Shown here one piece after another: positions 1 to 64,000 of a stretch of 64,000 nucleotides of DNA (position 1 is the first letter of the stretch; the number at the start of each line of letters is the position of its first letter). Source of the DNA: Bacteriovoracales bacterium. GTDB lineage: Bacteria; Bdellovibrionota; Bacteriovoracia; Bacteriovoracales; Bacteriovoracaceae. The position numbers and the translations under genes are program-made. The notes under the pieces are model-generated. The model made no database searches and was not told the DNA's origin. It worked only from the letters and a program-made list of their open reading frames with translations. The DNA lies in assembly GCA_030149295.1 (NCBI GenBank), contig JASBRV010000102.1:124001-188000 (forward strand), written 5' to 3'.

Positions 1-825
1 AAGTCCATAAGCCACCCTAGAGAACTCATGGATATGGGAAAGAAAATAGACCGTCTTCTTCGTTCTCACTACAGAAGACCTCAAAAGACGAGAGAAAAGC
101 TTCGAAGCTTTATGACGGCCCATAAAGAAGAACTTCGTGAACACTACCAATCAAATGACCTACATCCTTTGGCAAGAGCTCAAACTCTCGCTCAAGTGGG
201 TCAATGTTTTGAGAGTGAACTCAAACCTCAATGTGAGGGAGTCGAGAGTCAAATGATGAAATCAAAAAAGGTAACAACCAAGGTATCAGGACTATTTTAT
301 CACCAAGGCTTTCATGCCTATAGAGACTACACCATTTCACAGGCACCTTATGGTCATCATATTTCTATGAGTATTCCTCTCATGCTTGAAGGTGATATTA
401 CCCCAGAAGAAGCAAATGATATACTGGCACAATGGAAAAGAACTCTAGAAGAATTTTACAATCAACACCAAAGCATTCGTTTCCAATTTTCTTTTCAATT
501 TGTTTCACAAGATGAGGAAAAAGTTGTTCACCTCCACCGATGCTATAGCGCCTCTTATATGAGCACTAGCTGTGAAAGACCAAGCCAGCCAAATGCCAAA
601 AACTTTGTCCTCACCATGGATAAGGATGTCTTACTTGAAGAAGTTGGTCACAGAATGGGACTTTTTGATGAATATGAATTCTATTACTACATCTTTAATC
701 CGCAAGGGGCGCGGGATTCCTTCATGGTGGCAAAAGAAAATTACAAACTCTACCCCCATCATCTTGAGCAAATCCTTCTCCCGCAAACAAGTTGTCTCAA
801 TCAAGAGAAAAACAATTATAAATAA
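1..825 (+). CDS. Zincin-like metallopeptidase-related protein, 5' end probably outside the window
   Basis: Frame is open from base 1 through the ATG at 28. C-terminal LLEEVGHRMGLFDEYEF resembles HExxHxxGxxD zincin motifs. Confidence 0.5.
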   Translation, partial: KSISHPRELMDMGKKIDRLLRSHYRRPQKTREKLRSFMTAHKEELREHYQSNDLHPLARAQTLAQVGQCFESELKPQCEGVESQMMKSKKVTTKVSGLFYHQGFHAYRDYTISQAPYGHHISMSIPLMLEGDITPEEANDILAQWKRTLEEFYNQHQSIRFQFSFQFVSQDEEKVVHLHRCYSASYMSTSCERPSQPNAKNFVLTMDKDVLLEEVGHRMGLFDEYEFYYYIFNPQGARDSFMVAKENYKLYPHHLEQILLPQTSCLNQEKNNYK

Positions 826-1517
826 AGATCAAAGCGTACGGCTTTACTCTCCCAAGAACTATTGCGATTTTCTAGTAGCATAGGGTCTCTTGGTGACCTT
901 TTAATAATAAGGCGGGGGCACAATTGCCTAAGCCTTTTAGCGACTTCTACGGCATCTTTATCCGCACCAATCACCTGATGAAAGAGCGCCATACCTTTGG
1001 TGGGTTTCGCTTTTCTTTTTTGGCCATCGTCAAACATAGGATCAAAATAGATAGGAGCCCTCCAGGGGTTCTCACTGATTTCCCCAAAATGAAGAATGAG
1101 ATTTTCTTCCATAAAGCCTTCTAAAATCTGAGCGGCCCTTTGAAGGAAGAAAATTTTCTGTTGCCGTTCAAAACCCTTTACTTTTAACCCCGCTGCTAAA
1201 AATAGCGCAGAATCTTTACCAAGCCCGACCGTCGCATCAATAATCCATGAACCCGCCTTTTGACCCGAGGCCTTAATGAGAGGGTTTTGTTTAAGTCCCC
1301 TCTCACGGCTCCACTTGAGAAAGCTCTCATCCCAGCTAAAATAAAGAGGTTTTTGGCCACTAGGTGTATAAAGGCCAACGCCGCCAGCATCGATAAAGAC
1401 TTCGCCAACCGTTTCTTGCCCCACTCGTATCCAATTGACGTCAAAACCCCATACATTTTGTTGCAGGATATCAAGTTTAAACTTAGGCAAAGTGCTTTTG
1501 ACGTGAACTTCTAACAT
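816..1517 (-). CDS. rsmJ: 16S rRNA (guanine-N2)-methyltransferase RsmJ-like
   Basis: IIDATVGLGKDSALFLAAG SAM-binding motif; YFDPMF...K...F..V(I)GAD and IIKRSPRDP typical of RsmJ/YhiQ. Confidence 0.8.
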   Translation of the reverse strand: MLEVHVKSTLPKFKLDILQQNVWGFDVNWIRVGQETVGEVFIDAGGVGLYTPSGQKPLYFSWDESFLKWSRERGLKQNPLIKASGQKAGSWIIDATVGLGKDSALFLAAGLKVKGFERQQKIFFLQRAAQILEGFMEENLILHFGEISENPWRAPIYFDPMFDDGQKRKAKPTKGMALFHQVIGADKDAVEVAKRLRQLCPRLIIKRSPRDPMLLENRNSSWESKAVRFDLYL

Positions 1518-1622
1518 AGTGGGCTTATTCTACCCTTATGGGACTAGAAGAAAAGCCGCCATTCGTGGTAGATTCCTTGAAAAACCCATAACTTGTAAAT
1601 CCCTTAGAATCGAGGAAGCTTA

Positions 1623-4600
1623 ATGATGTTTTCTTACGAAGAAACCGAAGCCAAAAATCAAAACAGTGTCACCAGTGAGCATCTCAAGAGACTGCCCTAT
1701 AATCCAATGGAGCTGGCGCGAGAATTAAAGACGTTTTATATTTCTGCGAGCGACAACGACATTTCAGACATGCTGAGTGCTATTGGTGTTGAAAAACGAG
1801 AAGAACTTTTTTCTCACCTGCCCTCAGATATCATGATGGATGAAGCCCAGCATGTAGGAAAGCTAGGAGAAGCTCTTCCCTATGGCGACCTTGTTGACCA
1901 TGTGGAATCCCTCGCACAAAAGAATAATACTAAACCCTGTTTTATCGGAGACGGACTTAAGTGGGCTGAAGTTCACCCCATCGTTCCCTTCGTTTGTAAT
2001 ATTCGTGGACTCACCACCGCCTATACGCCTTATCAACCAGAACGCTCTCAAGGAACACTCCACACTCTCTGGAACTACGCTTCTGGTATTGCTAAGCTAA
2101 CCGGCTTTGAAGCCATCAATGCATCTTTGTATGAGCGATCAACGGCACTTTTTGAGGCCCTTAATACTGCCCTTAGAATAAAGAAAAAAGCCAATAAAGT
2201 TATTGTCACCGCAGGACTTTATCCTGGAGACTGGGAAGTCCTTAAAACCCTAGCCAAAGAGACAAACCTAGAAATTCTGAAGGCTCCGTTGAATGATTCG
2301 GGTCTTACGGATATGGATTCCCTTAAATCTCTCATCGAAAAAGAGGGAGCGGAAAATCTTGCGGCCATTACCATTCAGCAAATCAACAATCTTGGAAAGT
2401 GTGAATGCGTCCACGAACTCACTGATTTCATTCATTCTCAAGGACTCCTTACTATTGGTGTTATCGATCCAGCCACTCTTGCGGCAGGAGGCCTTACTCC
2501 TCCTAATCAATGGGGAGAAAACGGCGCGGATATGATCGTAGGCGAAGGTCAAAATCTCGGCATCGGTCCTAACTTTGGCGGGCCAGGTCTTGGCATCTTT
2601 GGCATTCGTTTTAATGATGAAAACAAAACGGCCATTCGCTCAACGGCAGGTCGTTTTGTAGGAAGAGCAAAAGATGAGGATGGAAAGGACTGTTTAGTGA
2701 TGGTTCTCTCTACGAGAGAACAACATATCCGCCGTGAAAAAGCGACTTCCAATATTTGTTCTAATCAAAGTTATCTTGCAACCATTGTGGGAGCTGCCCT
2801 TCTCGCCAAAGGTGAAGAAGGACTAAAAAAAGCAAACTTAATGGCAAGAGAAAGGGCCAGTCAATTTGCCCACTTTATTAATGAACAAACGAGCCTCAAC
2901 CTCCTCTACCCAGACACTCCTTTCTTCAATGAAGTCGCTGTTGAGACAAACGTAAAAGCGAGTGAATTGATAGAGAAAGCCCGCATCTTTGGTCTTCACA
3001 TAGGTGTCGACATCAGCGACAGGGCCGGTAAGCCTTCTGTTTTAATTTACTTTAACGAGGCTCAAAGCGAAGAAGACGTTGCTAAGCTCTATCAGTTTTT
3101 CCGTGAAAACTTTCAAGGAGAAGGCACAGAGTCTGATGTGGCCGATCTTCCAAAAGAATTTTTAAGACAAGGTGAAGTAGGCCTTCCTACTTTTAGTTTT
3201 GAAGAGCTAAAGAGCTTTTACACCAAACTTGGTGATATGAACGTAAGTCCCGATGATAATATCTATCCTCTCGGATCCTGTACCATGAAGTATAATCCTT
3301 ATATCAATGATTATGCGGCAGGGCTTTCAGGCTTCACTGATATTCACCCACAAGCTCCCTTAGCTGATGCTCAAGGATCTTTAGAAGTTCTCTATGAAAT
3401 CCAGGAGCAATTCAAAGCGATCACTGGTCTTCCAGCTGTTACAACTCAACCCGTGGCCGGGGCTCAAGGCGAACTGGTAGGCATTAAGATGTTCCAAGCC
3501 TATCACCGCAAAAAGGGAAATGAGGCAAAAAAAGATATTGTTCTTATCCCAGCGTCAGCTCACGGAACTAATCCGGCCACAGCAACTATGGCCGGCTACA
3601 TCACCAAAGGTCGCGGTGACAGCGCAACTGGCATCGTCACCATTGGTGCCGATAGTGAAGGCCATATTAACTTTGAAGAACTAAAAGAATGTGTGGCCAC
3701 TTATGGAGAGCGCATCTCCGGCATTATGATCACCAATCCTAATACTTCAGGGATTTTTGAATCCAAGTTTAAGGAAATCGCCGATCTTATCCACAGTGTC
3801 GACGGCCTGGTTTACATGGACGGCGCCAATATGAATGCTATCGCTGGATGGCTTGATCTTGATAAAATGGGGGTTGATGCTGTTCACAATAACCTCCATA
3901 AAACTTGGACTATCCCTCATGGTGGTGGTGGACCCGGTGACGCCATTGTCGCCGTAAGCGATAAACTTGTCGATTTCCTTCCTGGAAAACAAATCATTAA
4001 AAAAGCGGACGGAACTTTTGATGTTGAAACCCCAAAAGATTCCATGGGAAGTATTCACCGCCACTGGGGCAACTTTGCCCACAAGGTGCGTGCTTACACT
4101 TACATAAAGGCACTAGGGGGCCATGGGGTTAAAGAAATGGCAGCAGTGGCGGTTCTTTCTGCAAAATATCTTTTCGCTAGACTGAGAGATCTCTATCCGA
4201 CACTGCCTGCAGGTGCCGACCAAGTACCCCGCATGCACGAATTCATACTGACCATTTCAAAAGAAACCTTTGAAAAGATACAAGCCGCAGGCACGCCAAA
4301 AGCTCAAGCGATTGGAAAGATCGGAAAACTCTTCTTAGATTTTGGGCTTCATGCACCAACAGTAAGTTTCCCGGAACCCTTTGGTCTTATGGTAGAGCCA
4401 ACTGAGAGTTTTTCTAAAAAAGAGCTCGATGACTTTGTAGAAGTTTTAGTGGGTATTCATAAGGTTCTCGAAGAAACACCAGAGGTCTTAACCACAGCAC
4501 CTCACTTCACTCCCGTGAGAAAAGTTGATGAAGTAGGAGCAAACAAAAATCTTATTTTGTCTGGTGATCTCTCTACTCTTCCAGAACTTCCAAAAAATAT

Positions 4601-4685
4601 TATAGAACCAGGAAAACTTAAGGAAATGGGCACCAATAAAGTTCTCGCCGAAATCCTAAAGGCCCATCAACAACGCCACCAATAA
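1623..4685 (+). CDS. gcvP: Glycine dehydrogenase (decarboxylating), single chain with P1-like and P2-like halves
   Basis: YPLGSCTMKYNPYIND, IPASAHGTNPATATMAG and PLP-lysine motif NLHKTWTIPHGGGGPG; N-terminal half matches GcvPA (RGLTTAYTPYQPERSQGTL). Confidence 0.93.
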   Translation: MMFSYEETEAKNQNSVTSEHLKRLPYNPMELARELKTFYISASDNDISDMLSAIGVEKREELFSHLPSDIMMDEAQHVGKLGEALPYGDLVDHVESLAQKNNTKPCFIGDGLKWAEVHPIVPFVCNIRGLTTAYTPYQPERSQGTLHTLWNYASGIAKLTGFEAINASLYERSTALFEALNTALRIKKKANKVIVTAGLYPGDWEVLKTLAKETNLEILKAPLNDSGLTDMDSLKSLIEKEGAENLAAITIQQINNLGKCECVHELTDFIHSQGLLTIGVIDPATLAAGGLTPPNQWGENGADMIVGEGQNLGIGPNFGGPGLGIFGIRFNDENKTAIRSTAGRFVGRAKDEDGKDCLVMVLSTREQHIRREKATSNICSNQSYLATIVGAALLAKGEEGLKKANLMARERASQFAHFINEQTSLNLLYPDTPFFNEVAVETNVKASELIEKARIFGLHIGVDISDRAGKPSVLIYFNEAQSEEDVAKLYQFFRENFQGEGTESDVADLPKEFLRQGEVGLPTFSFEELKSFYTKLGDMNVSPDDNIYPLGSCTMKYNPYINDYAAGLSGFTDIHPQAPLADAQGSLEVLYEIQEQFKAITGLPAVTTQPVAGAQGELVGIKMFQAYHRKKGNEAKKDIVLIPASAHGTNPATATMAGYITKGRGDSATGIVTIGADSEGHINFEELKECVATYGERISGIMITNPNTSGIFESKFKEIADLIHSVDGLVYMDGANMNAIAGWLDLDKMGVDAVHNNLHKTWTIPHGGGGPGDAIVAVSDKLVDFLPGKQIIKKADGTFDVETPKDSMGSIHRHWGNFAHKVRAYTYIKALGGHGVKEMAAVAVLSAKYLFARLRDLYPTLPAGADQVPRMHEFILTISKETFEKIQAAGTPKAQAIGKIGKLFLDFGLHAPTVSFPEPFGLMVEPTESFSKKELDDFVEVLVGIHKVLEETPEVLTTAPHFTPVRKVDEVGANKNLILSGDLSTLPELPKNIIEPGKLKEMGTNKVLAEILKAHQQRHQ

Positions 4686-4698
4686 ATCAAAAGGTGCA

Positions 4699-4812
4699 AA
4701 AGGTGCGTGATACCTTTCACAACTCACGGCATTAAGTTTTATTTAAGTAAAAAAGAGGCTCCCTATGGGAGCCTTTTTTATGCGGTGAATCTTAAAAGGT
4801 ATCACGCACTTT
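4699..4812. repeat. Inverted pair of AAAGTGCRTGRYACCTTT-type elements flanking the terminator
   Basis: GTGCGTGATACCTTT (4703-4717) is the exact reverse complement of AAAGGTATCACGCAC (4795-4809). Confidence 0.75.
4751..4780. terminator. Bidirectional rho-independent terminator between convergent gcvP and the DUF885 gene
   Basis: Perfect 8-bp stem AGGCTCCC-TAT-GGGAGCCT flanked by A-run and T-run. Confidence 0.85.
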
Positions 4813-6589
4813 CGTGGACCCAAGTTTTGACGAGCTCTTCCATGACGTCGAGGGGAACGGCCCCTGAACGAAGGATAACATCGTGAAAAGCGCGGATATC
4901 AAATTTATCTCCGAGTTCCTTTTTGGCATAAGAGCGAAGATCGAGAATCTTTTTCATCCCAATTTTATAAGCCGTCGCTTGCCCAGGATTAACAATATAG
5001 CGCTCAATGCCCTTCATAATTTCAAGCTCGGCATTAGCGGTGTTTTTGGTAAGGTAATCAATGCCTTTTTCACGAGACCATTTCTTATAGTGAAGGCCCG
5101 TGTCCGTCACCAAACGACAAGCTCGCCACAGCTCCATACTTAAACGACCAAAGTCACTATAAGGATCTTCATAAAAGCCAAATTCTTTAGGAAGAAGCTC
5201 TGAGTATAAACCCCAACCTTCACCATAAGCTGTGTAACCACCTGTTCTTCTAAATTTGGGTAGTTCGGTTAGCTCACTTTGAATGGCATTTTGCATATGG
5301 TGACCTGGAAGTCCTTCATGATAGGCAAGACCCTCTAATTTGTATTTTGGCACATCGTTCATGTCATAAAGGTTCACATAGTAAATCCCAGGACGATCTC
5401 CAAAAAGCGGAGGACTTTGATAGAAAGCAATGCCTGCTGATTTTTCTCTATAGGCCTCTACGGCCTTTACCTTTAAAGGTGCCTTAGGAAGGGTTGAGAA
5501 CATTTTAGGTAGCGCCTTCTCCATATCGTCAATGACTTTACGAGCACGCTTTAAATAGGCTTGACGACCCGCTTGATTATCAGGATAGACAAACTTTTCA
5601 CTTGTTCTCATGTGCTTAAAGAAGTCCTGAAGAGTTCCTTTAAACCCAACTTTTTTCATAATCTCACGCATTTCACCGTGAATACGATCCACTTCAGCAA
5701 GACCAAATTCATGGACTTCACTTGGAGTCATATCAGTTGTCGTCATTCTCTTTAAGCGCCAACGATAATACTCCTCACCATCAGGAAGAGACCATGCTCC
5801 ATGATTGTCTTTTTTTTCTTTCTTGGCTTCTTTCATAAAGGCAATCAACTCGTCATAGACGGGTCTCACATATTCACCGAGGGCCTTAGCCGCTTCCCTT
5901 CTTAGACGCGCCTTTTCTGAATCAGAAATTTTAAGCTCTCCAACCTTCTTTCTAAAATCCGCATAAAGAGGACTTCTCCCTTCACCAGGAAAAGGAAAGC
6001 CTTTGATAATATTTTGAGAATCGCTAATGACCTTGTCATAAACAAAGGCGGGAGGAAGAATTCCCATTTCCTTTTGCTTTTTTACGTGGGCCATATTCTC
6101 TTTAAAGACGCGTTTAAATTCTTTGAGGCGAGAAATATAATCCTCAGCATCTTTTACACTGCTCACTCTATGCATATTAATCATAAAAGAGGGGGTGCCA
6201 CTGTGATAGCCAAACATTTGATTGAGCGGATAGCCGTGGTATCGCCATTTCCACCCCTCTATACTGTCCTCAACTCTTTTTTCAAAAAGCTTGTAACTGA
6301 GCTTCCCTTGGTCCGTGAGAGCTTCGTAATCGAATTCTCTCAACTTTTCCAAATTCTTCTTGGCCAATTCTAGCGATTCTTTATCAAACTCTTCGGTATT
6401 GTTATTGAGTTTGTCATAGTTAGTTTTTAAACCGATGTAGGTTTGCCACGTCGGATAACGTTTAACATTTTCATTGAAAACTTTTTCAAAGAAAGCATTT
6501 AATTTCTTAGTGTTTTCTTCTTTTTGCTCAGGAGTGTAAGTGGCACAAGCTCCCAATAAGAAGACAAGAAAAAATGGTAAAAATCTCAT
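4802..6589 (-). CDS. DUF885 family lipoprotein
   Basis: Signal/lipobox MRFLPFFLVFLLGAC; GLAYHEGLPGHHMQ motif characteristic of DUF885. Start set at internal Met. Confidence 0.82.
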   Translation of the reverse strand: MRFLPFFLVFLLGACATYTPEQKEENTKKLNAFFEKVFNENVKRYPTWQTYIGLKTNYDKLNNNTEEFDKESLELAKKNLEKLREFDYEALTDQGKLSYKLFEKRVEDSIEGWKWRYHGYPLNQMFGYHSGTPSFMINMHRVSSVKDAEDYISRLKEFKRVFKENMAHVKKQKEMGILPPAFVYDKVISDSQNIIKGFPFPGEGRSPLYADFRKKVGELKISDSEKARLRREAAKALGEYVRPVYDELIAFMKEAKKEKKDNHGAWSLPDGEEYYRWRLKRMTTTDMTPSEVHEFGLAEVDRIHGEMREIMKKVGFKGTLQDFFKHMRTSEKFVYPDNQAGRQAYLKRARKVIDDMEKALPKMFSTLPKAPLKVKAVEAYREKSAGIAFYQSPPLFGDRPGIYYVNLYDMNDVPKYKLEGLAYHEGLPGHHMQNAIQSELTELPKFRRTGGYTAYGEGWGLYSELLPKEFGFYEDPYSDFGRLSMELWRACRLVTDTGLHYKKWSREKGIDYLTKNTANAELEIMKGIERYIVNPGQATAYKIGMKKILDLRSYAKKELGDKFDIRAFHDVILRSGAVPLDVMEELVKTWVHESA

Positions 6590-6696
6590 TGCCTGCCCTT
6601 TGTTGGTTGGTAAAAATTGGGCAAATGCTAACAAATTTAATGAGAAGAGAACATGGCAAGGCGAGTCAACGTAATTAGACGGCCGAGCTTTTTTTA

Positions 6697-7836
6697 TTAA
6701 GAAAGATCATCACAATTGAGCGTGATTTTTTCATCGTTATAGCGCTTAAAGACTTTGCGTTTGACCGCGTAATCCACCTTTTTAAAGCCTTTTCCTTGCC
6801 CATTGACTTGGAAGTATTCATCATGACCTCCCCATGTGGGTCCAGATGACTCTGCTCTAAAGAAAAAATGATTGCCACGGCTTCTGCCATTAAGTGTGAT
6901 CGATTCACCCGGTTGGAGGTATTCAGTCTCCTCCAGCTTCATGGTGTCACTAAAAACATCTTGGTAACCAACATAGACTTTTAGATTTCTTGCTTTGTGA
7001 CAATTGTTTTTCACAACAACAGCATAGGTAGGAGCCCAGTTGATTTCTTCCACTTCAAATTGATTTTGGCCGCGGTCTTTAACGATGTCCTTCATGGCTT
7101 CAGTGTATTTTCCAAATGTCGTCAAAACATCTGAGCCGCGACTATGATTCTCACCAGTAAGAAGTCCAGTGATTGCAAAATAAGGTCCCACTTGTTCAAG
7201 AACAGGGGAGCCCACAGAATAGTCCCAAAAGTTACAAGTCGTATTATAAACACTGCCATCGATAGCATCACTAAAATTTGCCTTACACTTTTTTATTTCC
7301 ATTTTTCTTTGCTTAGATCTGTCTTGAAATGAGACGGTGACAATAGAGCTTTCTAAACTATGAGATAATTCTTGAAGATCATCTCTGTCTCGAAATACAA
7401 AAGGTGTCACGGACTCTCCTACCCATTCTTCAGAATCATGATTATGGGCCTCCAAAAGAACAAAGTTGCTATTGATCATCCCCATACCATCTCCTCGTGC
7501 CTTGGCATCGGAAAAGTCTTTGGGAGTCCAAGCTTTGGAGACGAGGTAGCGTTTCGGGTTGACGGAGCGAGTTCCTTTAAACCCAGGAATAAATTCAACA
7601 AGAGATTTTTTAGTTTTAGCATCATGAAAACAATTGGCGCTGGTGAGGATGTGGCGTTTCCCCACCACAACAGCATCACAATAAGAGCTTGACCCATCTG
7701 GCTTTTTAATTTCTAGCATGCCAAAGGAATCATGATTGTTGGCGTAGATTTTGGGGGAAAACAAGCACACTATAAATAAACTAGCTAGAGTCGCCTTCTT
7801 TAATGACAATAAGTCTTGTTTAAACAGTCCTTTCAT
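6697..7836 (-). CDS. Secreted trypsin-fold protein, apparently catalytically inactive
   Basis: Signal peptide; HILTSANCF (vs VLTAAHC), NSNFVLLEA (vs NDIALLKL), CNFWDYSVGSPVL (vs C...GDSGSPVL). Confidence 0.65.
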   Translation of the reverse strand: MKGLFKQDLLSLKKATLASLFIVCLFSPKIYANNHDSFGMLEIKKPDGSSSYCDAVVVGKRHILTSANCFHDAKTKKSLVEFIPGFKGTRSVNPKRYLVSKAWTPKDFSDAKARGDGMGMINSNFVLLEAHNHDSEEWVGESVTPFVFRDRDDLQELSHSLESSIVTVSFQDRSKQRKMEIKKCKANFSDAIDGSVYNTTCNFWDYSVGSPVLEQVGPYFAITGLLTGENHSRGSDVLTTFGKYTEAMKDIVKDRGQNQFEVEEINWAPTYAVVVKNNCHKARNLKVYVGYQDVFSDTMKLEETEYLQPGESITLNGRSRGNHFFFRAESSGPTWGGHDEYFQVNGQGKGFKKVDYAVKRKVFKRYNDEKITLNCDDLS

Positions 7837-7991
7837 AGCCTTGCCTTATGTTTTTCCATGTTTAGATACCCTCCCATTTTATAAAATTGACCAATTTAAT
7901 GACATAAAATTGAAAGGAATACCTCCTATGCTCATTTTTTAGACACAGAGCTTAAAATAGGCTACAACGTGCTCTAACACTAGGAGTTTAC

Positions 7992-9479
7992 GTGAATTTT
8001 GAACAATTTGACCTCAATCAGAACCTCATGGGTGCCCTTATGGCGCAAGGATATGAGAACCCCACCCAAATCCAGGAGAGGGCCATTCCACTGCTTCTAG
8101 AGACTGAAAATGACTTTGTTGGCCAGGCTCAGACCGGTACCGGTAAAACAGCGGCTTTTCTCATACCTCTATTAGAAAGAATTGATCCTTACAATCCTGT
8201 AGTTCAGGCCCTTATTTTAGCCCCTACCAGAGAGCTTGCTAATCAAGTGCAAAAAGAAGTGGAAAAATTGGCGGCTAATAGTGAAATGAGATCTACTACT
8301 ATTTACGGTGGTACTCCCTATGACAAACAAGAGCGCGCCCTCAAAAAAGGCAAACCCCAAATTGTAGTAGGAACGCCCGGACGAATACTGGATCTTATTA
8401 ACAAGAAAACACTAAAACTTCATGACTGTGAATTCTTTGTGATCGATGAGGCAGATGAAATGCTTAATATGGGATTTCTTGATGATGTCAACGAGATCAT
8501 GGAAAGCCTTCCTAAAGAGATTAAAACCTGGATGTTTTCTGCCACCATGCCAAAAGAAATTCAAAAGCTAGTTCAAAAACATTTCAACGAACCACAATTT
8601 ATTAAAACTAAGAATAAAACCTTAACTAATGAATCCATTTCTCAGTATTTTTGTATGCTAGAAAAAGGTGATTTCATCAAAGGTCTTAGAAGAATCCTTG
8701 CTTCTCTTAACCAAGCGACAGGCATCGTCTTTTGTGAAACGAGAGGAGAATGTAAAAGTGTCGCCGAAAAACTTCACGATCTTGGAGTTTCTTCTCTCCC
8801 TCTTCATGGAGAACTCAGCCAGTCCCAACGCGAATACGCGATGGAGCGTTTTAAAGCTGGTAAAGTGCAGCTTCTTATTTGTACTGATATTGCGGCCAGA
8901 GGAATTGACGTTCAAGACCTCAACATGGTGGTAAACTTTGGACTTCCTCGCCAGCATGAGAGTTATATTCACCGTATCGGAAGAACTGGTCGAGCTGGCC
9001 AAACAGGTATGGCGATTACTTTCATCACTCCTCGAGAAAAGAATAAAGTGAGAATGCTGGAAAAGACCACAGGTCAAAAGCTAGAAGCTTATGAGCTTCC
9101 GGATATTGAAACTCTTAAAACAGTAAAAGTGCAAACAGACCTTGAAAAAATGGCCGGTCTTAAAGCCGCGATTATCGAAAGAGGCACCGCCTTTAAAACT
9201 GATGAGTCTTATGAGATTTTTACTGATTTTTTTGATGACTTTACTAAAGAAGACATTCTTAAGCTTTTCTTTTCCAATCAATTTAATAAAGAGTTTCGTA
9301 TGCTTGAACAGGCCCTTACTTTGAAAAAAGCAAAGCCTTATAGAGAAGGAAAATTGAGAAAAGAAAGCCGTAACAAAAGAGACGCCAAGGACTCAAGACG
9401 CTCTTCTAGAAGAAACCGTGGGGCCGGCGAAGAAGGTCCTTCAAGACCGAAGCGCGGCGGGCGAAGAAGAAGACGTTAA
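7992..9479 (+). CDS. DEAD-box ATP-dependent RNA helicase
   Basis: GTG start; AQTGTGKT, PTRELANQV, DEAD, SATMP, RGIDV, HRIGRTGRAG; Arg-rich C-terminal tail. Confidence 0.95.
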   Translation: MNFEQFDLNQNLMGALMAQGYENPTQIQERAIPLLLETENDFVGQAQTGTGKTAAFLIPLLERIDPYNPVVQALILAPTRELANQVQKEVEKLAANSEMRSTTIYGGTPYDKQERALKKGKPQIVVGTPGRILDLINKKTLKLHDCEFFVIDEADEMLNMGFLDDVNEIMESLPKEIKTWMFSATMPKEIQKLVQKHFNEPQFIKTKNKTLTNESISQYFCMLEKGDFIKGLRRILASLNQATGIVFCETRGECKSVAEKLHDLGVSSLPLHGELSQSQREYAMERFKAGKVQLLICTDIAARGIDVQDLNMVVNFGLPRQHESYIHRIGRTGRAGQTGMAITFITPREKNKVRMLEKTTGQKLEAYELPDIETLKTVKVQTDLEKMAGLKAAIIERGTAFKTDESYEIFTDFFDDFTKEDILKLFFSNQFNKEFRMLEQALTLKKAKPYREGKLRKESRNKRDAKDSRRSSRRNRGAGEEGPSRPKRGGRRRRR

Positions 9480-9496
9480 TTCAATCTAGACCAGCT

Positions 9497-9579
9497 AAAT
9501 TACTCCCAATTGTTCTCTGTTAATTTGATAATAGAAATCAAGCTTAAAATAGAGAACAAATAGTTAAAGGGAGTAATTT
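9497..9579. repeat. Long imperfect inverted repeat in intergenic region
   Basis: AAATTACTCCC-aa-TTGTTCTCT (9497-9518) pairs with AGAGAACAA (9551-9559) and GGGAGTAATTT (9569-9579). Confidence 0.75.
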
Positions 9580-9854
9580 TAAATAGGTAGCATGAAATAA
9601 AAAAGAAAATGGAAGAGCGAAGCCTTTGCTTCTTCTTCTACAGGATTTTCACAGTTTAGAGAAAGGATGACACCAAAAGTTGGCACCAGAATAACCTCTC
9701 CTACAGGATTGCTCTAAACCTAAAAGCCACCTAAATTCAATATGATAAGGATCAAATAAGGAATCATTAAAGAAAAATGAACCTTTCATAGCTAAATTCC
9801 CATGACCTTAATTTAATCTTAACTAGAGAGAGAAACCAACCGAAAAGGTCATTG

Positions 9855-10559
9855 ATGGTGAAGAGACTGATTATCCCATTCTTAGTTGCAATAGTTCTTA
9901 CAGGTTGTGAAACCACAGGTGAGGGTTTCCAAAATGGTTATAGCTCAGCAACGAGTGGTATGGACTCGGGAACCCGTAACCAGATGAATCGTCTAACCCG
10001 AAATGGTCGCACCCTTCCCTCTTCATCAGAACTAAGTAGGGCCATAGACCCAGGAGCCGAATGTGACTCCTGTGCTCATAATAGGCGCAACGTTTTGGGA
10101 CTTACTAGTGGCAGTAGAGAACCGGCAGGAGAGATAGATTCAAATCTTGTAGAAATTCTCAGGCGTAATGTGAGAAAGAACTGCAATAGAGATAAAAGTT
10201 GGAATATCCAATGTACGGGTTCAAAGTCTTCTGGAAAATCTAGAGGTAAGTGTTATCTCTACGTGAAGGAGGCCCTCCATGAAGCAGGACTTGTTCGTGA
10301 TCATGGTGAAAGGCACGCAAGAGATGCTGGACCTCACTTAAAGAAGGCCGGCTATCGCAATATCCTTCAAAAAATTCCCAGTCATTCAAAAGAGCGTTTT
10401 AATGCACCCAAAGGCGCTGTTCTCGTTTATGGTGGTGGAGATTCGGGACATATCGAAGTTAAGGTGAGTAATAGTGAATTTCTCAGTGATTACAATTCGG
10501 CCACAGACCCTCTTTTTGCAGGAGAGGCTAGGTACCTGATCGGAGTGTACGTAAAATGA
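9855..10559 (+). CDS. Lipoprotein with CHAP/NlpC-like cysteine hydrolase domain
   Basis: Lipobox VLTGC; GKCYLYVKEAL (Cys) and APKGAVLVYGGGDSGHIEVKV (His) layout. Confidence 0.55.
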   Translation: MVKRLIIPFLVAIVLTGCETTGEGFQNGYSSATSGMDSGTRNQMNRLTRNGRTLPSSSELSRAIDPGAECDSCAHNRRNVLGLTSGSREPAGEIDSNLVEILRRNVRKNCNRDKSWNIQCTGSKSSGKSRGKCYLYVKEALHEAGLVRDHGERHARDAGPHLKKAGYRNILQKIPSHSKERFNAPKGAVLVYGGGDSGHIEVKVSNSEFLSDYNSATDPLFAGEARYLIGVYVK

Positions 10560-10960
10560 AAAAACACCTACTCATTTTTCCCTTATTCATGTTTTTATTA
10601 TCTTGTGCTCAGCTAGCGGCAGCAGATGGACCTAATTTTAATTTATTATTAGAGCAGGCTCACTCAGCTGAAGACACTACATCCAAGGCTAATCTTTATT
10701 ACAAAGCCTACACCGTAGCAGGATCAAAACTAGAAAAGAAATTTAAAAAGGAAGACTTGTTAGTCGTGATAAAGAGTTTCAAAAAATCTTTTAAAGTCTA
10801 TAAGAACTGGATGATCATTGAGGGCCTGGTTCCTGTGTATCAAAAGAACAAAGAGACTTTTGACTCTCTCATCAAAGAAAATCTATCCATTGACGAAGAA
10901 AAAGAGTTTAAAGAAAAGATGAAAATAGCCCTTGAAGTGGCCACTGGGGGAACTGGCTAA
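10556..10960 (+). CDS. Small lipoprotein, unknown function
   Basis: ATGA overlap with upstream gene; signal/lipobox FMFLLSC. Confidence 0.65.
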   Translation: MKKHLLIFPLFMFLLSCAQLAAADGPNFNLLLEQAHSAEDTTSKANLYYKAYTVAGSKLEKKFKKEDLLVVIKSFKKSFKVYKNWMIIEGLVPVYQKNKETFDSLIKENLSIDEEKEFKEKMKIALEVATGGTG

Positions 10961-10994
10961 AAAATAGGCGGTTCTTTTCACCTTTTTTCAAAAT

Positions 10995-11615
10995 TCAGTT
11001 AGTGAAACTTCCAGAAAGAACAAATTGATCAAAATACGTCTTCTCTTGATCCGCTAAAAGTAAAATGCGCTGAATTTCATTTTTATTGGCAATCACAAAC
11101 TCACGACTTCTTTGGCCTTCTCCAAGTTTAAGCTTGTGAACTTCCCCGTTTTGACCACGTGAAATTTGATAATCAAAGTAACCGTATTCGATGTCATTAA
11201 TCGCCACAGTTTTAAAAAAGCGATAAACGATGACACTCTCCCCCTCACTTTGAATTTTGGGATTCACTTGGTCGGGGGAAATAAATATTGCTTCATTTTG
11301 ATAGCTGGCCACAGCTCTCTTTAAGACGGAAGGTGCGATAGCAATACTCTGATCAAAAAGGACACATCGATAGCTCTGGCGAGGAAGCGCCTTACACTGA
11401 TAGCCACGGGATTTCAGATCGGAGAGTTTCCTTCTTCCTTCTTGGGTGAAGGCGTAAACAGGAACCACCCTTTTGGCCTGAAGCTTTTCAATAGTTGAAT
11501 TAAATTTATAGATACCACCCAGTTCATAGGGAGCAGAGAAGCTTGAAGCCATAACGCTTACTAAGGGAGAGAGAAAAAGCGTTGAGAAGAATAGAAAATT
11601 CCTTAAGATTGTCAT
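10995..11615 (-). CDS. Secreted protein, unknown function
   Basis: N-terminal signal peptide; uninterrupted ORF in an otherwise empty interval. Confidence 0.6.
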   Translation of the reverse strand: MTILRNFLFFSTLFLSPLVSVMASSFSAPYELGGIYKFNSTIEKLQAKRVVPVYAFTQEGRRKLSDLKSRGYQCKALPRQSYRCVLFDQSIAIAPSVLKRAVASYQNEAIFISPDQVNPKIQSEGESVIVYRFFKTVAINDIEYGYFDYQISRGQNGEVHKLKLGEGQRSREFVIANKNEIQRILLLADQEKTYFDQFVLSGSFTN

Positions 11616-11693
11616 AAGCCCTCCATGAACTTGTTACTTCAATACACCCCAAAATAATGACATAAGGCCTTAAGAAATGATAGTTTCTCATCC

Positions 11694-13295
11694 ATGAAAA
11701 AAGAAATTGAGCCGCGCTGCACCTTTGCCATTATCTCCCACCCTGATGCCGGAAAAACCACTATGACCGAAAAGCTCCTGTGGTTTGGACGGGTCGTAAG
11801 AGACGCCGGGATGGTCAAATCCAAGCAAGGAAATTACGCCAAATCGGACTGGATGGAGATGGAAAAGGAGCGTGGGATTTCCATTACTTCTGCTGTGATG
11901 AGTTATGGCTATAATGGGCGGGCCATGCACCTTCTCGATACTCCAGGACACAAAGATTTCTCGGAAGACACCTATCGCACTCTAACCGCTGTAGAAAGTG
12001 TGCTTATGATGATTGATTCGGCTAAGGGTGTGGAAGAGCAAACCATCAAGCTGATGGAAGTTTGTCGTATGCGAGATACGCCTATTGTCACTTTTATGAA
12101 TAAATTTGATCGCGACGCCATGGATCCCTTTGAACTTATCGATAATGTGGAAAAGATTTGCTCCATCCAATGCGCGCCTATGACCTGGCCTGTGGGAGAT
12201 GGGGTCAATTTCAAAGGTGTCTACGATCTCAAAACCAAGTCTATTACTCGTTTTGCTGAAGATGCGGATCCGACAGAGCCCGATGTTCTCGATGCCAGTG
12301 ATCTTCACTCTCCAGAAGTGGAAGCCTACCTTGGTGAGACCATTCGCGATAAATTAGAAGAAGATCTTGAAATGGTCAGTGAACTAATGCCTGACTATGA
12401 TGAGGAAGAATTTCTCGCAGGAATTCAAACTCCAGTCTTTTTTGGAACGGCCCTTCATAATTTTGGGGTCAAAGAAACTCTCGATCATATCTCCGCTCGC
12501 TCACCGGGTCCTATGAAAAGAGAGGTGCAACTCGCTCCTTTTCATGAAGATAGTGAAACCAAAATGATCGAGCCAACTCATAATAAATTTTCAGGCTTCA
12601 TTTTTAAAATACAGGCCAATATGGACAAAAGGCATCGTGACCGTGTGGCCTTTATGCGCGTTTGTAGTGGTCATTTTAAGCGTGGTGATAAAATTCGCCA
12701 TGTACGAACCGGAAAAGATATCAAAATCGCTACTCCCCTAATTTTTCAAGCTCAAGATAGGGATATCGTTGAAGAGGCCTTTGCTGGGGATATTATAGGC
12801 CTTCACGATACGGGTAAATTTCAAATCGGTGATACCTTCACAGAAGGGGAAGAATTTCAATACACAGGCATTCCCTCTTTTGCCCCAGAAATCTTTCAAA
12901 AGGTCGTTCTTAAAGATCCCATGAAAGGAAAGCAGCTTGATAAAGGTCTCAAACAACTTTCAGAAGAAGGTACTGTTCAAGTTTTTACCCGTCATACCGT
13001 CAATGAGAAGATTCTTGGTGCCGTTGGTATGCTGCAATTTGAGGTGGTAAAGCATCGCTTAGAAGATGAATACAATGTTGTCGGCTCTTATGAGGGCTAT
13101 AATTTTGCTGGTATTCGCTGGCTCAAATTTCCTAACGAAAAAACTAAGAAAGAGTTTATTTCAAAAAATGGAAATAACATCTGCTATGACCATAAAGACC
13201 GCATCTGCTTTTCCGTTCGCAGTGAATGGGACCTGAAGCTCGCCATGGAAAAGTTTGAAAACGTCGAATTCTTTAAAAATTCAGATTACAAGTAG
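11694..13295 (+). CDS. prfC: Peptide chain release factor 3
   Basis: FAIISHPDAGKTTMTEKLL, LDTPGHKDFSEDTYRTLTAVES, FMNKFDR; full-length RF3 architecture. Confidence 0.95.
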   Translation: MKKEIEPRCTFAIISHPDAGKTTMTEKLLWFGRVVRDAGMVKSKQGNYAKSDWMEMEKERGISITSAVMSYGYNGRAMHLLDTPGHKDFSEDTYRTLTAVESVLMMIDSAKGVEEQTIKLMEVCRMRDTPIVTFMNKFDRDAMDPFELIDNVEKICSIQCAPMTWPVGDGVNFKGVYDLKTKSITRFAEDADPTEPDVLDASDLHSPEVEAYLGETIRDKLEEDLEMVSELMPDYDEEEFLAGIQTPVFFGTALHNFGVKETLDHISARSPGPMKREVQLAPFHEDSETKMIEPTHNKFSGFIFKIQANMDKRHRDRVAFMRVCSGHFKRGDKIRHVRTGKDIKIATPLIFQAQDRDIVEEAFAGDIIGLHDTGKFQIGDTFTEGEEFQYTGIPSFAPEIFQKVVLKDPMKGKQLDKGLKQLSEEGTVQVFTRHTVNEKILGAVGMLQFEVVKHRLEDEYNVVGSYEGYNFAGIRWLKFPNEKTKKEFISKNGNNICYDHKDRICFSVRSEWDLKLAMEKFENVEFFKNSDYK

Positions 13296-13296
13296 A

Positions 13297-13719
13297 TTAC
13301 ATTCTTCGACAAAAAATAAAGGATGTAATTTTCTTAGGTCCATACTCGGCAAAGGAATTGTCGAGGCTCAACTTAATATAACCTTGACCCTTTTCTAAGA
13401 CCTTCTGCCCCAAATCAAGCCCAACAACAACTCTCAATTTATCTATTCGAGAAAGGTTTTTAAGCTGACACTTTTCTAGATCCGCCTTAATAGGAAAAAA
13501 AGTGTTACCTTCTTTTTTAAAAGCACAAATTTCCCCACGATTTTTAACGAGACTTAAACTGCCATTTTTAAGGTAAAGAGCGAAAGGATCAGTTAAAAAG
13601 CGCTCATTGTGACAGAGAAACTCTTGAGTGCCAGCATGAACTTTCATACTAAAGAGGAGGGACGAAAAGAGAAATAGTCCAAAAACAAAATAAAGAGAGG
13701 TGTTATTTTGATCGCCCAA
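13297..13719 (-). CDS. Secreted protein, unknown function
   Basis: Hydrophobic signal (FVFGLFLFSSLLFSMKVHA); 1 bp from convergent prfC. Confidence 0.55.
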   Translation of the reverse strand: MGDQNNTSLYFVFGLFLFSSLLFSMKVHAGTQEFLCHNERFLTDPFALYLKNGSLSLVKNRGEICAFKKEGNTFFPIKADLEKCQLKNLSRIDKLRVVVGLDLGQKVLEKGQGYIKLSLDNSFAEYGPKKITSFIFCRRM

Positions 13720-13858
13720 AGGTACTCCACAGCATATAAGTCACCATTATTAGGTGATAATTTATTGTTATGAAATAAATTTTTTCATCCCCTGTGGCCT
13801 TTGTATAGTCCTCTTTCTATATAGATTCCAAGCCCTAAAACTATACCCAAGGCACAAA

Positions 13859-14359
13859 ATGAAAATGAATGTCCTTCTTTTACTTACCCTTTTTCTGAGT
13901 CCATTAAAATTACAGGCCCGAGACATCCAAGTTCCTATTGGTGAGTTTCATTGCGCTCTCTCTTATGAAGAAAGCTATGCTATTAGCATAGAAGAGGGAG
14001 ATGATTTCCCCACTTTTGGTGGACACTATGATAACCCCATCAAAAGAGATGAGATTTTAAAGTTTAGATTTTCCTTAAATGAAAAAGATGAACCCCTCGC
14101 CTACGCTATCAACCCCGAGGCCCTTCCCAATTGGCTCCTAATTAGTGAACCATATTATGACAAACAAAACTCTTGGTCTTACAGGACAGAGACTGGAATC
14201 ATCTATCAGATCAATTGGAATGGAACCTGGTACTTTGGATCAAGCCTTGATCTAGAAACCAAAGCCTTTGATGGAAAGACCTTAAAAATGGATATCACAT
14301 TTCACGACAACGACTCAGTTGGAGAACTTCATCGTTGGGTTAAATGTCGCCTCATTTAG
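13859..14359 (+). CDS. Secreted protein, unknown function
   Basis: Signal peptide MKMNVLLLLTLFLSPLKLQA; start chosen at internal Met. Confidence 0.55.
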   Translation: MKMNVLLLLTLFLSPLKLQARDIQVPIGEFHCALSYEESYAISIEEGDDFPTFGGHYDNPIKRDEILKFRFSLNEKDEPLAYAINPEALPNWLLISEPYYDKQNSWSYRTETGIIYQINWNGTWYFGSSLDLETKAFDGKTLKMDITFHDNDSVGELHRWVKCRLI

Positions 14360-15371
14360 TCGAATAATCCTCATGGCCCGGTATGGTTTCGGTATCAGGT
14401 TCAAATATATTCACACCGAGATGAAGAACTCTTGTTCCGGCGTCACAATTAGGTCTGACATTTTTTCCAATCACAATCCCTGATTTATCGGCCCTAATTT
14501 CTTCTTTCACTTGACCAAAAACATCATAAACCTTGGCAATTAATTGGCCTTTTTTGATGACGTCGGCCAGACGAGGAAGGACATCGATAATGCCACCCTT
14601 TTTGGAGTAAATCCAATAACTATTTTCACAAATCACCGCGTCCGTAACCATATCCTCCACCTTTCCGGGAATCATTTTAAGATGGCGAAAAGTGTTCATA
14701 ATCCCTTCTAAGGTCTCATCAACCAGAGTATGTTGAAAGGCATTGGGATTTCCAATCTCAATGGTAATAGAGGGAATTCCATGTTCATTGGCCCAAGAGC
14801 GAAGTGTTCCTTCTTCATCAAATTTCTTTACAATGATCTGAGGATTTTGAAGATAAGCGAGAGTTCTCGTCTCTTCATTTTCAATATCGGCACGTAGGTA
14901 AAGACTATTCACCCTCCCATGACTGGCCGTATGTAGATCTAGGAGATAATCAAAATTTTTTACAATTTTATTCACAAAATAGTGAGCATATTGACCACTC
15001 GCGCTTCCATAGGAGCGCCCAGGCATAATTCGGTTGAGATCCACATTATCACTAAAGTTTCTCTGATTCATAAGATAACCGGGGACGTTACTAATAGGAA
15101 CCATAACCAGAGTGCCAGAGAGCTTATTGGGATCGATATCTTCTACTAAGCGAAAAATCGTTGAAATGCCGTTAAGCTCATTACCATGAAGGGCCGCCGT
15201 AAGACCTACCACAGGGCCTTTATTTTTACCTCGTACAGCAATAACAGGAACCCGCCAGGGAACGCCAAGGGAATTATCAGAGAGTTGAATTTGTAAACGA
15301 TGAACCTCACCTCTTTTAAGGCTAGAGAGCTTAAGCTCTTCTTTAGTTTTAATAACAATCACATCACTCAC
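14352..15371 (-). CDS. Succinylglutamate desuccinylase/aspartoacylase (AstE/AspA) family protein
   Basis: ALHGNELNGI, LLDLHTASHG and PSITIEIGNPN metal/catalytic motifs. Confidence 0.85.
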   Translation of the reverse strand: MSDVIVIKTKEELKLSSLKRGEVHRLQIQLSDNSLGVPWRVPVIAVRGKNKGPVVGLTAALHGNELNGISTIFRLVEDIDPNKLSGTLVMVPISNVPGYLMNQRNFSDNVDLNRIMPGRSYGSASGQYAHYFVNKIVKNFDYLLDLHTASHGRVNSLYLRADIENEETRTLAYLQNPQIIVKKFDEEGTLRSWANEHGIPSITIEIGNPNAFQHTLVDETLEGIMNTFRHLKMIPGKVEDMVTDAVICENSYWIYSKKGGIIDVLPRLADVIKKGQLIAKVYDVFGQVKEEIRADKSGIVIGKNVRPNCDAGTRVLHLGVNIFEPDTETIPGHEDYSTK

Positions 15372-16818
15372 TGGTTTTCTCCTTGAGCATAATCTCGCGG
15401 ATCAAAGATTGATCATCGTCGAGGTTTTGAAAGAGCTTAAGTCTAAATTGACCTTTTTTATTAATTAAATTTTGCGCCATCTTATCAATAGCAACAACTG
15501 TTAGAACTGTTTGAATATAACCTGAAATAAGATCATCCATACCAAGACCAAGACTATTGAAGTCTTTACGATCCATGAGCATGAGACGGCTCGGGTCACT
15601 GATGAAGTGATTCTCTGCAATTTTTTCTGACAAATTAGTTCCTAGTACATCCCAGCTATTTTCAGGATAGGTTTCCTTTAAAGGGGCACGGGCCTTTCGC
15701 GCATAAATAGAGCAAGGTCTAAAACCATTGGGGGAACTATAAACCATCATACGAAGATCAGCGATAAAGATATTTCCCTTCTTATTAGGAACAGTTCCAA
15801 TGTGAAAATACTTCCCTTGCGCACTGGTTGAACTCCAATTGTAATGACCTATCAGACTTTGTACAATAAATTTGTCATAGCTATGCTCTTCCTTCATAAA
15901 GTCTTCAAGCTCCCTTTCATTTGTTACGGTATAGACACCTTGACCAGCATTTGAATAAGGATTCTTAATTACGGCTTTACCGCCAAACTTTTGAACCCAA
16001 AGAGGAATCTCAACTTTCCCAACATCCTTTATGGTTTCGGGCATATTAATTTTTAGTCCAGAGAGAGCAAGTTCGGAGTTATAAAATTCATAGGCCTTAT
16101 TCGCGAGAAGCTTATTTCGGCCACCGGCCAAGCAAACGAGGGTTGAATTATAGATAAAAGTTTTTGTGGTCGGTGGAAGACGATTCCAGGGTTTTTGAGT
16201 GACGTAGCGAAAAGCGGCTCTTATGGGAGTTTCTTTGCCATTTTCCTTTAAAACCATCAAACCATTTTGAAATTCAATAAACTCCTCCCCACCATTAAAA
16301 TGAGGAATGAGATAAACATCCTCCCCCGTTAAATCGGCCAGGGTCTGAGCATAACCAGAAGTCTCCATATAATTTTTGTCATAAATAACGGCGAGCTTTC
16401 CTTCCGGCAGTCGTTTCTTCTTTAGGGCAGGCAAGAAAGAGTTCTCAATAAGAAGTTGATAGCCTCGATGCTCATCGGAATCACTACGAGGAGGCATGGA
16501 CTTTTGACCTGACGGACAAGAGTTGGTTTCAAGAACGACCATTTTTCTATTGCCTGATTCTGTGGTGACATAAAAAAGATCAGCCCCACCCCAGAAGAAA
16601 TGCTTGGATTGATAATTCAAAACCTCATTGAGAGCTTTTGTATCTACCTGGGGATTGAGATGGGCATAACGCTCAATGATTCTTTCATTACTCAAATTGA
16701 GAAAATAACTGACCATTGAATGAAGTTGAGAGTTGAGAGCTTTAGGATAGAAATGATTTTCTTGCTCGAAGTTATCGGGTTTTCTTAACTCTACCTTATT
16801 TTGAGTAATATCACTCAT
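15364..16818 (-). CDS. ATP-grasp-like ligase, unknown substrate
   Basis: GGKAVIKNPYSNAGQGVYTVTNERELEDFM, FIVQSLI, IADLRMMV pattern; 8-bp overlap with the AstE-like gene. Confidence 0.55.
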   Translation of the reverse strand: MSDITQNKVELRKPDNFEQENHFYPKALNSQLHSMVSYFLNLSNERIIERYAHLNPQVDTKALNEVLNYQSKHFFWGGADLFYVTTESGNRKMVVLETNSCPSGQKSMPPRSDSDEHRGYQLLIENSFLPALKKKRLPEGKLAVIYDKNYMETSGYAQTLADLTGEDVYLIPHFNGGEEFIEFQNGLMVLKENGKETPIRAAFRYVTQKPWNRLPPTTKTFIYNSTLVCLAGGRNKLLANKAYEFYNSELALSGLKINMPETIKDVGKVEIPLWVQKFGGKAVIKNPYSNAGQGVYTVTNERELEDFMKEEHSYDKFIVQSLIGHYNWSSTSAQGKYFHIGTVPNKKGNIFIADLRMMVYSSPNGFRPCSIYARKARAPLKETYPENSWDVLGTNLSEKIAENHFISDPSRLMLMDRKDFNSLGLGMDDLISGYIQTVLTVVAIDKMAQNLINKKGQFRLKLFQNLDDDQSLIREIMLKEKTSE

Positions 16819-16989
16819 TAGCATCTCCTTATTTTATAGAAGCAATTATCGCCGAGTTAGAAGACTTTTAACACCAAAAAACTTCAGACTATACCAAGTG
16901 TGTTAGACTCTAAATGTGGTTTGACCATCAAATTTTAATCCCAAAATCCTAAGTTAAAAGGGAGAAATACTGGGTTCTTAGCCTCAACG

Positions 16990-17883
16990 TTATTCTAATT
17001 CTTTTCTTAAACGAGGTGTAATGTAATCAATAAATGCTCTTAGCCTATGGGGAATCTTTTGATGACTATGATAAATGAGATGAATTGGTAAAGCAGGATG
17101 CTCAAACTCTTCTAAGACTTTAACGAGAGTATTCTTTTTTAAGTCCTTTTGAATTTGATAAGAATAGGCTTGTCCAATTCCAAGACCATTTCGAATCGAC
17201 TCTAGTCCTGCTTCTACATTGTTTACCGATAAATAGGTTTTAATAGAAATGTTTTTTTTCTTTCCCCTTGAAAGAAAACTCCATGATTGCGCTGAATTTA
17301 TATTATCTATTGAGATACACCGATGACTAATTAAATCAGATGGATTATTCGGTCGTTCATTAATTTTTAAATACTGTGGCGATGCTACAGTACATTTCCT
17401 AACCTTTCCCAAATGTCTGGCCATTAAGGAACTGTCAGGCAAATTTCCGAGACGAATCGCAAGGTCTACATGTTGGTCTACAATATCTAATAGATTATCA
17501 CTCAAAAGGAGCTGAATACTGATACTAGGGTTTTCTTTCAGGAATTTGTTAAGATGTGGAAGTAAAAGTTGCTTCCCAAGACAAACTGGTGCGGTAATAA
17601 CAATGTGACCCTTTAGTTTTTTTAGGTCACCATTTAATTTGTTTTCCGCTTCTTCTATTTGATCAAGAATGTCCCGTACCAATTCAAGGTATTCGTCACC
17701 CGCATCTGTGAGTTCAAAGTTTCGTGTACTTCGAATCGCTAAAGTTACGCCAAGACTTTCCTCTAGCTCAGTTAAGCGTCTACTCACTGTAGGTAATGGC
17801 AAGCCCATTTTACGAGAGGCCTTCGATAAACTACCCTCCTTAGCAATTGTCGCAAAGACATTCATACACTCTAGCTTATTCAC
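16990..17883 (-). CDS. LysR family transcriptional regulator
   Basis: N-terminal wHTH EGSLSKASRKMGLPLPTVSRRLTELEESLG plus LysR substrate-binding domain. Confidence 0.93.
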   Translation of the reverse strand: MNKLECMNVFATIAKEGSLSKASRKMGLPLPTVSRRLTELEESLGVTLAIRSTRNFELTDAGDEYLELVRDILDQIEEAENKLNGDLKKLKGHIVITAPVCLGKQLLLPHLNKFLKENPSISIQLLLSDNLLDIVDQHVDLAIRLGNLPDSSLMARHLGKVRKCTVASPQYLKINERPNNPSDLISHRCISIDNINSAQSWSFLSRGKKKNISIKTYLSVNNVEAGLESIRNGLGIGQAYSYQIQKDLKKNTLVKVLEEFEHPALPIHLIYHSHQKIPHRLRAFIDYITPRLRKELE

Positions 17884-17899
17884 AGTATTTCACCAGTTG

Positions 17900-17911
17900 A
17901 AACAATTGTTT
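17900..17911. promoter_or_regulatory. Perfect palindrome AAACAATTGTTT upstream of lysR
   Basis: Read in the lysR/AhpD-like intergenic region. Confidence 0.4.
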
Positions 17912-17956
17912 GCATTAATAGGTACTACTCAAAAATTTTGAAATAATCAATATTAG

Positions 17957-17977
17957 GGGTAACTACCCAATTGGGTA
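17957..17977. promoter_or_regulatory. Alternating half-site operator GGGTA-AC-TACCC-AATT-GGGTA upstream of the AhpD-like gene
   Basis: Two overlapping dyads including perfect ACCCAATTGGGT (17965-17976), ending about 24 nt before the ATG at 18001. Confidence 0.5.
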
Positions 17978-18000
17978 AATTCAGATACATTGGAGGACCT

Positions 18001-18546
18001 ATGTCACGTTTATTTATTGCCAGTACAATTCAAGATGCCCCTAAAGAGTCTCAACCACTGCTTGAAATAGTTAACAAGCAGCTAGGTCAAGTACCTAATA
18101 TGTTCCGACTCCTGGCAGCAAGCCCCACATCTCTAGAGGGATATTTAAACCTATCCGGAGCTTTAGCAAAGGGAAAGTTACCAGTTAAGTGTCGAGAAGC
18201 AATAGCTTTGGCCATGGCCGGCTTTAATGGCTGCCAATACTGTCTTTCCGCCCACTCTTACATATCAGAGAATTTAGCGGGAATTGAACCAGAAGAAATA
18301 AAGCTTAACATGAAGGGTCAATCCAAAAATGAACATACCCAATTAGGAATAAACTTTGCTTTAAAAGTTGCTGGACTACGTGGTCAAGTTGATAAAGAAG
18401 AAATCAGTAAGCTTAAAGACAACGGTTTTTCTGAGGAAGAAATCTTGGAAATTGTGCTTAATGTCTCCCTAAACATTCTAACTAATTACACTAATGAGGT
18501 TGCTAAAACCGATGTGGATTTCCCGGAAGTTTCATCAGTTGATTAA
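18001..18546 (+). CDS. Carboxymuconolactone decarboxylase/AhpD-like (peroxidase-related) protein
   Basis: CREAIALAMAGFNGCQYCLSAH CxxC motif; GGAGG upstream of ATG at 18001. Confidence 0.85.
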   Translation: MSRLFIASTIQDAPKESQPLLEIVNKQLGQVPNMFRLLAASPTSLEGYLNLSGALAKGKLPVKCREAIALAMAGFNGCQYCLSAHSYISENLAGIEPEEIKLNMKGQSKNEHTQLGINFALKVAGLRGQVDKEEISKLKDNGFSEEEILEIVLNVSLNILTNYTNEVAKTDVDFPEVSSVD

Positions 18547-18551
18547 GTAAG

Positions 18552-18594
18552 AAAGTGCTATGCACCTGTAAAAAAGTGCATGGCACCTTTTTTT
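18552..18594. repeat. Tandem AAAGTGC..TG.CACCT elements at gene 3' end
   Basis: AAAGTGCTATGCACCT (18552-18567) and AAAGTGCATGGCACCTTT (from 18573). Confidence 0.75.
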
Positions 18595-19304
18595 AATAGA
18601 TAATAATGACGAAAGAGAAAGTACATAGCTATAGCATTGAAGATATGCCAAAGCCCATGAAATTGAATGATGTGATTGGTGGGATCACAAGCCACTCTCT
18701 TAATATCCATAACCTGACAACTAATCGCAAGAACAAAGACAAAAAGTGTCAGGACGAAATTTTTCTTATCAAAGATGGCCTTTTTAATGATCATAAGCTT
18801 GCTAACGAGACCCACGATTATAATTAAGGCAATCGACAATTGAACGGGAATCCCAAGTTTTCGAAAAGCAAAGAAAATAAAACTAAAGGGAATAAAGCTT
18901 ACAAGATAGATGGGAAGTACCTTCTCTTTTTTTATTTTTCCTAGCCACTCCAGATTTCCAAGCATCAACAAACCAAAGAAGGCGTACATGCCAAGAAAGT
19001 CGATAAACTGGGTGAGAAAATTATTCGAAAGATGATAAAAGAGAGAGGTCACTCCCACAAAAATCATATTGATGCCGTAAAGTTCCAAGAAGCGAGACTT
19101 TTCCCCCTGTTGCTTTTTTAGCCAAAAATGAAGAAACAGCCCCACCAAAACAAAACCCAAATTAGACCAAGTATTTGCTGGTTCACTGATAAAGTGACAG
19201 ATAGTCTCTTCACAATACTTGATATCGGGAACGCCCCATCTTTCAGCATATTCATGCCAAAAGCAGCCTGCAGGATGAGGATTAGGAAGGTTAGAACCGA
19301 GCAT
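18558..19304 (-). CDS. CREST/alkaline ceramidase-like integral membrane protein
   Basis: Multiple TM segments; CEETICHFISEPANTWSNL, SLFYH, FIDFLGMY, IQFHGLWHIFNA. Confidence 0.75.
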   Translation of the reverse strand: MLGSNLPNPHPAGCFWHEYAERWGVPDIKYCEETICHFISEPANTWSNLGFVLVGLFLHFWLKKQQGEKSRFLELYGINMIFVGVTSLFYHLSNNFLTQFIDFLGMYAFFGLLMLGNLEWLGKIKKEKVLPIYLVSFIPFSFIFFAFRKLGIPVQLSIALIIIVGLVSKLMIIKKAIFDKKNFVLTLFVFVLAISCQVMDIKRVACDPTNHIIQFHGLWHIFNAIAMYFLFRHYYLLKKGAMHFFTGA

Positions 19305-19308
19305 TCTT

Positions 19309-20361
19309 CTATTTAAACTGATTGGCGAGCTGACCGCAAGCGGCCAATATTTCATCACCCTTTGTTACGCGCACCATGGTACGCACTTTTTCTTCTACCA
19401 ACCATTGTTTAAATTGCTCTACTCTTTCTTCGCTAGGTCGCAAATAGGGTGAACCTGGGTAAGGATTAAAAGGGATGAGGTTAACGAGACTTGGAAATTC
19501 TCCGATAATTTTCGCCAATTCTTTGGCATGATCTCTTGAATCGTTTTCATCCCCGAGCAGGAGGTATTCAAAATTGATAAGTTTTCTTTTGCCCCAAGGA
19601 AGTTTTCGTAAGACGGCGAAAATCTTTTCTATAGAGTAGGCCTTATTCATGGGAATCAGTTTGGATCTTTCTTCTTCAAAAGGAGAATGGAGACTAATGG
19701 CCAAATTGACAGGGGGAAGCTCATCCCAGCGCAAAAGCCCAGGAAGATGACCTACCGTAGAGACCGTAATCTGCTTAGGGCCTAAGGATAATCCCGGTGT
19801 TTCCATAAGATACTCAATAGAGCTTTTGAGGCCCTCAAAATTATGAAGAGGCTCCCCCTGGCCCATAAAGACAATATTAGGGGTCATCTTATGTTTGCCC
19901 TCACGATTTAAATCGCGCCAAACACTTAAATATTGGCCAACAATTTCGTGAGTCTCTAGGTTTCTCGTTAGCCCTTGAGTTCCCGTAAAACAAAAGGTGC
20001 AGGCCATGGCACAACCGACCTGAGAGCTTAAACATAAGGTGTATTTCTTATGAAAAGGAATCGCCACACTTTCAACTTTCCTACCATCCTCTAATTCAAA
20101 GAGATATTTGATGGTTCCATCACGTGAAGCCCTTCTTTCAAAAATTTTGGGAAGATTAAAGTCAAACTCATTTTTTAAGGAGGTAAGCACATGAGGGGCA
20201 ACCTCAGGATGCTCAGAGGGCGGGAGCCCATTGAAGGCCCCCGATACGATTCCTCTTTGCACTCTCTTATGGGGGCCTAGCCCCATCCCTTTTGAGGCCC
20301 ACCAAATCCCAAATTCATGGGAGGAGGTAGAATAAAAATGTCGCCTCTTTTCGCCTTTCAT
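19309..20361 (-). CDS. rlmN: 23S rRNA (adenine(2503)-C(2))-methyltransferase RlmN
   Basis: Radical SAM CAMACTFCFTGTQGLTRNL; NIVFMGQGEPLHNF; NLAISLHSP. Confidence 0.95.
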   Translation of the reverse strand: MKGEKRRHFYSTSSHEFGIWWASKGMGLGPHKRVQRGIVSGAFNGLPPSEHPEVAPHVLTSLKNEFDFNLPKIFERRASRDGTIKYLFELEDGRKVESVAIPFHKKYTLCLSSQVGCAMACTFCFTGTQGLTRNLETHEIVGQYLSVWRDLNREGKHKMTPNIVFMGQGEPLHNFEGLKSSIEYLMETPGLSLGPKQITVSTVGHLPGLLRWDELPPVNLAISLHSPFEEERSKLIPMNKAYSIEKIFAVLRKLPWGKRKLINFEYLLLGDENDSRDHAKELAKIIGEFPSLVNLIPFNPYPGSPYLRPSEERVEQFKQWLVEEKVRTMVRVTKGDEILAACGQLANQFK

Positions 20362-20394
20362 AATCCGCGCACCTTACCCAATTGGGCGCGGATT
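20362..20394 (-). promoter_or_regulatory. Hairpin immediately 5' of the rlmN start codon
   Basis: Perfect 9-bp AATCCGCGC/GCGCGGATT stem abutting ATG, with SD-like AAGGT in the loop. Confidence 0.55.
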
Positions 20395-20415
20395 GTCACA
20401 ATTCTTAAGATACCC

Positions 20416-23400
20416 TTATAAAAAGGCCCCAACACTGTCCACACAACTCTCGGTGCGCACAAAATCTCCCGGCACATCCCTCACAGGAGTCACATTCGCC
20501 CTCTGGCGAGCGGCCTCGCGAGCGGCAGTAACCCTCTGCTCATGAGTCATAGTGTTAAGTTCATCAGCAGGCCCAGGAGTCCAAGCTCGCCCTTCACTAT
20601 TGATGGCCTCATCAGCACTTCTAGGCTCTACAGCTTGTCCCCAACCTGGTTGTTTGGGATGATTCGCTAATTTCTGATCAAGCGTCTCAAAGAAAATGGA
20701 TCGACTAACGAGATCAGTATCTGAAAGACCTTCCGCTAAAGCTGGACGGTAATCATTGATATCTAAGCCAAGCTCATCACAAAGCTTTGCAAGATCATCG
20801 TAGGCTTTCTGTGTATTTTGCAAATAGGCCATATGATCGACTTTTTGAACGGTCCCATCTAAAGGCGTGTCTTCGTTAAGGGCCTTATGAAGAAGCGCTC
20901 TCACTAATCTAATTTGAAGAGCACTTTCCATAGGATCTCTAGGCGCATTAAAAAGTCTAAATTCAGCCTTTCTGATATTGGGATTAACCCTAAAAGTTCG
21001 TCGCCATGGATCAGTTGGGGAGTTGATATCAAAATCATCTGTTAAAAACTCTTCAGGAATAACATCTTGATAATAAGCGCTCATATCGAGTTGGTTGTAA
21101 CGAGTCTTTCTTCCATAACGATTATTAAAGTATTGATTGTTATAAAGGAGCTTTTTAAGTTCGTCTTCTGAGCCATCAAAAGTGGCGAGCTGACGATTGA
21201 AGGTTGGATCAATGTCAATGGGCTCAGCAGATTTTAAACGATTCACATACTGAAACATCATGGAAATAATCCCTCTATGCTCATGAAAAAGGGCCATAAA
21301 ACGGGCGGCGGCTTTAGGGTTACCTTCAAAGGCTGCCAAGTCTACGTTAATGTGACCACCACCGTGCTTAATGGTAGGAAGAACACTATTTTCTTCAAAG
21401 GCCTTATAGACCGCTTCCATTTCTTCCACAGCAGGAACAAATTTAGGGGTAACCAGCTCAATCGAACCACCACGAACAGAATCTTCAACAATCGAGCCTG
21501 TTTCATCGTAAGAGCGACCAACACCGTCCCACTCAATGACCCATTTTCTTTCTTGAGGATCTCGGATTTCATAGGCCACTTCAAGACCATGACCATGGCC
21601 GCCAGCATCCACAACTTCGCTCGCTTCTCCTTCTCCCCCTAAATTTCGTAGCAGTGATTCGGCCACATTCTTAAGAACAGTTTTTCTCTCATCCATAGTC
21701 AGATCAATTCGTGTTTGGAGCCATGCCTTTTTATTATCGGCAAGCCTAGCATCCGTGTACTGAGCATCAAGTGCGAGAGGAAATTTACCAGAGTATTCAA
21801 TCCCTAGGTCGATATTATTGACATCAACCGCATTGGCAATTACTGGTCTTCCCTCTGGAGGAGTAAAATGTAAAATGTCGGGAGTTGATTCGGCCATTCT
21901 TCTAGGCTTAATGTAATTCCTTAGCTCCTCCCCTAATTTAGTCGACTTTACCCAAGAGCGCAGAAGACTCTTAATATCTGCTTTCATCACATCACCACTT
22001 CCTTCCAAAGCGGCAACCTGTAAAAAGAAGTCTTTTGAAAGAGATTTAATAAAGCGTTTTTTAGAGGCACTAATAAAAGGAAGGTTCTCATCGGTCCAAT
22101 TCCAAAAGGGCAGCATATAGCTGTGCTTAAATCTTCCATTTGAAATATTGGTAATAGCCGCTTGAGCTTTCTCTTCTGGAATATCAAATCTTTCGGCGAT
22201 TTCAGAAGCACTTGGTCCCGAATAACCATTACCAGTAAAGAGGGAATAATCGTCAATATCAGCTAAACCACTAAAGTCATTGGTAGCGACTCGGGCAGCG
22301 AGGGCGGTTTGATAAAATCTTGCGGCACGAATATCTTTCGTCCCTGCTCTAAATTCAACCCCATGATTGTCACTTCCCCAACGAGTACTTTCTAACCGGA
22401 TAACACCACGACCAGAGTTGAGATTTTTAAGGGTCTGATCGGGAAGAACATCTTTAAAGCTGGCAGACTCAATTCCAGTTCCCCCCTGAATACCATCGGA
22501 AATGATCAAAGCCTGAATGGCACGATAGAGTTCAGAGAGTTTTCCTTCATCGAGATTAGGGTGGCGTTTAAAAACCATCCGTTGATGCCCAGGAGCTTGA
22601 AACAGCTTACCGGCATTTTCAAGTGATTTTCTAAACCACATAACAAACTCTTCAAACTCTCCATAAGTTTGAACAATATTGAAGTTGATTTCCCAACCGA
22701 CTGATGTGCCATGGGCATCGCGCACATATTTTTCAGCTACACCAAAATTCGCTACCCAACTTGTGTAACTGGATGCTCTTTTAATATTTGTACTGTCACT
22801 TAGTCCCGGTAAGGAGCCTTTAAACATTTTCATGCGCACAGAAGGCTTGATGAAAGTTAACGGTTTGCCTTCCGTCATATCCAAAAACTCACCCCATTTA
22901 GCAACAAGTTCTTCGGCCGTGGCATTTTGAAAATCAATACCTCTAAAAGCATCGACATTAATCGTTTTGGGATTTCCTTCAACATCAACTACATCTCGGG
23001 CCAGGTCAACAACCACCCCTTCATCATTACGATAGGTCCTATAGCCATTGGCATTTTTTACATAGTTTTCAAAGAAGTCTGACAGAAAGGCCTTCTGACT
23101 TTCTTCTGGCATCCCCTGTACCATTCTTTTTAGATCTTCTGCTGGAGGGGTCATTACCCGGGTAATAAGACCAGATGAGGCTTCCTTCTCAGCACCCCAA
23201 GTCACTCCGGCCTCAAGCCCATCGATGGCCAGATTTCCATCAACCATAACGGCTTTAGCGTTGTAACTCGTTGCCGACTCCTGAAGATCAGCATAAACAG
23301 AATAAGCACTACGGGTTTCCTCTTCTGCGACCCCACGAAAAGAATTGTAAGTACAACTCTCTAAAGTTAGCGCCCCCACCATCATGGGAATAAGAATTGT

Positions 23401-23427
23401 TGCCGCTTTTTTGTTCCAGTAATTCAT
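20416..23427 (-). CDS. Exported protein with two amidoligase (GCS/COOH-NH2 ligase-fold)-like regions
   Basis: N-terminal signal/possible lipobox (LTLESC); C-terminal LGIEYS, GLEVAYE, GGSIELVTPKF, KHGGGHINVDL, KAEFRLFNAP; N-terminal GHQRMVF and HGVEFRAGTKD in the same order. Confidence 0.5.
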   Translation of the reverse strand: MNYWNKKAATILIPMMVGALTLESCTYNSFRGVAEEETRSAYSVYADLQESATSYNAKAVMVDGNLAIDGLEAGVTWGAEKEASSGLITRVMTPPAEDLKRMVQGMPEESQKAFLSDFFENYVKNANGYRTYRNDEGVVVDLARDVVDVEGNPKTINVDAFRGIDFQNATAEELVAKWGEFLDMTEGKPLTFIKPSVRMKMFKGSLPGLSDSTNIKRASSYTSWVANFGVAEKYVRDAHGTSVGWEINFNIVQTYGEFEEFVMWFRKSLENAGKLFQAPGHQRMVFKRHPNLDEGKLSELYRAIQALIISDGIQGGTGIESASFKDVLPDQTLKNLNSGRGVIRLESTRWGSDNHGVEFRAGTKDIRAARFYQTALAARVATNDFSGLADIDDYSLFTGNGYSGPSASEIAERFDIPEEKAQAAITNISNGRFKHSYMLPFWNWTDENLPFISASKKRFIKSLSKDFFLQVAALEGSGDVMKADIKSLLRSWVKSTKLGEELRNYIKPRRMAESTPDILHFTPPEGRPVIANAVDVNNIDLGIEYSGKFPLALDAQYTDARLADNKKAWLQTRIDLTMDERKTVLKNVAESLLRNLGGEGEASEVVDAGGHGHGLEVAYEIRDPQERKWVIEWDGVGRSYDETGSIVEDSVRGGSIELVTPKFVPAVEEMEAVYKAFEENSVLPTIKHGGGHINVDLAAFEGNPKAAARFMALFHEHRGIISMMFQYVNRLKSAEPIDIDPTFNRQLATFDGSEDELKKLLYNNQYFNNRYGRKTRYNQLDMSAYYQDVIPEEFLTDDFDINSPTDPWRRTFRVNPNIRKAEFRLFNAPRDPMESALQIRLVRALLHKALNEDTPLDGTVQKVDHMAYLQNTQKAYDDLAKLCDELGLDINDYRPALAEGLSDTDLVSRSIFFETLDQKLANHPKQPGWGQAVEPRSADEAINSEGRAWTPGPADELNTMTHEQRVTAAREAARQRANVTPVRDVPGDFVRTESCVDSVGAFL

Positions 23428-23445
23428 AAACTCTCTCCCAAGGGA

Positions 23446-24468
23446 TTATTTAAAAAGACATTTATTAGCTTTAATATTTTCAAATTCGTCAGCAAGGCTT
23501 GCATCATTCGCAACCTTGGCTTCAAGGTAGCGATAAAAAGCGGCTTTCTTACCCACTTCTTTCTTTTCCTTAGCATCTTTTGCAACAGCTCTAAGCATTC
23601 TTGACCAACCCTGAAGCTCGACCTCATTTAAGTCAGCACTAAAGAGACGCCACAATTGATGAGAGTTATTGGGATCGAGAACATTCACTAATCCCCTAGC
23701 ATCAGGCTTTCTTGAGACCTCAACAATCGCCTCAAAAAGTTCTTTTTGAGCAGGTGATCCATGTTTGGGAATAGAGAGAAAAAGAGCGAAAACTTTTTCA
23801 TCTTCGGAAGGAAGTTCACTCAAGTAGTTTAACTTTTGAGTGGTCAGTTTTTGAGTGCGAAGATTATTCTTAATGTATTTAACGACTTCTTTTGGTTTTC
23901 TTGGCACCACACTTTCTAAGATATACCTCGTTTTCTCATCGGCGACTTGATCGTAAGTAAAACGAAAACCGTTCCTAGCAAGAGGCCCGGAAATACAACT
24001 AGCACAGGCGAGAGCTAAAGAATTATCAGCTCCATAACGACTTGCCATGTAAACGAGTCCGTTTACAACTTCTACAAATTCGGACTTAGTAAAATCGCGC
24101 TCCCTTTCGGAAAGAAGCACCAAGAGCCTTCTTTTTAAACGACCATCAGCACCTGAATTGATAGACCTAAGTGACGAAGCCAGCTCCGTTCGAGAAGGAG
24201 TATTGGAGCCCGTAAGATTTTTAAAAGCATGACCAATGACTTGCTCAACTTTAGAGGCACTCCCTCCTGAGAGCCCTGAAGCCTCAATGGCGGCTTTCCT
24301 ACCAGCCGTACTAAGAATCATATCTAGAGCCCTAGCAGTACCAGAGCCCAAAGACTTTTGAGCATCTTTGATATTGGTCGGACTAAAATCTAGATCTTTT
24401 GCACCTACTGGATGCAAGAGCACACACAAGCTTAAACAAGCACCAAAAACATAGTTTGCTTTTTTCAT
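23446..24468 (-). CDS. Secreted helical protein, unknown function
   Basis: Signal peptide MKKANYVFGACLSLCVLLHPVGA; helix-rich composition. Confidence 0.6.
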   Translation of the reverse strand: MKKANYVFGACLSLCVLLHPVGAKDLDFSPTNIKDAQKSLGSGTARALDMILSTAGRKAAIEASGLSGGSASKVEQVIGHAFKNLTGSNTPSRTELASSLRSINSGADGRLKRRLLVLLSERERDFTKSEFVEVVNGLVYMASRYGADNSLALACASCISGPLARNGFRFTYDQVADEKTRYILESVVPRKPKEVVKYIKNNLRTQKLTTQKLNYLSELPSEDEKVFALFLSIPKHGSPAQKELFEAIVEVSRKPDARGLVNVLDPNNSHQLWRLFSADLNEVELQGWSRMLRAVAKDAKEKKEVGKKAAFYRYLEAKVANDASLADEFENIKANKCLFK

Positions 24469-24688
24469 TGGCCTTCCTTTTTTCTCACCAAATAAGGGGG
24501 TCTTTTTTATGCACAACACACTCTCGTATCGGCTTGAGACTCAAATTGCTTGACAAAAACCATCAATTTTCTTGGATTTTATTGTAAAATCGACAACTTA
24601 ACACATTTTGTCGTGACGTTACTTAACCTGACTGATTCAATATCCTAATAGAAATCTGACATTAAAGACCATTATCAAGGATCGATTT

Positions 24689-25819
24689 ATGAAGTTTATC
24701 ACCCTAGTGCTGCTGCTCCTTTGGGGCCAAAATTCGATGGCGGCCAAGCTGATTTACGGAAAAAAAAGTGCCAACCCTGGTGAATTAAGTGAAAAAGAAC
24801 TCTCCCCGGTTATGACCAAGGCCCTAGTCCCTGAAGAAAGTGACTTTGAAGGCGGCTTCAACATGTGGGTTCCCTACGTTATGCCTACCCCTTACCAAGA
24901 AAATGCAGGCTCATGCCTTTTCATGAGTCACACTGCTGTTGCAGAAACTCTTGTTAATGAAAGAAGAAATCGTCTCGGTTACCCCAATATTGATCTTTCC
25001 GAGCGCTATTTCATGAACCTCTCAAAAGCAGATATTGGTGACAATCTCATTGATAACTGGATTACAGATACAATCTATCGTCTTAATGCGACTAAGAAAA
25101 TGTATCTCAACCGTGACTTTCCTTATATGAAAGGCTGGTACAGACCAATAGGAAATGGCCAAAGAGTTTTTGCCCAACCAAACGAGCAGGGCGCTTATTA
25201 TGGTGTGCGTGCCAACTGGGTCGTTGATCTCGACAGTCTTGCCAAAAAGCCTTCTTACGATCTCCCTACTTTTAAAAGGGATATTCTTTTTGAAGATCCT
25301 AAAGGCAATAGATGGAATGTTGGTACAGCTCCAAAAGACATTGTTCAAAGAGTGAAGAACGCCTTAAATACAAAAAAAGGTCCCGTCACCGTCATCTATA
25401 ATCACACTGGTTTTTGGCATGCAGTGATGATTGCTGGTTATAATGACAATATTACTAATCATGGATGCCCTTTTGTATCGGATTACCCTCTCCAGATGAG
25501 AGAGAGAGCCGATCAGATTCGAGAAGAGGCCAACAATCAAAGCGATCAAGATGAAAGAGATCGTTTAGAGAGAAAAGCTCGTCTATTTGAGCGAAGAGCA
25601 CAAATGGTAGAAACTGGATTTCAGCAAAATGGAGGCTGTTCAAATAAAGGGGCTTTTTATGTAAGAGACTCTATCAATCCAGATCCTTCCATGCCTCTCT
25701 ATGACTATGACCCCAATCAAACGGGAGAAGAGCAACACTTAAACCCCAGCATTATTTTGCGTGAGTACGAGTGGCTAGAGCAACTTGCTAACCATGTGAT
25801 GCACATTTACGTCGATTAG
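24689..25819 (+). CDS. Secreted papain-like cysteine protease-related protein
   Basis: Signal peptide; QENAGSCLFMSH (Cys region), GPVTVIYNHTGFWHAVMIAGYND (His region), GAFYVRDSI. Confidence 0.65.
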   Translation: MKFITLVLLLLWGQNSMAAKLIYGKKSANPGELSEKELSPVMTKALVPEESDFEGGFNMWVPYVMPTPYQENAGSCLFMSHTAVAETLVNERRNRLGYPNIDLSERYFMNLSKADIGDNLIDNWITDTIYRLNATKKMYLNRDFPYMKGWYRPIGNGQRVFAQPNEQGAYYGVRANWVVDLDSLAKKPSYDLPTFKRDILFEDPKGNRWNVGTAPKDIVQRVKNALNTKKGPVTVIYNHTGFWHAVMIAGYNDNITNHGCPFVSDYPLQMRERADQIREEANNQSDQDERDRLERKARLFERRAQMVETGFQQNGGCSNKGAFYVRDSINPDPSMPLYDYDPNQTGEEQHLNPSIILREYEWLEQLANHVMHIYVD

Positions 25820-26733
25820 TGGCCCTACTCAATAGACTCAAAAAAAACCACAAACACTTATCTAAGTGGGCGAGGCGCCAAAATATAGGCGCCTTTCGTC
25901 TTTATGATCGCGACATACCAGAGTTTCCCTACATTATCGACATCTATAACGACAAAGCTGTTGTAGGATTAAGGCTCCAAAAAATTGATCAAGAAAAGGA
26001 AAAGAAACACAACCTCACTCTTCTTTACGAGGCCCTAGACCAACTTGGGTATACCGAGAATAAACGCTTTATTAAAGAAAGACGCATCCAAGACAAGGGA
26101 GAGCGTTACGAAAAAAGTGATTCAAAAAAAAGTGTTAATGAAACGGTCAATGAAGGGGAGCTTCAATTTCAGGTTAACCTTACAGATTACCTGGACACCG
26201 GGCTTTTTTTAGATCACAGACCCTGGCGAAAAGAGTTTTCTCAAAAAAACCTTGATAATAAAAAGGCACTCAATCTCTTTAGCTATACTTGTTCTCTTTC
26301 CGTTGCCCTTGCCAAGGCAAAAGCCCATGTGACAAGTAATGATCTCAATCCCCATTATCTTAAATGGGGCCAAGAGAATTTTCTTCTCAATGAGCTTGAC
26401 CCACAAAAGCATTCCTTTGTTGAAAAAGATTGTCTTCAATTCGTAAAAGATTTAAAAGAAGAAAGCTTTGATCTTATCGTCGTCGATCCTCCGACTTTTT
26501 CAATCTCAAAGAAATTCAAAGGCACATGGGATATCCAAAGAGATCATTATTTTCTGATTAAAGAATGCTGGCAAGCCCTCAAAAAAGGTGGAGAACTATT
26601 CTTCTCCTGCAACCTACGTGATTTCAAACTGGATTCAGGAATCAACTACCTCAATGAAACGACTTTCAAAACTATTCCTCAAGATTTTCATGACAAAAAA
26701 ATTCATCATTCCTTCTATGGCAAAAAGGTTTGA
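25819..26733 (+). CDS. RlmK/RlmI-like 23S rRNA methyltransferase
   Basis: GTG start overlapping upstream stop; NRLKKNHKHLSKWARRQNIGAFRLYDRDIPEFPYIIDIYND; VVDPPTFS catalytic motif. Confidence 0.85.
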   Translation: MALLNRLKKNHKHLSKWARRQNIGAFRLYDRDIPEFPYIIDIYNDKAVVGLRLQKIDQEKEKKHNLTLLYEALDQLGYTENKRFIKERRIQDKGERYEKSDSKKSVNETVNEGELQFQVNLTDYLDTGLFLDHRPWRKEFSQKNLDNKKALNLFSYTCSLSVALAKAKAHVTSNDLNPHYLKWGQENFLLNELDPQKHSFVEKDCLQFVKDLKEESFDLIVVDPPTFSISKKFKGTWDIQRDHYFLIKECWQALKKGGELFFSCNLRDFKLDSGINYLNETTFKTIPQDFHDKKIHHSFYGKKV

Positions 26734-27470
26734 CTAGTTTTATTGAACTCACTTCCCTACCCACTCTTACCTTTTTAACCGCGATCATTAGCGGTGTCGT
26801 GGGCATGGCAGGAGGAATCACTCTTCTCTCCTTTATGACTTTTCTCTTACCCTTGCAAAGCATTATTCCAATCCATGGCATTGTGCAATTAGCTTCCAAT
26901 GCCTCTCGATGCTTTTTCCTAAGAAGGGATATTGATAAAACTATCACTCTTTATTTTTTTTTAGGAGCCCCACTGGGTACATTTATTGCCTATGTTCTTA
27001 TCAAAGAAATGCCCAACAAAGACGCCTTCTTTCTTTTAGTCGTCGCCCTTATTTTTTACACCCTTTTCAAGCCTAAAAAGCTCCCTGCCCTTAATATGCC
27101 CAAAAAAGGCTTCTTTTTTCTAGGAGCACTTACTGGCTTTATGGCCCCTCTTATTGGGGCCACAGGTCCTTTATTGGCGCCGTTTTTCTTAAGAGAAGAT
27201 CTCAGTAAAGAATCTATTGTGGCGACTAAGGCCTCAGTTCAAATGTTCACTCACCTACTCAAGATTCCTCTTTTTATCGCTCTCGCTTTTCCTTATCACG
27301 AATACAAACTGGTTCTTCTATTCATGGTCATAGCGGCTATCTTGGGCACAAAGGTGGGAGTCCTTCTTCTTGGAAAAGTTTCGAAAGATATCTTTATTAA
27401 AATATACAAAATTGCTCTCCTATTCGCTGCATGTCGCTTAATTTACAAGATTTTCTTGGAGGCAATGTAG
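26730..27470 (+). CDS. TSUP (TauE/SafE) family membrane transporter
   Basis: TTG start overlapping upstream TGA; polytopic; repeated glycine-rich motif (GVVGMAGG, GFMAPLIGATGPLLAPF). Confidence 0.85.
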   Translation: MTSFIELTSLPTLTFLTAIISGVVGMAGGITLLSFMTFLLPLQSIIPIHGIVQLASNASRCFFLRRDIDKTITLYFFLGAPLGTFIAYVLIKEMPNKDAFFLLVVALIFYTLFKPKKLPALNMPKKGFFFLGALTGFMAPLIGATGPLLAPFFLREDLSKESIVATKASVQMFTHLLKIPLFIALAFPYHEYKLVLLFMVIAAILGTKVGVLLLGKVSKDIFIKIYKIALLFAACRLIYKIFLEAM

Positions 27471-27505
27471 TTAAAGGGTAAAATAAAGTCATCAGGAGAG
27501 ATTAA

Positions 27506-28672
27506 TTGTCTAAGGATGGCTTAAACGCCTACGTCGGTGTTTACAAACAAAATGATGGAAATACTTTTGTCATCACACTTGAAAATGGGGACCTTTATCT
27601 CAAGACAAGTGAGATTCATAAAGAAAAATGTATTTTAAGAGCAGATGGACTTTTCGGTGTTGAAAATACCAAAGCTGTTCTTAGTTTCCAAATGGCCTCA
27701 AGTGGCATCGCTCAATCTGTCACTTTTATTTTGCCTGATCGCCAAACAGTTGCAACCAGAAGTAACTCTGTTTTTGTTGAACAAAGTTTTCTCTCAAAAT
27801 TCAAAGAGCTCATCGTCGCTCTTTTGGTCTTTTTTGCTCTAGTCGGTATGCTCTTTGTTTTAAGTGGCCCTATACAGAAAGCCTGTGAGAAAGGCATTCA
27901 CCCGCTCTTTTGTCAGGTGGCCTCCATGAACAGTCGTTTTCTCAATACCACAAAAAAAGACTACAACAGTGAAGAGGCCATAGCCTCTTACAAGCAAATT
28001 ACCGAAGACACAAAGGAAGCCTGCTTGGATGGAGACCAAGAGTCTTGCCTTTTAATGGCAAAGAATCTGTGGAAAATTGCTGATAAAGAAAAAGCTATAA
28101 AAGTTTTAAAAAACTCATGCCTAAAAGAAAAATACTCTCCCAGCTGTCAGCAATTAAAAGACTTCTATATACAATTAGGACAAAGTACCAAGGCGACATC
28201 TCTATTAATAGAAACCTGTAATGAACAAACACCCCAAAGTTGCTATGACCTAGCATGGAGTCTTGATAAAAAAGATGAAAAAGCGCAAGCCATCAAATAT
28301 TTTAACAAAGCCTGTGAATTTGGAGTCGAAGAAAGCTGTTTTCATCTAGGTAAGCTCTACCTTAAAGTAGAGAGGATATTGAGTCTAGATTATCTAAAAA
28401 AGGCTTGTGATCGCTATCATAGACAAGCTTGTGCCTTAGTAAAGAAAGTAGAAAGTTTTTTTCTTCACAAAGAAAAATGCCTCAAAGAGAAATCTGGTCA
28501 GTCTTGTTTTCTTATGGCCAGTTTTGAACAAGATTATGGGCTAGAGTCTCTAGCTCTCAAAGCTTATCAAGAAAGCTGTGACTACGGCTATCAACTGGCT
28601 TGCAATATCCTCAAAGATAAGGAAGCGAGAAAGAAACTACGTGAATCAGGTAAAAAGGTAGAAACGCTTTAA
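27506..28672 (+). CDS. Membrane-anchored Sel1/HcpA-like cysteine-rich repeat protein
   Basis: TM FKELIVALLVFFALVGMLFVLSG followed by repeated C-x7/8-C Sel1-like units. Confidence 0.75.
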   Translation: MSKDGLNAYVGVYKQNDGNTFVITLENGDLYLKTSEIHKEKCILRADGLFGVENTKAVLSFQMASSGIAQSVTFILPDRQTVATRSNSVFVEQSFLSKFKELIVALLVFFALVGMLFVLSGPIQKACEKGIHPLFCQVASMNSRFLNTTKKDYNSEEAIASYKQITEDTKEACLDGDQESCLLMAKNLWKIADKEKAIKVLKNSCLKEKYSPSCQQLKDFYIQLGQSTKATSLLIETCNEQTPQSCYDLAWSLDKKDEKAQAIKYFNKACEFGVEESCFHLGKLYLKVERILSLDYLKKACDRYHRQACALVKKVESFFLHKEKCLKEKSGQSCFLMASFEQDYGLESLALKAYQESCDYGYQLACNILKDKEARKKLRESGKKVETL

Positions 28673-29838
28673 GCTGCCTTCTTTCCATGTTTTGAAATAA
28701 TCGTAGAGAACTCTTTGACTCTTTTATAAGCCGATACTTGAGAGTCTATCATTCCTTTGCAAGTATAATGATCTTCAAATCGTGCTCTTCCCGCCCGACC
28801 GAGCTTATACTTTAATTCTTGATTATTAAAAATCATGGTCATGGCATTGGCCAATTGTAAAGAGTTCCCAGGTTCGACAATGAGACAAGTTTTCCCTTTT
28901 TCACCCACTGCTGGCACGCCACTTTTTAAGTTCGTAGTAACCACTGGTTTAGAACAGGCCATTGCCTCTAACTGAACGATACCAAAATTCTCATTAGGAG
29001 TAATTGAAGGAAGGACCAACATATCACACCCATGGTAAAGACCTACAAATTCATCTTGGTCTTTTACTTTTCCAAGAAGTGAAACTTTATCGTCTAATTT
29101 TAGTTCTTTAATTTTTTGATTAAGTGCGCCTTTTAATGGTCCATCACCCACTATCACGATATGTTGACTACAGGACTTTGCCGCTTCCAATAAAACCTCA
29201 ACTCCCTTATATTCCACCAGCCTTCCCACAAAAAGAGCATAGGCACCAAATTTTTTGCGATATTTTCTAGCACACGTGAGATTATTTTCATTGGATGTAA
29301 AAGGCGCTTCCTTAATCCCGAAAGGAATAATTTCACATTTTTCCTGATAGTCAGGAAGAAATTGGCTAAACTTAATATGATTTTTTGTTGGAACAAATAT
29401 CTTTTGGGTGCGATTAAGAAATCCTTTAAAAAATCGTCGATATAACTTAAGTAAAAATTTTTGCCTAACAACATCGCTATGATAAGTCGCTACGACCGGG
29501 ATATCGCCAGGTAAAGTTAGACTCACCATTTCAGCTAAAGGATTGGGGCAATGAACGTGAACGAGATCTGCTTCCTTTGCCAATTCATGAACTTTCTTAA
29601 GAATGGTAGGATTTAAATTCTGGCCAAAGAGAACACCAACACGTGGAAGACGCACAACCTTAACACCATTAATAGTTTCTTCACTACCCTTTAAAGAAGT
29701 ACTACTACAAAGAACCGTTACATCATGCCCTTTTAGGTGAAGCCCCTCGCATAAGTCTTTAACCACAGACTCCATACCACCAGAAAAGGGGTGATAATAT
29801 TTCCCTATATGCAGTATCTTCAAAGATTCTCCTAGCAT
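28669..29838 (-). CDS. Glycosyltransferase family 4 (GT-B)
   Basis: HIGKYYHPFSGGMESVVKDL; ALFVGRLVEYKGVEVLLEA; PSITPNENFGIVQLEAMACSKPVV. Confidence 0.93.
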   Translation of the reverse strand: MLGESLKILHIGKYYHPFSGGMESVVKDLCEGLHLKGHDVTVLCSSTSLKGSEETINGVKVVRLPRVGVLFGQNLNPTILKKVHELAKEADLVHVHCPNPLAEMVSLTLPGDIPVVATYHSDVVRQKFLLKLYRRFFKGFLNRTQKIFVPTKNHIKFSQFLPDYQEKCEIIPFGIKEAPFTSNENNLTCARKYRKKFGAYALFVGRLVEYKGVEVLLEAAKSCSQHIVIVGDGPLKGALNQKIKELKLDDKVSLLGKVKDQDEFVGLYHGCDMLVLPSITPNENFGIVQLEAMACSKPVVTTNLKSGVPAVGEKGKTCLIVEPGNSLQLANAMTMIFNNQELKYKLGRAGRARFEDHYTCKGMIDSQVSAYKRVKEFSTIISKHGKKAA

Positions 29839-29938
29839 GTCCCTATGTCTTTTCGGCTTAAATCAGAAAATCTTACTTAAAGATTTCTTCATATTTTCTA
29901 AACAAGCATATTTTACCGTCCTCATAAAAAGGTTCGGC

Positions 29939-29961
29939 CGTCGTTTATATCGACGTTTTTT
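29939..29961 (+). terminator. Candidate intrinsic terminator with no upstream same-strand CDS nearby
   Basis: CGTCG-TTTATAT-CGACG followed by six T. Confidence 0.45.
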
Positions 29962-30021
29962 CCACCTAACCTGTTGTTTTTCTATGGAGAATATGGCCTA
30001 AATATTGAAGCTTATGAGGTC

Positions 30022-30528
30022 ATGAAATATTCGACCATTGCTAAACCAATTTTCTATACTTCATTTTCCCTCCTCGTGGTGCTCACGTTGGGAGTTCAAG
30101 CCTCCTTTGGCCCCGCAGACCTTGTTAAGACTTTTACTTTCACTAGTCTCTTTGAACGAAATCCGAAAATATGGGGCACCTACCAACTCAGAAGTGAAAA
30201 TCTAACTGATTTCAAAGGAAAAAATATCACTCTACCAAAGAGAGTTAGTGACTTAGTCATCAGTGATGGCCATTTAACTTTTGTGAGAGAAATTAAGCCT
30301 GAAGACACAACCAAAATTGTTGTAGAAAGAATCCCTTATAAAAAGAAGAAGAAGGCTTTTAAAAATAGAGAGACTAGGCTTATGCAAGAAAGAATGGATC
30401 GCCTTCTCACCTATACTCTCAGAGAAAGACTAAGCTTAAGTCAAGAAGAGCGAATTATCTACAATGAGGTCAAATGCCTTAGAGTCAAAAAAGGCATTCA
30501 ATGTCGGGTTGTTGGGCTTGTTAATTAA
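30022..30528 (+). CDS. Secreted protein, unknown function
   Basis: Signal peptide MKYSTIAKPIFYTSFSLLVVLTLGVQA; start chosen at internal Met. Confidence 0.55.
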   Translation: MKYSTIAKPIFYTSFSLLVVLTLGVQASFGPADLVKTFTFTSLFERNPKIWGTYQLRSENLTDFKGKNITLPKRVSDLVISDGHLTFVREIKPEDTTKIVVERIPYKKKKKAFKNRETRLMQERMDRLLTYTLRERLSLSQEERIIYNEVKCLRVKKGIQCRVVGLVN

Positions 30529-31525
30529 ATCGATGATCTTTTAAAAAGATTCCTTTATCTTTTACCACTTCACCTATAACCACAGCATTTTCATTTGCTA
30601 ATAAAGACATCACCTTCTGAGGTGAATTGGTAGCTAAGACCATTCCAAAACCACAATTGAATGTTTTCAACATTTCAGAAGTTGAAATTCCTCCAATATC
30701 TTGAATCCATTTGAACTCAGGTAAGAAAAACTCACTCTTTAATTCATCTTCACTAAAGTTTAAACGATAACCTAGTTGTTCATTCATGCGGGGAATATTG
30801 TAAATACCACCACCCGTGATATGAGAGGCACCATTTAATAAGCCTTTTTCAATTAAGACTTTTAAGGCATTCCAATAGATGCGAGTTGGCTTGAGAAAGT
30901 CTTTTTTAGAGAAATCACCCATCTTATTTTCAGCAGTGGCTTTTTCAATAACTTTTCGAACTAAGGAATAGCCGTTGCTATGAAAGCCGTCTGAGCGCAG
31001 AGCAATTAAACTATCACCCATTTGCACCTTCTCGCCACCAAGTACCTGATCTTTAAAAACTTCACCTACCGCAAAACCGGCGAGATCGTATTCCCCTTCA
31101 TTGTACATTCCAGGCATTTCAGCGGTTTCTCCCCCAATAAGCGCTGCTTCGCTTTGAAGACAACCAGAGACCACACCATCAATAATCGCTTCACTCGTAG
31201 TCAGCTCAAGCTTTCCAGTGGCTAAGTAATCCATAAAAAAGAGAGGTTTCGCTCCAGTACATATAATATCATTCACACACATTGCGACCAGGTCGATACC
31301 TACGGTGTCGTGTTGATTGCATTCGAAGGCAAGTTTTAATTTAGTTCCCACCCCATCGGTTCCAGCAGCTAGATAACGATCTCCCACCTCATAAAGACAA
31401 GCAAATCCACCAACACCACCAATGACCCTACGTCCATATGTCGATTTAACCTTGGCCTTAATTTTTTCGACAAGGGCATCACCCTTTTCAATATCAACAC
31501 CACTATCTTTATATGTTAAGCTCAT
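30521..31525 (-). CDS. purM: Phosphoribosylformylglycinamidine cyclo-ligase
   Basis: TYKDSGVDIEKGD, AGTDGVGTKLKLA, GGETAEMPGMY. Confidence 0.97.
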   Translation of the reverse strand: MSLTYKDSGVDIEKGDALVEKIKAKVKSTYGRRVIGGVGGFACLYEVGDRYLAAGTDGVGTKLKLAFECNQHDTVGIDLVAMCVNDIICTGAKPLFFMDYLATGKLELTTSEAIIDGVVSGCLQSEAALIGGETAEMPGMYNEGEYDLAGFAVGEVFKDQVLGGEKVQMGDSLIALRSDGFHSNGYSLVRKVIEKATAENKMGDFSKKDFLKPTRIYWNALKVLIEKGLLNGASHITGGGIYNIPRMNEQLGYRLNFSEDELKSEFFLPEFKWIQDIGGISTSEMLKTFNCGFGMVLATNSPQKVMSLLANENAVVIGEVVKDKGIFLKDHRFN

Positions 31526-31549
31526 GATTTTCTCCTCAATGATTCGTCT

Positions 31550-33136
31550 TTAGTGGCGAAAATGCCTCATCCCCGTAAAGGCCATAGATACGCCTTTTTC
31601 TTCGCATGCTTGGATAACTTCCTTATCTTTAATACTGCCGCCTGGTTGAACGATGGCCTTAATGCCAAATTCACTAGAAAGGTCAATATTGTCACGAAAT
31701 GGAAAAAAGGCATCAGAAACAAGAAGACACTGACTTAAATCATCATGACCATTTTCCCGTGCTTTGGCGACAGCTTGCTCAAGGCTCACTCTTCGATTGG
31801 GATTTCCCATTCCAGCACCAAAGAGAAAAATGGTTCCCTGATCCTTACCGACTAGACTTATGGCATTACTCTTCAAATGCTTGGTCACTTTAATCCCAAA
31901 ATTTAATAGGAGTGAATCCTTTAAACCATCATGATCACCTACAATAATGTCGATGTCTTTTTCAACTCCATTATCCTCTTCCTGAACAACAAATCCACCA
32001 TCAATCGATCTCACCATAAGATCGTTAAAATCATCGTACTTATCTAGAGCTGCTAATTCGATAAGACGCAAATTCTTTTTTTTAGAAAAGATATCGCGCG
32101 CTTCTTTATCAAATGAGGGAGCGATAATGACTTCTACAAAACGATTTTCAAAAAAACGAGCTGCTTCCTCATTCACCGAACAATTAAAAGCAATGATAGA
32201 ACCGAAAGCTGAGACATTATCCCCCTCCCAGGCGTGGGTCAGAGTCGCCAAGAGATCAGCTCCAATAGCGGCACCACAAGGATTAGCATGTTTAATGATC
32301 GTTACGGCATAGGGCTTTTTTTGATCACATAAGCGATTGAGATCACTATTGCATCTCCAGGCCGCATCGGCATCGAGAAGGTTATTATAGGATAATTCTT
32401 TTCCTTGAAGAGAAGGTGCTGCGGCTAGGGTATTAACTCTACCCTTTTGCCTTAAAGGATCAACAATCACATAGCCCTTTTGGTGCGGATTTTCCCCATA
32501 TCTGGCTTCTTTAACATTCTTTTTGTCACTTAAATCAATATGAATCCCTTGAGAATCTCCATTGACCTCACTGTTAAGAGTTTGGGCAATAAGAGAGTCA
32601 TAGGCAGCTGTATGAGAAAAAGCTTCAAGAGCTAATTTTTTTCTTAAATCAAAATCAATCTGATCTTTTTGAAAGGCCTCAATAAATTCACCATATTGAC
32701 CGGGATTGGTTAAAACGGCTACACTCTGGTGATTTTTGGCGGCGGCCCTCACCATTGTAGGCCCACCTATATCAATATTTTCGATTAACTCTTCGTAACT
32801 TCCATTCTTCTTCACCACTTCTGAAAAGGGGTAAAGATTACAGACAACGAGGTCAATCGGATCAATTTCTAATTCTTTTGCTTGCTTTTCGTCCTCTTGA
32901 TGCCCACGCCTATAAAGAAGGGCACTTGATATTTGAAAGCTTAAAGTTTTCATTCGGCCACCAAAAGCTTCCGGGTTTCCCGTAACGTTTTCAACAGGTG
33001 TTACCTTCACTCCAGCATCTTCAAGGGACTTTCGAGTCCCCCCGCTAGAGATTAGCTCCACTCCTTGTTCGCTAAGAAATTTCCCTAACTCAACAATCCC
33101 TTCTTTATCGCTTACGCTTAGAAGTGCCTTTTTCAT
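31550..33136 (-). CDS. purH: Bifunctional AICAR transformylase/IMP cyclohydrolase
   Basis: ALLSVSDKEGIVELGKFL; RYGENPHQKGY; IIKHANPCGAA. Confidence 0.97.
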   Translation of the reverse strand: MKKALLSVSDKEGIVELGKFLSEQGVELISSGGTRKSLEDAGVKVTPVENVTGNPEAFGGRMKTLSFQISSALLYRRGHQEDEKQAKELEIDPIDLVVCNLYPFSEVVKKNGSYEELIENIDIGGPTMVRAAAKNHQSVAVLTNPGQYGEFIEAFQKDQIDFDLRKKLALEAFSHTAAYDSLIAQTLNSEVNGDSQGIHIDLSDKKNVKEARYGENPHQKGYVIVDPLRQKGRVNTLAAAPSLQGKELSYNNLLDADAAWRCNSDLNRLCDQKKPYAVTIIKHANPCGAAIGADLLATLTHAWEGDNVSAFGSIIAFNCSVNEEAARFFENRFVEVIIAPSFDKEARDIFSKKKNLRLIELAALDKYDDFNDLMVRSIDGGFVVQEEDNGVEKDIDIIVGDHDGLKDSLLLNFGIKVTKHLKSNAISLVGKDQGTIFLFGAGMGNPNRRVSLEQAVAKARENGHDDLSQCLLVSDAFFPFRDNIDLSSEFGIKAIVQPGGSIKDKEVIQACEEKGVSMAFTGMRHFRH

Positions 33137-33153
33137 AAATTCTTTCCTTTTAT

Positions 33154-33858
33154 CTATCTGCAAAAATTAACTGCATTTTCAAAAATCTTTAAACCGATAC
33201 TCCCCCTAATGACTCCTCCCGGATAAAGAGTTTCTTTAATGGCAGCTTCTGGATGGGGCATCAGACCTAAAACCAGGCCTGTTTCATCGGTAAGCCCTGC
33301 AATGTTTCTGTCAGAACCATTGGGATTTTGTGAATAAGTAAGCGCCACATGAATGTCATCGCCACTAACATCCTTATTAATCTTTAATCTCCCTTCTCCA
33401 TGACGAATAGGAAGATGAAATTCTTCACAGTCTTTTAGCCAAATACAATTCTTAGTTTCCACCTTTAATGTCGACCATTGATTAATAAAGTGACCCGATT
33501 CATTTTGTGCCAGACCAACTTTCCCTTCCTCACTAAGAAGGCCTAGTTTCGTTAAAACCTGAAAACCATTACAAATTCCTATGACCGGTTTCTTATCAGC
33601 GACAAAATCCTTGATCCCCTCTTTAAGGTAGGATTTCAATTTAAGGGAAAAAACTTTTCCACTACCCAATTCATCGCCAAAGCTAAAACCACCAGGAAGG
33701 GCAAGAATGTTATAACCCTTTAAGAAATCAGGACCTAGGCATTCCAATTGATTAATGTGAAGAATTGTAGTCTCAGCACTGCAAACATTAAAGGCCCTTG
33801 CCGTTTCCAACTCACAGTTAACACCATCACCCGTTATGATCAGTACTTTTACATTCAT
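33154..33858 (-). CDS. purQ: Phosphoribosylformylglycinamidine synthase, glutaminase subunit
   Basis: ALPGGFSFGDELGSGK; PVIGICNGFQVLTKLGLL; GLMPHPEAA. Confidence 0.95.
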   Translation of the reverse strand: MNVKVLIITGDGVNCELETARAFNVCSAETTILHINQLECLGPDFLKGYNILALPGGFSFGDELGSGKVFSLKLKSYLKEGIKDFVADKKPVIGICNGFQVLTKLGLLSEEGKVGLAQNESGHFINQWSTLKVETKNCIWLKDCEEFHLPIRHGEGRLKINKDVSGDDIHVALTYSQNPNGSDRNIAGLTDETGLVLGLMPHPEAAIKETLYPGGVIRGSIGLKIFENAVNFCR

Positions 33859-36848
33859 GACAGACTCCATTCTCTTTTCCAAGCTTTTAACAACACGTCG
33901 GTGGAAATTTCAAATTCACCAGGTAATGATACAAGCGGATTTTCACTAACAATCGCTACCTTTTTGAAAGGGACATTAGTCTCAGCACATTCTTTTTCAA
34001 ACTCAGTAAGGTCAGTATTCTCAATCGCCACAAGAATCATTCCAGGCCCTTCACCAAAGCCCTTAAGGGCTAGATCAGAATGAAAGAAATCTGGCTCCAA
34101 CAAGGCTCCAAAACTATGGTCAAAGAGCATTTCTGCAGTGGCACAAAGGACCCCACCATCACTTACATCATGGGCAGCTTTTATAAGGCCTTTTTGATTA
34201 AGTTGATAAAAAGAATGATAAGTTTTTTGGCATACTGAAAAATCCCAAGATTCAGGTAAAATTTCTTCGTTACTTTTAATCGTTTCAACAGTCTCAGCGA
34301 GTTCACTTCCCATAAAACTCATTTGCTCTTTACCGAGTAGATAAATAGTCTGCTGAGAGGTAGTGACAACAGAGCGACAAAGATTTTTTTGATTACCGTA
34401 TCCCATGGCCGTAACGAGTAACGTGGGCTGAATAGAAATCACCAAGTCGTCACCAGAACGATTTTTTCCTCGAAAGTCATTCTTCATGCTGTCTTTGCCA
34501 CTGACAAGAGGAGCGCGATACAGCTTGCAGATATCGTAAAGACCTTTACAAGTATCAACCAATTGACCTAACTTTTTTGCTCCCCCTGGATTTTTGCTAC
34601 TCTCTACAGGATCAGGCCAACAGAAGTTATCAAGGAGACAAATTTTTTCAGGATCAACGCCTGAAACTATAATATTTCTAACCGCTTCATCGACACTAAG
34701 CTTGGCCATCACCTCACTATCAAAAGCGCTCATCTTTGGAGCAAGACCACAACCAACACTAACAAAGCCCCCTATTTCACCTCCATGTGCTTCTAGGTCA
34801 ATGACCCCAGAATCCCCAGGACTTATACCATGAACTCCAGGAAAGGGTTTACCTATAGTAGCCCCTTGCACTTCATGATCATATTGGCGCACCCATGGTT
34901 CCTTACTGGCGATATTTTCTCTTTTCATCATTAAAGGGAAAAGCTCTGTCATAGGAGGCAATTGATTTTTCTTTTTTAATTGAACCCAAGATTCTCGCTT
35001 CTCACCCCTTACACTTTTTGCCTTTAATTGCAGCTTAGGAACGCCATCATGCAAAAAGGTCATTTCAAGCTGACCCACTCTTTGATCTTTATAAAAAATC
35101 TCTAGGGCACCATTATCAGTAAATTCACCCATACAAATTGCACTGACACCTCTTTCCTTGGCCAAAGATTCAAATTCATCGACCTTCTCCGAAGAAACAG
35201 CACAAGTCATTCGTTCCTGACTTTCACTTATCATTATCTCCCAAGGGGACAGACCGGGGTATTTTCTGGGATGTCGATTAAGATCAATGCGAGCTCCACC
35301 AGTCAACTCCGCCATTTCCCCAATACTAGAAGAAATGCCACCAGCCCCATTATCTGTGATACAATTATATAGGCCTCGATCTCTAGCAACCAAAAGAAAG
35401 TCCATGACTCTTTTTTGAGTTAAGGGATCTCCAATTTGAACAGCAGTAGCAGGGGAATCTTCATTAAGCTCCATACTACTAAAGGTCGCCCCGTGAATGC
35501 CATCAGCACCGACGGCTCCACCGACCACATATATTTTATTTCCGACCACTGCACCTTTCTCACTTCCTTCTCGACCATCCGGTAGTTTTGGCGGCAAAAT
35601 GCCGACAGTTCCACAAAAGACTAAAGGTTTTCCGGCATAATCTTGGTCAAAAACAATAGCACCATTAACGGTGGGAATTCCGCTTTTATTCCCCCCATCT
35701 TCAACACCTTTATGAACTCCTCTTAATAGTTTCGCTGGCTCCATTAAACCCGCTGGCAAAGAATTAGGATCAATCATTTGAGGTAATTCAGTTTGCCCCA
35801 AGCAAAAAACATTCGTATTGGCGATAGGTTTAGCACCCAGACCACAACCCAAAATATCACGATTAACTCCTAAAATACCTGTAATAGCACCACCGTATGG
35901 ATCGAGAGCTGAAGGGGAATTATGAGTTTCAACTTTAATGCAAAGATCAGTTTTCTGATCAAATCGAACGATGCCGGCATTATCACTAAAGACACTCACT
36001 AACCAATCCACTCCATCATCAGCAAGTTCTTTAGTCGCCTTTTTTATATAGCTAGGATAAAGACCTTGAATACTCTCTCTCTTTCCCGTTCGTTCATCAT
36101 GATACTCGATATCAGCTGCAAAAATTTTATGCTTACAATGCTCTGACCAAGTTTGTGCCAGGACCTCGAGTTCCACGTCCGTAGGCCACTGTGGAAGACC
36201 AAGCTCAAGTCTTCTTTTTTGAGTAGACTCTTCACGATAATAAGCGCGAATGGCAAGCATCTCCTCTTGATTCAAAGCCAAACAACGCGATCGGCTCAAT
36301 TCATTAAGGGTCTCCACACTCCCCTCCAGGGAAACCTCATGTGCTGATTCATCATGGTGGATGTTCACAGCAGGTATTTTGCTATCAAGAAAGCGCTCAT
36401 TTGAATGAAAACTCTCTTTACTTAAAATTAGAATGTCTTGGATAAGAGGATTTCCAACTTCTGGCCTTAGTGTATTTCCAATACTCTCCACATCAATAGG
36501 TTCTTTACTCTGAACAAAATAAAGGCTTCCGCTAGAACAATGGGCCACAACCCCTTTCAAGGCCAGGGCTTCCTCAAGTGCCTTTGCTGAATTATCTGTG
36601 ACACCAGGGAGGAAGTGAACATCGAGAACGCAACCGAGGTCCTCTAAATCATATTGTTCACATTTAAGAGTTTGCAAAGATTCATCAATAATGGCGTCTT
36701 TTAGGACGTCTTCATTAACCGCGACTTCAGTTTCAATGACATAATAAGAAGCCTTGGTAATAGAGCCTTTAAAGTTAGGAATTTGACCTTCTAAACCTTT
36801 AAGTCCTACTGGATACTTCGAGACAATTTCAATACGTTTAATCATCAA
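33855..36848 (-). CDS. purL: Phosphoribosylformylglycinamidine synthase, synthetase subunit (with N-terminal PurS-like region)
   Basis: LAQTWSEHCKHKIFAA; KVETHNSPSALDPYGGAITGI; two AIR-synthase-like halves; N-terminal 150 aa extension. Confidence 0.95.
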   Translation of the reverse strand: MMIKRIEIVSKYPVGLKGLEGQIPNFKGSITKASYYVIETEVAVNEDVLKDAIIDESLQTLKCEQYDLEDLGCVLDVHFLPGVTDNSAKALEEALALKGVVAHCSSGSLYFVQSKEPIDVESIGNTLRPEVGNPLIQDILILSKESFHSNERFLDSKIPAVNIHHDESAHEVSLEGSVETLNELSRSRCLALNQEEMLAIRAYYREESTQKRRLELGLPQWPTDVELEVLAQTWSEHCKHKIFAADIEYHDERTGKRESIQGLYPSYIKKATKELADDGVDWLVSVFSDNAGIVRFDQKTDLCIKVETHNSPSALDPYGGAITGILGVNRDILGCGLGAKPIANTNVFCLGQTELPQMIDPNSLPAGLMEPAKLLRGVHKGVEDGGNKSGIPTVNGAIVFDQDYAGKPLVFCGTVGILPPKLPDGREGSEKGAVVGNKIYVVGGAVGADGIHGATFSSMELNEDSPATAVQIGDPLTQKRVMDFLLVARDRGLYNCITDNGAGGISSSIGEMAELTGGARIDLNRHPRKYPGLSPWEIMISESQERMTCAVSSEKVDEFESLAKERGVSAICMGEFTDNGALEIFYKDQRVGQLEMTFLHDGVPKLQLKAKSVRGEKRESWVQLKKKNQLPPMTELFPLMMKRENIASKEPWVRQYDHEVQGATIGKPFPGVHGISPGDSGVIDLEAHGGEIGGFVSVGCGLAPKMSAFDSEVMAKLSVDEAVRNIIVSGVDPEKICLLDNFCWPDPVESSKNPGGAKKLGQLVDTCKGLYDICKLYRAPLVSGKDSMKNDFRGKNRSGDDLVISIQPTLLVTAMGYGNQKNLCRSVVTTSQQTIYLLGKEQMSFMGSELAETVETIKSNEEILPESWDFSVCQKTYHSFYQLNQKGLIKAAHDVSDGGVLCATAEMLFDHSFGALLEPDFFHSDLALKGFGEGPGMILVAIENTDLTEFEKECAETNVPFKKVAIVSENPLVSLPGEFEISTDVLLKAWKREWSLS

Positions 36849-37502
36849 CTATTCCTTATTCTCAAAAACAGGTTTCCCTTTTTTAAAATAAAAATCTTTT
36901 TGAATAAAGTCCTTGAGAATTCGAGCATAACTCTCATTTTCAAGTGTCTTTCCTTTTTCTGTAAAAGCTGCAAAAGAATCTGAGCTATCTCTTTCTATTG
37001 TTTTTTGGCGAAGGATAGGACCCTTATCAACGTCTTCATTTACGAGATGAATAGTATGACCATAAGTCTCATCCTGGTTAGCATAGGCCTTTTTGTAGCT
37101 TCCAAGACCTGGGTATTTAGGAAGAAGACTTGGATGGATATTAACCACACGGTAAAGACTGTCTATTTTTGAAGAGTCAAGGTTTACCTGCTCAAAAGCC
37201 TTTAAGAAGTCAATTGAGAGAATCTTTAAAAATCCTGCGAGAAAAACCCATTGGATACTATGTTGACGACATATCTTAATGACCTCTTCTTCAAAAAGAG
37301 GATCTACTCCCTTTTGCTGGTCCTTTACATAATAACAAGGAATATCATTCACTTGACAAAAAGTTCTTAAAGGACTGTTTTCTTTGTTGACCAACATAAA
37401 CTCAGGGGCAAAACCATGTTTCTTTCCCTCGTGATAAAGTGCAATGGCATTGGTGCCATTACCACTTGCTAAAATGGCATAAGCTCCAAAGGGAACAAAC
37501 AC
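36849..37502 (-). CDS. purN: Phosphoribosylglycinamide formyltransferase
   Basis: ILASGNGTNAIAL; VNIHPSLLPKYPGLGSYKKA; TYGHTIHLVNEDVDKGPIL. Confidence 0.93.
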   Translation of the reverse strand: MFVPFGAYAILASGNGTNAIALYHEGKKHGFAPEFMLVNKENSPLRTFCQVNDIPCYYVKDQQKGVDPLFEEEVIKICRQHSIQWVFLAGFLKILSIDFLKAFEQVNLDSSKIDSLYRVVNIHPSLLPKYPGLGSYKKAYANQDETYGHTIHLVNEDVDKGPILRQKTIERDSSDSFAAFTEKGKTLENESYARILKDFIQKDFYFKKGKPVFENKE

Positions 37503-38794
37503 TATCCTCTACTCCTAGCGCCAATATCTCGACGATAATGGCAACCTTTAAAGTCAATTAACTCAATACTTTGATAAGCAATTTCTCTCGCTCTTTCCAA
37601 AGTTGGTCCCAGTGCTGTAACTCCAAGAACTCTCCCCCCTGAGTTGATCATTTCCCCTGCTTCATTTCGTGAGACACCGGCAAGAAAAAGTTTTGTCTCC
37701 TCTGAAGAGGAATGAATGAGATCTTCAGTAAAGGTGATTCTATTTCCTTTATCTAGTGGAGTGTCATCAATAGAGGGATAACCACCACTGGTCATAACCA
37801 CGTGAACAGAACTTTCATTTTTTAGTCGCAGTTTAGGTTTCTTACCTCTCATAAGATCTATCAAACCCGTAGAAAGATCCCCTTCAATAAGAGGAAATAG
37901 AGTTTGAGTTTCGGGATCTCCCATTCTCACGTTATATTCAATAACATAGGGGTCTCCGGCTTCATTAATCATAAGGCCCATAAAGAGAAAACCAGAAAAA
38001 GGCATCCCTGTTGTCACACAACCCTTTAAAGTAGGTTTAAGAATACGTGATTCAATTTTTTCAAGCAGTTTAAGATCAGGCCATTCTGGAGTGCGAAAAC
38101 AACCCATACCACCAGTATTAGGCCCCTCATCATTATCGAAGACCCTCTTGTGATCACAAGCTGAGCCCAAAAAGAAATACTCTTCACCATGACAAAGTGC
38201 AAATGCACTCACTTCTACCCCGGGAAGAACTTTTTCTAACAAAATGCTATCAGTTGAAATACTGACTTTAGGGTTTTTCATAAAATCATATAGGGTTTGT
38301 TCAGCGATCTTCTTATCCTTGGTAACGACCACACCTTTACCACCCGCGAGGCCATCGGCCTTAATCACAATTCCTTCTTTCATATCCCAATCGTTAAGAG
38401 CGGCCATCGCTTTTTCAAAATCGGAACAAACCACAAAGTCAGCGGTGGGGATATCATGTTTCATCATGAATTCTTTTGAGAATATTTTTGAGCCCTCCAA
38501 CTGAGCCGCTTTTTGACTTGGTCCAAAAAGGGCAAGTCCTTTATCTGAAAATTTGTCCTTCACTCCTTTGGTAAGAGGAGCTTCAGGTCCAACGATAGTA
38601 AGCTCTATATTCTCTTTCAGAGCAAAATCACATAGCTCATCTTCATTTTTCTTGGGTAATAACTCTACTTTATCAAAGCGATCCATATAAGGATGACCCG
38701 GACAAACAAATATCTTCTCGACGTTCTTTTCTTGTTGCAGCTTCCACACAAATGCGTCCTCACGCCCTCCACTACCTATAACAAGCATTTTCAT
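37502..38794 (-). CDS. purD: Phosphoribosylamine-glycine ligase
   Basis: LVIGSGGREDAFVWKL; IVGPEAPLTKGV; KADGLAGGKGVVV. Confidence 0.97.
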   Translation of the reverse strand: MKMLVIGSGGREDAFVWKLQQEKNVEKIFVCPGHPYMDRFDKVELLPKKNEDELCDFALKENIELTIVGPEAPLTKGVKDKFSDKGLALFGPSQKAAQLEGSKIFSKEFMMKHDIPTADFVVCSDFEKAMAALNDWDMKEGIVIKADGLAGGKGVVVTKDKKIAEQTLYDFMKNPKVSISTDSILLEKVLPGVEVSAFALCHGEEYFFLGSACDHKRVFDNDEGPNTGGMGCFRTPEWPDLKLLEKIESRILKPTLKGCVTTGMPFSGFLFMGLMINEAGDPYVIEYNVRMGDPETQTLFPLIEGDLSTGLIDLMRGKKPKLRLKNESSVHVVMTSGGYPSIDDTPLDKGNRITFTEDLIHSSSEETKLFLAGVSRNEAGEMINSGGRVLGVTALGPTLERAREIAYQSIELIDFKGCHYRRDIGARSRG

Positions 38795-39888
38795 GATTTT
38801 ACCCTTTTCATTTCTTCAACCAAATCCTCAAGACTAGGGGCATTCTCAAAGGGTTTGCCTAGTCCTTGGAGGTCATAGAGTTTATTCGTTAAGCTTAGGT
38901 AGAGACCACTGGCCGTATTTTTAAAATCCTGATTGAGCGGTTGAGGTGGTACTTTGACAAAATTATGCCAATCTTTAACCCCTTGGTCTTTGGCCATTTT
39001 TTTAGCTTTTTCTACATCCTCCAACCAAAGAGAACCTCTATAGAAACTTCTCAAAAACTCTTTAGAAAGTTTTTGTTCATCCATCATTAAACGAAGCTCA
39101 TCTGGGCCAATGGAGTCTACTAATTGAAAAGATCGCTCTTTGGTAAAGGCGAATTCAAATTTCCCATCCCAAAGCTCAGCCCCCATCTCAGCAAATAAGT
39201 CTCTCAGTCGAGCACTAAGAACAACTGTTAAAGAATAAAGTTTACTAAACTCACGATCACTCATTCCAGCAATTTTTTGAGCTTCATCGTAACTTAAATA
39301 ACGGTCCGTACTCTCTAGCTTGGTTGAAAACTCAATTAAAGGTCTACTAAAAGTTTCACCGACGACAGGTTCATGATTAAGCCCTAAGACCCTTCTATAT
39401 TCTTGGTCATTAGTCCTTTTAAAAAGACTAGAGCCTGAAGGAAGCCCAAAACGAAAAATCACCTCCAGAGGCACAAGGGTATCAACTGCCCTGCTTTGAT
39501 ATTCTGTATAATCATATCTTCCGTTTACATAAGGAATTTTTGGAACATGAATCCTTCTCACCTTAAATGCCGAAGGTCTTTCTAGAACCAGTCCTAAAGC
39601 ATGATGGGGTAAGCCCTCATGCTTAAGTCTATTCAAAACTTCAGACTCTTCTTTTTTCCACTGATAGGTTGGTTTCCAATTTTTCCATGTCGTTGCTCGA
39701 CCAAGAATATCGAAAAAGCACTGCCCCATTTTTGCTAGGGCTTCACCTTTTCTCTCAATTTCATCTGGCATCTCACCCCAGTCAAAAACACTGTAGCGGT
39801 TACTAAAATCAAAAACGAGTGAGTCTTTATTATCGGCACAGGCGTAAATATCTTTTACGGAACCACGATAAAGTAGCTCTCCTAACAT
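38791..39888 (-). CDS. purC: SAICAR synthetase
   Basis: RGSVKDIYACADNKDSLVFDFSNRYSVFDWG; EVIFRFGLPSGSS; operon context. Confidence 0.88.
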   Translation of the reverse strand: MLGELLYRGSVKDIYACADNKDSLVFDFSNRYSVFDWGEMPDEIERKGEALAKMGQCFFDILGRATTWKNWKPTYQWKKEESEVLNRLKHEGLPHHALGLVLERPSAFKVRRIHVPKIPYVNGRYDYTEYQSRAVDTLVPLEVIFRFGLPSGSSLFKRTNDQEYRRVLGLNHEPVVGETFSRPLIEFSTKLESTDRYLSYDEAQKIAGMSDREFSKLYSLTVVLSARLRDLFAEMGAELWDGKFEFAFTKERSFQLVDSIGPDELRLMMDEQKLSKEFLRSFYRGSLWLEDVEKAKKMAKDQGVKDWHNFVKVPPQPLNQDFKNTASGLYLSLTNKLYDLQGLGKPFENAPSLEDLVEEMKRVKS

Positions 39889-39891
39889 AAA

Positions 39892-41361
39892 CTATCCTCT
39901 TCTTTTTTGAGCAAAGGTCTTTCCTTCCTCAACATCAGTGGGGTATTGATTATTCACACAGGCCATACATAAGCTTTTGGTTCCAATGGCCTCTTCAAGA
40001 TCGGCTTCATCAAGATAAATCACCTTATTCGCCCCTACCCACTTGGCTATAGCGGCGAGATCCTTTCCATTAGCAATCAATTCTTCACTAGCAGGAAAAT
40101 CAATACCGTAATAGCAGCCGTATCTAAGGGGTGGACAGGTGATCGCCAAGGTAATTTCAGCAGCACCATTTTTCTTGAGAAGTTCGATAATTTTCTGGGA
40201 AGTTGTTCCTCTCACCACACTATCATCTACTAAAAGAATATTTTTTCCTTTGATCTCACTTTGAACAGGAGAAAGTTTAAGGGCAACAGCTTTCTCTCTT
40301 TTGTCCTGAGTATTGAGGATAAAGCTTCGTTGGATGTAGCGATTTTTAATAAGTCCCTCTCGATAAGGAATTTTTAAACTCTCAGCAAGTCCAATGCTTG
40401 CGGTTCGAGAAGTATCCGGTACGGGACAAACAAGATCCGGCCTTATTTCTCCCTCATCAATTGATTTTTGTACTTTCTGGGCAAGAACCTTTCCAAGATT
40501 GAGCCTGGTCGAATAAACAGATTTATTCTCAATTGTACTTTCAGCACCTGCAAAATATATCCACTCAAACATGCAGTGACTGATACGAGGTGCTTGTCCT
40601 ACCACCTCAGAGATCACTTCACCTTTTTGAGTAATCAAAAGGACTTCTCCGGGTAAAACATCGCGAACAAAATCAAAACCTAAAAAGTTTAAAGCAAGTG
40701 ACTCTGAGGCCACACAATACTCATCTCCTTTTTGACCTTTTCTTTTTCCTAGGACAAGGGGCCTAATTCCATTGGGGTCGCGTAGAGCAAAAAGACCAAC
40801 ATTCGCCATCAGTCCCACAAGAGCATAAGCACCATTGGCTTCATTAAAAATAGATTTAGCAGCTTCTTTAATGTGGCGAAACTCTAGCGGTGTATTTTGA
40901 GTTTCTCTTTTTTCTAAAATCTTTTGGCACCATAAATGAAGCATTAACTCCAAATCATTATTGGTGAGGAGTTGAAAGTCATAGGTTTCCCCTAATTTCT
41001 TTGCCAAGGAATGATAATTAAGAATATTTCCGTTATGAACCATTCCCACACCAAAGGGAAATCCGGTGACCATCGGTTGAAGATCACTTACTCCATCTGT
41101 GCCTACTGTGGCATAACGAGTATGGGCCACGGCCATATTTCCCGTGCAGGTTTCCAAATCTTCCTGTTCTAAGGCCTGGCTAACAAGGCCGAGATTTTTC
41201 TTGCCGTAGAATTTTCTTCGATCCTTGTCAAAAGAGAGTACCCCCGCTGCATCTTGTCCTCTATGCTGAAGTGTAAGGAGCCCTCGATAGGCTTCATAGG
41301 CTGCCCAGAATGGGACTTTTTCTTCGTGATAAGGGCCAATGACCCCGATGACGCCACACAT
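39892..41361 (-). CDS. purF: Amidophosphoribosyltransferase
   Basis: MCGVIGVIGP N-terminal nucleophile; LLTLQHRGQDAAGV; ILLVDDSVVRGTTSQKII. Confidence 0.97.
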   Translation of the reverse strand: MCGVIGVIGPYHEEKVPFWAAYEAYRGLLTLQHRGQDAAGVLSFDKDRRKFYGKKNLGLVSQALEQEDLETCTGNMAVAHTRYATVGTDGVSDLQPMVTGFPFGVGMVHNGNILNYHSLAKKLGETYDFQLLTNNDLELMLHLWCQKILEKRETQNTPLEFRHIKEAAKSIFNEANGAYALVGLMANVGLFALRDPNGIRPLVLGKRKGQKGDEYCVASESLALNFLGFDFVRDVLPGEVLLITQKGEVISEVVGQAPRISHCMFEWIYFAGAESTIENKSVYSTRLNLGKVLAQKVQKSIDEGEIRPDLVCPVPDTSRTASIGLAESLKIPYREGLIKNRYIQRSFILNTQDKREKAVALKLSPVQSEIKGKNILLVDDSVVRGTTSQKIIELLKKNGAAEITLAITCPPLRYGCYYGIDFPASEELIANGKDLAAIAKWVGANKVIYLDEADLEEAIGTKSLCMACVNNQYPTDVEEGKTFAQKRRG

Positions 41362-41508
41362 TATACTCTCTCCTATTTGAAGCCCCTATCATCGCGAATT
41401 GATAACTTTATGGCCACATTTTTTGGAGGGCAAGCTAATATTTTCCATAAGTGAAACTAATAACTATTTGCCTTTGCAAAATATCGCACCCATTGCTATA
41501 AACGCCCC

Positions 41509-41928
41509 ATGTTAGAAAATCTCTCCAATCAAGATAATTTTGAATACTGCCTAGATCATGACGGCATCGTCATCTCAGTGACTCCAACATATATTGAAGA
41601 AAGGTCCGCTCCTGAGAATGACTACTACTTCTTTGCCTATGAGGTGACCGTGAGAAATTTTCGCGATTATCCGATAAAATTAATTAATCGCCATTGGATT
41701 ATTCGCGACGGAAAAAAGAGAGAGCGATATGTGAATGGCGAGGGTGTTATTGGACAAAGACCTACGATAGAGAGTCATGACGAATTTACTTATCAATCCT
41801 TCTGTCCCCTCAGCACCAAAACCGGTAACATGAGAGGAAAGTTTGAATTTCAAAAACCCGATGGCAATCGATTTTGGCTTCCAATCCCGGTTTTCTTTTA
41901 TCGGACTCCGAACTCTTTTCTTCAGTAA
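41509..41928 (+). CDS. apaG: ApaG family protein
   Basis: YFFAYEVTVRNFRDYPIKLINRHWIIRDGKKRERYVNGEGVIGQRPTIESHDEFTYQSFCPLSTKTGNMRGKFEF. Confidence 0.92.
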   Translation: MLENLSNQDNFEYCLDHDGIVISVTPTYIEERSAPENDYYFFAYEVTVRNFRDYPIKLINRHWIIRDGKKRERYVNGEGVIGQRPTIESHDEFTYQSFCPLSTKTGNMRGKFEFQKPDGNRFWLPIPVFFYRTPNSFLQ

Positions 41929-42856
41929 ACTATTACTTTGCCTTTTATTGCCTACAAATTCCTCCTGGGCGCGCAATCCGAACTCTGCTTGGCCTCTTCC
42001 TTGTGAACGACAACCCTCAGTTGAAGAATTCAATAACCAATTAAAAGAAACTTTAAATTTTAATAAAGAGCGCACACTCTCTCACTGGTATATGGCAGAA
42101 AATCCTCAGGCGTATGCTTTAGTCGTACACGGACTTAACTTAAATCCCAAGAAGATGGAGTCCTTTATCCAAGTACTCAATAATCAAAATATCTCAGTAC
42201 TTCTTGTATCACTTACAGGTCACCGAGGTAGCCTTGACGAGCAAAAGGATGTGACTTGGCAACAATGGTTAGATGATATGCATCTCCATTTTTGTGACTT
42301 AAAGAAAAAAGCAAAAGGACTCCCCCTTTACCATTTATCCTTCAGCCTAGGTTCACTCACCACCTTAGGTTACTTAAGCCAAATTAAAGACAACCCCTTT
42401 CAAAAGAATGTCTTAATAGCACCTGCTGGTTGGATCCACTGGTACAGTAAAATTCCTCAATACTTAGGTTTCTTTAGTCGAAGGTTTGGATTGCCCAGCG
42501 GCAACCTTAAAGAGTATCGCTCTCAAGACACGACAAGCTTGGGTGCTTATGCGGCCATGGCCGAGGGAAGAGAGCTACTAGAAAAGACAGACTCAACTCT
42601 TTTTCAAAGACCAACCCTTGTCATATTAGATCCAGACGATGAGCTAGTTTCCTTGAAAAAATTAAGGCAATACATATTGAATCATGACCTCAAAAACTGG
42701 AAAATTCTCACCGTTAGCAATAAAAATCACAACCTAAAAAAGAGTTTTCACCATCTTATTGTCGATGAAGCGAGCCTTGGAAAAAGGCTCTGGATGGGGC
42801 TTTCGAATAAGATAGAAACATTTTTCCGAGTAAAAAGCTCCCCTAAAGACCAGTAA
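41861..42856 (+). CDS. Exported alpha/beta hydrolase
   Basis: LVVHGLNLNPKKMESFI, LSFSLGSLTTLGYL nucleophile-elbow-like motif, LDPDDELV; signal-like N-terminus; out-of-frame overlap with apaG. Confidence 0.7.
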   Translation: MAIDFGFQSRFSFIGLRTLFFSKLLLCLLLPTNSSWARNPNSAWPLPCERQPSVEEFNNQLKETLNFNKERTLSHWYMAENPQAYALVVHGLNLNPKKMESFIQVLNNQNISVLLVSLTGHRGSLDEQKDVTWQQWLDDMHLHFCDLKKKAKGLPLYHLSFSLGSLTTLGYLSQIKDNPFQKNVLIAPAGWIHWYSKIPQYLGFFSRRFGLPSGNLKEYRSQDTTSLGAYAAMAEGRELLEKTDSTLFQRPTLVILDPDDELVSLKKLRQYILNHDLKNWKILTVSNKNHNLKKSFHHLIVDEASLGKRLWMGLSNKIETFFRVKSSPKDQ

Positions 42857-42974
42857 TATCAATCATATATCATTTCCTTACGGCCTCCTAAGCCTACTTG
42901 ACCTCAAAGTTAGGCTTTATGGTATCCTATTAAAGAGAAAAAGTTGGGTGCTTTTCCATGGAGGTGAAATCCCT

Positions 42975-43484
42975 ATGAGGACCCTAGTACTAGACTCTAC
43001 CTACTTTCCCGTAAGAATTGTCAGTTGGCAAAAGGCCATGATTCTTCTCTTCACTGGCAGGGCCGAAATGGTCACTCAATATAAAGAGAGAAAAATTATG
43101 GGGGTCACTGAAAACTTTACTCTTCCAAAAATCCTAAGACTATTTTCCCGCCATAAAAGTGAAAAGAAAGTTCGCTTTAGTCGTCACAATGTCTTTTGGA
43201 GGGATGCCTTCACTTGCCAATACTGCCACGTAAAACATTCCACTTCGCAATTGACTATAGACCATGTGCTCCCCCAAAGCCGCGGCGGAAAAACCTCATG
43301 GGAAAATGTCGTAAGTGCCTGCTCTCCTTGCAATACAAGAAAAGGTAATAAGCTTCCCCATGAAGCCAACATGAAGCTTTTAAAAAGACCTGTTCAACCT
43401 AAGTGGTCACCTCAAATTTGTTTACGCCTTAAAAGAGATGACCCTGAAGAATGGAGCCAATGGTTTCACCTTAAGGCGGTATAA
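42975..43484 (+). CDS. HNH endonuclease family protein
   Basis: CQYCHVKHSTSQLTIDHVLPQSRGGKTSWENVVSACSPCNTRKGNK. Confidence 0.9.
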   Translation: MRTLVLDSTYFPVRIVSWQKAMILLFTGRAEMVTQYKERKIMGVTENFTLPKILRLFSRHKSEKKVRFSRHNVFWRDAFTCQYCHVKHSTSQLTIDHVLPQSRGGKTSWENVVSACSPCNTRKGNKLPHEANMKLLKRPVQPKWSPQICLRLKRDDPEEWSQWFHLKAV

Positions 43485-43580
43485 ATTAATCCTATTTTCA
43501 GGCGGTTAGCTCTTCCGGATATCTCCACTACTTAAGAATTCCTGTATAATGGCAGTAGCTGTTCTTATTAAGGAGAAAGT

Positions 43581-44954
43581 TTGAAGGCCTTATTTGTTTG
43601 TGACGAAAAGGAAGAGTGGACCCTTCTCACTAATCTTTTTCATGCTCACTTTAATAAAAAGATTAGTCTCGTTTGTGTGCGAAAAGCTCATGAAGCCATG
43701 GAGACTTTAACTTTTGATGGTCCCTTCGGAATGATCATCATTGAGTGTGGTATGAAGGACAGCGACCCTACAGATCTTGCCGAAGATATTTTTGATACGG
43801 TTGGACCAAGACCTCTTATTTTCGTGGGAACCCAAACCATGATTAAAGATCGAGTAAGGGACGATTTTTATAATGAACACGATATGGTGACTCTTTATGA
43901 AAAACCTTATGAAGCAGAAGAAGTCACCAAGACTATTGAAGATGCCATAAATTGGGCAAAAAAAGAGGAATTCGAAAATAATATCGTAGAACTTAGCACA
44001 GAAGAATTTCTTCCTCTAAAACTTAGAAATTTCTATCTTTACCAACAAGTTCCCTTTGACGTCTATGTGGAGCTAACGAAGACCAAGTTCATCAAGGCCA
44101 TAAGTGCCAACAAGCCTTACACTCAATCACAAATCCAAGATTTTCAAAAACGTAATATTAAATATCTTTACTTAGAAAAAAATGAACACCTTAATTTTTT
44201 AGAAAACTCCATCAATAAAATAAAAAAGTCCTTAAAACTTATTCCTCAAGAGGACCCCAAGAAACGTATTCAGACTATTATTGCTGGCGTCCTTGTGGCA
44301 CACCAGTACATCAAAGATGTCGGCGTTGCTGATAACCTAAAGGAATTCATTGATATCCTTATTGATAATATTTCTAAATCGTTAAAGGCTTATAGCAATC
44401 TAGAAAACCTCCTCCTTGAATTTCCAATGGAACATGGAGATATTGCCGAGCAAGCTGTTTTGAAGGCCCTTATCAGTGAATTTATTGTTAAGAGTTTAGG
44501 TTGGCGCTCAGACCTCACCAAGTCAAAAACAGGATTAACGGCAATACTTCATGATATTTATGTTGAAAGGGAAGAGTGGTCAACGATCACCTATAAAGAT
44601 CATCCTGATTTAGATTATCTCGAATCCGAACAAAAACAAGCCCTAATGGAGCACCCTAAGAAAGCAGCGGAGCTATCCCATTATTTTAGTAATTACTCAG
44701 ATGTTGACTTCATCATTGAAGAACATCATGAGCAGCCCGATGGAAATGGTTTCCCTAGGGGGCTAAACGCAGGCAAGATCACTCAAGTCTCGGCCATTTT
44801 TATCATCTCTTCTAATTTCGTCATTCAATTAGTCATGAATGGCATTAGCCAATCAAGCCTTCGCACCATCATACGCAGTTTCATGAGTATCTATAACGTG
44901 GGGAATTTTAAAGAACCCTTTAGTTTACTATCTAAAGAAATTAGAAGGAAATAG
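43581..44954 (+). CDS. Pseudoreceiver-HD-GYP-like protein
   Basis: Receiver-like N-terminus with IIIECGM at the phosphosite; ILHDIY and EEHHEQPDGNGFPRGL HD-GYP-like motifs. Confidence 0.75.
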   Translation: MKALFVCDEKEEWTLLTNLFHAHFNKKISLVCVRKAHEAMETLTFDGPFGMIIIECGMKDSDPTDLAEDIFDTVGPRPLIFVGTQTMIKDRVRDDFYNEHDMVTLYEKPYEAEEVTKTIEDAINWAKKEEFENNIVELSTEEFLPLKLRNFYLYQQVPFDVYVELTKTKFIKAISANKPYTQSQIQDFQKRNIKYLYLEKNEHLNFLENSINKIKKSLKLIPQEDPKKRIQTIIAGVLVAHQYIKDVGVADNLKEFIDILIDNISKSLKAYSNLENLLLEFPMEHGDIAEQAVLKALISEFIVKSLGWRSDLTKSKTGLTAILHDIYVEREEWSTITYKDHPDLDYLESEQKQALMEHPKKAAELSHYFSNYSDVDFIIEEHHEQPDGNGFPRGLNAGKITQVSAIFIISSNFVIQLVMNGISQSSLRTIIRSFMSIYNVGNFKEPFSLLSKEIRRK

Positions 44955-46293
44955 TTTCAAGACAATCGATAATTTTCTTATAAGTATGCTTAGTGAATTT
45001 CTCTCTTAGAGAAAGAATAATTTCATCAAGTTTTGGCTCATTCGGCATGCCTTTTCTTCTGATCAATTCTTCTACAAAGCACTCACTAATAATCAGAACT
45101 TTTGCCAAAGGTGAAATATCATCCTTATAGTCCAAGGTGAAGCCCATCCCATTGGTCATTCCGTGATGCTGTAGAATAATAGCGTCACTTCCCATAGGGC
45201 AACGAGGAAAGGTTTTAACCATTTCTGAGGCAAGACGTGCATGATTGATCACAATCTCTTTATCTTTTTCGGTAAGTTCTTCTTTAAAGACAAGATCTTC
45301 CTCAAATTGAAATTGAGGATATTTACTAAAGATGGGAGCTAAGAACATATCATGAAAGAAGAAAACAAAAGAGAGCTTCTCGGCATGCTCTTCAGAACCC
45401 CAACTTATTTCCTTAATGATGTGACGGGCAACATAAGTCCCCATAACAGAGTGTAGATAAAGATAACCGGTTTTATTTTCAAGAATGCTTAAGAGTAAAT
45501 TTTTTACTCGAGGAACCTCCTTCACAATATTGGTAACCTCTTCCATACATTTCTTAGAGATTTGAACTACCTCTGGAGTCACTTCTTGAGACTCCCCTAA
45601 GAGCCCACCGACAATATCGTAACCCTGCTCAATGACACGTATTCGCGCTTGATTATCGATTTCTGGATCATCGAGAGCATCGACCACCATACGCGAAGCT
45701 AAGCTAGTGACAGTAAGCCTTTGGTCCGCTGGAATATAAAGATTTACACTCCCTTTTTCTTTATAGGCTTGAACCTTTCCAGCAAAATTAGCACCCTTCT
45801 CACAAAGTTTAACGTAATCATTAGAGTCCGATGATTTTGAAACCTTGACGTATACAGAACAAGGAGACTCACTAAATGCCTGCATGATGGAAAGAGGAAT
45901 AGGATAAAACTCAGGAACATCCACCTTCATCATATCTTGTGCGGTTACCCCGAGGATACTAGCCACCTTTTTCACGACTAAGGGAACATTCAGATTTGGG
46001 GGAAGTGTATACGCCTTATTGGTGTTACTGATCTTTGACCTCTCTCCAATAACAATCAAAGGAGTTGCCGCTTTACTGTCTTCTAGGGCTTCAAAAACTC
46101 TTAAACCTGCGTCCTGCTCTTCAATTTGGCTAAGAGTGATAATGATATCACCTTGACTTCCTTCATCAATAAACCTTAAAGCTTCATCAAAGGTGGAAAC
46201 GACTCTCAAATGAACATCAACGAAGGTCCTCAGATTAAAACAGTAGAGGTCATTGAGAAGAGGATGATCTGATACTAATAAACCTGTGGCCAT
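44941..46293 (-). CDS. Pseudoreceiver-HD-GYP-like protein (paralogue)
   Basis: Receiver-like N-terminus without phospho-Asp (DIIITLSQI); FFHDMF, INHARLASEMV, LQHHGMTNGMGFT. Confidence 0.72.
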   Translation of the reverse strand: MATGLLVSDHPLLNDLYCFNLRTFVDVHLRVVSTFDEALRFIDEGSQGDIIITLSQIEEQDAGLRVFEALEDSKAATPLIVIGERSKISNTNKAYTLPPNLNVPLVVKKVASILGVTAQDMMKVDVPEFYPIPLSIMQAFSESPCSVYVKVSKSSDSNDYVKLCEKGANFAGKVQAYKEKGSVNLYIPADQRLTVTSLASRMVVDALDDPEIDNQARIRVIEQGYDIVGGLLGESQEVTPEVVQISKKCMEEVTNIVKEVPRVKNLLLSILENKTGYLYLHSVMGTYVARHIIKEISWGSEEHAEKLSFVFFFHDMFLAPIFSKYPQFQFEEDLVFKEELTEKDKEIVINHARLASEMVKTFPRCPMGSDAIILQHHGMTNGMGFTLDYKDDISPLAKVLIISECFVEELIRRKGMPNEPKLDEIILSLREKFTKHTYKKIIDCLETISF

Positions 46294-46294
46294 G

Positions 46295-46981
46295 CTATAA
46301 AACCGAAGCTAAGAGATAACCTTTTTTGTGAAGAGACTTTACAGTTAAGCGACTACCTTCAATTTTCTTGCGAAGTTTTGAGACATGTTGGTCAACAGTG
46401 CGGTCAATAACATTTTGGCTCTTACCCCACACAGTTTCAAGGAGATCTTGTCTACTGCGGACAACTCCTTCCTCACGGGCCAACTGATAAAGAATCTTAA
46501 ACTCAAGAGGAGTTAATCCAATTTCTATTTCTTTGCCATCTTTGACCAGAGTTAGTTTTTGGGAAGTGAGCTCTAATTTTAAATCTTCACGCTCAATGAT
46601 ATTACTGCTCGCTGCAGAACTTCCTCTCAACCGAGCATGCACTCTGGCCAGAAGCTCTAAAGGTTCAAAAGGCTTACTTATATAGTCATCAGCACCTGCA
46701 TCAAAAGCATTGAGCTTATCTTTAAGCTCTTTTCTTTGTGTGAGCATAATAATAGGAATATTCTCTTTTCCCTGAGTGGATTTTACTCTTTGACAAAGTT
46801 CTGAACCAAAACCATCGGGTAAGTTTTCATCCAAAATGACGAGATCAAAGTCACCAAGGGCAATTAGTCTTTCACCGGCAGAAACAGTGTCCGCGAATCC
46901 CACCTCAAATTCACGGTTTAACGTGTGCTTAACGAGAGTTAAGATATCTTGATCATCATCTATAACGATTATTTTTTTCAT
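46295..46981 (-). CDS. OmpR-type response regulator (REC-wHTH)
   Basis: IIVIDDDQDI, DLVILDENLPDG, DDYISKPFEP; C-terminal winged helix GLTPLEFKILYQLAREEGVVRSRQDLLETVWG. Confidence 0.95.
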   Translation of the reverse strand: MKKIIVIDDDQDILTLVKHTLNREFEVGFADTVSAGERLIALGDFDLVILDENLPDGFGSELCQRVKSTQGKENIPIIMLTQRKELKDKLNAFDAGADDYISKPFEPLELLARVHARLRGSSAASSNIIEREDLKLELTSQKLTLVKDGKEIEIGLTPLEFKILYQLAREEGVVRSRQDLLETVWGKSQNVIDRTVDQHVSKLRKKIEGSRLTVKSLHKKGYLLASVL

Positions 46982-47079
46982 AGATCTACTATTTCTCTGT
47001 TTGCTCATAATTCTGTTATAATTTTAATTATACACCAAACAATTTTTGAATGACACAAATTAAAAACAAGGTTTGTTTT

Positions 47080-47382
47080 ATGGCATTAGATCTTAATGTA
47101 GAGTTAGACAAAGAGCTTGAGGATATAGTCCCTATTTTTATGGAAAATCGCAAAAAAGATATCCTGGAACTCGATCAACTATTGGCCAATCAAGATTTTG
47201 CCGGGCTTCAAAATATTGCCCATAAACTCGCAGGCAACGCAGGTAGCTATGGCTTTCACCAGCTAGGTAAAATGGCAGTTGAATTTGAGAAGGCCTGTGA
47301 AATTCAAAATTTGGAAGAGATTAAGTCATATTGCGAAGAATATAAACACTTTGTTAATAATGTAACGATTACTTTTGCTTGA
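47080..47382 (+). CDS. Hpt domain phosphotransfer protein
   Basis: LQNIAHKLAGNAGSYGFHQLGKMAVEFEKACE. Confidence 0.88.
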   Translation: MALDLNVELDKELEDIVPIFMENRKKDILELDQLLANQDFAGLQNIAHKLAGNAGSYGFHQLGKMAVEFEKACEIQNLEEIKSYCEEYKHFVNNVTITFA

Positions 47383-47384
47383 TT

Positions 47385-48071
47385 ATGAGTATTCAAAAAC
47401 CTAAGTCTAAGAAACATATCCTTGTTATCGACGATGATGAAGATATCCAAAATTTTCTCAGGAAAATTCTTGAAGGTGCAGGATATCATTGTCGCTTTGC
47501 TGCCAATGTTGAAGAAGGCATTTCAAGTGTAAAAACCTTTGCCCCCCATCTTATTATCTTGGACTACAAACTCAATGAAGAAATTGGATTTGAGGTCATT
47601 GAATTTCTAAGAGCTTCCCAATCTTATAAGAACACTCCCCTCATTTTAATCTCAGCTAAAGCAGATAAGAAGATTGTACTCCAAGGTTTTATTATTGGGG
47701 CTAATGAATTTATGGCGAAACCTATTAATCCCAGCATTCTTCTCCAGACAATAAAAAAACATTTAAAACTACATGAACTTCCTATTATCAAGTACGAGCA
47801 AGAGCGGCCAATTGTACGTGGAAAATCCATTGGAGATATCATTAAAATCAATGAACTTGGCATGGTTCTTCAAAGCAGTGTCAAACTCTTTCCAAAAGTT
47901 AAAATCGATATTGAGTCTCCCTTTCTTAATAAGATAGGTGCAGGTCCATGCAATACTTTCACCCATGATCTGGCCACAGTACCAAAACCTGGAACCTATC
48001 GGAATGAAATTAAGTTTAGAGGAATGGATGAAAAAACCGCCAAAAAAATAAGGAATATCAAACAAATATGA
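47385..48071 (+). CDS. Response regulator with PilZ-like C-terminal region
   Basis: HILVIDDDEDIQ, IILDYKLNEEIG, NEFMAKPINP; C-terminal INELGMVLQSSVKLFP. Confidence 0.82.
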   Translation: MSIQKPKSKKHILVIDDDEDIQNFLRKILEGAGYHCRFAANVEEGISSVKTFAPHLIILDYKLNEEIGFEVIEFLRASQSYKNTPLILISAKADKKIVLQGFIIGANEFMAKPINPSILLQTIKKHLKLHELPIIKYEQERPIVRGKSIGDIIKINELGMVLQSSVKLFPKVKIDIESPFLNKIGAGPCNTFTHDLATVPKPGTYRNEIKFRGMDEKTAKKIRNIKQI

Positions 48072-48790
48072 GCCTAGATGAGCAACCTTATATTCTCAAT
48101 TTGGATGATGATCCAGACTTCAATAATATCCTTAAGCATGTCCTAAAAAAGGAAGGCTATAAGTTAGTCTCAACCAATCAGCCTGAAGATTTCGCGCTAG
48201 AGATAAAAAAGAAAATGCCTGCCTTGTGTATTATCGACATTAACCTGGACATTGCTCAAGGAGCTGGCCTCACACTGGTTCAGGCCATGCGAAATAAATA
48301 TGGAGTGAGCCTTCCCATCTTTATTTGCTCTCGCCGCTCAGATAGAGAAACCATTTCTAGAGCGCTAGAACTTGGTGCCAACGATTTCATATCAAAGCCA
48401 TTGGATGACACTCTCCTTATCCAAAAAATCAACCTCTATTTAAAACAAGAGCACATCTCTCCCCTTCCTTACTTCAAGGTAAGTGAGAAAGATTGGCCTC
48501 TTGAATTTTCCTATGACCTCTCTATCGCTGAAATATCTGAATTTGGAATAACACTCTCTAGTCCCCATTTCCTCTCAAAAGGAACTTATCTCGTCTTATC
48601 TGGTGAATTTATTAAGAAAATCACGAGAAATAGTAAACCATTAAAAATGACTGTGAATCAATCATGGCTTGAGGAGAATTCAACTTCCTATCACGCCTTT
48701 TGTGAGTTTGATGCCAATGATGAGGACATTAAGAGTGCTGTGAGAGCTTTTATTTTATCTCAACAAGATGAAACCTATTCTTCAAATTAA
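48068..48790 (+). CDS. Response regulator with PilZ-like C-terminal region (paralogue)
   Basis: ILNLDDDPDF, CIIDINLD, NDFISKPLDD; C-terminal AEISEFGITLSSP; overlaps upstream gene (ATGA). Confidence 0.8.
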   Translation: MSLDEQPYILNLDDDPDFNNILKHVLKKEGYKLVSTNQPEDFALEIKKKMPALCIIDINLDIAQGAGLTLVQAMRNKYGVSLPIFICSRRSDRETISRALELGANDFISKPLDDTLLIQKINLYLKQEHISPLPYFKVSEKDWPLEFSYDLSIAEISEFGITLSSPHFLSKGTYLVLSGEFIKKITRNSKPLKMTVNQSWLEENSTSYHAFCEFDANDEDIKSAVRAFILSQQDETYSSN

Positions 48791-49182
48791 AAAAGCTTTT
48801 CCATAGCGCGCACAACTTTTTCCATCTTCACACCAATTTGTTCTGTATTGAAATCAAGTCGAGTATCATAAAGAAAGAGATAGTCTGATCGAAATTGATG
48901 AAAACGAAAAAGACCATCAAGTTCACTCATAAGTTTACTCTTGTGAGAATCATTTATGCCCTGAAGAAAATGGATAACAATAAATCCATCAGGAATAGAA
49001 AAATCGACAATTTCTCCCAAAGTGGGATGGTCCGGCTCAAAGCCTTGAGAAAACCCAATTTTATATTGTGGCCCTACCTTTTCAACAAAGAGCTGGCCTC
49101 TTGAAGTTTTCACTTTAAAGCCCAATTCCCTAAAACCTGTGAGATCAGGCATAAGGCCAAAGAGAAATTTTAACCATTTCAT
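48787..49182 (-). CDS. Conserved-looking hypothetical protein
   Basis: Uninterrupted ORF; shares a TTAA stop region with the convergent response regulator. Confidence 0.55.
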   Translation of the reverse strand: MKWLKFLFGLMPDLTGFRELGFKVKTSRGQLFVEKVGPQYKIGFSQGFEPDHPTLGEIVDFSIPDGFIVIHFLQGINDSHKSKLMSELDGLFRFHQFRSDYLFLYDTRLDFNTEQIGVKMEKVVRAMEKLF

Positions 49183-49358
49183 CAGACTATTATCTCATGA
49201 AGAAATGCCTCGTTACAACCATAAAATATAATAAAAACAAACACTTAAAAAACGTAAACAGGGCTAACACCCACTGTAATTATTACCAAAAATCTCACTT
49301 GGGCCTCGCTAAGAACTATCATTAAGGCAATTTGAATAAACGATTTTTGGAGAATCTT

Positions 49359-50402
49359 ATGAAGAAACCTCTTATACCTGTACTCCTTTTAGGACTCACC
49401 TTAGCCCCAACTCTGGCCAATGATGATCTCTTAAATGGTCTTCTAGGCGATGACTTTCGGGTTGGCTATGAAGCTGAGATTAATTCAAACGCAATGGCCT
49501 CAACAGAAGGCAGCGAGAGCGTTAATTTTCGAGGCTCCTATATTAGCTTAAATGCCGAGTGGAAGAATAAAGTTCGCTTTGTACTTACTGGGAAACTTGA
49601 AAAGATCTTTAAAGATAATAAAGTTGAATTTAATGATGACTTTGATTTAGAGGAATTTATTAGCGAAGCCTATATTGAAATAAAAGAAGTAGGAGGCTCA
49701 CCTATTGCGGTAATTGTTGGTAAACAACCTATTCCTTTTAGCCAAAACGTCCAGGCCATGCCTCTCTTTCAAGAAAATCCTATTGCTCACCTTCAGTCGA
49801 TAGATGAAGTCTACGGGCTTACCGTTGATCTGACAGAAGGACTTTTTGGAATCTTCGATCAAGTAGAAATTTCAGCTTTTGAAACAGAAAAAGGTGATCT
49901 TGAAATTGGTAATATTAATGGTGCAAGTGTACGCCTAAGTAAAATGCTTACAGACAATATCCTTCTTACGGTAGGCCATGCTGAAATGGGTGCCAACAAT
50001 GCACAAGAAGGCCATCAGAGAAGAAGCTCAGTCGGTCTCGTGGCAGAATCAACAGATGGAATGCTTGTGGGCTGGGTCGAAGGTATGTACTTTAGCAATG
50101 ACCCAACATACCCTGACTCAAGTTTTGCTATCACAACCGGTGCCATGGTTCGCGTGCACAGGACAACAGATGTAGTAGTTGAATTTACTTATGTAGAAAA
50201 TGCTCTTAATCAATATGCTATTGGAACAAGAACAGCACTTACAAGTCGCACAACCCTTGGCCTAGAAGTTAGATATAATGATTACCAAGGGACTAGAGAT
50301 AACGACTTAGTTTTTGGAATCAATTTAAATTATGCTCTCGGTTCAAATGGATATCGTCCCAATGACGAATATCTTTTTGAAGATGAAGATGGAGATTTTT
50401 AA
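49359..50402 (+). CDS. Outer-membrane beta-barrel protein (LbtU-like)
   Basis: Signal peptide MKKPLIPVLLLGLTLAPTLA; alternating amphipathic strands; VIVGKQPIPF. Confidence 0.65.
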   Translation: MKKPLIPVLLLGLTLAPTLANDDLLNGLLGDDFRVGYEAEINSNAMASTEGSESVNFRGSYISLNAEWKNKVRFVLTGKLEKIFKDNKVEFNDDFDLEEFISEAYIEIKEVGGSPIAVIVGKQPIPFSQNVQAMPLFQENPIAHLQSIDEVYGLTVDLTEGLFGIFDQVEISAFETEKGDLEIGNINGASVRLSKMLTDNILLTVGHAEMGANNAQEGHQRRSSVGLVAESTDGMLVGWVEGMYFSNDPTYPDSSFAITTGAMVRVHRTTDVVVEFTYVENALNQYAIGTRTALTSRTTLGLEVRYNDYQGTRDNDLVFGINLNYALGSNGYRPNDEYLFEDEDGDF

Positions 50403-50404
50403 TT

Positions 50405-51877
50405 ATGCAAAAACTACTTATCTCTCTCGTTATTCTCCTCTGTGCTTTTAATGGTCATGCCCTTGAATTAAAAATCTGGGGGGCTTTCAAAGCCGGTGGA
50501 ACCTTTATGACAAACTATGATATTGAAAACTATATCTGTACCCTCCACCTAAGTGACAGTGAAATGGTTGCCATGTTCAAACAGGCTAATGGAGATTACA
50601 AGAAATACACGCAATTGAGGAGGACCTGGGCCCAAAGAAGATTTCAAAGTGGTTTAAAGCAATTTGCCTATGTCTACACGGTACAACAACACTCAAAGAC
50701 AAATTTTAACAACAATACAGGAGCTTTTAAAATCACTAGCAGTGATTATTTTAAAAGAAGTCAGGAGCTTGAAACAAAAACTCTTAGTAAGTGGCTAGAC
50801 CAAAGACAAGGCATCGTTAAAGCCCGTATTGCATTTGCCAAAGAGTTAATGGCCATTGGTTACCCCCATAAGGAAAACCAAGACCCAACTGACCTTTATT
50901 TTGAATGGTTTGATTTACAAAAGAAAAGGCTCAAAGAGAAGCTTCGTTTGCAAGAGGTTCAAAAGTATGAATACCTCACACTTCGTGGTCATCGTAAACC
51001 AGACCGCTTTATGCTTGGAGCAGGTTTTGACCTAATCAAAGAAGTCACTGCCCATATTGAAGAAAATATCCAAGGAAAGAGGCTTACACCACGTGAACTT
51101 GCTAGTCTGGTGCAAGCAGATGAGCGAATTTCAGTAATAGCAGCTCAAATTAACCTTATGGGTCCAACGACCCTTCCATTGGATAAGTTAGCAATTGATA
51201 CACCTGAAGTTTATGAGGATTTTAAACAAAGGGCGCTCAATCTCTTTAACACTCCTATAGAGAAAGCTGATGATTATCTTCAAGCCGCACTTTCAATCTC
51301 TCAAACAATGGATGCAAAAACAATAGAGAGAAAAATTGAAGAGTCGCGAAAGAAGTTTCTGCTAGAAAAAGATAATTATACCGAACTTGTCAAAGCAAAG
51401 ATCTATGAATTGGCGCTGGAAGTGAGGACCGGATCAAAAATGGATGAAACTATAGTCAATGAGTTTAAAAATAAACTCAGTCAAAACGCGCAAAATATTA
51501 TCGAGAAAGCTTTTAACAGTCCTAAAAATGTAGACCGTCGTCTCGAGGATCACCTCATGACTGAACTGACCAAACATGATCTAGAGGGTGCCAATGCTAA
51601 AGCGATCAATCTCTTAAATTGGGTAGCAAAATTTCAGCTCAAAAAAGTAAGCCTCGAAATTATCCCTGTTGCTAGTGTGACTCTCATTGATACCAATACA
51701 TGGGAAGGACAGGATAGAGTAAAAAAATATCTAGAGCATGTAGAATATCAAGAAGATCTTGAGGATTTTCGTAGGAATAAACTCTCTCGAGTAGGCCATT
51801 ACATTACCATAAATCCAGATGGTGAAGGTAACCAGTCTGGTTACAACACCTGGAACACCATACTCGAACAATTCTAA
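50405..51877 (+). CDS. Secreted protein, unknown function
   Basis: Signal peptide MQKLLISLVILLCAFNGHA; 2 bp after the barrel gene, so probably co-transcribed. Confidence 0.6.
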   Translation: MQKLLISLVILLCAFNGHALELKIWGAFKAGGTFMTNYDIENYICTLHLSDSEMVAMFKQANGDYKKYTQLRRTWAQRRFQSGLKQFAYVYTVQQHSKTNFNNNTGAFKITSSDYFKRSQELETKTLSKWLDQRQGIVKARIAFAKELMAIGYPHKENQDPTDLYFEWFDLQKKRLKEKLRLQEVQKYEYLTLRGHRKPDRFMLGAGFDLIKEVTAHIEENIQGKRLTPRELASLVQADERISVIAAQINLMGPTTLPLDKLAIDTPEVYEDFKQRALNLFNTPIEKADDYLQAALSISQTMDAKTIERKIEESRKKFLLEKDNYTELVKAKIYELALEVRTGSKMDETIVNEFKNKLSQNAQNIIEKAFNSPKNVDRRLEDHLMTELTKHDLEGANAKAINLLNWVAKFQLKKVSLEIIPVASVTLIDTNTWEGQDRVKKYLEHVEYQEDLEDFRRNKLSRVGHYITINPDGEGNQSGYNTWNTILEQF

Positions 51878-51888
51878 ACTTTTTGATA

Positions 51889-51934
51889 GAATAAAGCTCA
51901 TAAACTCCCTTGGAGAAACTTATGAGCTTTATTC
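51889..51934 (+). promoter_or_regulatory. 15-bp perfect hairpin enclosing the start codon of the acyl-CoA dehydrogenase gene
   Basis: GAATAAAGCTCATAA (51889-51903) / TTATGAGCTTTATTC (51920-51934), loop ACTCCCTTGGAGAAAC. Confidence 0.7.
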
Positions 51935-53487
51935 AAAATCAACCTGAGTTTTCAGATCCCTATCATGAAAATCATTTTCAAAAAGCCCTGGAATGGCTCT
52001 TAAAAGATAAAAAACACAAAAAAGAAATTAAGAGTGACCTCAAAAGATTTTCAAAAAGACTAATAGAGGAAATTGATCAATGGGGTATCGATGCCGATGC
52101 TCATCCACCAAGACATATTCCCTATGGCCCTTATGGGGAAAGAATTGATGCCATCGAAGTTCATGAATCCTGGAAAAAGCTCGACGCTCTCAGTGCCGAA
52201 GAAGGCCTGATACAACTTGGTTATGATGAAAATAACAAAGAAAGTGGCCGTCTTCATCAATTTCTAAAGCTCTTTCTTTTTCATCCCTCCAGTGCTTTTT
52301 ATTCTTGTCCTCTTGCCATGACTGATGGCGCAGCGAAACTAATTCAAAAGTCACCCCTCTTTCATGATGATCCCTCAAAAACACAAGTTTTAGCACAGGC
52401 CTTTGAGCATCTCACCAGTCGAGATCCCCAAAAATTTTGGACCTCTGGCCAATGGATGACTGAAAAGACGGGGGGAAGTGATGTGGGAACAAGCGAAACC
52501 ATAGCTATGAAGGAAGGTGATACTTATCACCTTTATGGCACCAAATGGTTCACCTCGGCCACGACCAGCCAAATGTGCTTTACTTTGGCCCGCATTGAAA
52601 ATGCAGAAGCGGGCTCAAGAGGGCTCTCCTTATTTTTTGTGAAACTCCATGATGAGAACGGTCGTCTCAATCAAATGGAAGTTCGCCGCCTAAAAGACAA
52701 ACTGGGCACTCATGCTCTTCCAACAGCTGAAATCGACCTGAAAGGAACTCCTGCCCATCTCATTGGTAGACCTGGTGAAGGGGTAAGAAATATTTCTCAT
52801 CTTTTCAATGTGACACGTATTTATAATGCGGTAACCACCGTTGGCTCGTTTTCTCGTCTTCTGTCACTTGCCTATGACTACGCTCAAAAGCGTAAGGCCT
52901 TTGGCAAAAAGTTAATTGAGCACCCCCTTCACAAGCGAACCTTAGAAGAAGCCTCAATGGCCTTTCACGACTGTTTTCTTTTAACATTTGAAACCGTTCG
53001 ACTTCTACAAAGAGAAGAAGAGCTAGAGTCTCAAGGTAAAAGTGATAAATCAACTTCTATACTTCTTAGACTCCTTACCCCTTTAGCAAAGCTTTATAGT
53101 GCCAAAATTAATATGCAATGGACGAGTGAGCTGATCGAATCTTTTGGAGGAGCTGGCTATATTGAGGATACTGGATTACCTCGTTTTTTAAGAGACTCAC
53201 AAGTCTTTTGTATTTGGGAAGGCACCACCAATATCCTCTCACTAGATTGCTTAAGGGCTATCCAAAAAGAAGACGCCCTGACTCTCTTTTTAGAAGAAAT
53301 AAAAACCAGAAGTGAAAAGATTTCTCTGCCGGCCACCAAAGAATATTTAAAAGAAAAAACCGATGCCATTGAAAAGATTGTTATCACTTGTGATAAAGAT
53401 TCTCAATTATGGCAATTTCATGCCCGCGATCTATCTTTTTTGATTTGTGAAACTCTTATTCTTTGCCTAAGAGAAGAGTTTTCTTAA
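51922..53487 (+). CDS. Acyl-CoA dehydrogenase, AidB-like
   Basis: MTEKTGGSDVGTSET; YAQKRKAFGKKLIEHPLHKRTLEEASM; FGGAGYIEDTGLPRFLRDSQVFCIWEGTTNILSLD. Confidence 0.9.
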   Translation: MSFIQNQPEFSDPYHENHFQKALEWLLKDKKHKKEIKSDLKRFSKRLIEEIDQWGIDADAHPPRHIPYGPYGERIDAIEVHESWKKLDALSAEEGLIQLGYDENNKESGRLHQFLKLFLFHPSSAFYSCPLAMTDGAAKLIQKSPLFHDDPSKTQVLAQAFEHLTSRDPQKFWTSGQWMTEKTGGSDVGTSETIAMKEGDTYHLYGTKWFTSATTSQMCFTLARIENAEAGSRGLSLFFVKLHDENGRLNQMEVRRLKDKLGTHALPTAEIDLKGTPAHLIGRPGEGVRNISHLFNVTRIYNAVTTVGSFSRLLSLAYDYAQKRKAFGKKLIEHPLHKRTLEEASMAFHDCFLLTFETVRLLQREEELESQGKSDKSTSILLRLLTPLAKLYSAKINMQWTSELIESFGGAGYIEDTGLPRFLRDSQVFCIWEGTTNILSLDCLRAIQKEDALTLFLEEIKTRSEKISLPATKEYLKEKTDAIEKIVITCDKDSQLWQFHARDLSFLICETLILCLREEFS

Positions 53488-54614
53488 GCGGCCTGTTTCT
53501 TAAGGTCGTTATACCACTCGGGGCAGATGAATTGACTTTTGGGAAAGGGAAGCTTGTTAACGACAATGTCTTCAAAAAAGGTGGGAACATAGCCACAAGG
53601 AATCATCTCACCTATATACTTGCCTGTTTCAGGATCTTTTCCTGTTTGAACCCATTTAAAGATATCTCTTGAGATATAATTTCCGTTTTTATCAATCCCT
53701 AGAATTTCACTGATATGACTGGTTCGCCTGCCCCCATCATGATAGCGGCTACACTGCACAATGATCTGCATAGCAGAAGCAACCATTTTACGAATGGCAT
53801 CTGGTGGAATTTTGATATCACCCATCAGGCAAAGCGTTTCCAAACGAGTACAAGCATCAACGGGGTTATTAGCATGAACGGTTCCCATTGAGCCGTCATG
53901 ACCGGTATTCATCACTTGAATGAGATCGAGAGCTTCCTCGCCTCTCACTTCCCCAACAATGATTCTATCGGGCCTTAACCTCATGGCAGAAATCACAAGC
54001 TCACGAATTGTAACTTCTTCTACCCCTCTTGTTGGGTCAGCTTTTCTGGTTTCAAAATTGACCACGTGTTCTGCTTTTACCTGTAGTTCGGCCGCATCTT
54101 CAATTATTAATAAGCGTTGAGTTTTAGGAATACGTGAGCCTAAAACATTGAGCATAGTTGTTTTACCTGAGCCTGTTCCGCCACTAACAATGATATTTTT
54201 TCCAAGATGAATGCATATATCTAAAAAGCGAGCGGCCGATTTTGAAAGAGAACCAAAAGCAATGAGATCATTTAGAGTTAACTTTTCTTTGGTAAATTTC
54301 CGAATAGCAACTGTCGTTCCATTCTTTGCCATAGGAGGCAATACCACGTGAATTCTAGAACCATCAGGTAAGCGAGCATCAAGTCGTGGATTATCATTAT
54401 CAATCACACGACCTACTGATTGAGCAATCGCTCGCATCGCTGAAATAAGGGCGTCCTCGGTGGGAAATTGATTGTCAGTCTTATAAACTAAGCCTTTCTT
54501 TTCAACAAAGATTTCATGAGCTCCATTGATCATCACTTCTGAGACGCCCTCATCATCCAAAAGATCCTTAATGGGAGAGAGCAAACTCGCAATGGCATCA
54601 TTAAAAACTGACAT
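53484..54614 (-). CDS. CpaF/TadA-type secretion ATPase
   Basis: VSGGTGSGKTTMLN Walker A; LRLRPDRIIVGEVRGEEALDLIQVMNTGHDGSMGTVHAN. Confidence 0.93.
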   Translation of the reverse strand: MSVFNDAIASLLSPIKDLLDDEGVSEVMINGAHEIFVEKKGLVYKTDNQFPTEDALISAMRAIAQSVGRVIDNDNPRLDARLPDGSRIHVVLPPMAKNGTTVAIRKFTKEKLTLNDLIAFGSLSKSAARFLDICIHLGKNIIVSGGTGSGKTTMLNVLGSRIPKTQRLLIIEDAAELQVKAEHVVNFETRKADPTRGVEEVTIRELVISAMRLRPDRIIVGEVRGEEALDLIQVMNTGHDGSMGTVHANNPVDACTRLETLCLMGDIKIPPDAIRKMVASAMQIIVQCSRYHDGGRRTSHISEILGIDKNGNYISRDIFKWVQTGKDPETGKYIGEMIPCGYVPTFFEDIVVNKLPFPKSQFICPEWYNDLKKQAA

Positions 54615-54617
54615 AGA

Positions 54618-55109
54618 TTATTCTTCCTTAGGCATCCAAATTTTCACTCGCTCACTGGCTATTTTTCTTTGGGCCCTCACTTTCTTTTCTAGTTTATCTT
54701 GAGGTCTTTCTAAAACCGTCAAACGCCCTTTCTGTTTGGTGGTTGGGCAATAAAAGTCCACTCTTTCTTCTCGGTCAAAAAAGAAGGTTCCTTCACTAAC
54801 TTTTCCATTTTCTGCGGCTAAAAAGAGATCTTTTCCCTTCAAAATGAAGCAACTTTTTTGGGTAGAGGTGCTCGTAACGAAAAAGCGCACCGTCTCGCCT
54901 TTAAAGACACTCAAACTTTCTGGATAGAAACCTTCTTCGGTCACGATGATCGATATTTCCCTCTTGGGGCCGTCAAAGGTGCGATCTTTGGCAAAAGGAC
55001 CATCTTCTAAGGCTTGCACACCTTGCCATGCTAGTAGCGCCCAAAGGATCAAAGAGACAGTAAAAGTCGTTTTCGCGTTAATAGGAGTATCCTCCGTAGG
55101 GGTTCTCAC
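54618..55109 (-). CDS. Cupredoxin-like secreted protein with degenerate copper ligands
   Basis: EEGFYPESLSVFKGETVRFFVTSTSTQKSCFILKG...VDFYCPTTKQKGRLTVLE. Confidence 0.7.
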   Translation of the reverse strand: MRTPTEDTPINAKTTFTVSLILWALLAWQGVQALEDGPFAKDRTFDGPKREISIIVTEEGFYPESLSVFKGETVRFFVTSTSTQKSCFILKGKDLFLAAENGKVSEGTFFFDREERVDFYCPTTKQKGRLTVLERPQDKLEKKVRAQRKIASERVKIWMPKEE

Positions 55110-55188
55110 ATCCCCTATCGGAGTAATGGGGTCCTTACTTTACTTTTTCAGTCAACTAAAGGCAGGCTTTCGTAAATTCAATCACTTA

Positions 55189-55794
55189 TTAGATAGTGAT
55201 ATCCCCAGGAGACTTTAAAAAGGGCTTCTTGGGCGTTTCCTTCTTTTGATTTTTCCAAGGAAAGAGGATGGCCAACTTCCCTTCTTTGGGTTCAATCTTC
55301 ATCTTCTCCCCATCACAACCCTCGGGTACAGGAAAGGATCTTTTTATAACAGATTTATGAGTACCATAGGAGCCTATTTTTCTTATCACATCAGCTTCAA
55401 TGGTTACCTGGCCTTCTTTGATTTTGACATCAAACTTCCCACCCTCACTAATCTCTCCATCAATAAGGTAAGTCATCCCCTCTTTACCCTTTACCCATTT
55501 GCCCGCAAAGCTTTGCCCATCGAAAAAAGGATCACTCTCAAAGGCCTTTTGCATTTCTTTTAAGACTTCATCACCCATAAGCTGATTACCATCCATCATC
55601 TTATCCATGCGCTCCAAGAAACCATCTTGAAAATATTTTTGTAAGAGCTCATTGTCGCGAAAAAAACGATTGCGAATGTCATCTATTAGTTTTTGATCGG
55701 GATCATTCGCCGAGCTAGCGCTTATCAAGCCCAAGCAAATGATCAACCTTGGCAGCAAAGATAAAATCCGAATGATAGAGTCCTTGAATATCAT
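55189..55794 (-). CDS. Exported small heat-shock/alpha-crystallin-like protein
   Basis: Signal peptide; KFDVKIKEGQVTIEADV...IKRSFPVPEGCDGEKMKIEPKEGKLAILFP. Confidence 0.6.
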   Translation of the reverse strand: MIFKDSIIRILSLLPRLIICLGLISASSANDPDQKLIDDIRNRFFRDNELLQKYFQDGFLERMDKMMDGNQLMGDEVLKEMQKAFESDPFFDGQSFAGKWVKGKEGMTYLIDGEISEGGKFDVKIKEGQVTIEADVIRKIGSYGTHKSVIKRSFPVPEGCDGEKMKIEPKEGKLAILFPWKNQKKETPKKPFLKSPGDITI

Positions 55795-56059
55795 GGGTCA
55801 AAATCTCCACAGTTAATCTTTTAAACTCAATAGTGAGGCGCGGATGATGCCAAACCTGGTCGGCCATCTCTCCTATTAGATTAGCAAGACTTCTTGCTTT
55901 CTCAAAGTTGGTAGTAGGAAAAGATAAAATCAAGGGTGTTGATGGATTTTTATAAATCCACCCAGGAGAAAGATCACATAGGTACCCCTCACAAGTGGAC
56001 TCATCTAAAGGAGACGCCCCTGTGGGCGCTTGTTCTAACTTTTGCTCACTAAGTTTCAT
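55715..56059 (-). CDS. Pterin-4-alpha-carbinolamine dehydratase
   Basis: GWIYKN...SFPTTNFEKARSLANLIGEMADQVWHHPRLTIEFKRLTVEILTHDIQGLYHSDFIFAAKVD. Confidence 0.88.
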   Translation of the reverse strand: MKLSEQKLEQAPTGASPLDESTCEGYLCDLSPGWIYKNPSTPLILSFPTTNFEKARSLANLIGEMADQVWHHPRLTIEFKRLTVEILTHDIQGLYHSDFIFAAKVDHLLGLDKR

Positions 56060-56061
56060 CT

Positions 56062-56643
56062 CTAGTATTTAACAGAACAACCGTAAGGGTTGGTCTTTGA
56101 GATTTTAATAGGTTTTCCTGCTAGAGCTTGATCGAGGGCCATAGAGACATAATTCTTAGCTCTTGGAATATCCGCACCATCTGCAGAAGAGATAGAATCA
56201 ATGGCTCCCTGATAAACCACTCTTCCCGTAGGATCGATAATGAACATGTGAGGAGTCGTTTTTGCCCCAAATTTTTGTCCTACTTTTCCGTCCCCATCAA
56301 GGAGTAAACTCATAGATCTCATCTGTTCCTTAGTATACATCTCCTTTGCAGCTTCAATGGATGCGAGATGACCTTGCTTTCCCTCGGCACTAGAGTTGAT
56401 CGTTAACCAAGAAACCTTTCCCGAATATTTCTTTTGCAGCATTTGCATATTTTTTCCATTGTAGTGCTTTCTGACAAAGGGGCATCCATCATTAAACCAT
56501 TCTAAGACCACATACTTTCCATTTTGAGCGTGAAGCTGAACTTCTTTGGGGGCGCCCTTTAAAGTAAAATCTGGCGCCATAGAATCCATTTCAAGAGCGT
56601 GAAGAGAGAAACATAGAAGAAAGGAAAGTGTGAATTTATGCAT
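56062..56643 (-). CDS. Secreted thioredoxin-like/AhpC-TSA family protein
   Basis: Signal peptide; VVLEWFNDGCPFVRKHY; TTPHMFIIDPTGRVVYQGAID. Confidence 0.85.
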   Translation of the reverse strand: MHKFTLSFLLCFSLHALEMDSMAPDFTLKGAPKEVQLHAQNGKYVVLEWFNDGCPFVRKHYNGKNMQMLQKKYSGKVSWLTINSSAEGKQGHLASIEAAKEMYTKEQMRSMSLLLDGDGKVGQKFGAKTTPHMFIIDPTGRVVYQGAIDSISSADGADIPRAKNYVSMALDQALAGKPIKISKTNPYGCSVKY

Positions 56644-56696
56644 GGGAACCTCCAAGAAACCTGAAAAACTAACTCAGCCATTATGTCAGCTAGGTC

Positions 56697-56732
56697 AAAA
56701 AGGGACAAGCGGGGGCTATTCGACGGCCCCGC
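56697..56732 (-). terminator. Candidate terminator hairpin overlapping the ankyrin gene stop codon
   Basis: GC-rich stem GCGGGGC/GCCCCCGC with a short downstream T-run on the minus strand. Confidence 0.4.
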
Positions 56733-57438
56733 ATTCTCTAAGGACATTTTGTATTTCAGGATATTTTTGGGCAAGAATTAAAGCAGTAAAGGTTCTCTTG
56801 CGCCTCCCTCTGCCTCTTACCACTTTCACATTGGGATCTGTCTCTGGCAAGGTGCAAAGAAACTTCACAGTCTCAATGAGCCCTGCACCAGAAGCTTCCA
56901 TAAGGTAGCTAAATTGACCTTCATTTCTCGCATCAGGATTTGCCCCCAATAAAAAATAAATCTGGATAAGAGGAAGATACTTTTCTTCGTTTACGGCATT
57001 GGCCTCTTTGATTGATTTAAAAACTTCGAGGTTGGCCACTTCCTCTTCAAGGGCCTCCCCTTTAAAAATAGTCAGCCAAGAATTGGCGTCTTCACGATCC
57101 TGCACTAGACTTTCGGCAGAATCCCCCTCTTCATTTTCAATAGTAGGATCAGCTCCCGCTTGAATAAGATAGTAAGCAATAACTAGGCGATTGGAGATCA
57201 CGGCCTTAATTAGGATAAGCTCCCCCTCTTTATTGGGACTATTAATATCAATGTCGCCATTTTCAGAAAGTAGCTTTTTCACCGCATCTAAGTCATTTTG
57301 AATAATGGCAGCAGTAAGAGAATCCACTGCAGACAACTCACTATTTTGGGCTTCTAGCTCCCCTTGAATAATATTTTCTTGCTTGTGCATTTCACAGCTC
57401 ATGAGACAAAGAACAAAAACTAAGAGAAGGTTTTTCAT
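56716..57438 (-). CDS. Ankyrin-repeat lipoprotein
   Basis: Lipobox VLCLMSC; repeats NKEGELILIKAVISNRLVIAYYLIQAGADPTIENEEGDS and NEGQFSYLMEASGAGLIETVKFL. Confidence 0.8.
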   Translation of the reverse strand: MKNLLLVFVLCLMSCEMHKQENIIQGELEAQNSELSAVDSLTAAIIQNDLDAVKKLLSENGDIDINSPNKEGELILIKAVISNRLVIAYYLIQAGADPTIENEEGDSAESLVQDREDANSWLTIFKGEALEEEVANLEVFKSIKEANAVNEEKYLPLIQIYFLLGANPDARNEGQFSYLMEASGAGLIETVKFLCTLPETDPNVKVVRGRGRRKRTFTALILAQKYPEIQNVLRECGAVE

Positions 57439-60400
57439 TAAAATGTCCTTGTGAAACTAAGCGAAGCTCTGCGGCCACGCTTAAAAACTTCAACGACTTC
57501 ATCCCCCATTCTTAAAATGGCATCAGGGTCGAGAATATTTTGAATTTTCAAGCGAACTTTATTACGGTTTTCTTTTCCAAATCTTTGAGAAAAAACAAAA
57601 TCCAACTGATCAAAGGGGTCTTGGTAAGTATCAGGTCTACGATCTGTGCCCACTGTATCGATCCTTGCTCCAAAACGATTAAAGAGAATCGTGGCATTTG
57701 TTCCCGAGTCTTTATTATCATAATCAAGATTTACATTAATGACATAAGGAGACTGGCCTTGCAAAGGACGAGAAGTATTCGTTACTTGAGCAGCAAGAGA
57801 ATCAAAGATTTGCATCTCGCTGTCGATCTGGGCGTAATTTCCCCCAAGCGCCAGTGGCTGGAGAGAATGGTGGATAAAAGAGAAATTTTTTCTAAATTCA
57901 ACTTCAAAGCCACGTACCCGGGCATTTCCTACATTTGCTAATTGGAAGCCACCTTCAGAGTAAGTCAAGACACCATTTTGAAAGCTCCCCGCCACTTCTT
58001 CAATAGGATTAGTGAAATCTTTATCAAAATATCCCACACTAATATTTTCTTGATTACCAAAGTACCACTCTAATCGAGCATCTCTATTGGCAATAATGGT
58101 GCCTTTAAGATCAGCATTACCGGTTACAGTACGATCTCTTTCATCATCATAATAACCTACAGGGTTTAAATCTTTAAAAGCCGGTCGACTAATCGTTTCG
58201 CTATAACCCAAACGAAATTGCATGGTATCGGTTAAAAAGAAAGTGAGACCAGCGGCAGGAAGATAATCTTCCATAAGAAGAGTGTTTTGAATTTCAACGA
58301 GTTGACTCCCTTCATAGGTTGTGATGGTTTGAGTGGAGTCCTCAAAACGCATGCCCAGATTCACTCTTAAGCGCTCAAAAATCTTAGTGTCTGTATCAAT
58401 AAAATAGGAGCGAATTTCCTGCTCGGCAAGAAATCGATCACTAGGAACCGTTGTGTCTACAAGAGTACAAGCCCCCTGACGAATCACTTCATCCGTACAA
58501 ATGCGATCGGGTGAGCTACCAAGAATCGTAGGGTCACCAGTGATATCGACGGCCGTTGCTGTATCAACTTCATATTTAAAGCGTTGAAAGCGTGAGACCC
58601 GATCTTTGTTCATCAGCCCTGCGCCCACTTTAGAGAGAAAGTTAAAGTTCTTGGTTTCAATAAGAGGAAGCTCTAGGGATACTTCTCCCTCTCGCACATT
58701 GTCTTCAACCAATCCAAATACTCTTTCGTTAGAGCGACCTTGATTATCAAAGCGCCTCTGCCCTTCATCGATAAGGATTTGATAATAGCGACTATCGGGT
58801 TGATCCATGAGGGCGTTTGAATAACTGCCCTTCCACTTGAGAAGTCTTTTTTGATTGCCACCAAGCTGATGCTCTCCACTTAGAATCTGACTAAAAAGCT
58901 GTCTTTCTTGCCACTCAATATTGGTGCCTTCATAAGCATTATCTTGGTCCCGAATCACTCTTCTTTCAACTCGATCCACAGATTTTCTGAGAAGAAGAGT
59001 GTTGGAACGGATATCAGCATAAGGACCAAGATCAAGGCCTAAGTTAAGCATTCCGGAGAGATTAATATCTCTTCTAGAGCGAATATTTTCCTGGGAACCC
59101 GAAAAAGTAAGAGCGCTTGATTCACTTGAGGTCACATCATAGGAAGTTCTTGAAACTTCATCATTACTGTATCGGTCCCCATACATACCTGCGACATTAA
59201 AGCCAAATTTCTTTCCTCGATACTTATAGGTATCCCCAATGCTCACCGAAAGTCCTGGAGGAAGAGATGTACGCTTTTGCTCGGTAGTATAATTTCTCTT
59301 AAAGGCCAATCCATACTCAACTGAGCGAGGATCATTATTAGCAATTCTTTGACCATTGGCAGTCGCATCGGCGATAATTGCGGGAAGGGCACGGGTACCA
59401 TCATCCATCCCTAACCAATCACGCCCACCCCCTTGATAACTATCGATAGTGCCTTGCCCATCTTCATAGGTGGTACTAAGGCTTACCTTGGCCGAAAATT
59501 CTTCTGGTATATCTTTAGTCTTGAGATTGACGGCACCTCCGCCAAAGTTTCCGGGAAGATTAGGGCCATAACTCTTTTGAATTACCATGGATTCTAAAAT
59601 TCCTGACGGAAAAAGATCCAACTGAACGACCCTTCTGGTAGGATCAGGAGAAGGAAGACTGGTTCCATTAAGAAGAACGTTAGAATATCTTTCCCCAAGA
59701 CCACGAATATAAACAAAACGACCGTCTACTACAGTAAGCCCTGTCACCCTTGCCAAGGAAGAGGCGGCATTAGAATCTCCGCTTTTTGCCATTTGCTCAG
59801 CGCCTAAAACATCGGCTACTGTGGAAGACTTTCTTCTCACTTCAATCAATGAGGCAAGGCTTCCTTTCACATGGGGCGCCACAACGACAAATTCTTCAAG
59901 TTCAAGACCGGCGGGAAGAAGTTGAACCGAGAGATTAACAGGCTTTTCTTTGAGAACCGTCTTATTGGAAACCGTATGCGTACCAAAGGATTTATGAATA
60001 ACCGTAAGGCTGTAGCGGCCTTCAGGAACTTCAATAGAAAACTTGCCCTTTTGATCAGTCACCACGGTATTTTCAAGACCCGTGATAAAGATACGCGCTT
60101 CTTTTACCGGCTTATTGGCATCATCAACTACAGTACCAGAAAGAACTCCTTTAGGTCCATTAGGATCTGTCGCACGGGGAATCTCTGGCTCTGAGATATC
60201 AGAATTGATGTTATTTTTTTCTGAATATGTATTGATAAGAACTTGAGTGGTTTCCCCATCAGCAATCATAAAGCTTACCGATTGAACCTCATCACCTTTT
60301 TTAAGTTCAAAGAAGTGGCGCCCTTCACTTAATTCTTTAAAGATCAAACCTTGTTTATCTGAGTTAAGTTTTTCTTTACCATCAAGGATAATCTCAACTC

Positions 60401-60500
60401 CTTGTATAGGAAGCCCATCACGAAACACCATCCCCTGAAAAGTGCCAGCAGCAAAAAGACTGCTACTAAAGAGAAAAGAAATGAGAAGAACTATAGGCAT
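57438..60500 (-). CDS. TonB-dependent receptor with two carboxypeptidase-regulatory-like domains
   Basis: Signal peptide; GVLSGTVVDDANKPVKEARIFI; plug DGRFVYIRGLGERYSNVLLNGTSLPSPDPTRRVVQLDLFPSGILESM; C-terminal ...SFTRTF. Confidence 0.93.
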   Translation of the reverse strand: MPIVLLISFLFSSSLFAAGTFQGMVFRDGLPIQGVEIILDGKEKLNSDKQGLIFKELSEGRHFFELKKGDEVQSVSFMIADGETTQVLINTYSEKNNINSDISEPEIPRATDPNGPKGVLSGTVVDDANKPVKEARIFITGLENTVVTDQKGKFSIEVPEGRYSLTVIHKSFGTHTVSNKTVLKEKPVNLSVQLLPAGLELEEFVVVAPHVKGSLASLIEVRRKSSTVADVLGAEQMAKSGDSNAASSLARVTGLTVVDGRFVYIRGLGERYSNVLLNGTSLPSPDPTRRVVQLDLFPSGILESMVIQKSYGPNLPGNFGGGAVNLKTKDIPEEFSAKVSLSTTYEDGQGTIDSYQGGGRDWLGMDDGTRALPAIIADATANGQRIANNDPRSVEYGLAFKRNYTTEQKRTSLPPGLSVSIGDTYKYRGKKFGFNVAGMYGDRYSNDEVSRTSYDVTSSESSALTFSGSQENIRSRRDINLSGMLNLGLDLGPYADIRSNTLLLRKSVDRVERRVIRDQDNAYEGTNIEWQERQLFSQILSGEHQLGGNQKRLLKWKGSYSNALMDQPDSRYYQILIDEGQRRFDNQGRSNERVFGLVEDNVREGEVSLELPLIETKNFNFLSKVGAGLMNKDRVSRFQRFKYEVDTATAVDITGDPTILGSSPDRICTDEVIRQGACTLVDTTVPSDRFLAEQEIRSYFIDTDTKIFERLRVNLGMRFEDSTQTITTYEGSQLVEIQNTLLMEDYLPAAGLTFFLTDTMQFRLGYSETISRPAFKDLNPVGYYDDERDRTVTGNADLKGTIIANRDARLEWYFGNQENISVGYFDKDFTNPIEEVAGSFQNGVLTYSEGGFQLANVGNARVRGFEVEFRKNFSFIHHSLQPLALGGNYAQIDSEMQIFDSLAAQVTNTSRPLQGQSPYVINVNLDYDNKDSGTNATILFNRFGARIDTVGTDRRPDTYQDPFDQLDFVFSQRFGKENRNKVRLKIQNILDPDAILRMGDEVVEVFKRGRRASLSFTRTF

Positions 60501-61639
60501 AAATTCTCTCCACTCGAGCAAGACTCTATCGCTTCTCTTAAGGCCACTGCCTTTTTAAAGAGATCATCACGAGCTATGGCCTTTAAATGGGTCTTTGTAT
60601 CCTCGTATTGGCTCAACATAAAATGAGCGTAGGCCAGAGCGTATCGAATATCCTGATCTTCTTTAAGAGATGTCCTCACCGCATGCTCTCCGATAAGGAT
60701 CATTTTGGTAAAATCCTCACGATAGAGAGCGATGGTTAACATCGTCTTAAACTTTTTCACAGGATCCCTAATCTCCATGGCAAGTCTTTCAGCAAAGACC
60801 GGATAACCTGCTTTTCGCCACAACTCAGAAGCTTCCACAAGATACTCAGGGTGATAAAAAGAAAGGGACTTAAATAATTGCGCTGCGGCCAAAATCTTTT
60901 GGTCTTTTATGTAACTTCTTGCCAAGTCCTTAGTGATTTCCTCATCACGAGGATCTTTTAAACGGGCCAGCTCACCAAAAAAGATTGCTTTTTGAATATC
61001 ACCCATTTGTCGATACTTTTGTCCCATTCTGGCAATATCAAGAGCAGACAAGGAATACTGATCAACCATTTGTTTTCCTGTCTCGAAACTTACTTCTATT
61101 AATCCATTTTCTAACAGGTAGAACCACTTTTGTTTGATAAGAGGGAGCGAGTTGGGAAATGCTTTAAGTCCACTATTGAGAGTTTTCCATGCGAGGCTTG
61201 ATTGTTTATCACCAAAGTAAAGAGACGCTTTAAGCTGAAAATATAAAGGCTCTTTCTTTAAAAGTTCTTCTGTTTTCTCAAGAAGAGAAAGGCCTTCTTT
61301 GTGCTTATTGAGTCCAAGATAGGCCTGGGCCAAGCCAAGTCCTAAGTCAGCTCCCTTAAGACCCTCTTTCTGTGCCTTCTTATAGGCCTCAAGAGCTTTA
61401 TCATAGCGTTTTTGACGATTTTCAAGTAATCCCTTCAAACCCCAATAACGCTCGGGAATGACTTCATGGGGATCTTTAATCTGATTAATCACACTGGCCG
61501 CACGGGCATAGTTTTTATTTTTAATGAGTAGGGCAGCAAGATCCAGAGGATTTACTTCTTCTTCACCATAAATCGCTCCACTGATTCCAAGTGTGGCCAA
61601 ATAGATTAATGTGATCGCAGTGACAATTATTTTCATCAT
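60491..61639 (-). CDS. TPR-repeat protein
   Basis: TPR-like helical repeats (YDKALEAYKKAQKEGLKGADLGLGLAQAYLGLNKHKEGLSLL); operon with TonB system. Confidence 0.82.
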   Translation of the reverse strand: MMKIIVTAITLIYLATLGISGAIYGEEEVNPLDLAALLIKNKNYARAASVINQIKDPHEVIPERYWGLKGLLENRQKRYDKALEAYKKAQKEGLKGADLGLGLAQAYLGLNKHKEGLSLLEKTEELLKKEPLYFQLKASLYFGDKQSSLAWKTLNSGLKAFPNSLPLIKQKWFYLLENGLIEVSFETGKQMVDQYSLSALDIARMGQKYRQMGDIQKAIFFGELARLKDPRDEEITKDLARSYIKDQKILAAAQLFKSLSFYHPEYLVEASELWRKAGYPVFAERLAMEIRDPVKKFKTMLTIALYREDFTKMILIGEHAVRTSLKEDQDIRYALAYAHFMLSQYEDTKTHLKAIARDDLFKKAVALREAIESCSSGENLCL

Positions 61640-61644
61640 AGTCT

Positions 61645-62295
61645 TTAATTCAAATTAAAGGTTATCTTTTGCTTTACCCATACTTTTACAGGGCTTCCTT
61701 TATACATGGCCGGATCAAATGACCATTCGCGCACACTTGCCATGGCCACTTGGTCAAATAGGCCCTCAGGCTCAGAGCGAAGAAGTTTTACTTCCTCAAC
61801 TTCACCAGTCGCATTAACGAGAAGATTTAAAAGAACCTGGCCATTAATCCCTCTCTTTCGAGCATAGTCAGGGTATTGAAGAGGAGGCCTGTAAGTGGCC
61901 CGTGGCACTTCATCCACAGTATCCTCTGTCATAATGACATTACTCTTATCTCCGAGGAGGCCTTCAGCTCCTTCACCAAGAAATTCAAATTGGCCTAAAC
62001 CAAAACTAGAACCACTGAGGCTAGTGCCAAGAGTTGGTCTCGCGAGTTTCTTTTTCTTTTTGGGTTTTTTCTTTTTTTGAACTACTTTTTTTGGCTTTTT
62101 CTTTTTTTGAACTTGAGAAAGATCAAAGGATGTACTTGAAAGTTTATTCTTATCTTTTTTAGGACCTTCAAGACCATTCATAATCACAAGCCCTAACATG
62201 ACAAAGATGATACCAAATAACCCTGCACCTACGGGAAGCCACTTTTTTAAAAATGTCTTATTTAATTTATTTTTCATCGTATCTAACTGGTCCAA
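61645..62295 (-). CDS. TonB energy transducer
   Basis: N-terminal TM; Lys-rich linker; PPLQYPDYARKRGINGQVLLNLLVNATGEVEEVKLLRSEPEGLFDQVAMASVREWSFDPA. Confidence 0.92.
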   Translation of the reverse strand: MDQLDTMKNKLNKTFLKKWLPVGAGLFGIIFVMLGLVIMNGLEGPKKDKNKLSSTSFDLSQVQKKKKPKKVVQKKKKPKKKKKLARPTLGTSLSGSSFGLGQFEFLGEGAEGLLGDKSNVIMTEDTVDEVPRATYRPPLQYPDYARKRGINGQVLLNLLVNATGEVEEVKLLRSEPEGLFDQVAMASVREWSFDPAMYKGSPVKVWVKQKITFNLN

Positions 62296-62316
62296 TTTAT
62301 CTCTATAATATTCTTC

Positions 62317-62721
62317 CTATCCTGCTTCATTCTCAGCAGCTACCCCAACATCTTTCGCTCCCGCCAACCGACAAGCATCAACAACTTCAATGAGTCTCTC
62401 TGCTGGAACTCCTTTATCGGTAACCACGAGGACACTCTCACTGCCACCGGATTTAATCAGTTCCCTCACCTTACTTTGAAGAACCCACACTCTCGTAGGT
62501 TGACCGTCTACATAAACTTTTGCATTTTGATCAATATAGACACGAATACTTTTGGTACTCGCGGGTCCTGCACTTGAAGCCCCAGGTCTTTCTAAATCCA
62601 ATTTCATATCCTTAACAAAAGTCGTTGAAACCATAAAAAAGATAAGAAGGATAAAGACCATGTCGATTAGAGGTGACATATCAACTTGGGCTTCTTCCTC
62701 TTGGCGAAATTGCCTACGCAT
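62317..62721 (-). CDS. ExbD/TolR biopolymer transporter
   Basis: VDMSPLIDMVFILLIFFMVSTTFVKD. Confidence 0.93.
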   Translation of the reverse strand: MRRQFRQEEEAQVDMSPLIDMVFILLIFFMVSTTFVKDMKLDLERPGASSAGPASTKSIRVYIDQNAKVYVDGQPTRVWVLQSKVRELIKSGGSESVLVVTDKGVPAERLIEVVDACRLAGAKDVGVAAENEAG

Positions 62722-63268
62722 GATGTCCTCCCTGAAGATGATTTTCAGAGTCGTTGAAAGCGTTCTCAATCATTGATTCCATATCAACGAGAAGGTTGAG
62801 TTGTTTTCGTTCAAGAAGTCTTCCCATAATAAGACCAGGAATCGCCACGGCTAAACCCATTTGGGTAGTAATCAAGGCTTGAGAAATCCCCCCCGCGATC
62901 CCCCCGGATTGACTAAAAAGACTCATTTCTGCCAAGGAATCAAAAGTTTCGATCATTCCAGAGACCGTACCAAGAAGGCCAAGGAGTGGTGCTAAAATCA
63001 CCACAGTTTTTATAAGTGTTTTATAACTGTTAAGCTCGTCTTCTTCTTCCGAGAGGAGAAGGGCGGCGTCAGCTCGACTGCCTTTTTCATTTTTAAGTTT
63101 ATCAAAGCGTTCATGAAAGTCTTTATAAACACCTAGGTCTCCTCTAGTTAATAAAAGTAACCTTTTACACATAGAATACCAAAGAAGAGCAGCTCCCAAT
63201 AAAAGAGGAGGCATGACAAATCCCCCAGCATGATATAGTTCAATAATTTTGGTGCCTAAATCATTCAT
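62714..63268 (-). CDS. ExbB/TolQ/MotA proton channel protein
   Basis: LLGLLGTVSGMIETFDSLAE; GGISQALITTQMGLAVAIPGLI. Confidence 0.93.
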   Translation of the reverse strand: MNDLGTKIIELYHAGGFVMPPLLLGAALLWYSMCKRLLLLTRGDLGVYKDFHERFDKLKNEKGSRADAALLLSEEEDELNSYKTLIKTVVILAPLLGLLGTVSGMIETFDSLAEMSLFSQSGGIAGGISQALITTQMGLAVAIPGLIMGRLLERKQLNLLVDMESMIENAFNDSENHLQGGHHA

Positions 63269-63270
63269 GA

Positions 63271-64000
63271 TTAAGCTTCCTTATCAAAGAGATTAGAAAG
63301 GCGAAGCGCCTCTCTTTCCAACATCACTTTAATTTTTCCTGACCAACCACTTAAGAGATTCCCAAGAAGGAGAGAAGGAATCGCCACCACAAGACCTAGT
63401 TTTGTCGTAATCAACGCCTCTGAGATACCGCTTGAAAGGAGTTTAGGATCACCGGTACCAAATTCTGTAATAATATCAAAAGTTGAGATCATCCCTGTTA
63501 CAGTCCCAAGAAGGCCGAGCAAGGGGGCGACAGCGGCCATGACTAGAATCACAGCGCCAAATTTATCAAGGTGATTGAGTTCACCTAAAATAGATTCATG
63601 AATGACATTTTCTCTGGCCTCACGCTCTTTATCTTTAGCAATAAGAGTCTTAGAGAGAACTCTATCAAAGGGAGTGGCTCCCTTAAGAGTTTTTTCCTTA
63701 ACAAGTTCTAAATTGCCATCTTTAATACTTGTAAGAAGTGCTTTATCAAATCGACTTGCACCGTAAAGAAGGAAACCTCGAACAAAGGCAAGAAGAAGAG
63801 CGATAAGACCCAGACCTACGATAACATAGGCAATAGCACCACCCGCTTCGACAATGTCATAGAATGACTTATCTTTTTTGGGTTCAATTCCTTTAGAGGT
63901 GTTCTCATAGAGGAAGATAGGAAGTGAAGGAATCTCATCTCCCTTTCTCAGAAGTTTAATTTCCTCAGCTAAATCCATCTCAGTTAACTTTAATTTTCCC
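63271..64000 (-). CDS. Second MotA/TolQ/ExbB protein (TtpC-like), truncated at window edge
   Basis: LLGLLGTVTGMISTFDIITEFGTGDPKLLSSGISEALITTKLGLVVAIPSLLLGN; frame open to base 64000. Confidence 0.85.
   Translation of the reverse strand, partial: GKLKLTEMDLAEEIKLLRKGDEIPSLPIFLYENTSKGIEPKKDKSFYDIVEAGGAIAYVIVGLGLIALLLAFVRGFLLYGASRFDKALLTSIKDGNLELVKEKTLKGATPFDRVLSKTLIAKDKEREARENVIHESILGELNHLDKFGAVILVMAAVAPLLGLLGTVTGMISTFDIITEFGTGDPKLLSSGISEALITTKLGLVVAIPSLLLGNLLSGWSGKIKVMLEREALRLSNLFDKEA

Follow-up and report, generated by a model that had tools for sequence, protein, structure and literature searches.

The window, the whole stretch of 64,000 nucleotides of Bacteriovoracales DNA analysed here, carries on its reverse strand an intact open reading frame with an ATG start, which encodes a protein of 1003 amino acids. 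Its features and those of neighbouring genes are collected in Table 1. The C-terminal half of the protein matches the Pfam family Amidoligase_2 (PF12224) with 27.4 bits, above the curated cut-off of 22, and this family has no other match anywhere in the same genome. Amidoligase_2 was also matched in 35 of the 36 close homologs (at E-values of up to 1), and profile–profile comparison with hhalign aligned the C-terminal half with other Bdellovibrionota Amidoligase_2 proteins (E 6e-10, probability 96.6). An earlier note on this DNA had quoted amidoligase-like motifs from both halves, and all are present: LGIEYS (541-546), GLEVAYE (614-620), WVIEWDG (629-635), GGSIELVTPKF (653-663), KHGGGHINVDL (687-697) and KAEFRLFNAP (820-829) in the C-terminal half, and WEINF (245-249) and PGHQRMVF (279-286) in the N-terminal half, where GVEFRAGTK occupies residues 356-364. 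For the C-terminal half, the Pfam score, the homolog matches and the profile E-value place this likeness beyond chance. The N-terminal half was not matched by the Pfam Amidoligase_2 model, and its hhalign alignment with canonical Amidoligase_2 profiles was not significant. NCBIfam and PHROGs offered no family for the 1003-residue protein, and no sequence relatives were found among solved structures, one scan giving chance-level matches only. No RNA elements were found, and promoter and terminator scans returned results no better than those from shuffled sequences.

Table 1. Features of the predicted tandem amidoligase-fold gene and its neighbours (window positions; residue numbers refer to the 1003-residue protein).
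Feature	Position	Strand	Basis or observation
Exported-type tandem amidoligase-fold protein	20416..23427	-	ORF, Amidoligase_2, AlphaFold, Foldseek
Lipoprotein-type signal sequence	23353..23427	-	residues 1-25; lipobox LESC, Cys25; read from sequence
N-terminal GS/amidoligase-fold half (predicted)	22228..23310	-	residues 40-400, core ~60-385; AlphaFold, Foldseek
GAEKE, GxExE motif of N-terminal half	23182..23196	-	residues 78-82; E80, K81, E82 in 57/57
W245-E246, N-terminal half	22690..22695	-	46/46 homologs aligning there
H281, GHQ motif, N-terminal half	22585..22587	-	57/57 homologs
E358-x-R360, N-terminal half	22348..22356	-	57/57 homologs
C-terminal GS/amidoligase-fold half (predicted)	20698..21864	-	residues 522-910; Pfam Amidoligase_2 585-787; hhalign
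E544, C-terminal half (GIEYS)	21796..21798	-	56/56; second Glu of GxExE is Ser/Thr
W629-x-x-E632-W633-D634, C-terminal half	21526..21543	-	W629, E632, W633, D634 in 56/56
E657, C-terminal half (SIELVTPK)	21457..21459	-	56/56 homologs
H692-x-N694, C-terminal half	21346..21354	-	H692 55/55, N694 54/55
E822-x-R824, C-terminal half	20956..20964	-	54/54 homologs
Upstream partner gene, exported-type protein	23446..24519	-	18 bases before amidoligase gene; same neighbour in 20 loci
Exported-type papain-like peptidase gene, divergent	24689..25819	+	Peptidase_C1 family profile match; same neighbour in clade A

The mature protein was modelled with AlphaFold2 from 36 sequences (mean pLDDT 85.3, pTM 0.86), and, since the chain has two domains, a pTM of this size suggests that its halves pack in a defined way. 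The N-terminal half folded alone (residues 40-400, 46 sequences) gave a pLDDT of 94.1 and a pTM of 0.89. When the full model was compared with solved structures by Foldseek, glutamine synthetases ranked first (probability 0.99), and the list also included Dop, PafA, YbdK, GmaS and guanidino kinases; for the N-terminal half alone, glutamine synthetases were again best, followed by arginine kinases. The leading matches all fall within one superfamily, at modest E-values (best about 5e-3 to 5.9e-3) and low TM-scores. When viral models were searched, amidoligases made up most of the top matches that carry a name (best E 7.7e-5). Of the outcomes that would have counted against the earlier note, the lack of a GCS/GS-like barrel in either half and a lack of correspondence between the two halves, neither was seen. 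Both halves are predicted to adopt the glutamine synthetase (GS)/amidoligase fold, the N-terminal half as recognised by Foldseek and the C-terminal half by Pfam and hhalign, with E-values that are modest.

The predicted strands and helices follow the same order in both halves, which makes a duplication at the level of the fold likely. The first strands correspond (75-83 with GAEKE, and 541-548 with GIEYS), as do strands 245-249 (WEINF) and 655-659 (SIELV), strand 281-287, which starts at H281, and strand 693-696, directly after H692, and strands 354-359 and 820-823 at the respective E358-x-R360 and E822-x-R824 sites. Helices are paired at 108-122/578-595, 255-268/667-679 and 366-382/832-851, and each half contains a 22-residue helix (294-315 and 704-725). 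Profile comparison of the two halves with hhalign found nothing with the 36-member alignment and reached a probability of 1.6 (E 0.03) with broader sets, the top alignment pairing GAEKE with GIEYS. The internal duplication proposed in the earlier note therefore finds support in the order of predicted structural elements and none in the profile comparison, whose blindness to it would suit an old duplication or a joining of halves from distant relatives. The start given for the N-terminal domain in that note needs correction: rather than spanning residues 190-385, it extends over about 60-385, with GAEKE (78-82) in its first strand.

Residue conservation was counted over up to 57 homologs (Table 1). 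In the glutamine synthetase fold, metal and nucleotide phosphates are bound at the positions that correspond to E-x-E, E, H and E-x-R. In the N-terminal half, GxExE, E, H and ExR are present and the D of W..D is not conserved; judged from its aligned residues, this half, which Pfam misses, holds the complete E-x-E/E/H/E-x-R set. In the C-terminal half, the signature (GxExE, W..D, E, GGHxH, ExR) is complete but for the second Glu, replaced by Ser or Thr, and the second His, replaced by Asn; R730, R773 and K774 are likewise invariant among homologs. Because the catalytic-type residues are essentially invariant in both halves, neither half looks dead. Comparison with a sister species, in which synonymous sites are nearly saturated, indicates purifying selection on both.

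The N-terminus of the protein comprises a charged start, a hydrophobic stretch and the lipobox-type sequence LESC with Cys25. Among homologs the residues vary and the design stays, ending either in the Cys of a lipobox or in a site like those cut by signal peptidase, and about two fifths have a lipobox-type match. A hydrophobicity score did not separate the family (40/57) from background open reading frames (226/475), so the case for export rests on the signal design as read by eye. On this reading, family members nearly always appear to be export-type at the N-terminus, in agreement with the export suggested in the earlier note.

Carriers of the family account for 36 of the 129 genomes of the class and, by profile, 64 of 369 in the phylum as a whole (a few of them on short or weak matches), spread over at least eight family-level groups. 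Three size classes occur: proteins of about 1000 residues; proteins of about 1800-2100 residues with C-terminal extensions, which match HEAT repeats (HEAT_2) in some members; and, in a subfamily that has diverged further, proteins of about 880-965 residues. One narrow scan of public genomes, which was also the coverage given to genomes outside the phylum, returned two named matches, one in a Halobacteriovorax MAG and the other in an uncultured Bacteriovoracaceae MAG. A viral or plasmid origin was considered and rejected after viral contigs, phages and plasmids had yielded no relatives. Searches of open-licence papers for Amidoligase_2, amidoligases in Bdellovibrio and secreted amidoligases turned up no account of the family.

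In the window's clade, the amidoligase gene follows the partner gene and adjoins the divergent gene for a papain-like peptidase, relatives of which retain QxxAG[ST]C and WH. At the locus of a distant homolog, too, the amidoligase gene is immediately followed by a member of the papain-like family, and in the short subfamily a Peptidase_S8-family gene occupies the directly downstream position in 6 of 11 loci. The family thus often adjoins exported papain-like or subtilisin-like peptidases, and the two arrangements and two peptidase classes imply an association that exceeds shared ancestry of one locus. The partner protein has no Pfam or NCBIfam family; it shows a signal-type N-terminus, and a conserved C-x-x-C pair and a Cys near the C-terminus recur across about 20 loci. 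The idea that the partner is HEAT-like and became fused into the extensions of the 1800-2100-residue homologs was dropped, as hhalign gave it no support and only the extensions match HEAT_2. Elsewhere in the window, two neighbouring genes that overlap by a few bases (14352-16824, reverse strand) encode an AstE/AspA-type deacylase and a protein with a weak match to ATP-grasp, and possibly form a pair of peptide ligase and hydrolase; this pair is not kept beside the amidoligase gene in relatives. A ceramidase-family membrane protein (PF05875, 71 bits), here in a bacterium, is encoded at 18558-19358 on the reverse strand.

We conclude that these proteins form a real, exported-type, tandem amidoligase-fold family, for which we infer a function from fold and context. 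The interpretation that we favour, tentatively and at somewhat less than an even chance when taken as a whole, is that of an exported tandem enzyme that forms or remodels amide bonds alongside exported peptidases. The protein would be exported and anchored in the membrane, with two packed GS/amidoligase-fold domains bearing residues of metal- and phosphate-binding type; working with exported papain-like or subtilisin-like peptidases beyond the bacterium's own cytoplasm, it would make or remodel amide bonds, the substrates being peptides or components of the envelope; and, if it depends on ATP as its relatives do, this ATP would need to be supplied by prey under digestion. Within this scheme, amide-bond chemistry in partnership with peptidases is what the fold and the conserved neighbourhood most likely point to, and we infer catalysis, ATP use and a direction towards prey. 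The interpretation draws on the above-threshold Amidoligase_2 match, the GS-superfamily matches of the whole model and N-terminal half, the invariant catalytic-type residues and purifying selection in both halves, the export-type N-termini, the exported peptidases adjacent in two unrelated arrangements, and the pairing of Amidoligase_2 with ATP-grasp in other exported proteins of the phylum. Set against it are the loss from the C-terminal half of the second glutamate in GxExE and of the second histidine in HxH, the modest Foldseek E-values, and the fact that several carrier lineages are known from genomes alone. ATP poses a further difficulty: amidoligase-fold relatives are ATP-dependent, and are normally cytosolic because of this need, and ATP is not expected outside the cytoplasm.

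This difficulty would be eased if the protein were instead an exported amidase, deamidase or isopeptidase that uses the GS fold as Dop does and digests protein or peptidoglycan cross-links with the neighbouring peptidases. Dop is among the structural matches, the gene neighbours are peptidases and the metal ligands of the C-terminal half are altered; however, in the N-terminal half all the ligands of ATP-using relatives are retained, and Dop also requires a bound nucleotide, and we regard hydrolysis as rather unlikely. The expected lack of ATP outside the cell would also suit a non-catalytic protein whose two amidoligase folds bind substrate, or act as a scaffold or partner for the closely associated exported peptidases, as would the HEAT-type C-terminal extensions of some long homologs. 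Against such a role, the catalytic-type residues of both halves are invariant across very divergent homologs, which makes a scaffold that has lost catalysis the less likely of the two options raised in the earlier note, the other being a modifier directed at prey or host; we consider it a doubtful explanation. Finally, the N-terminal signals could have been misread, and the enzyme could be cytosolic, or anchored in the inner membrane and turned towards the cytoplasm. Its canonical relatives reside in the cytosol, the hydrophobicity score does not single out the family, and lipoboxes of the LESC or LYNC kind fall short of the ideal, but the N-terminal design is kept across lineages despite sequence change, the partner and peptidases also look exported, and cysteines are few, all of which render this highly improbable.

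To return to an exported amide-bond-forming enzyme, the title of a paper listed among the references of PMC4834554 (Ruby and McCabe 1986) reports an ATP transport system in Bdellovibrio, which would allow prey as a possible source of ATP. A more specific proposal, which we hold to be unlikely, is that a Bdellovibrionota tandem ligase uses prey-released ATP and, together with exported peptidases, cross-links, caps or tags peptides of the prey or bdelloplast envelope. If this were true, the exported Amidoligase_2/ATP-grasp fusions of the phylum would represent further ligation chemistry outside the cytoplasm. More broadly, a phylum-wide, exported-type, duplicated fold that keeps its active sites and sits beside exported peptidases points to new chemistry outside the bacterium's own cytoplasm, perhaps in prey, and makes of these hypothetical proteins an enzyme family that can be tested.

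Among known systems, the amidoligases in question were reportedly defined in a 2009 review by Iyer et al. The C-terminal half resembles Amidoligase_2 (PF12224) in its above-threshold score, profile match and shared motif order, whereas the protein as a whole differs in having two domains per chain, in being exported-type, in an N-terminal half that the model does not recognise, and in the replacement of the second Glu of GxExE in the C-terminal half by Ser or Thr. Glutamine synthetase, Dop/PafA and YbdK work in the cytosol and have a single catalytic barrel in each chain; according to Foldseek, their structures have the superfamily fold in common with the protein described here, at an identity of about 10% and low TM-scores. 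By eye, about 18 of the 28 Amidoligase_2 loci read in the phylum have export-type N-termini. Six of these proteins join Amidoligase_2 to ATP-grasp (R2K clade), including L145 from the window's genus, which is lipoprotein-like with the domain order ATP-grasp, amidoligase, ATP-grasp; twelve others have a single amidoligase domain. The eight canonical amidoligases of 320 residues have no export-type N-terminus, and in two genomes Amidoligase_2 lies behind a superfamily-2 helicase-like domain, in an apparently unrelated form. The exported-type Amidoligase_2/ATP-grasp proteins suggest that ligase folds bound for export recur in the phylum. With other exported-type proteins of this kind (L137, L153, L138 and L145), the family shares the N-terminus and the Amidoligase_2 domain; those proteins, some with ATP-grasp, differ in carrying a single amidoligase domain in place of the tandem.
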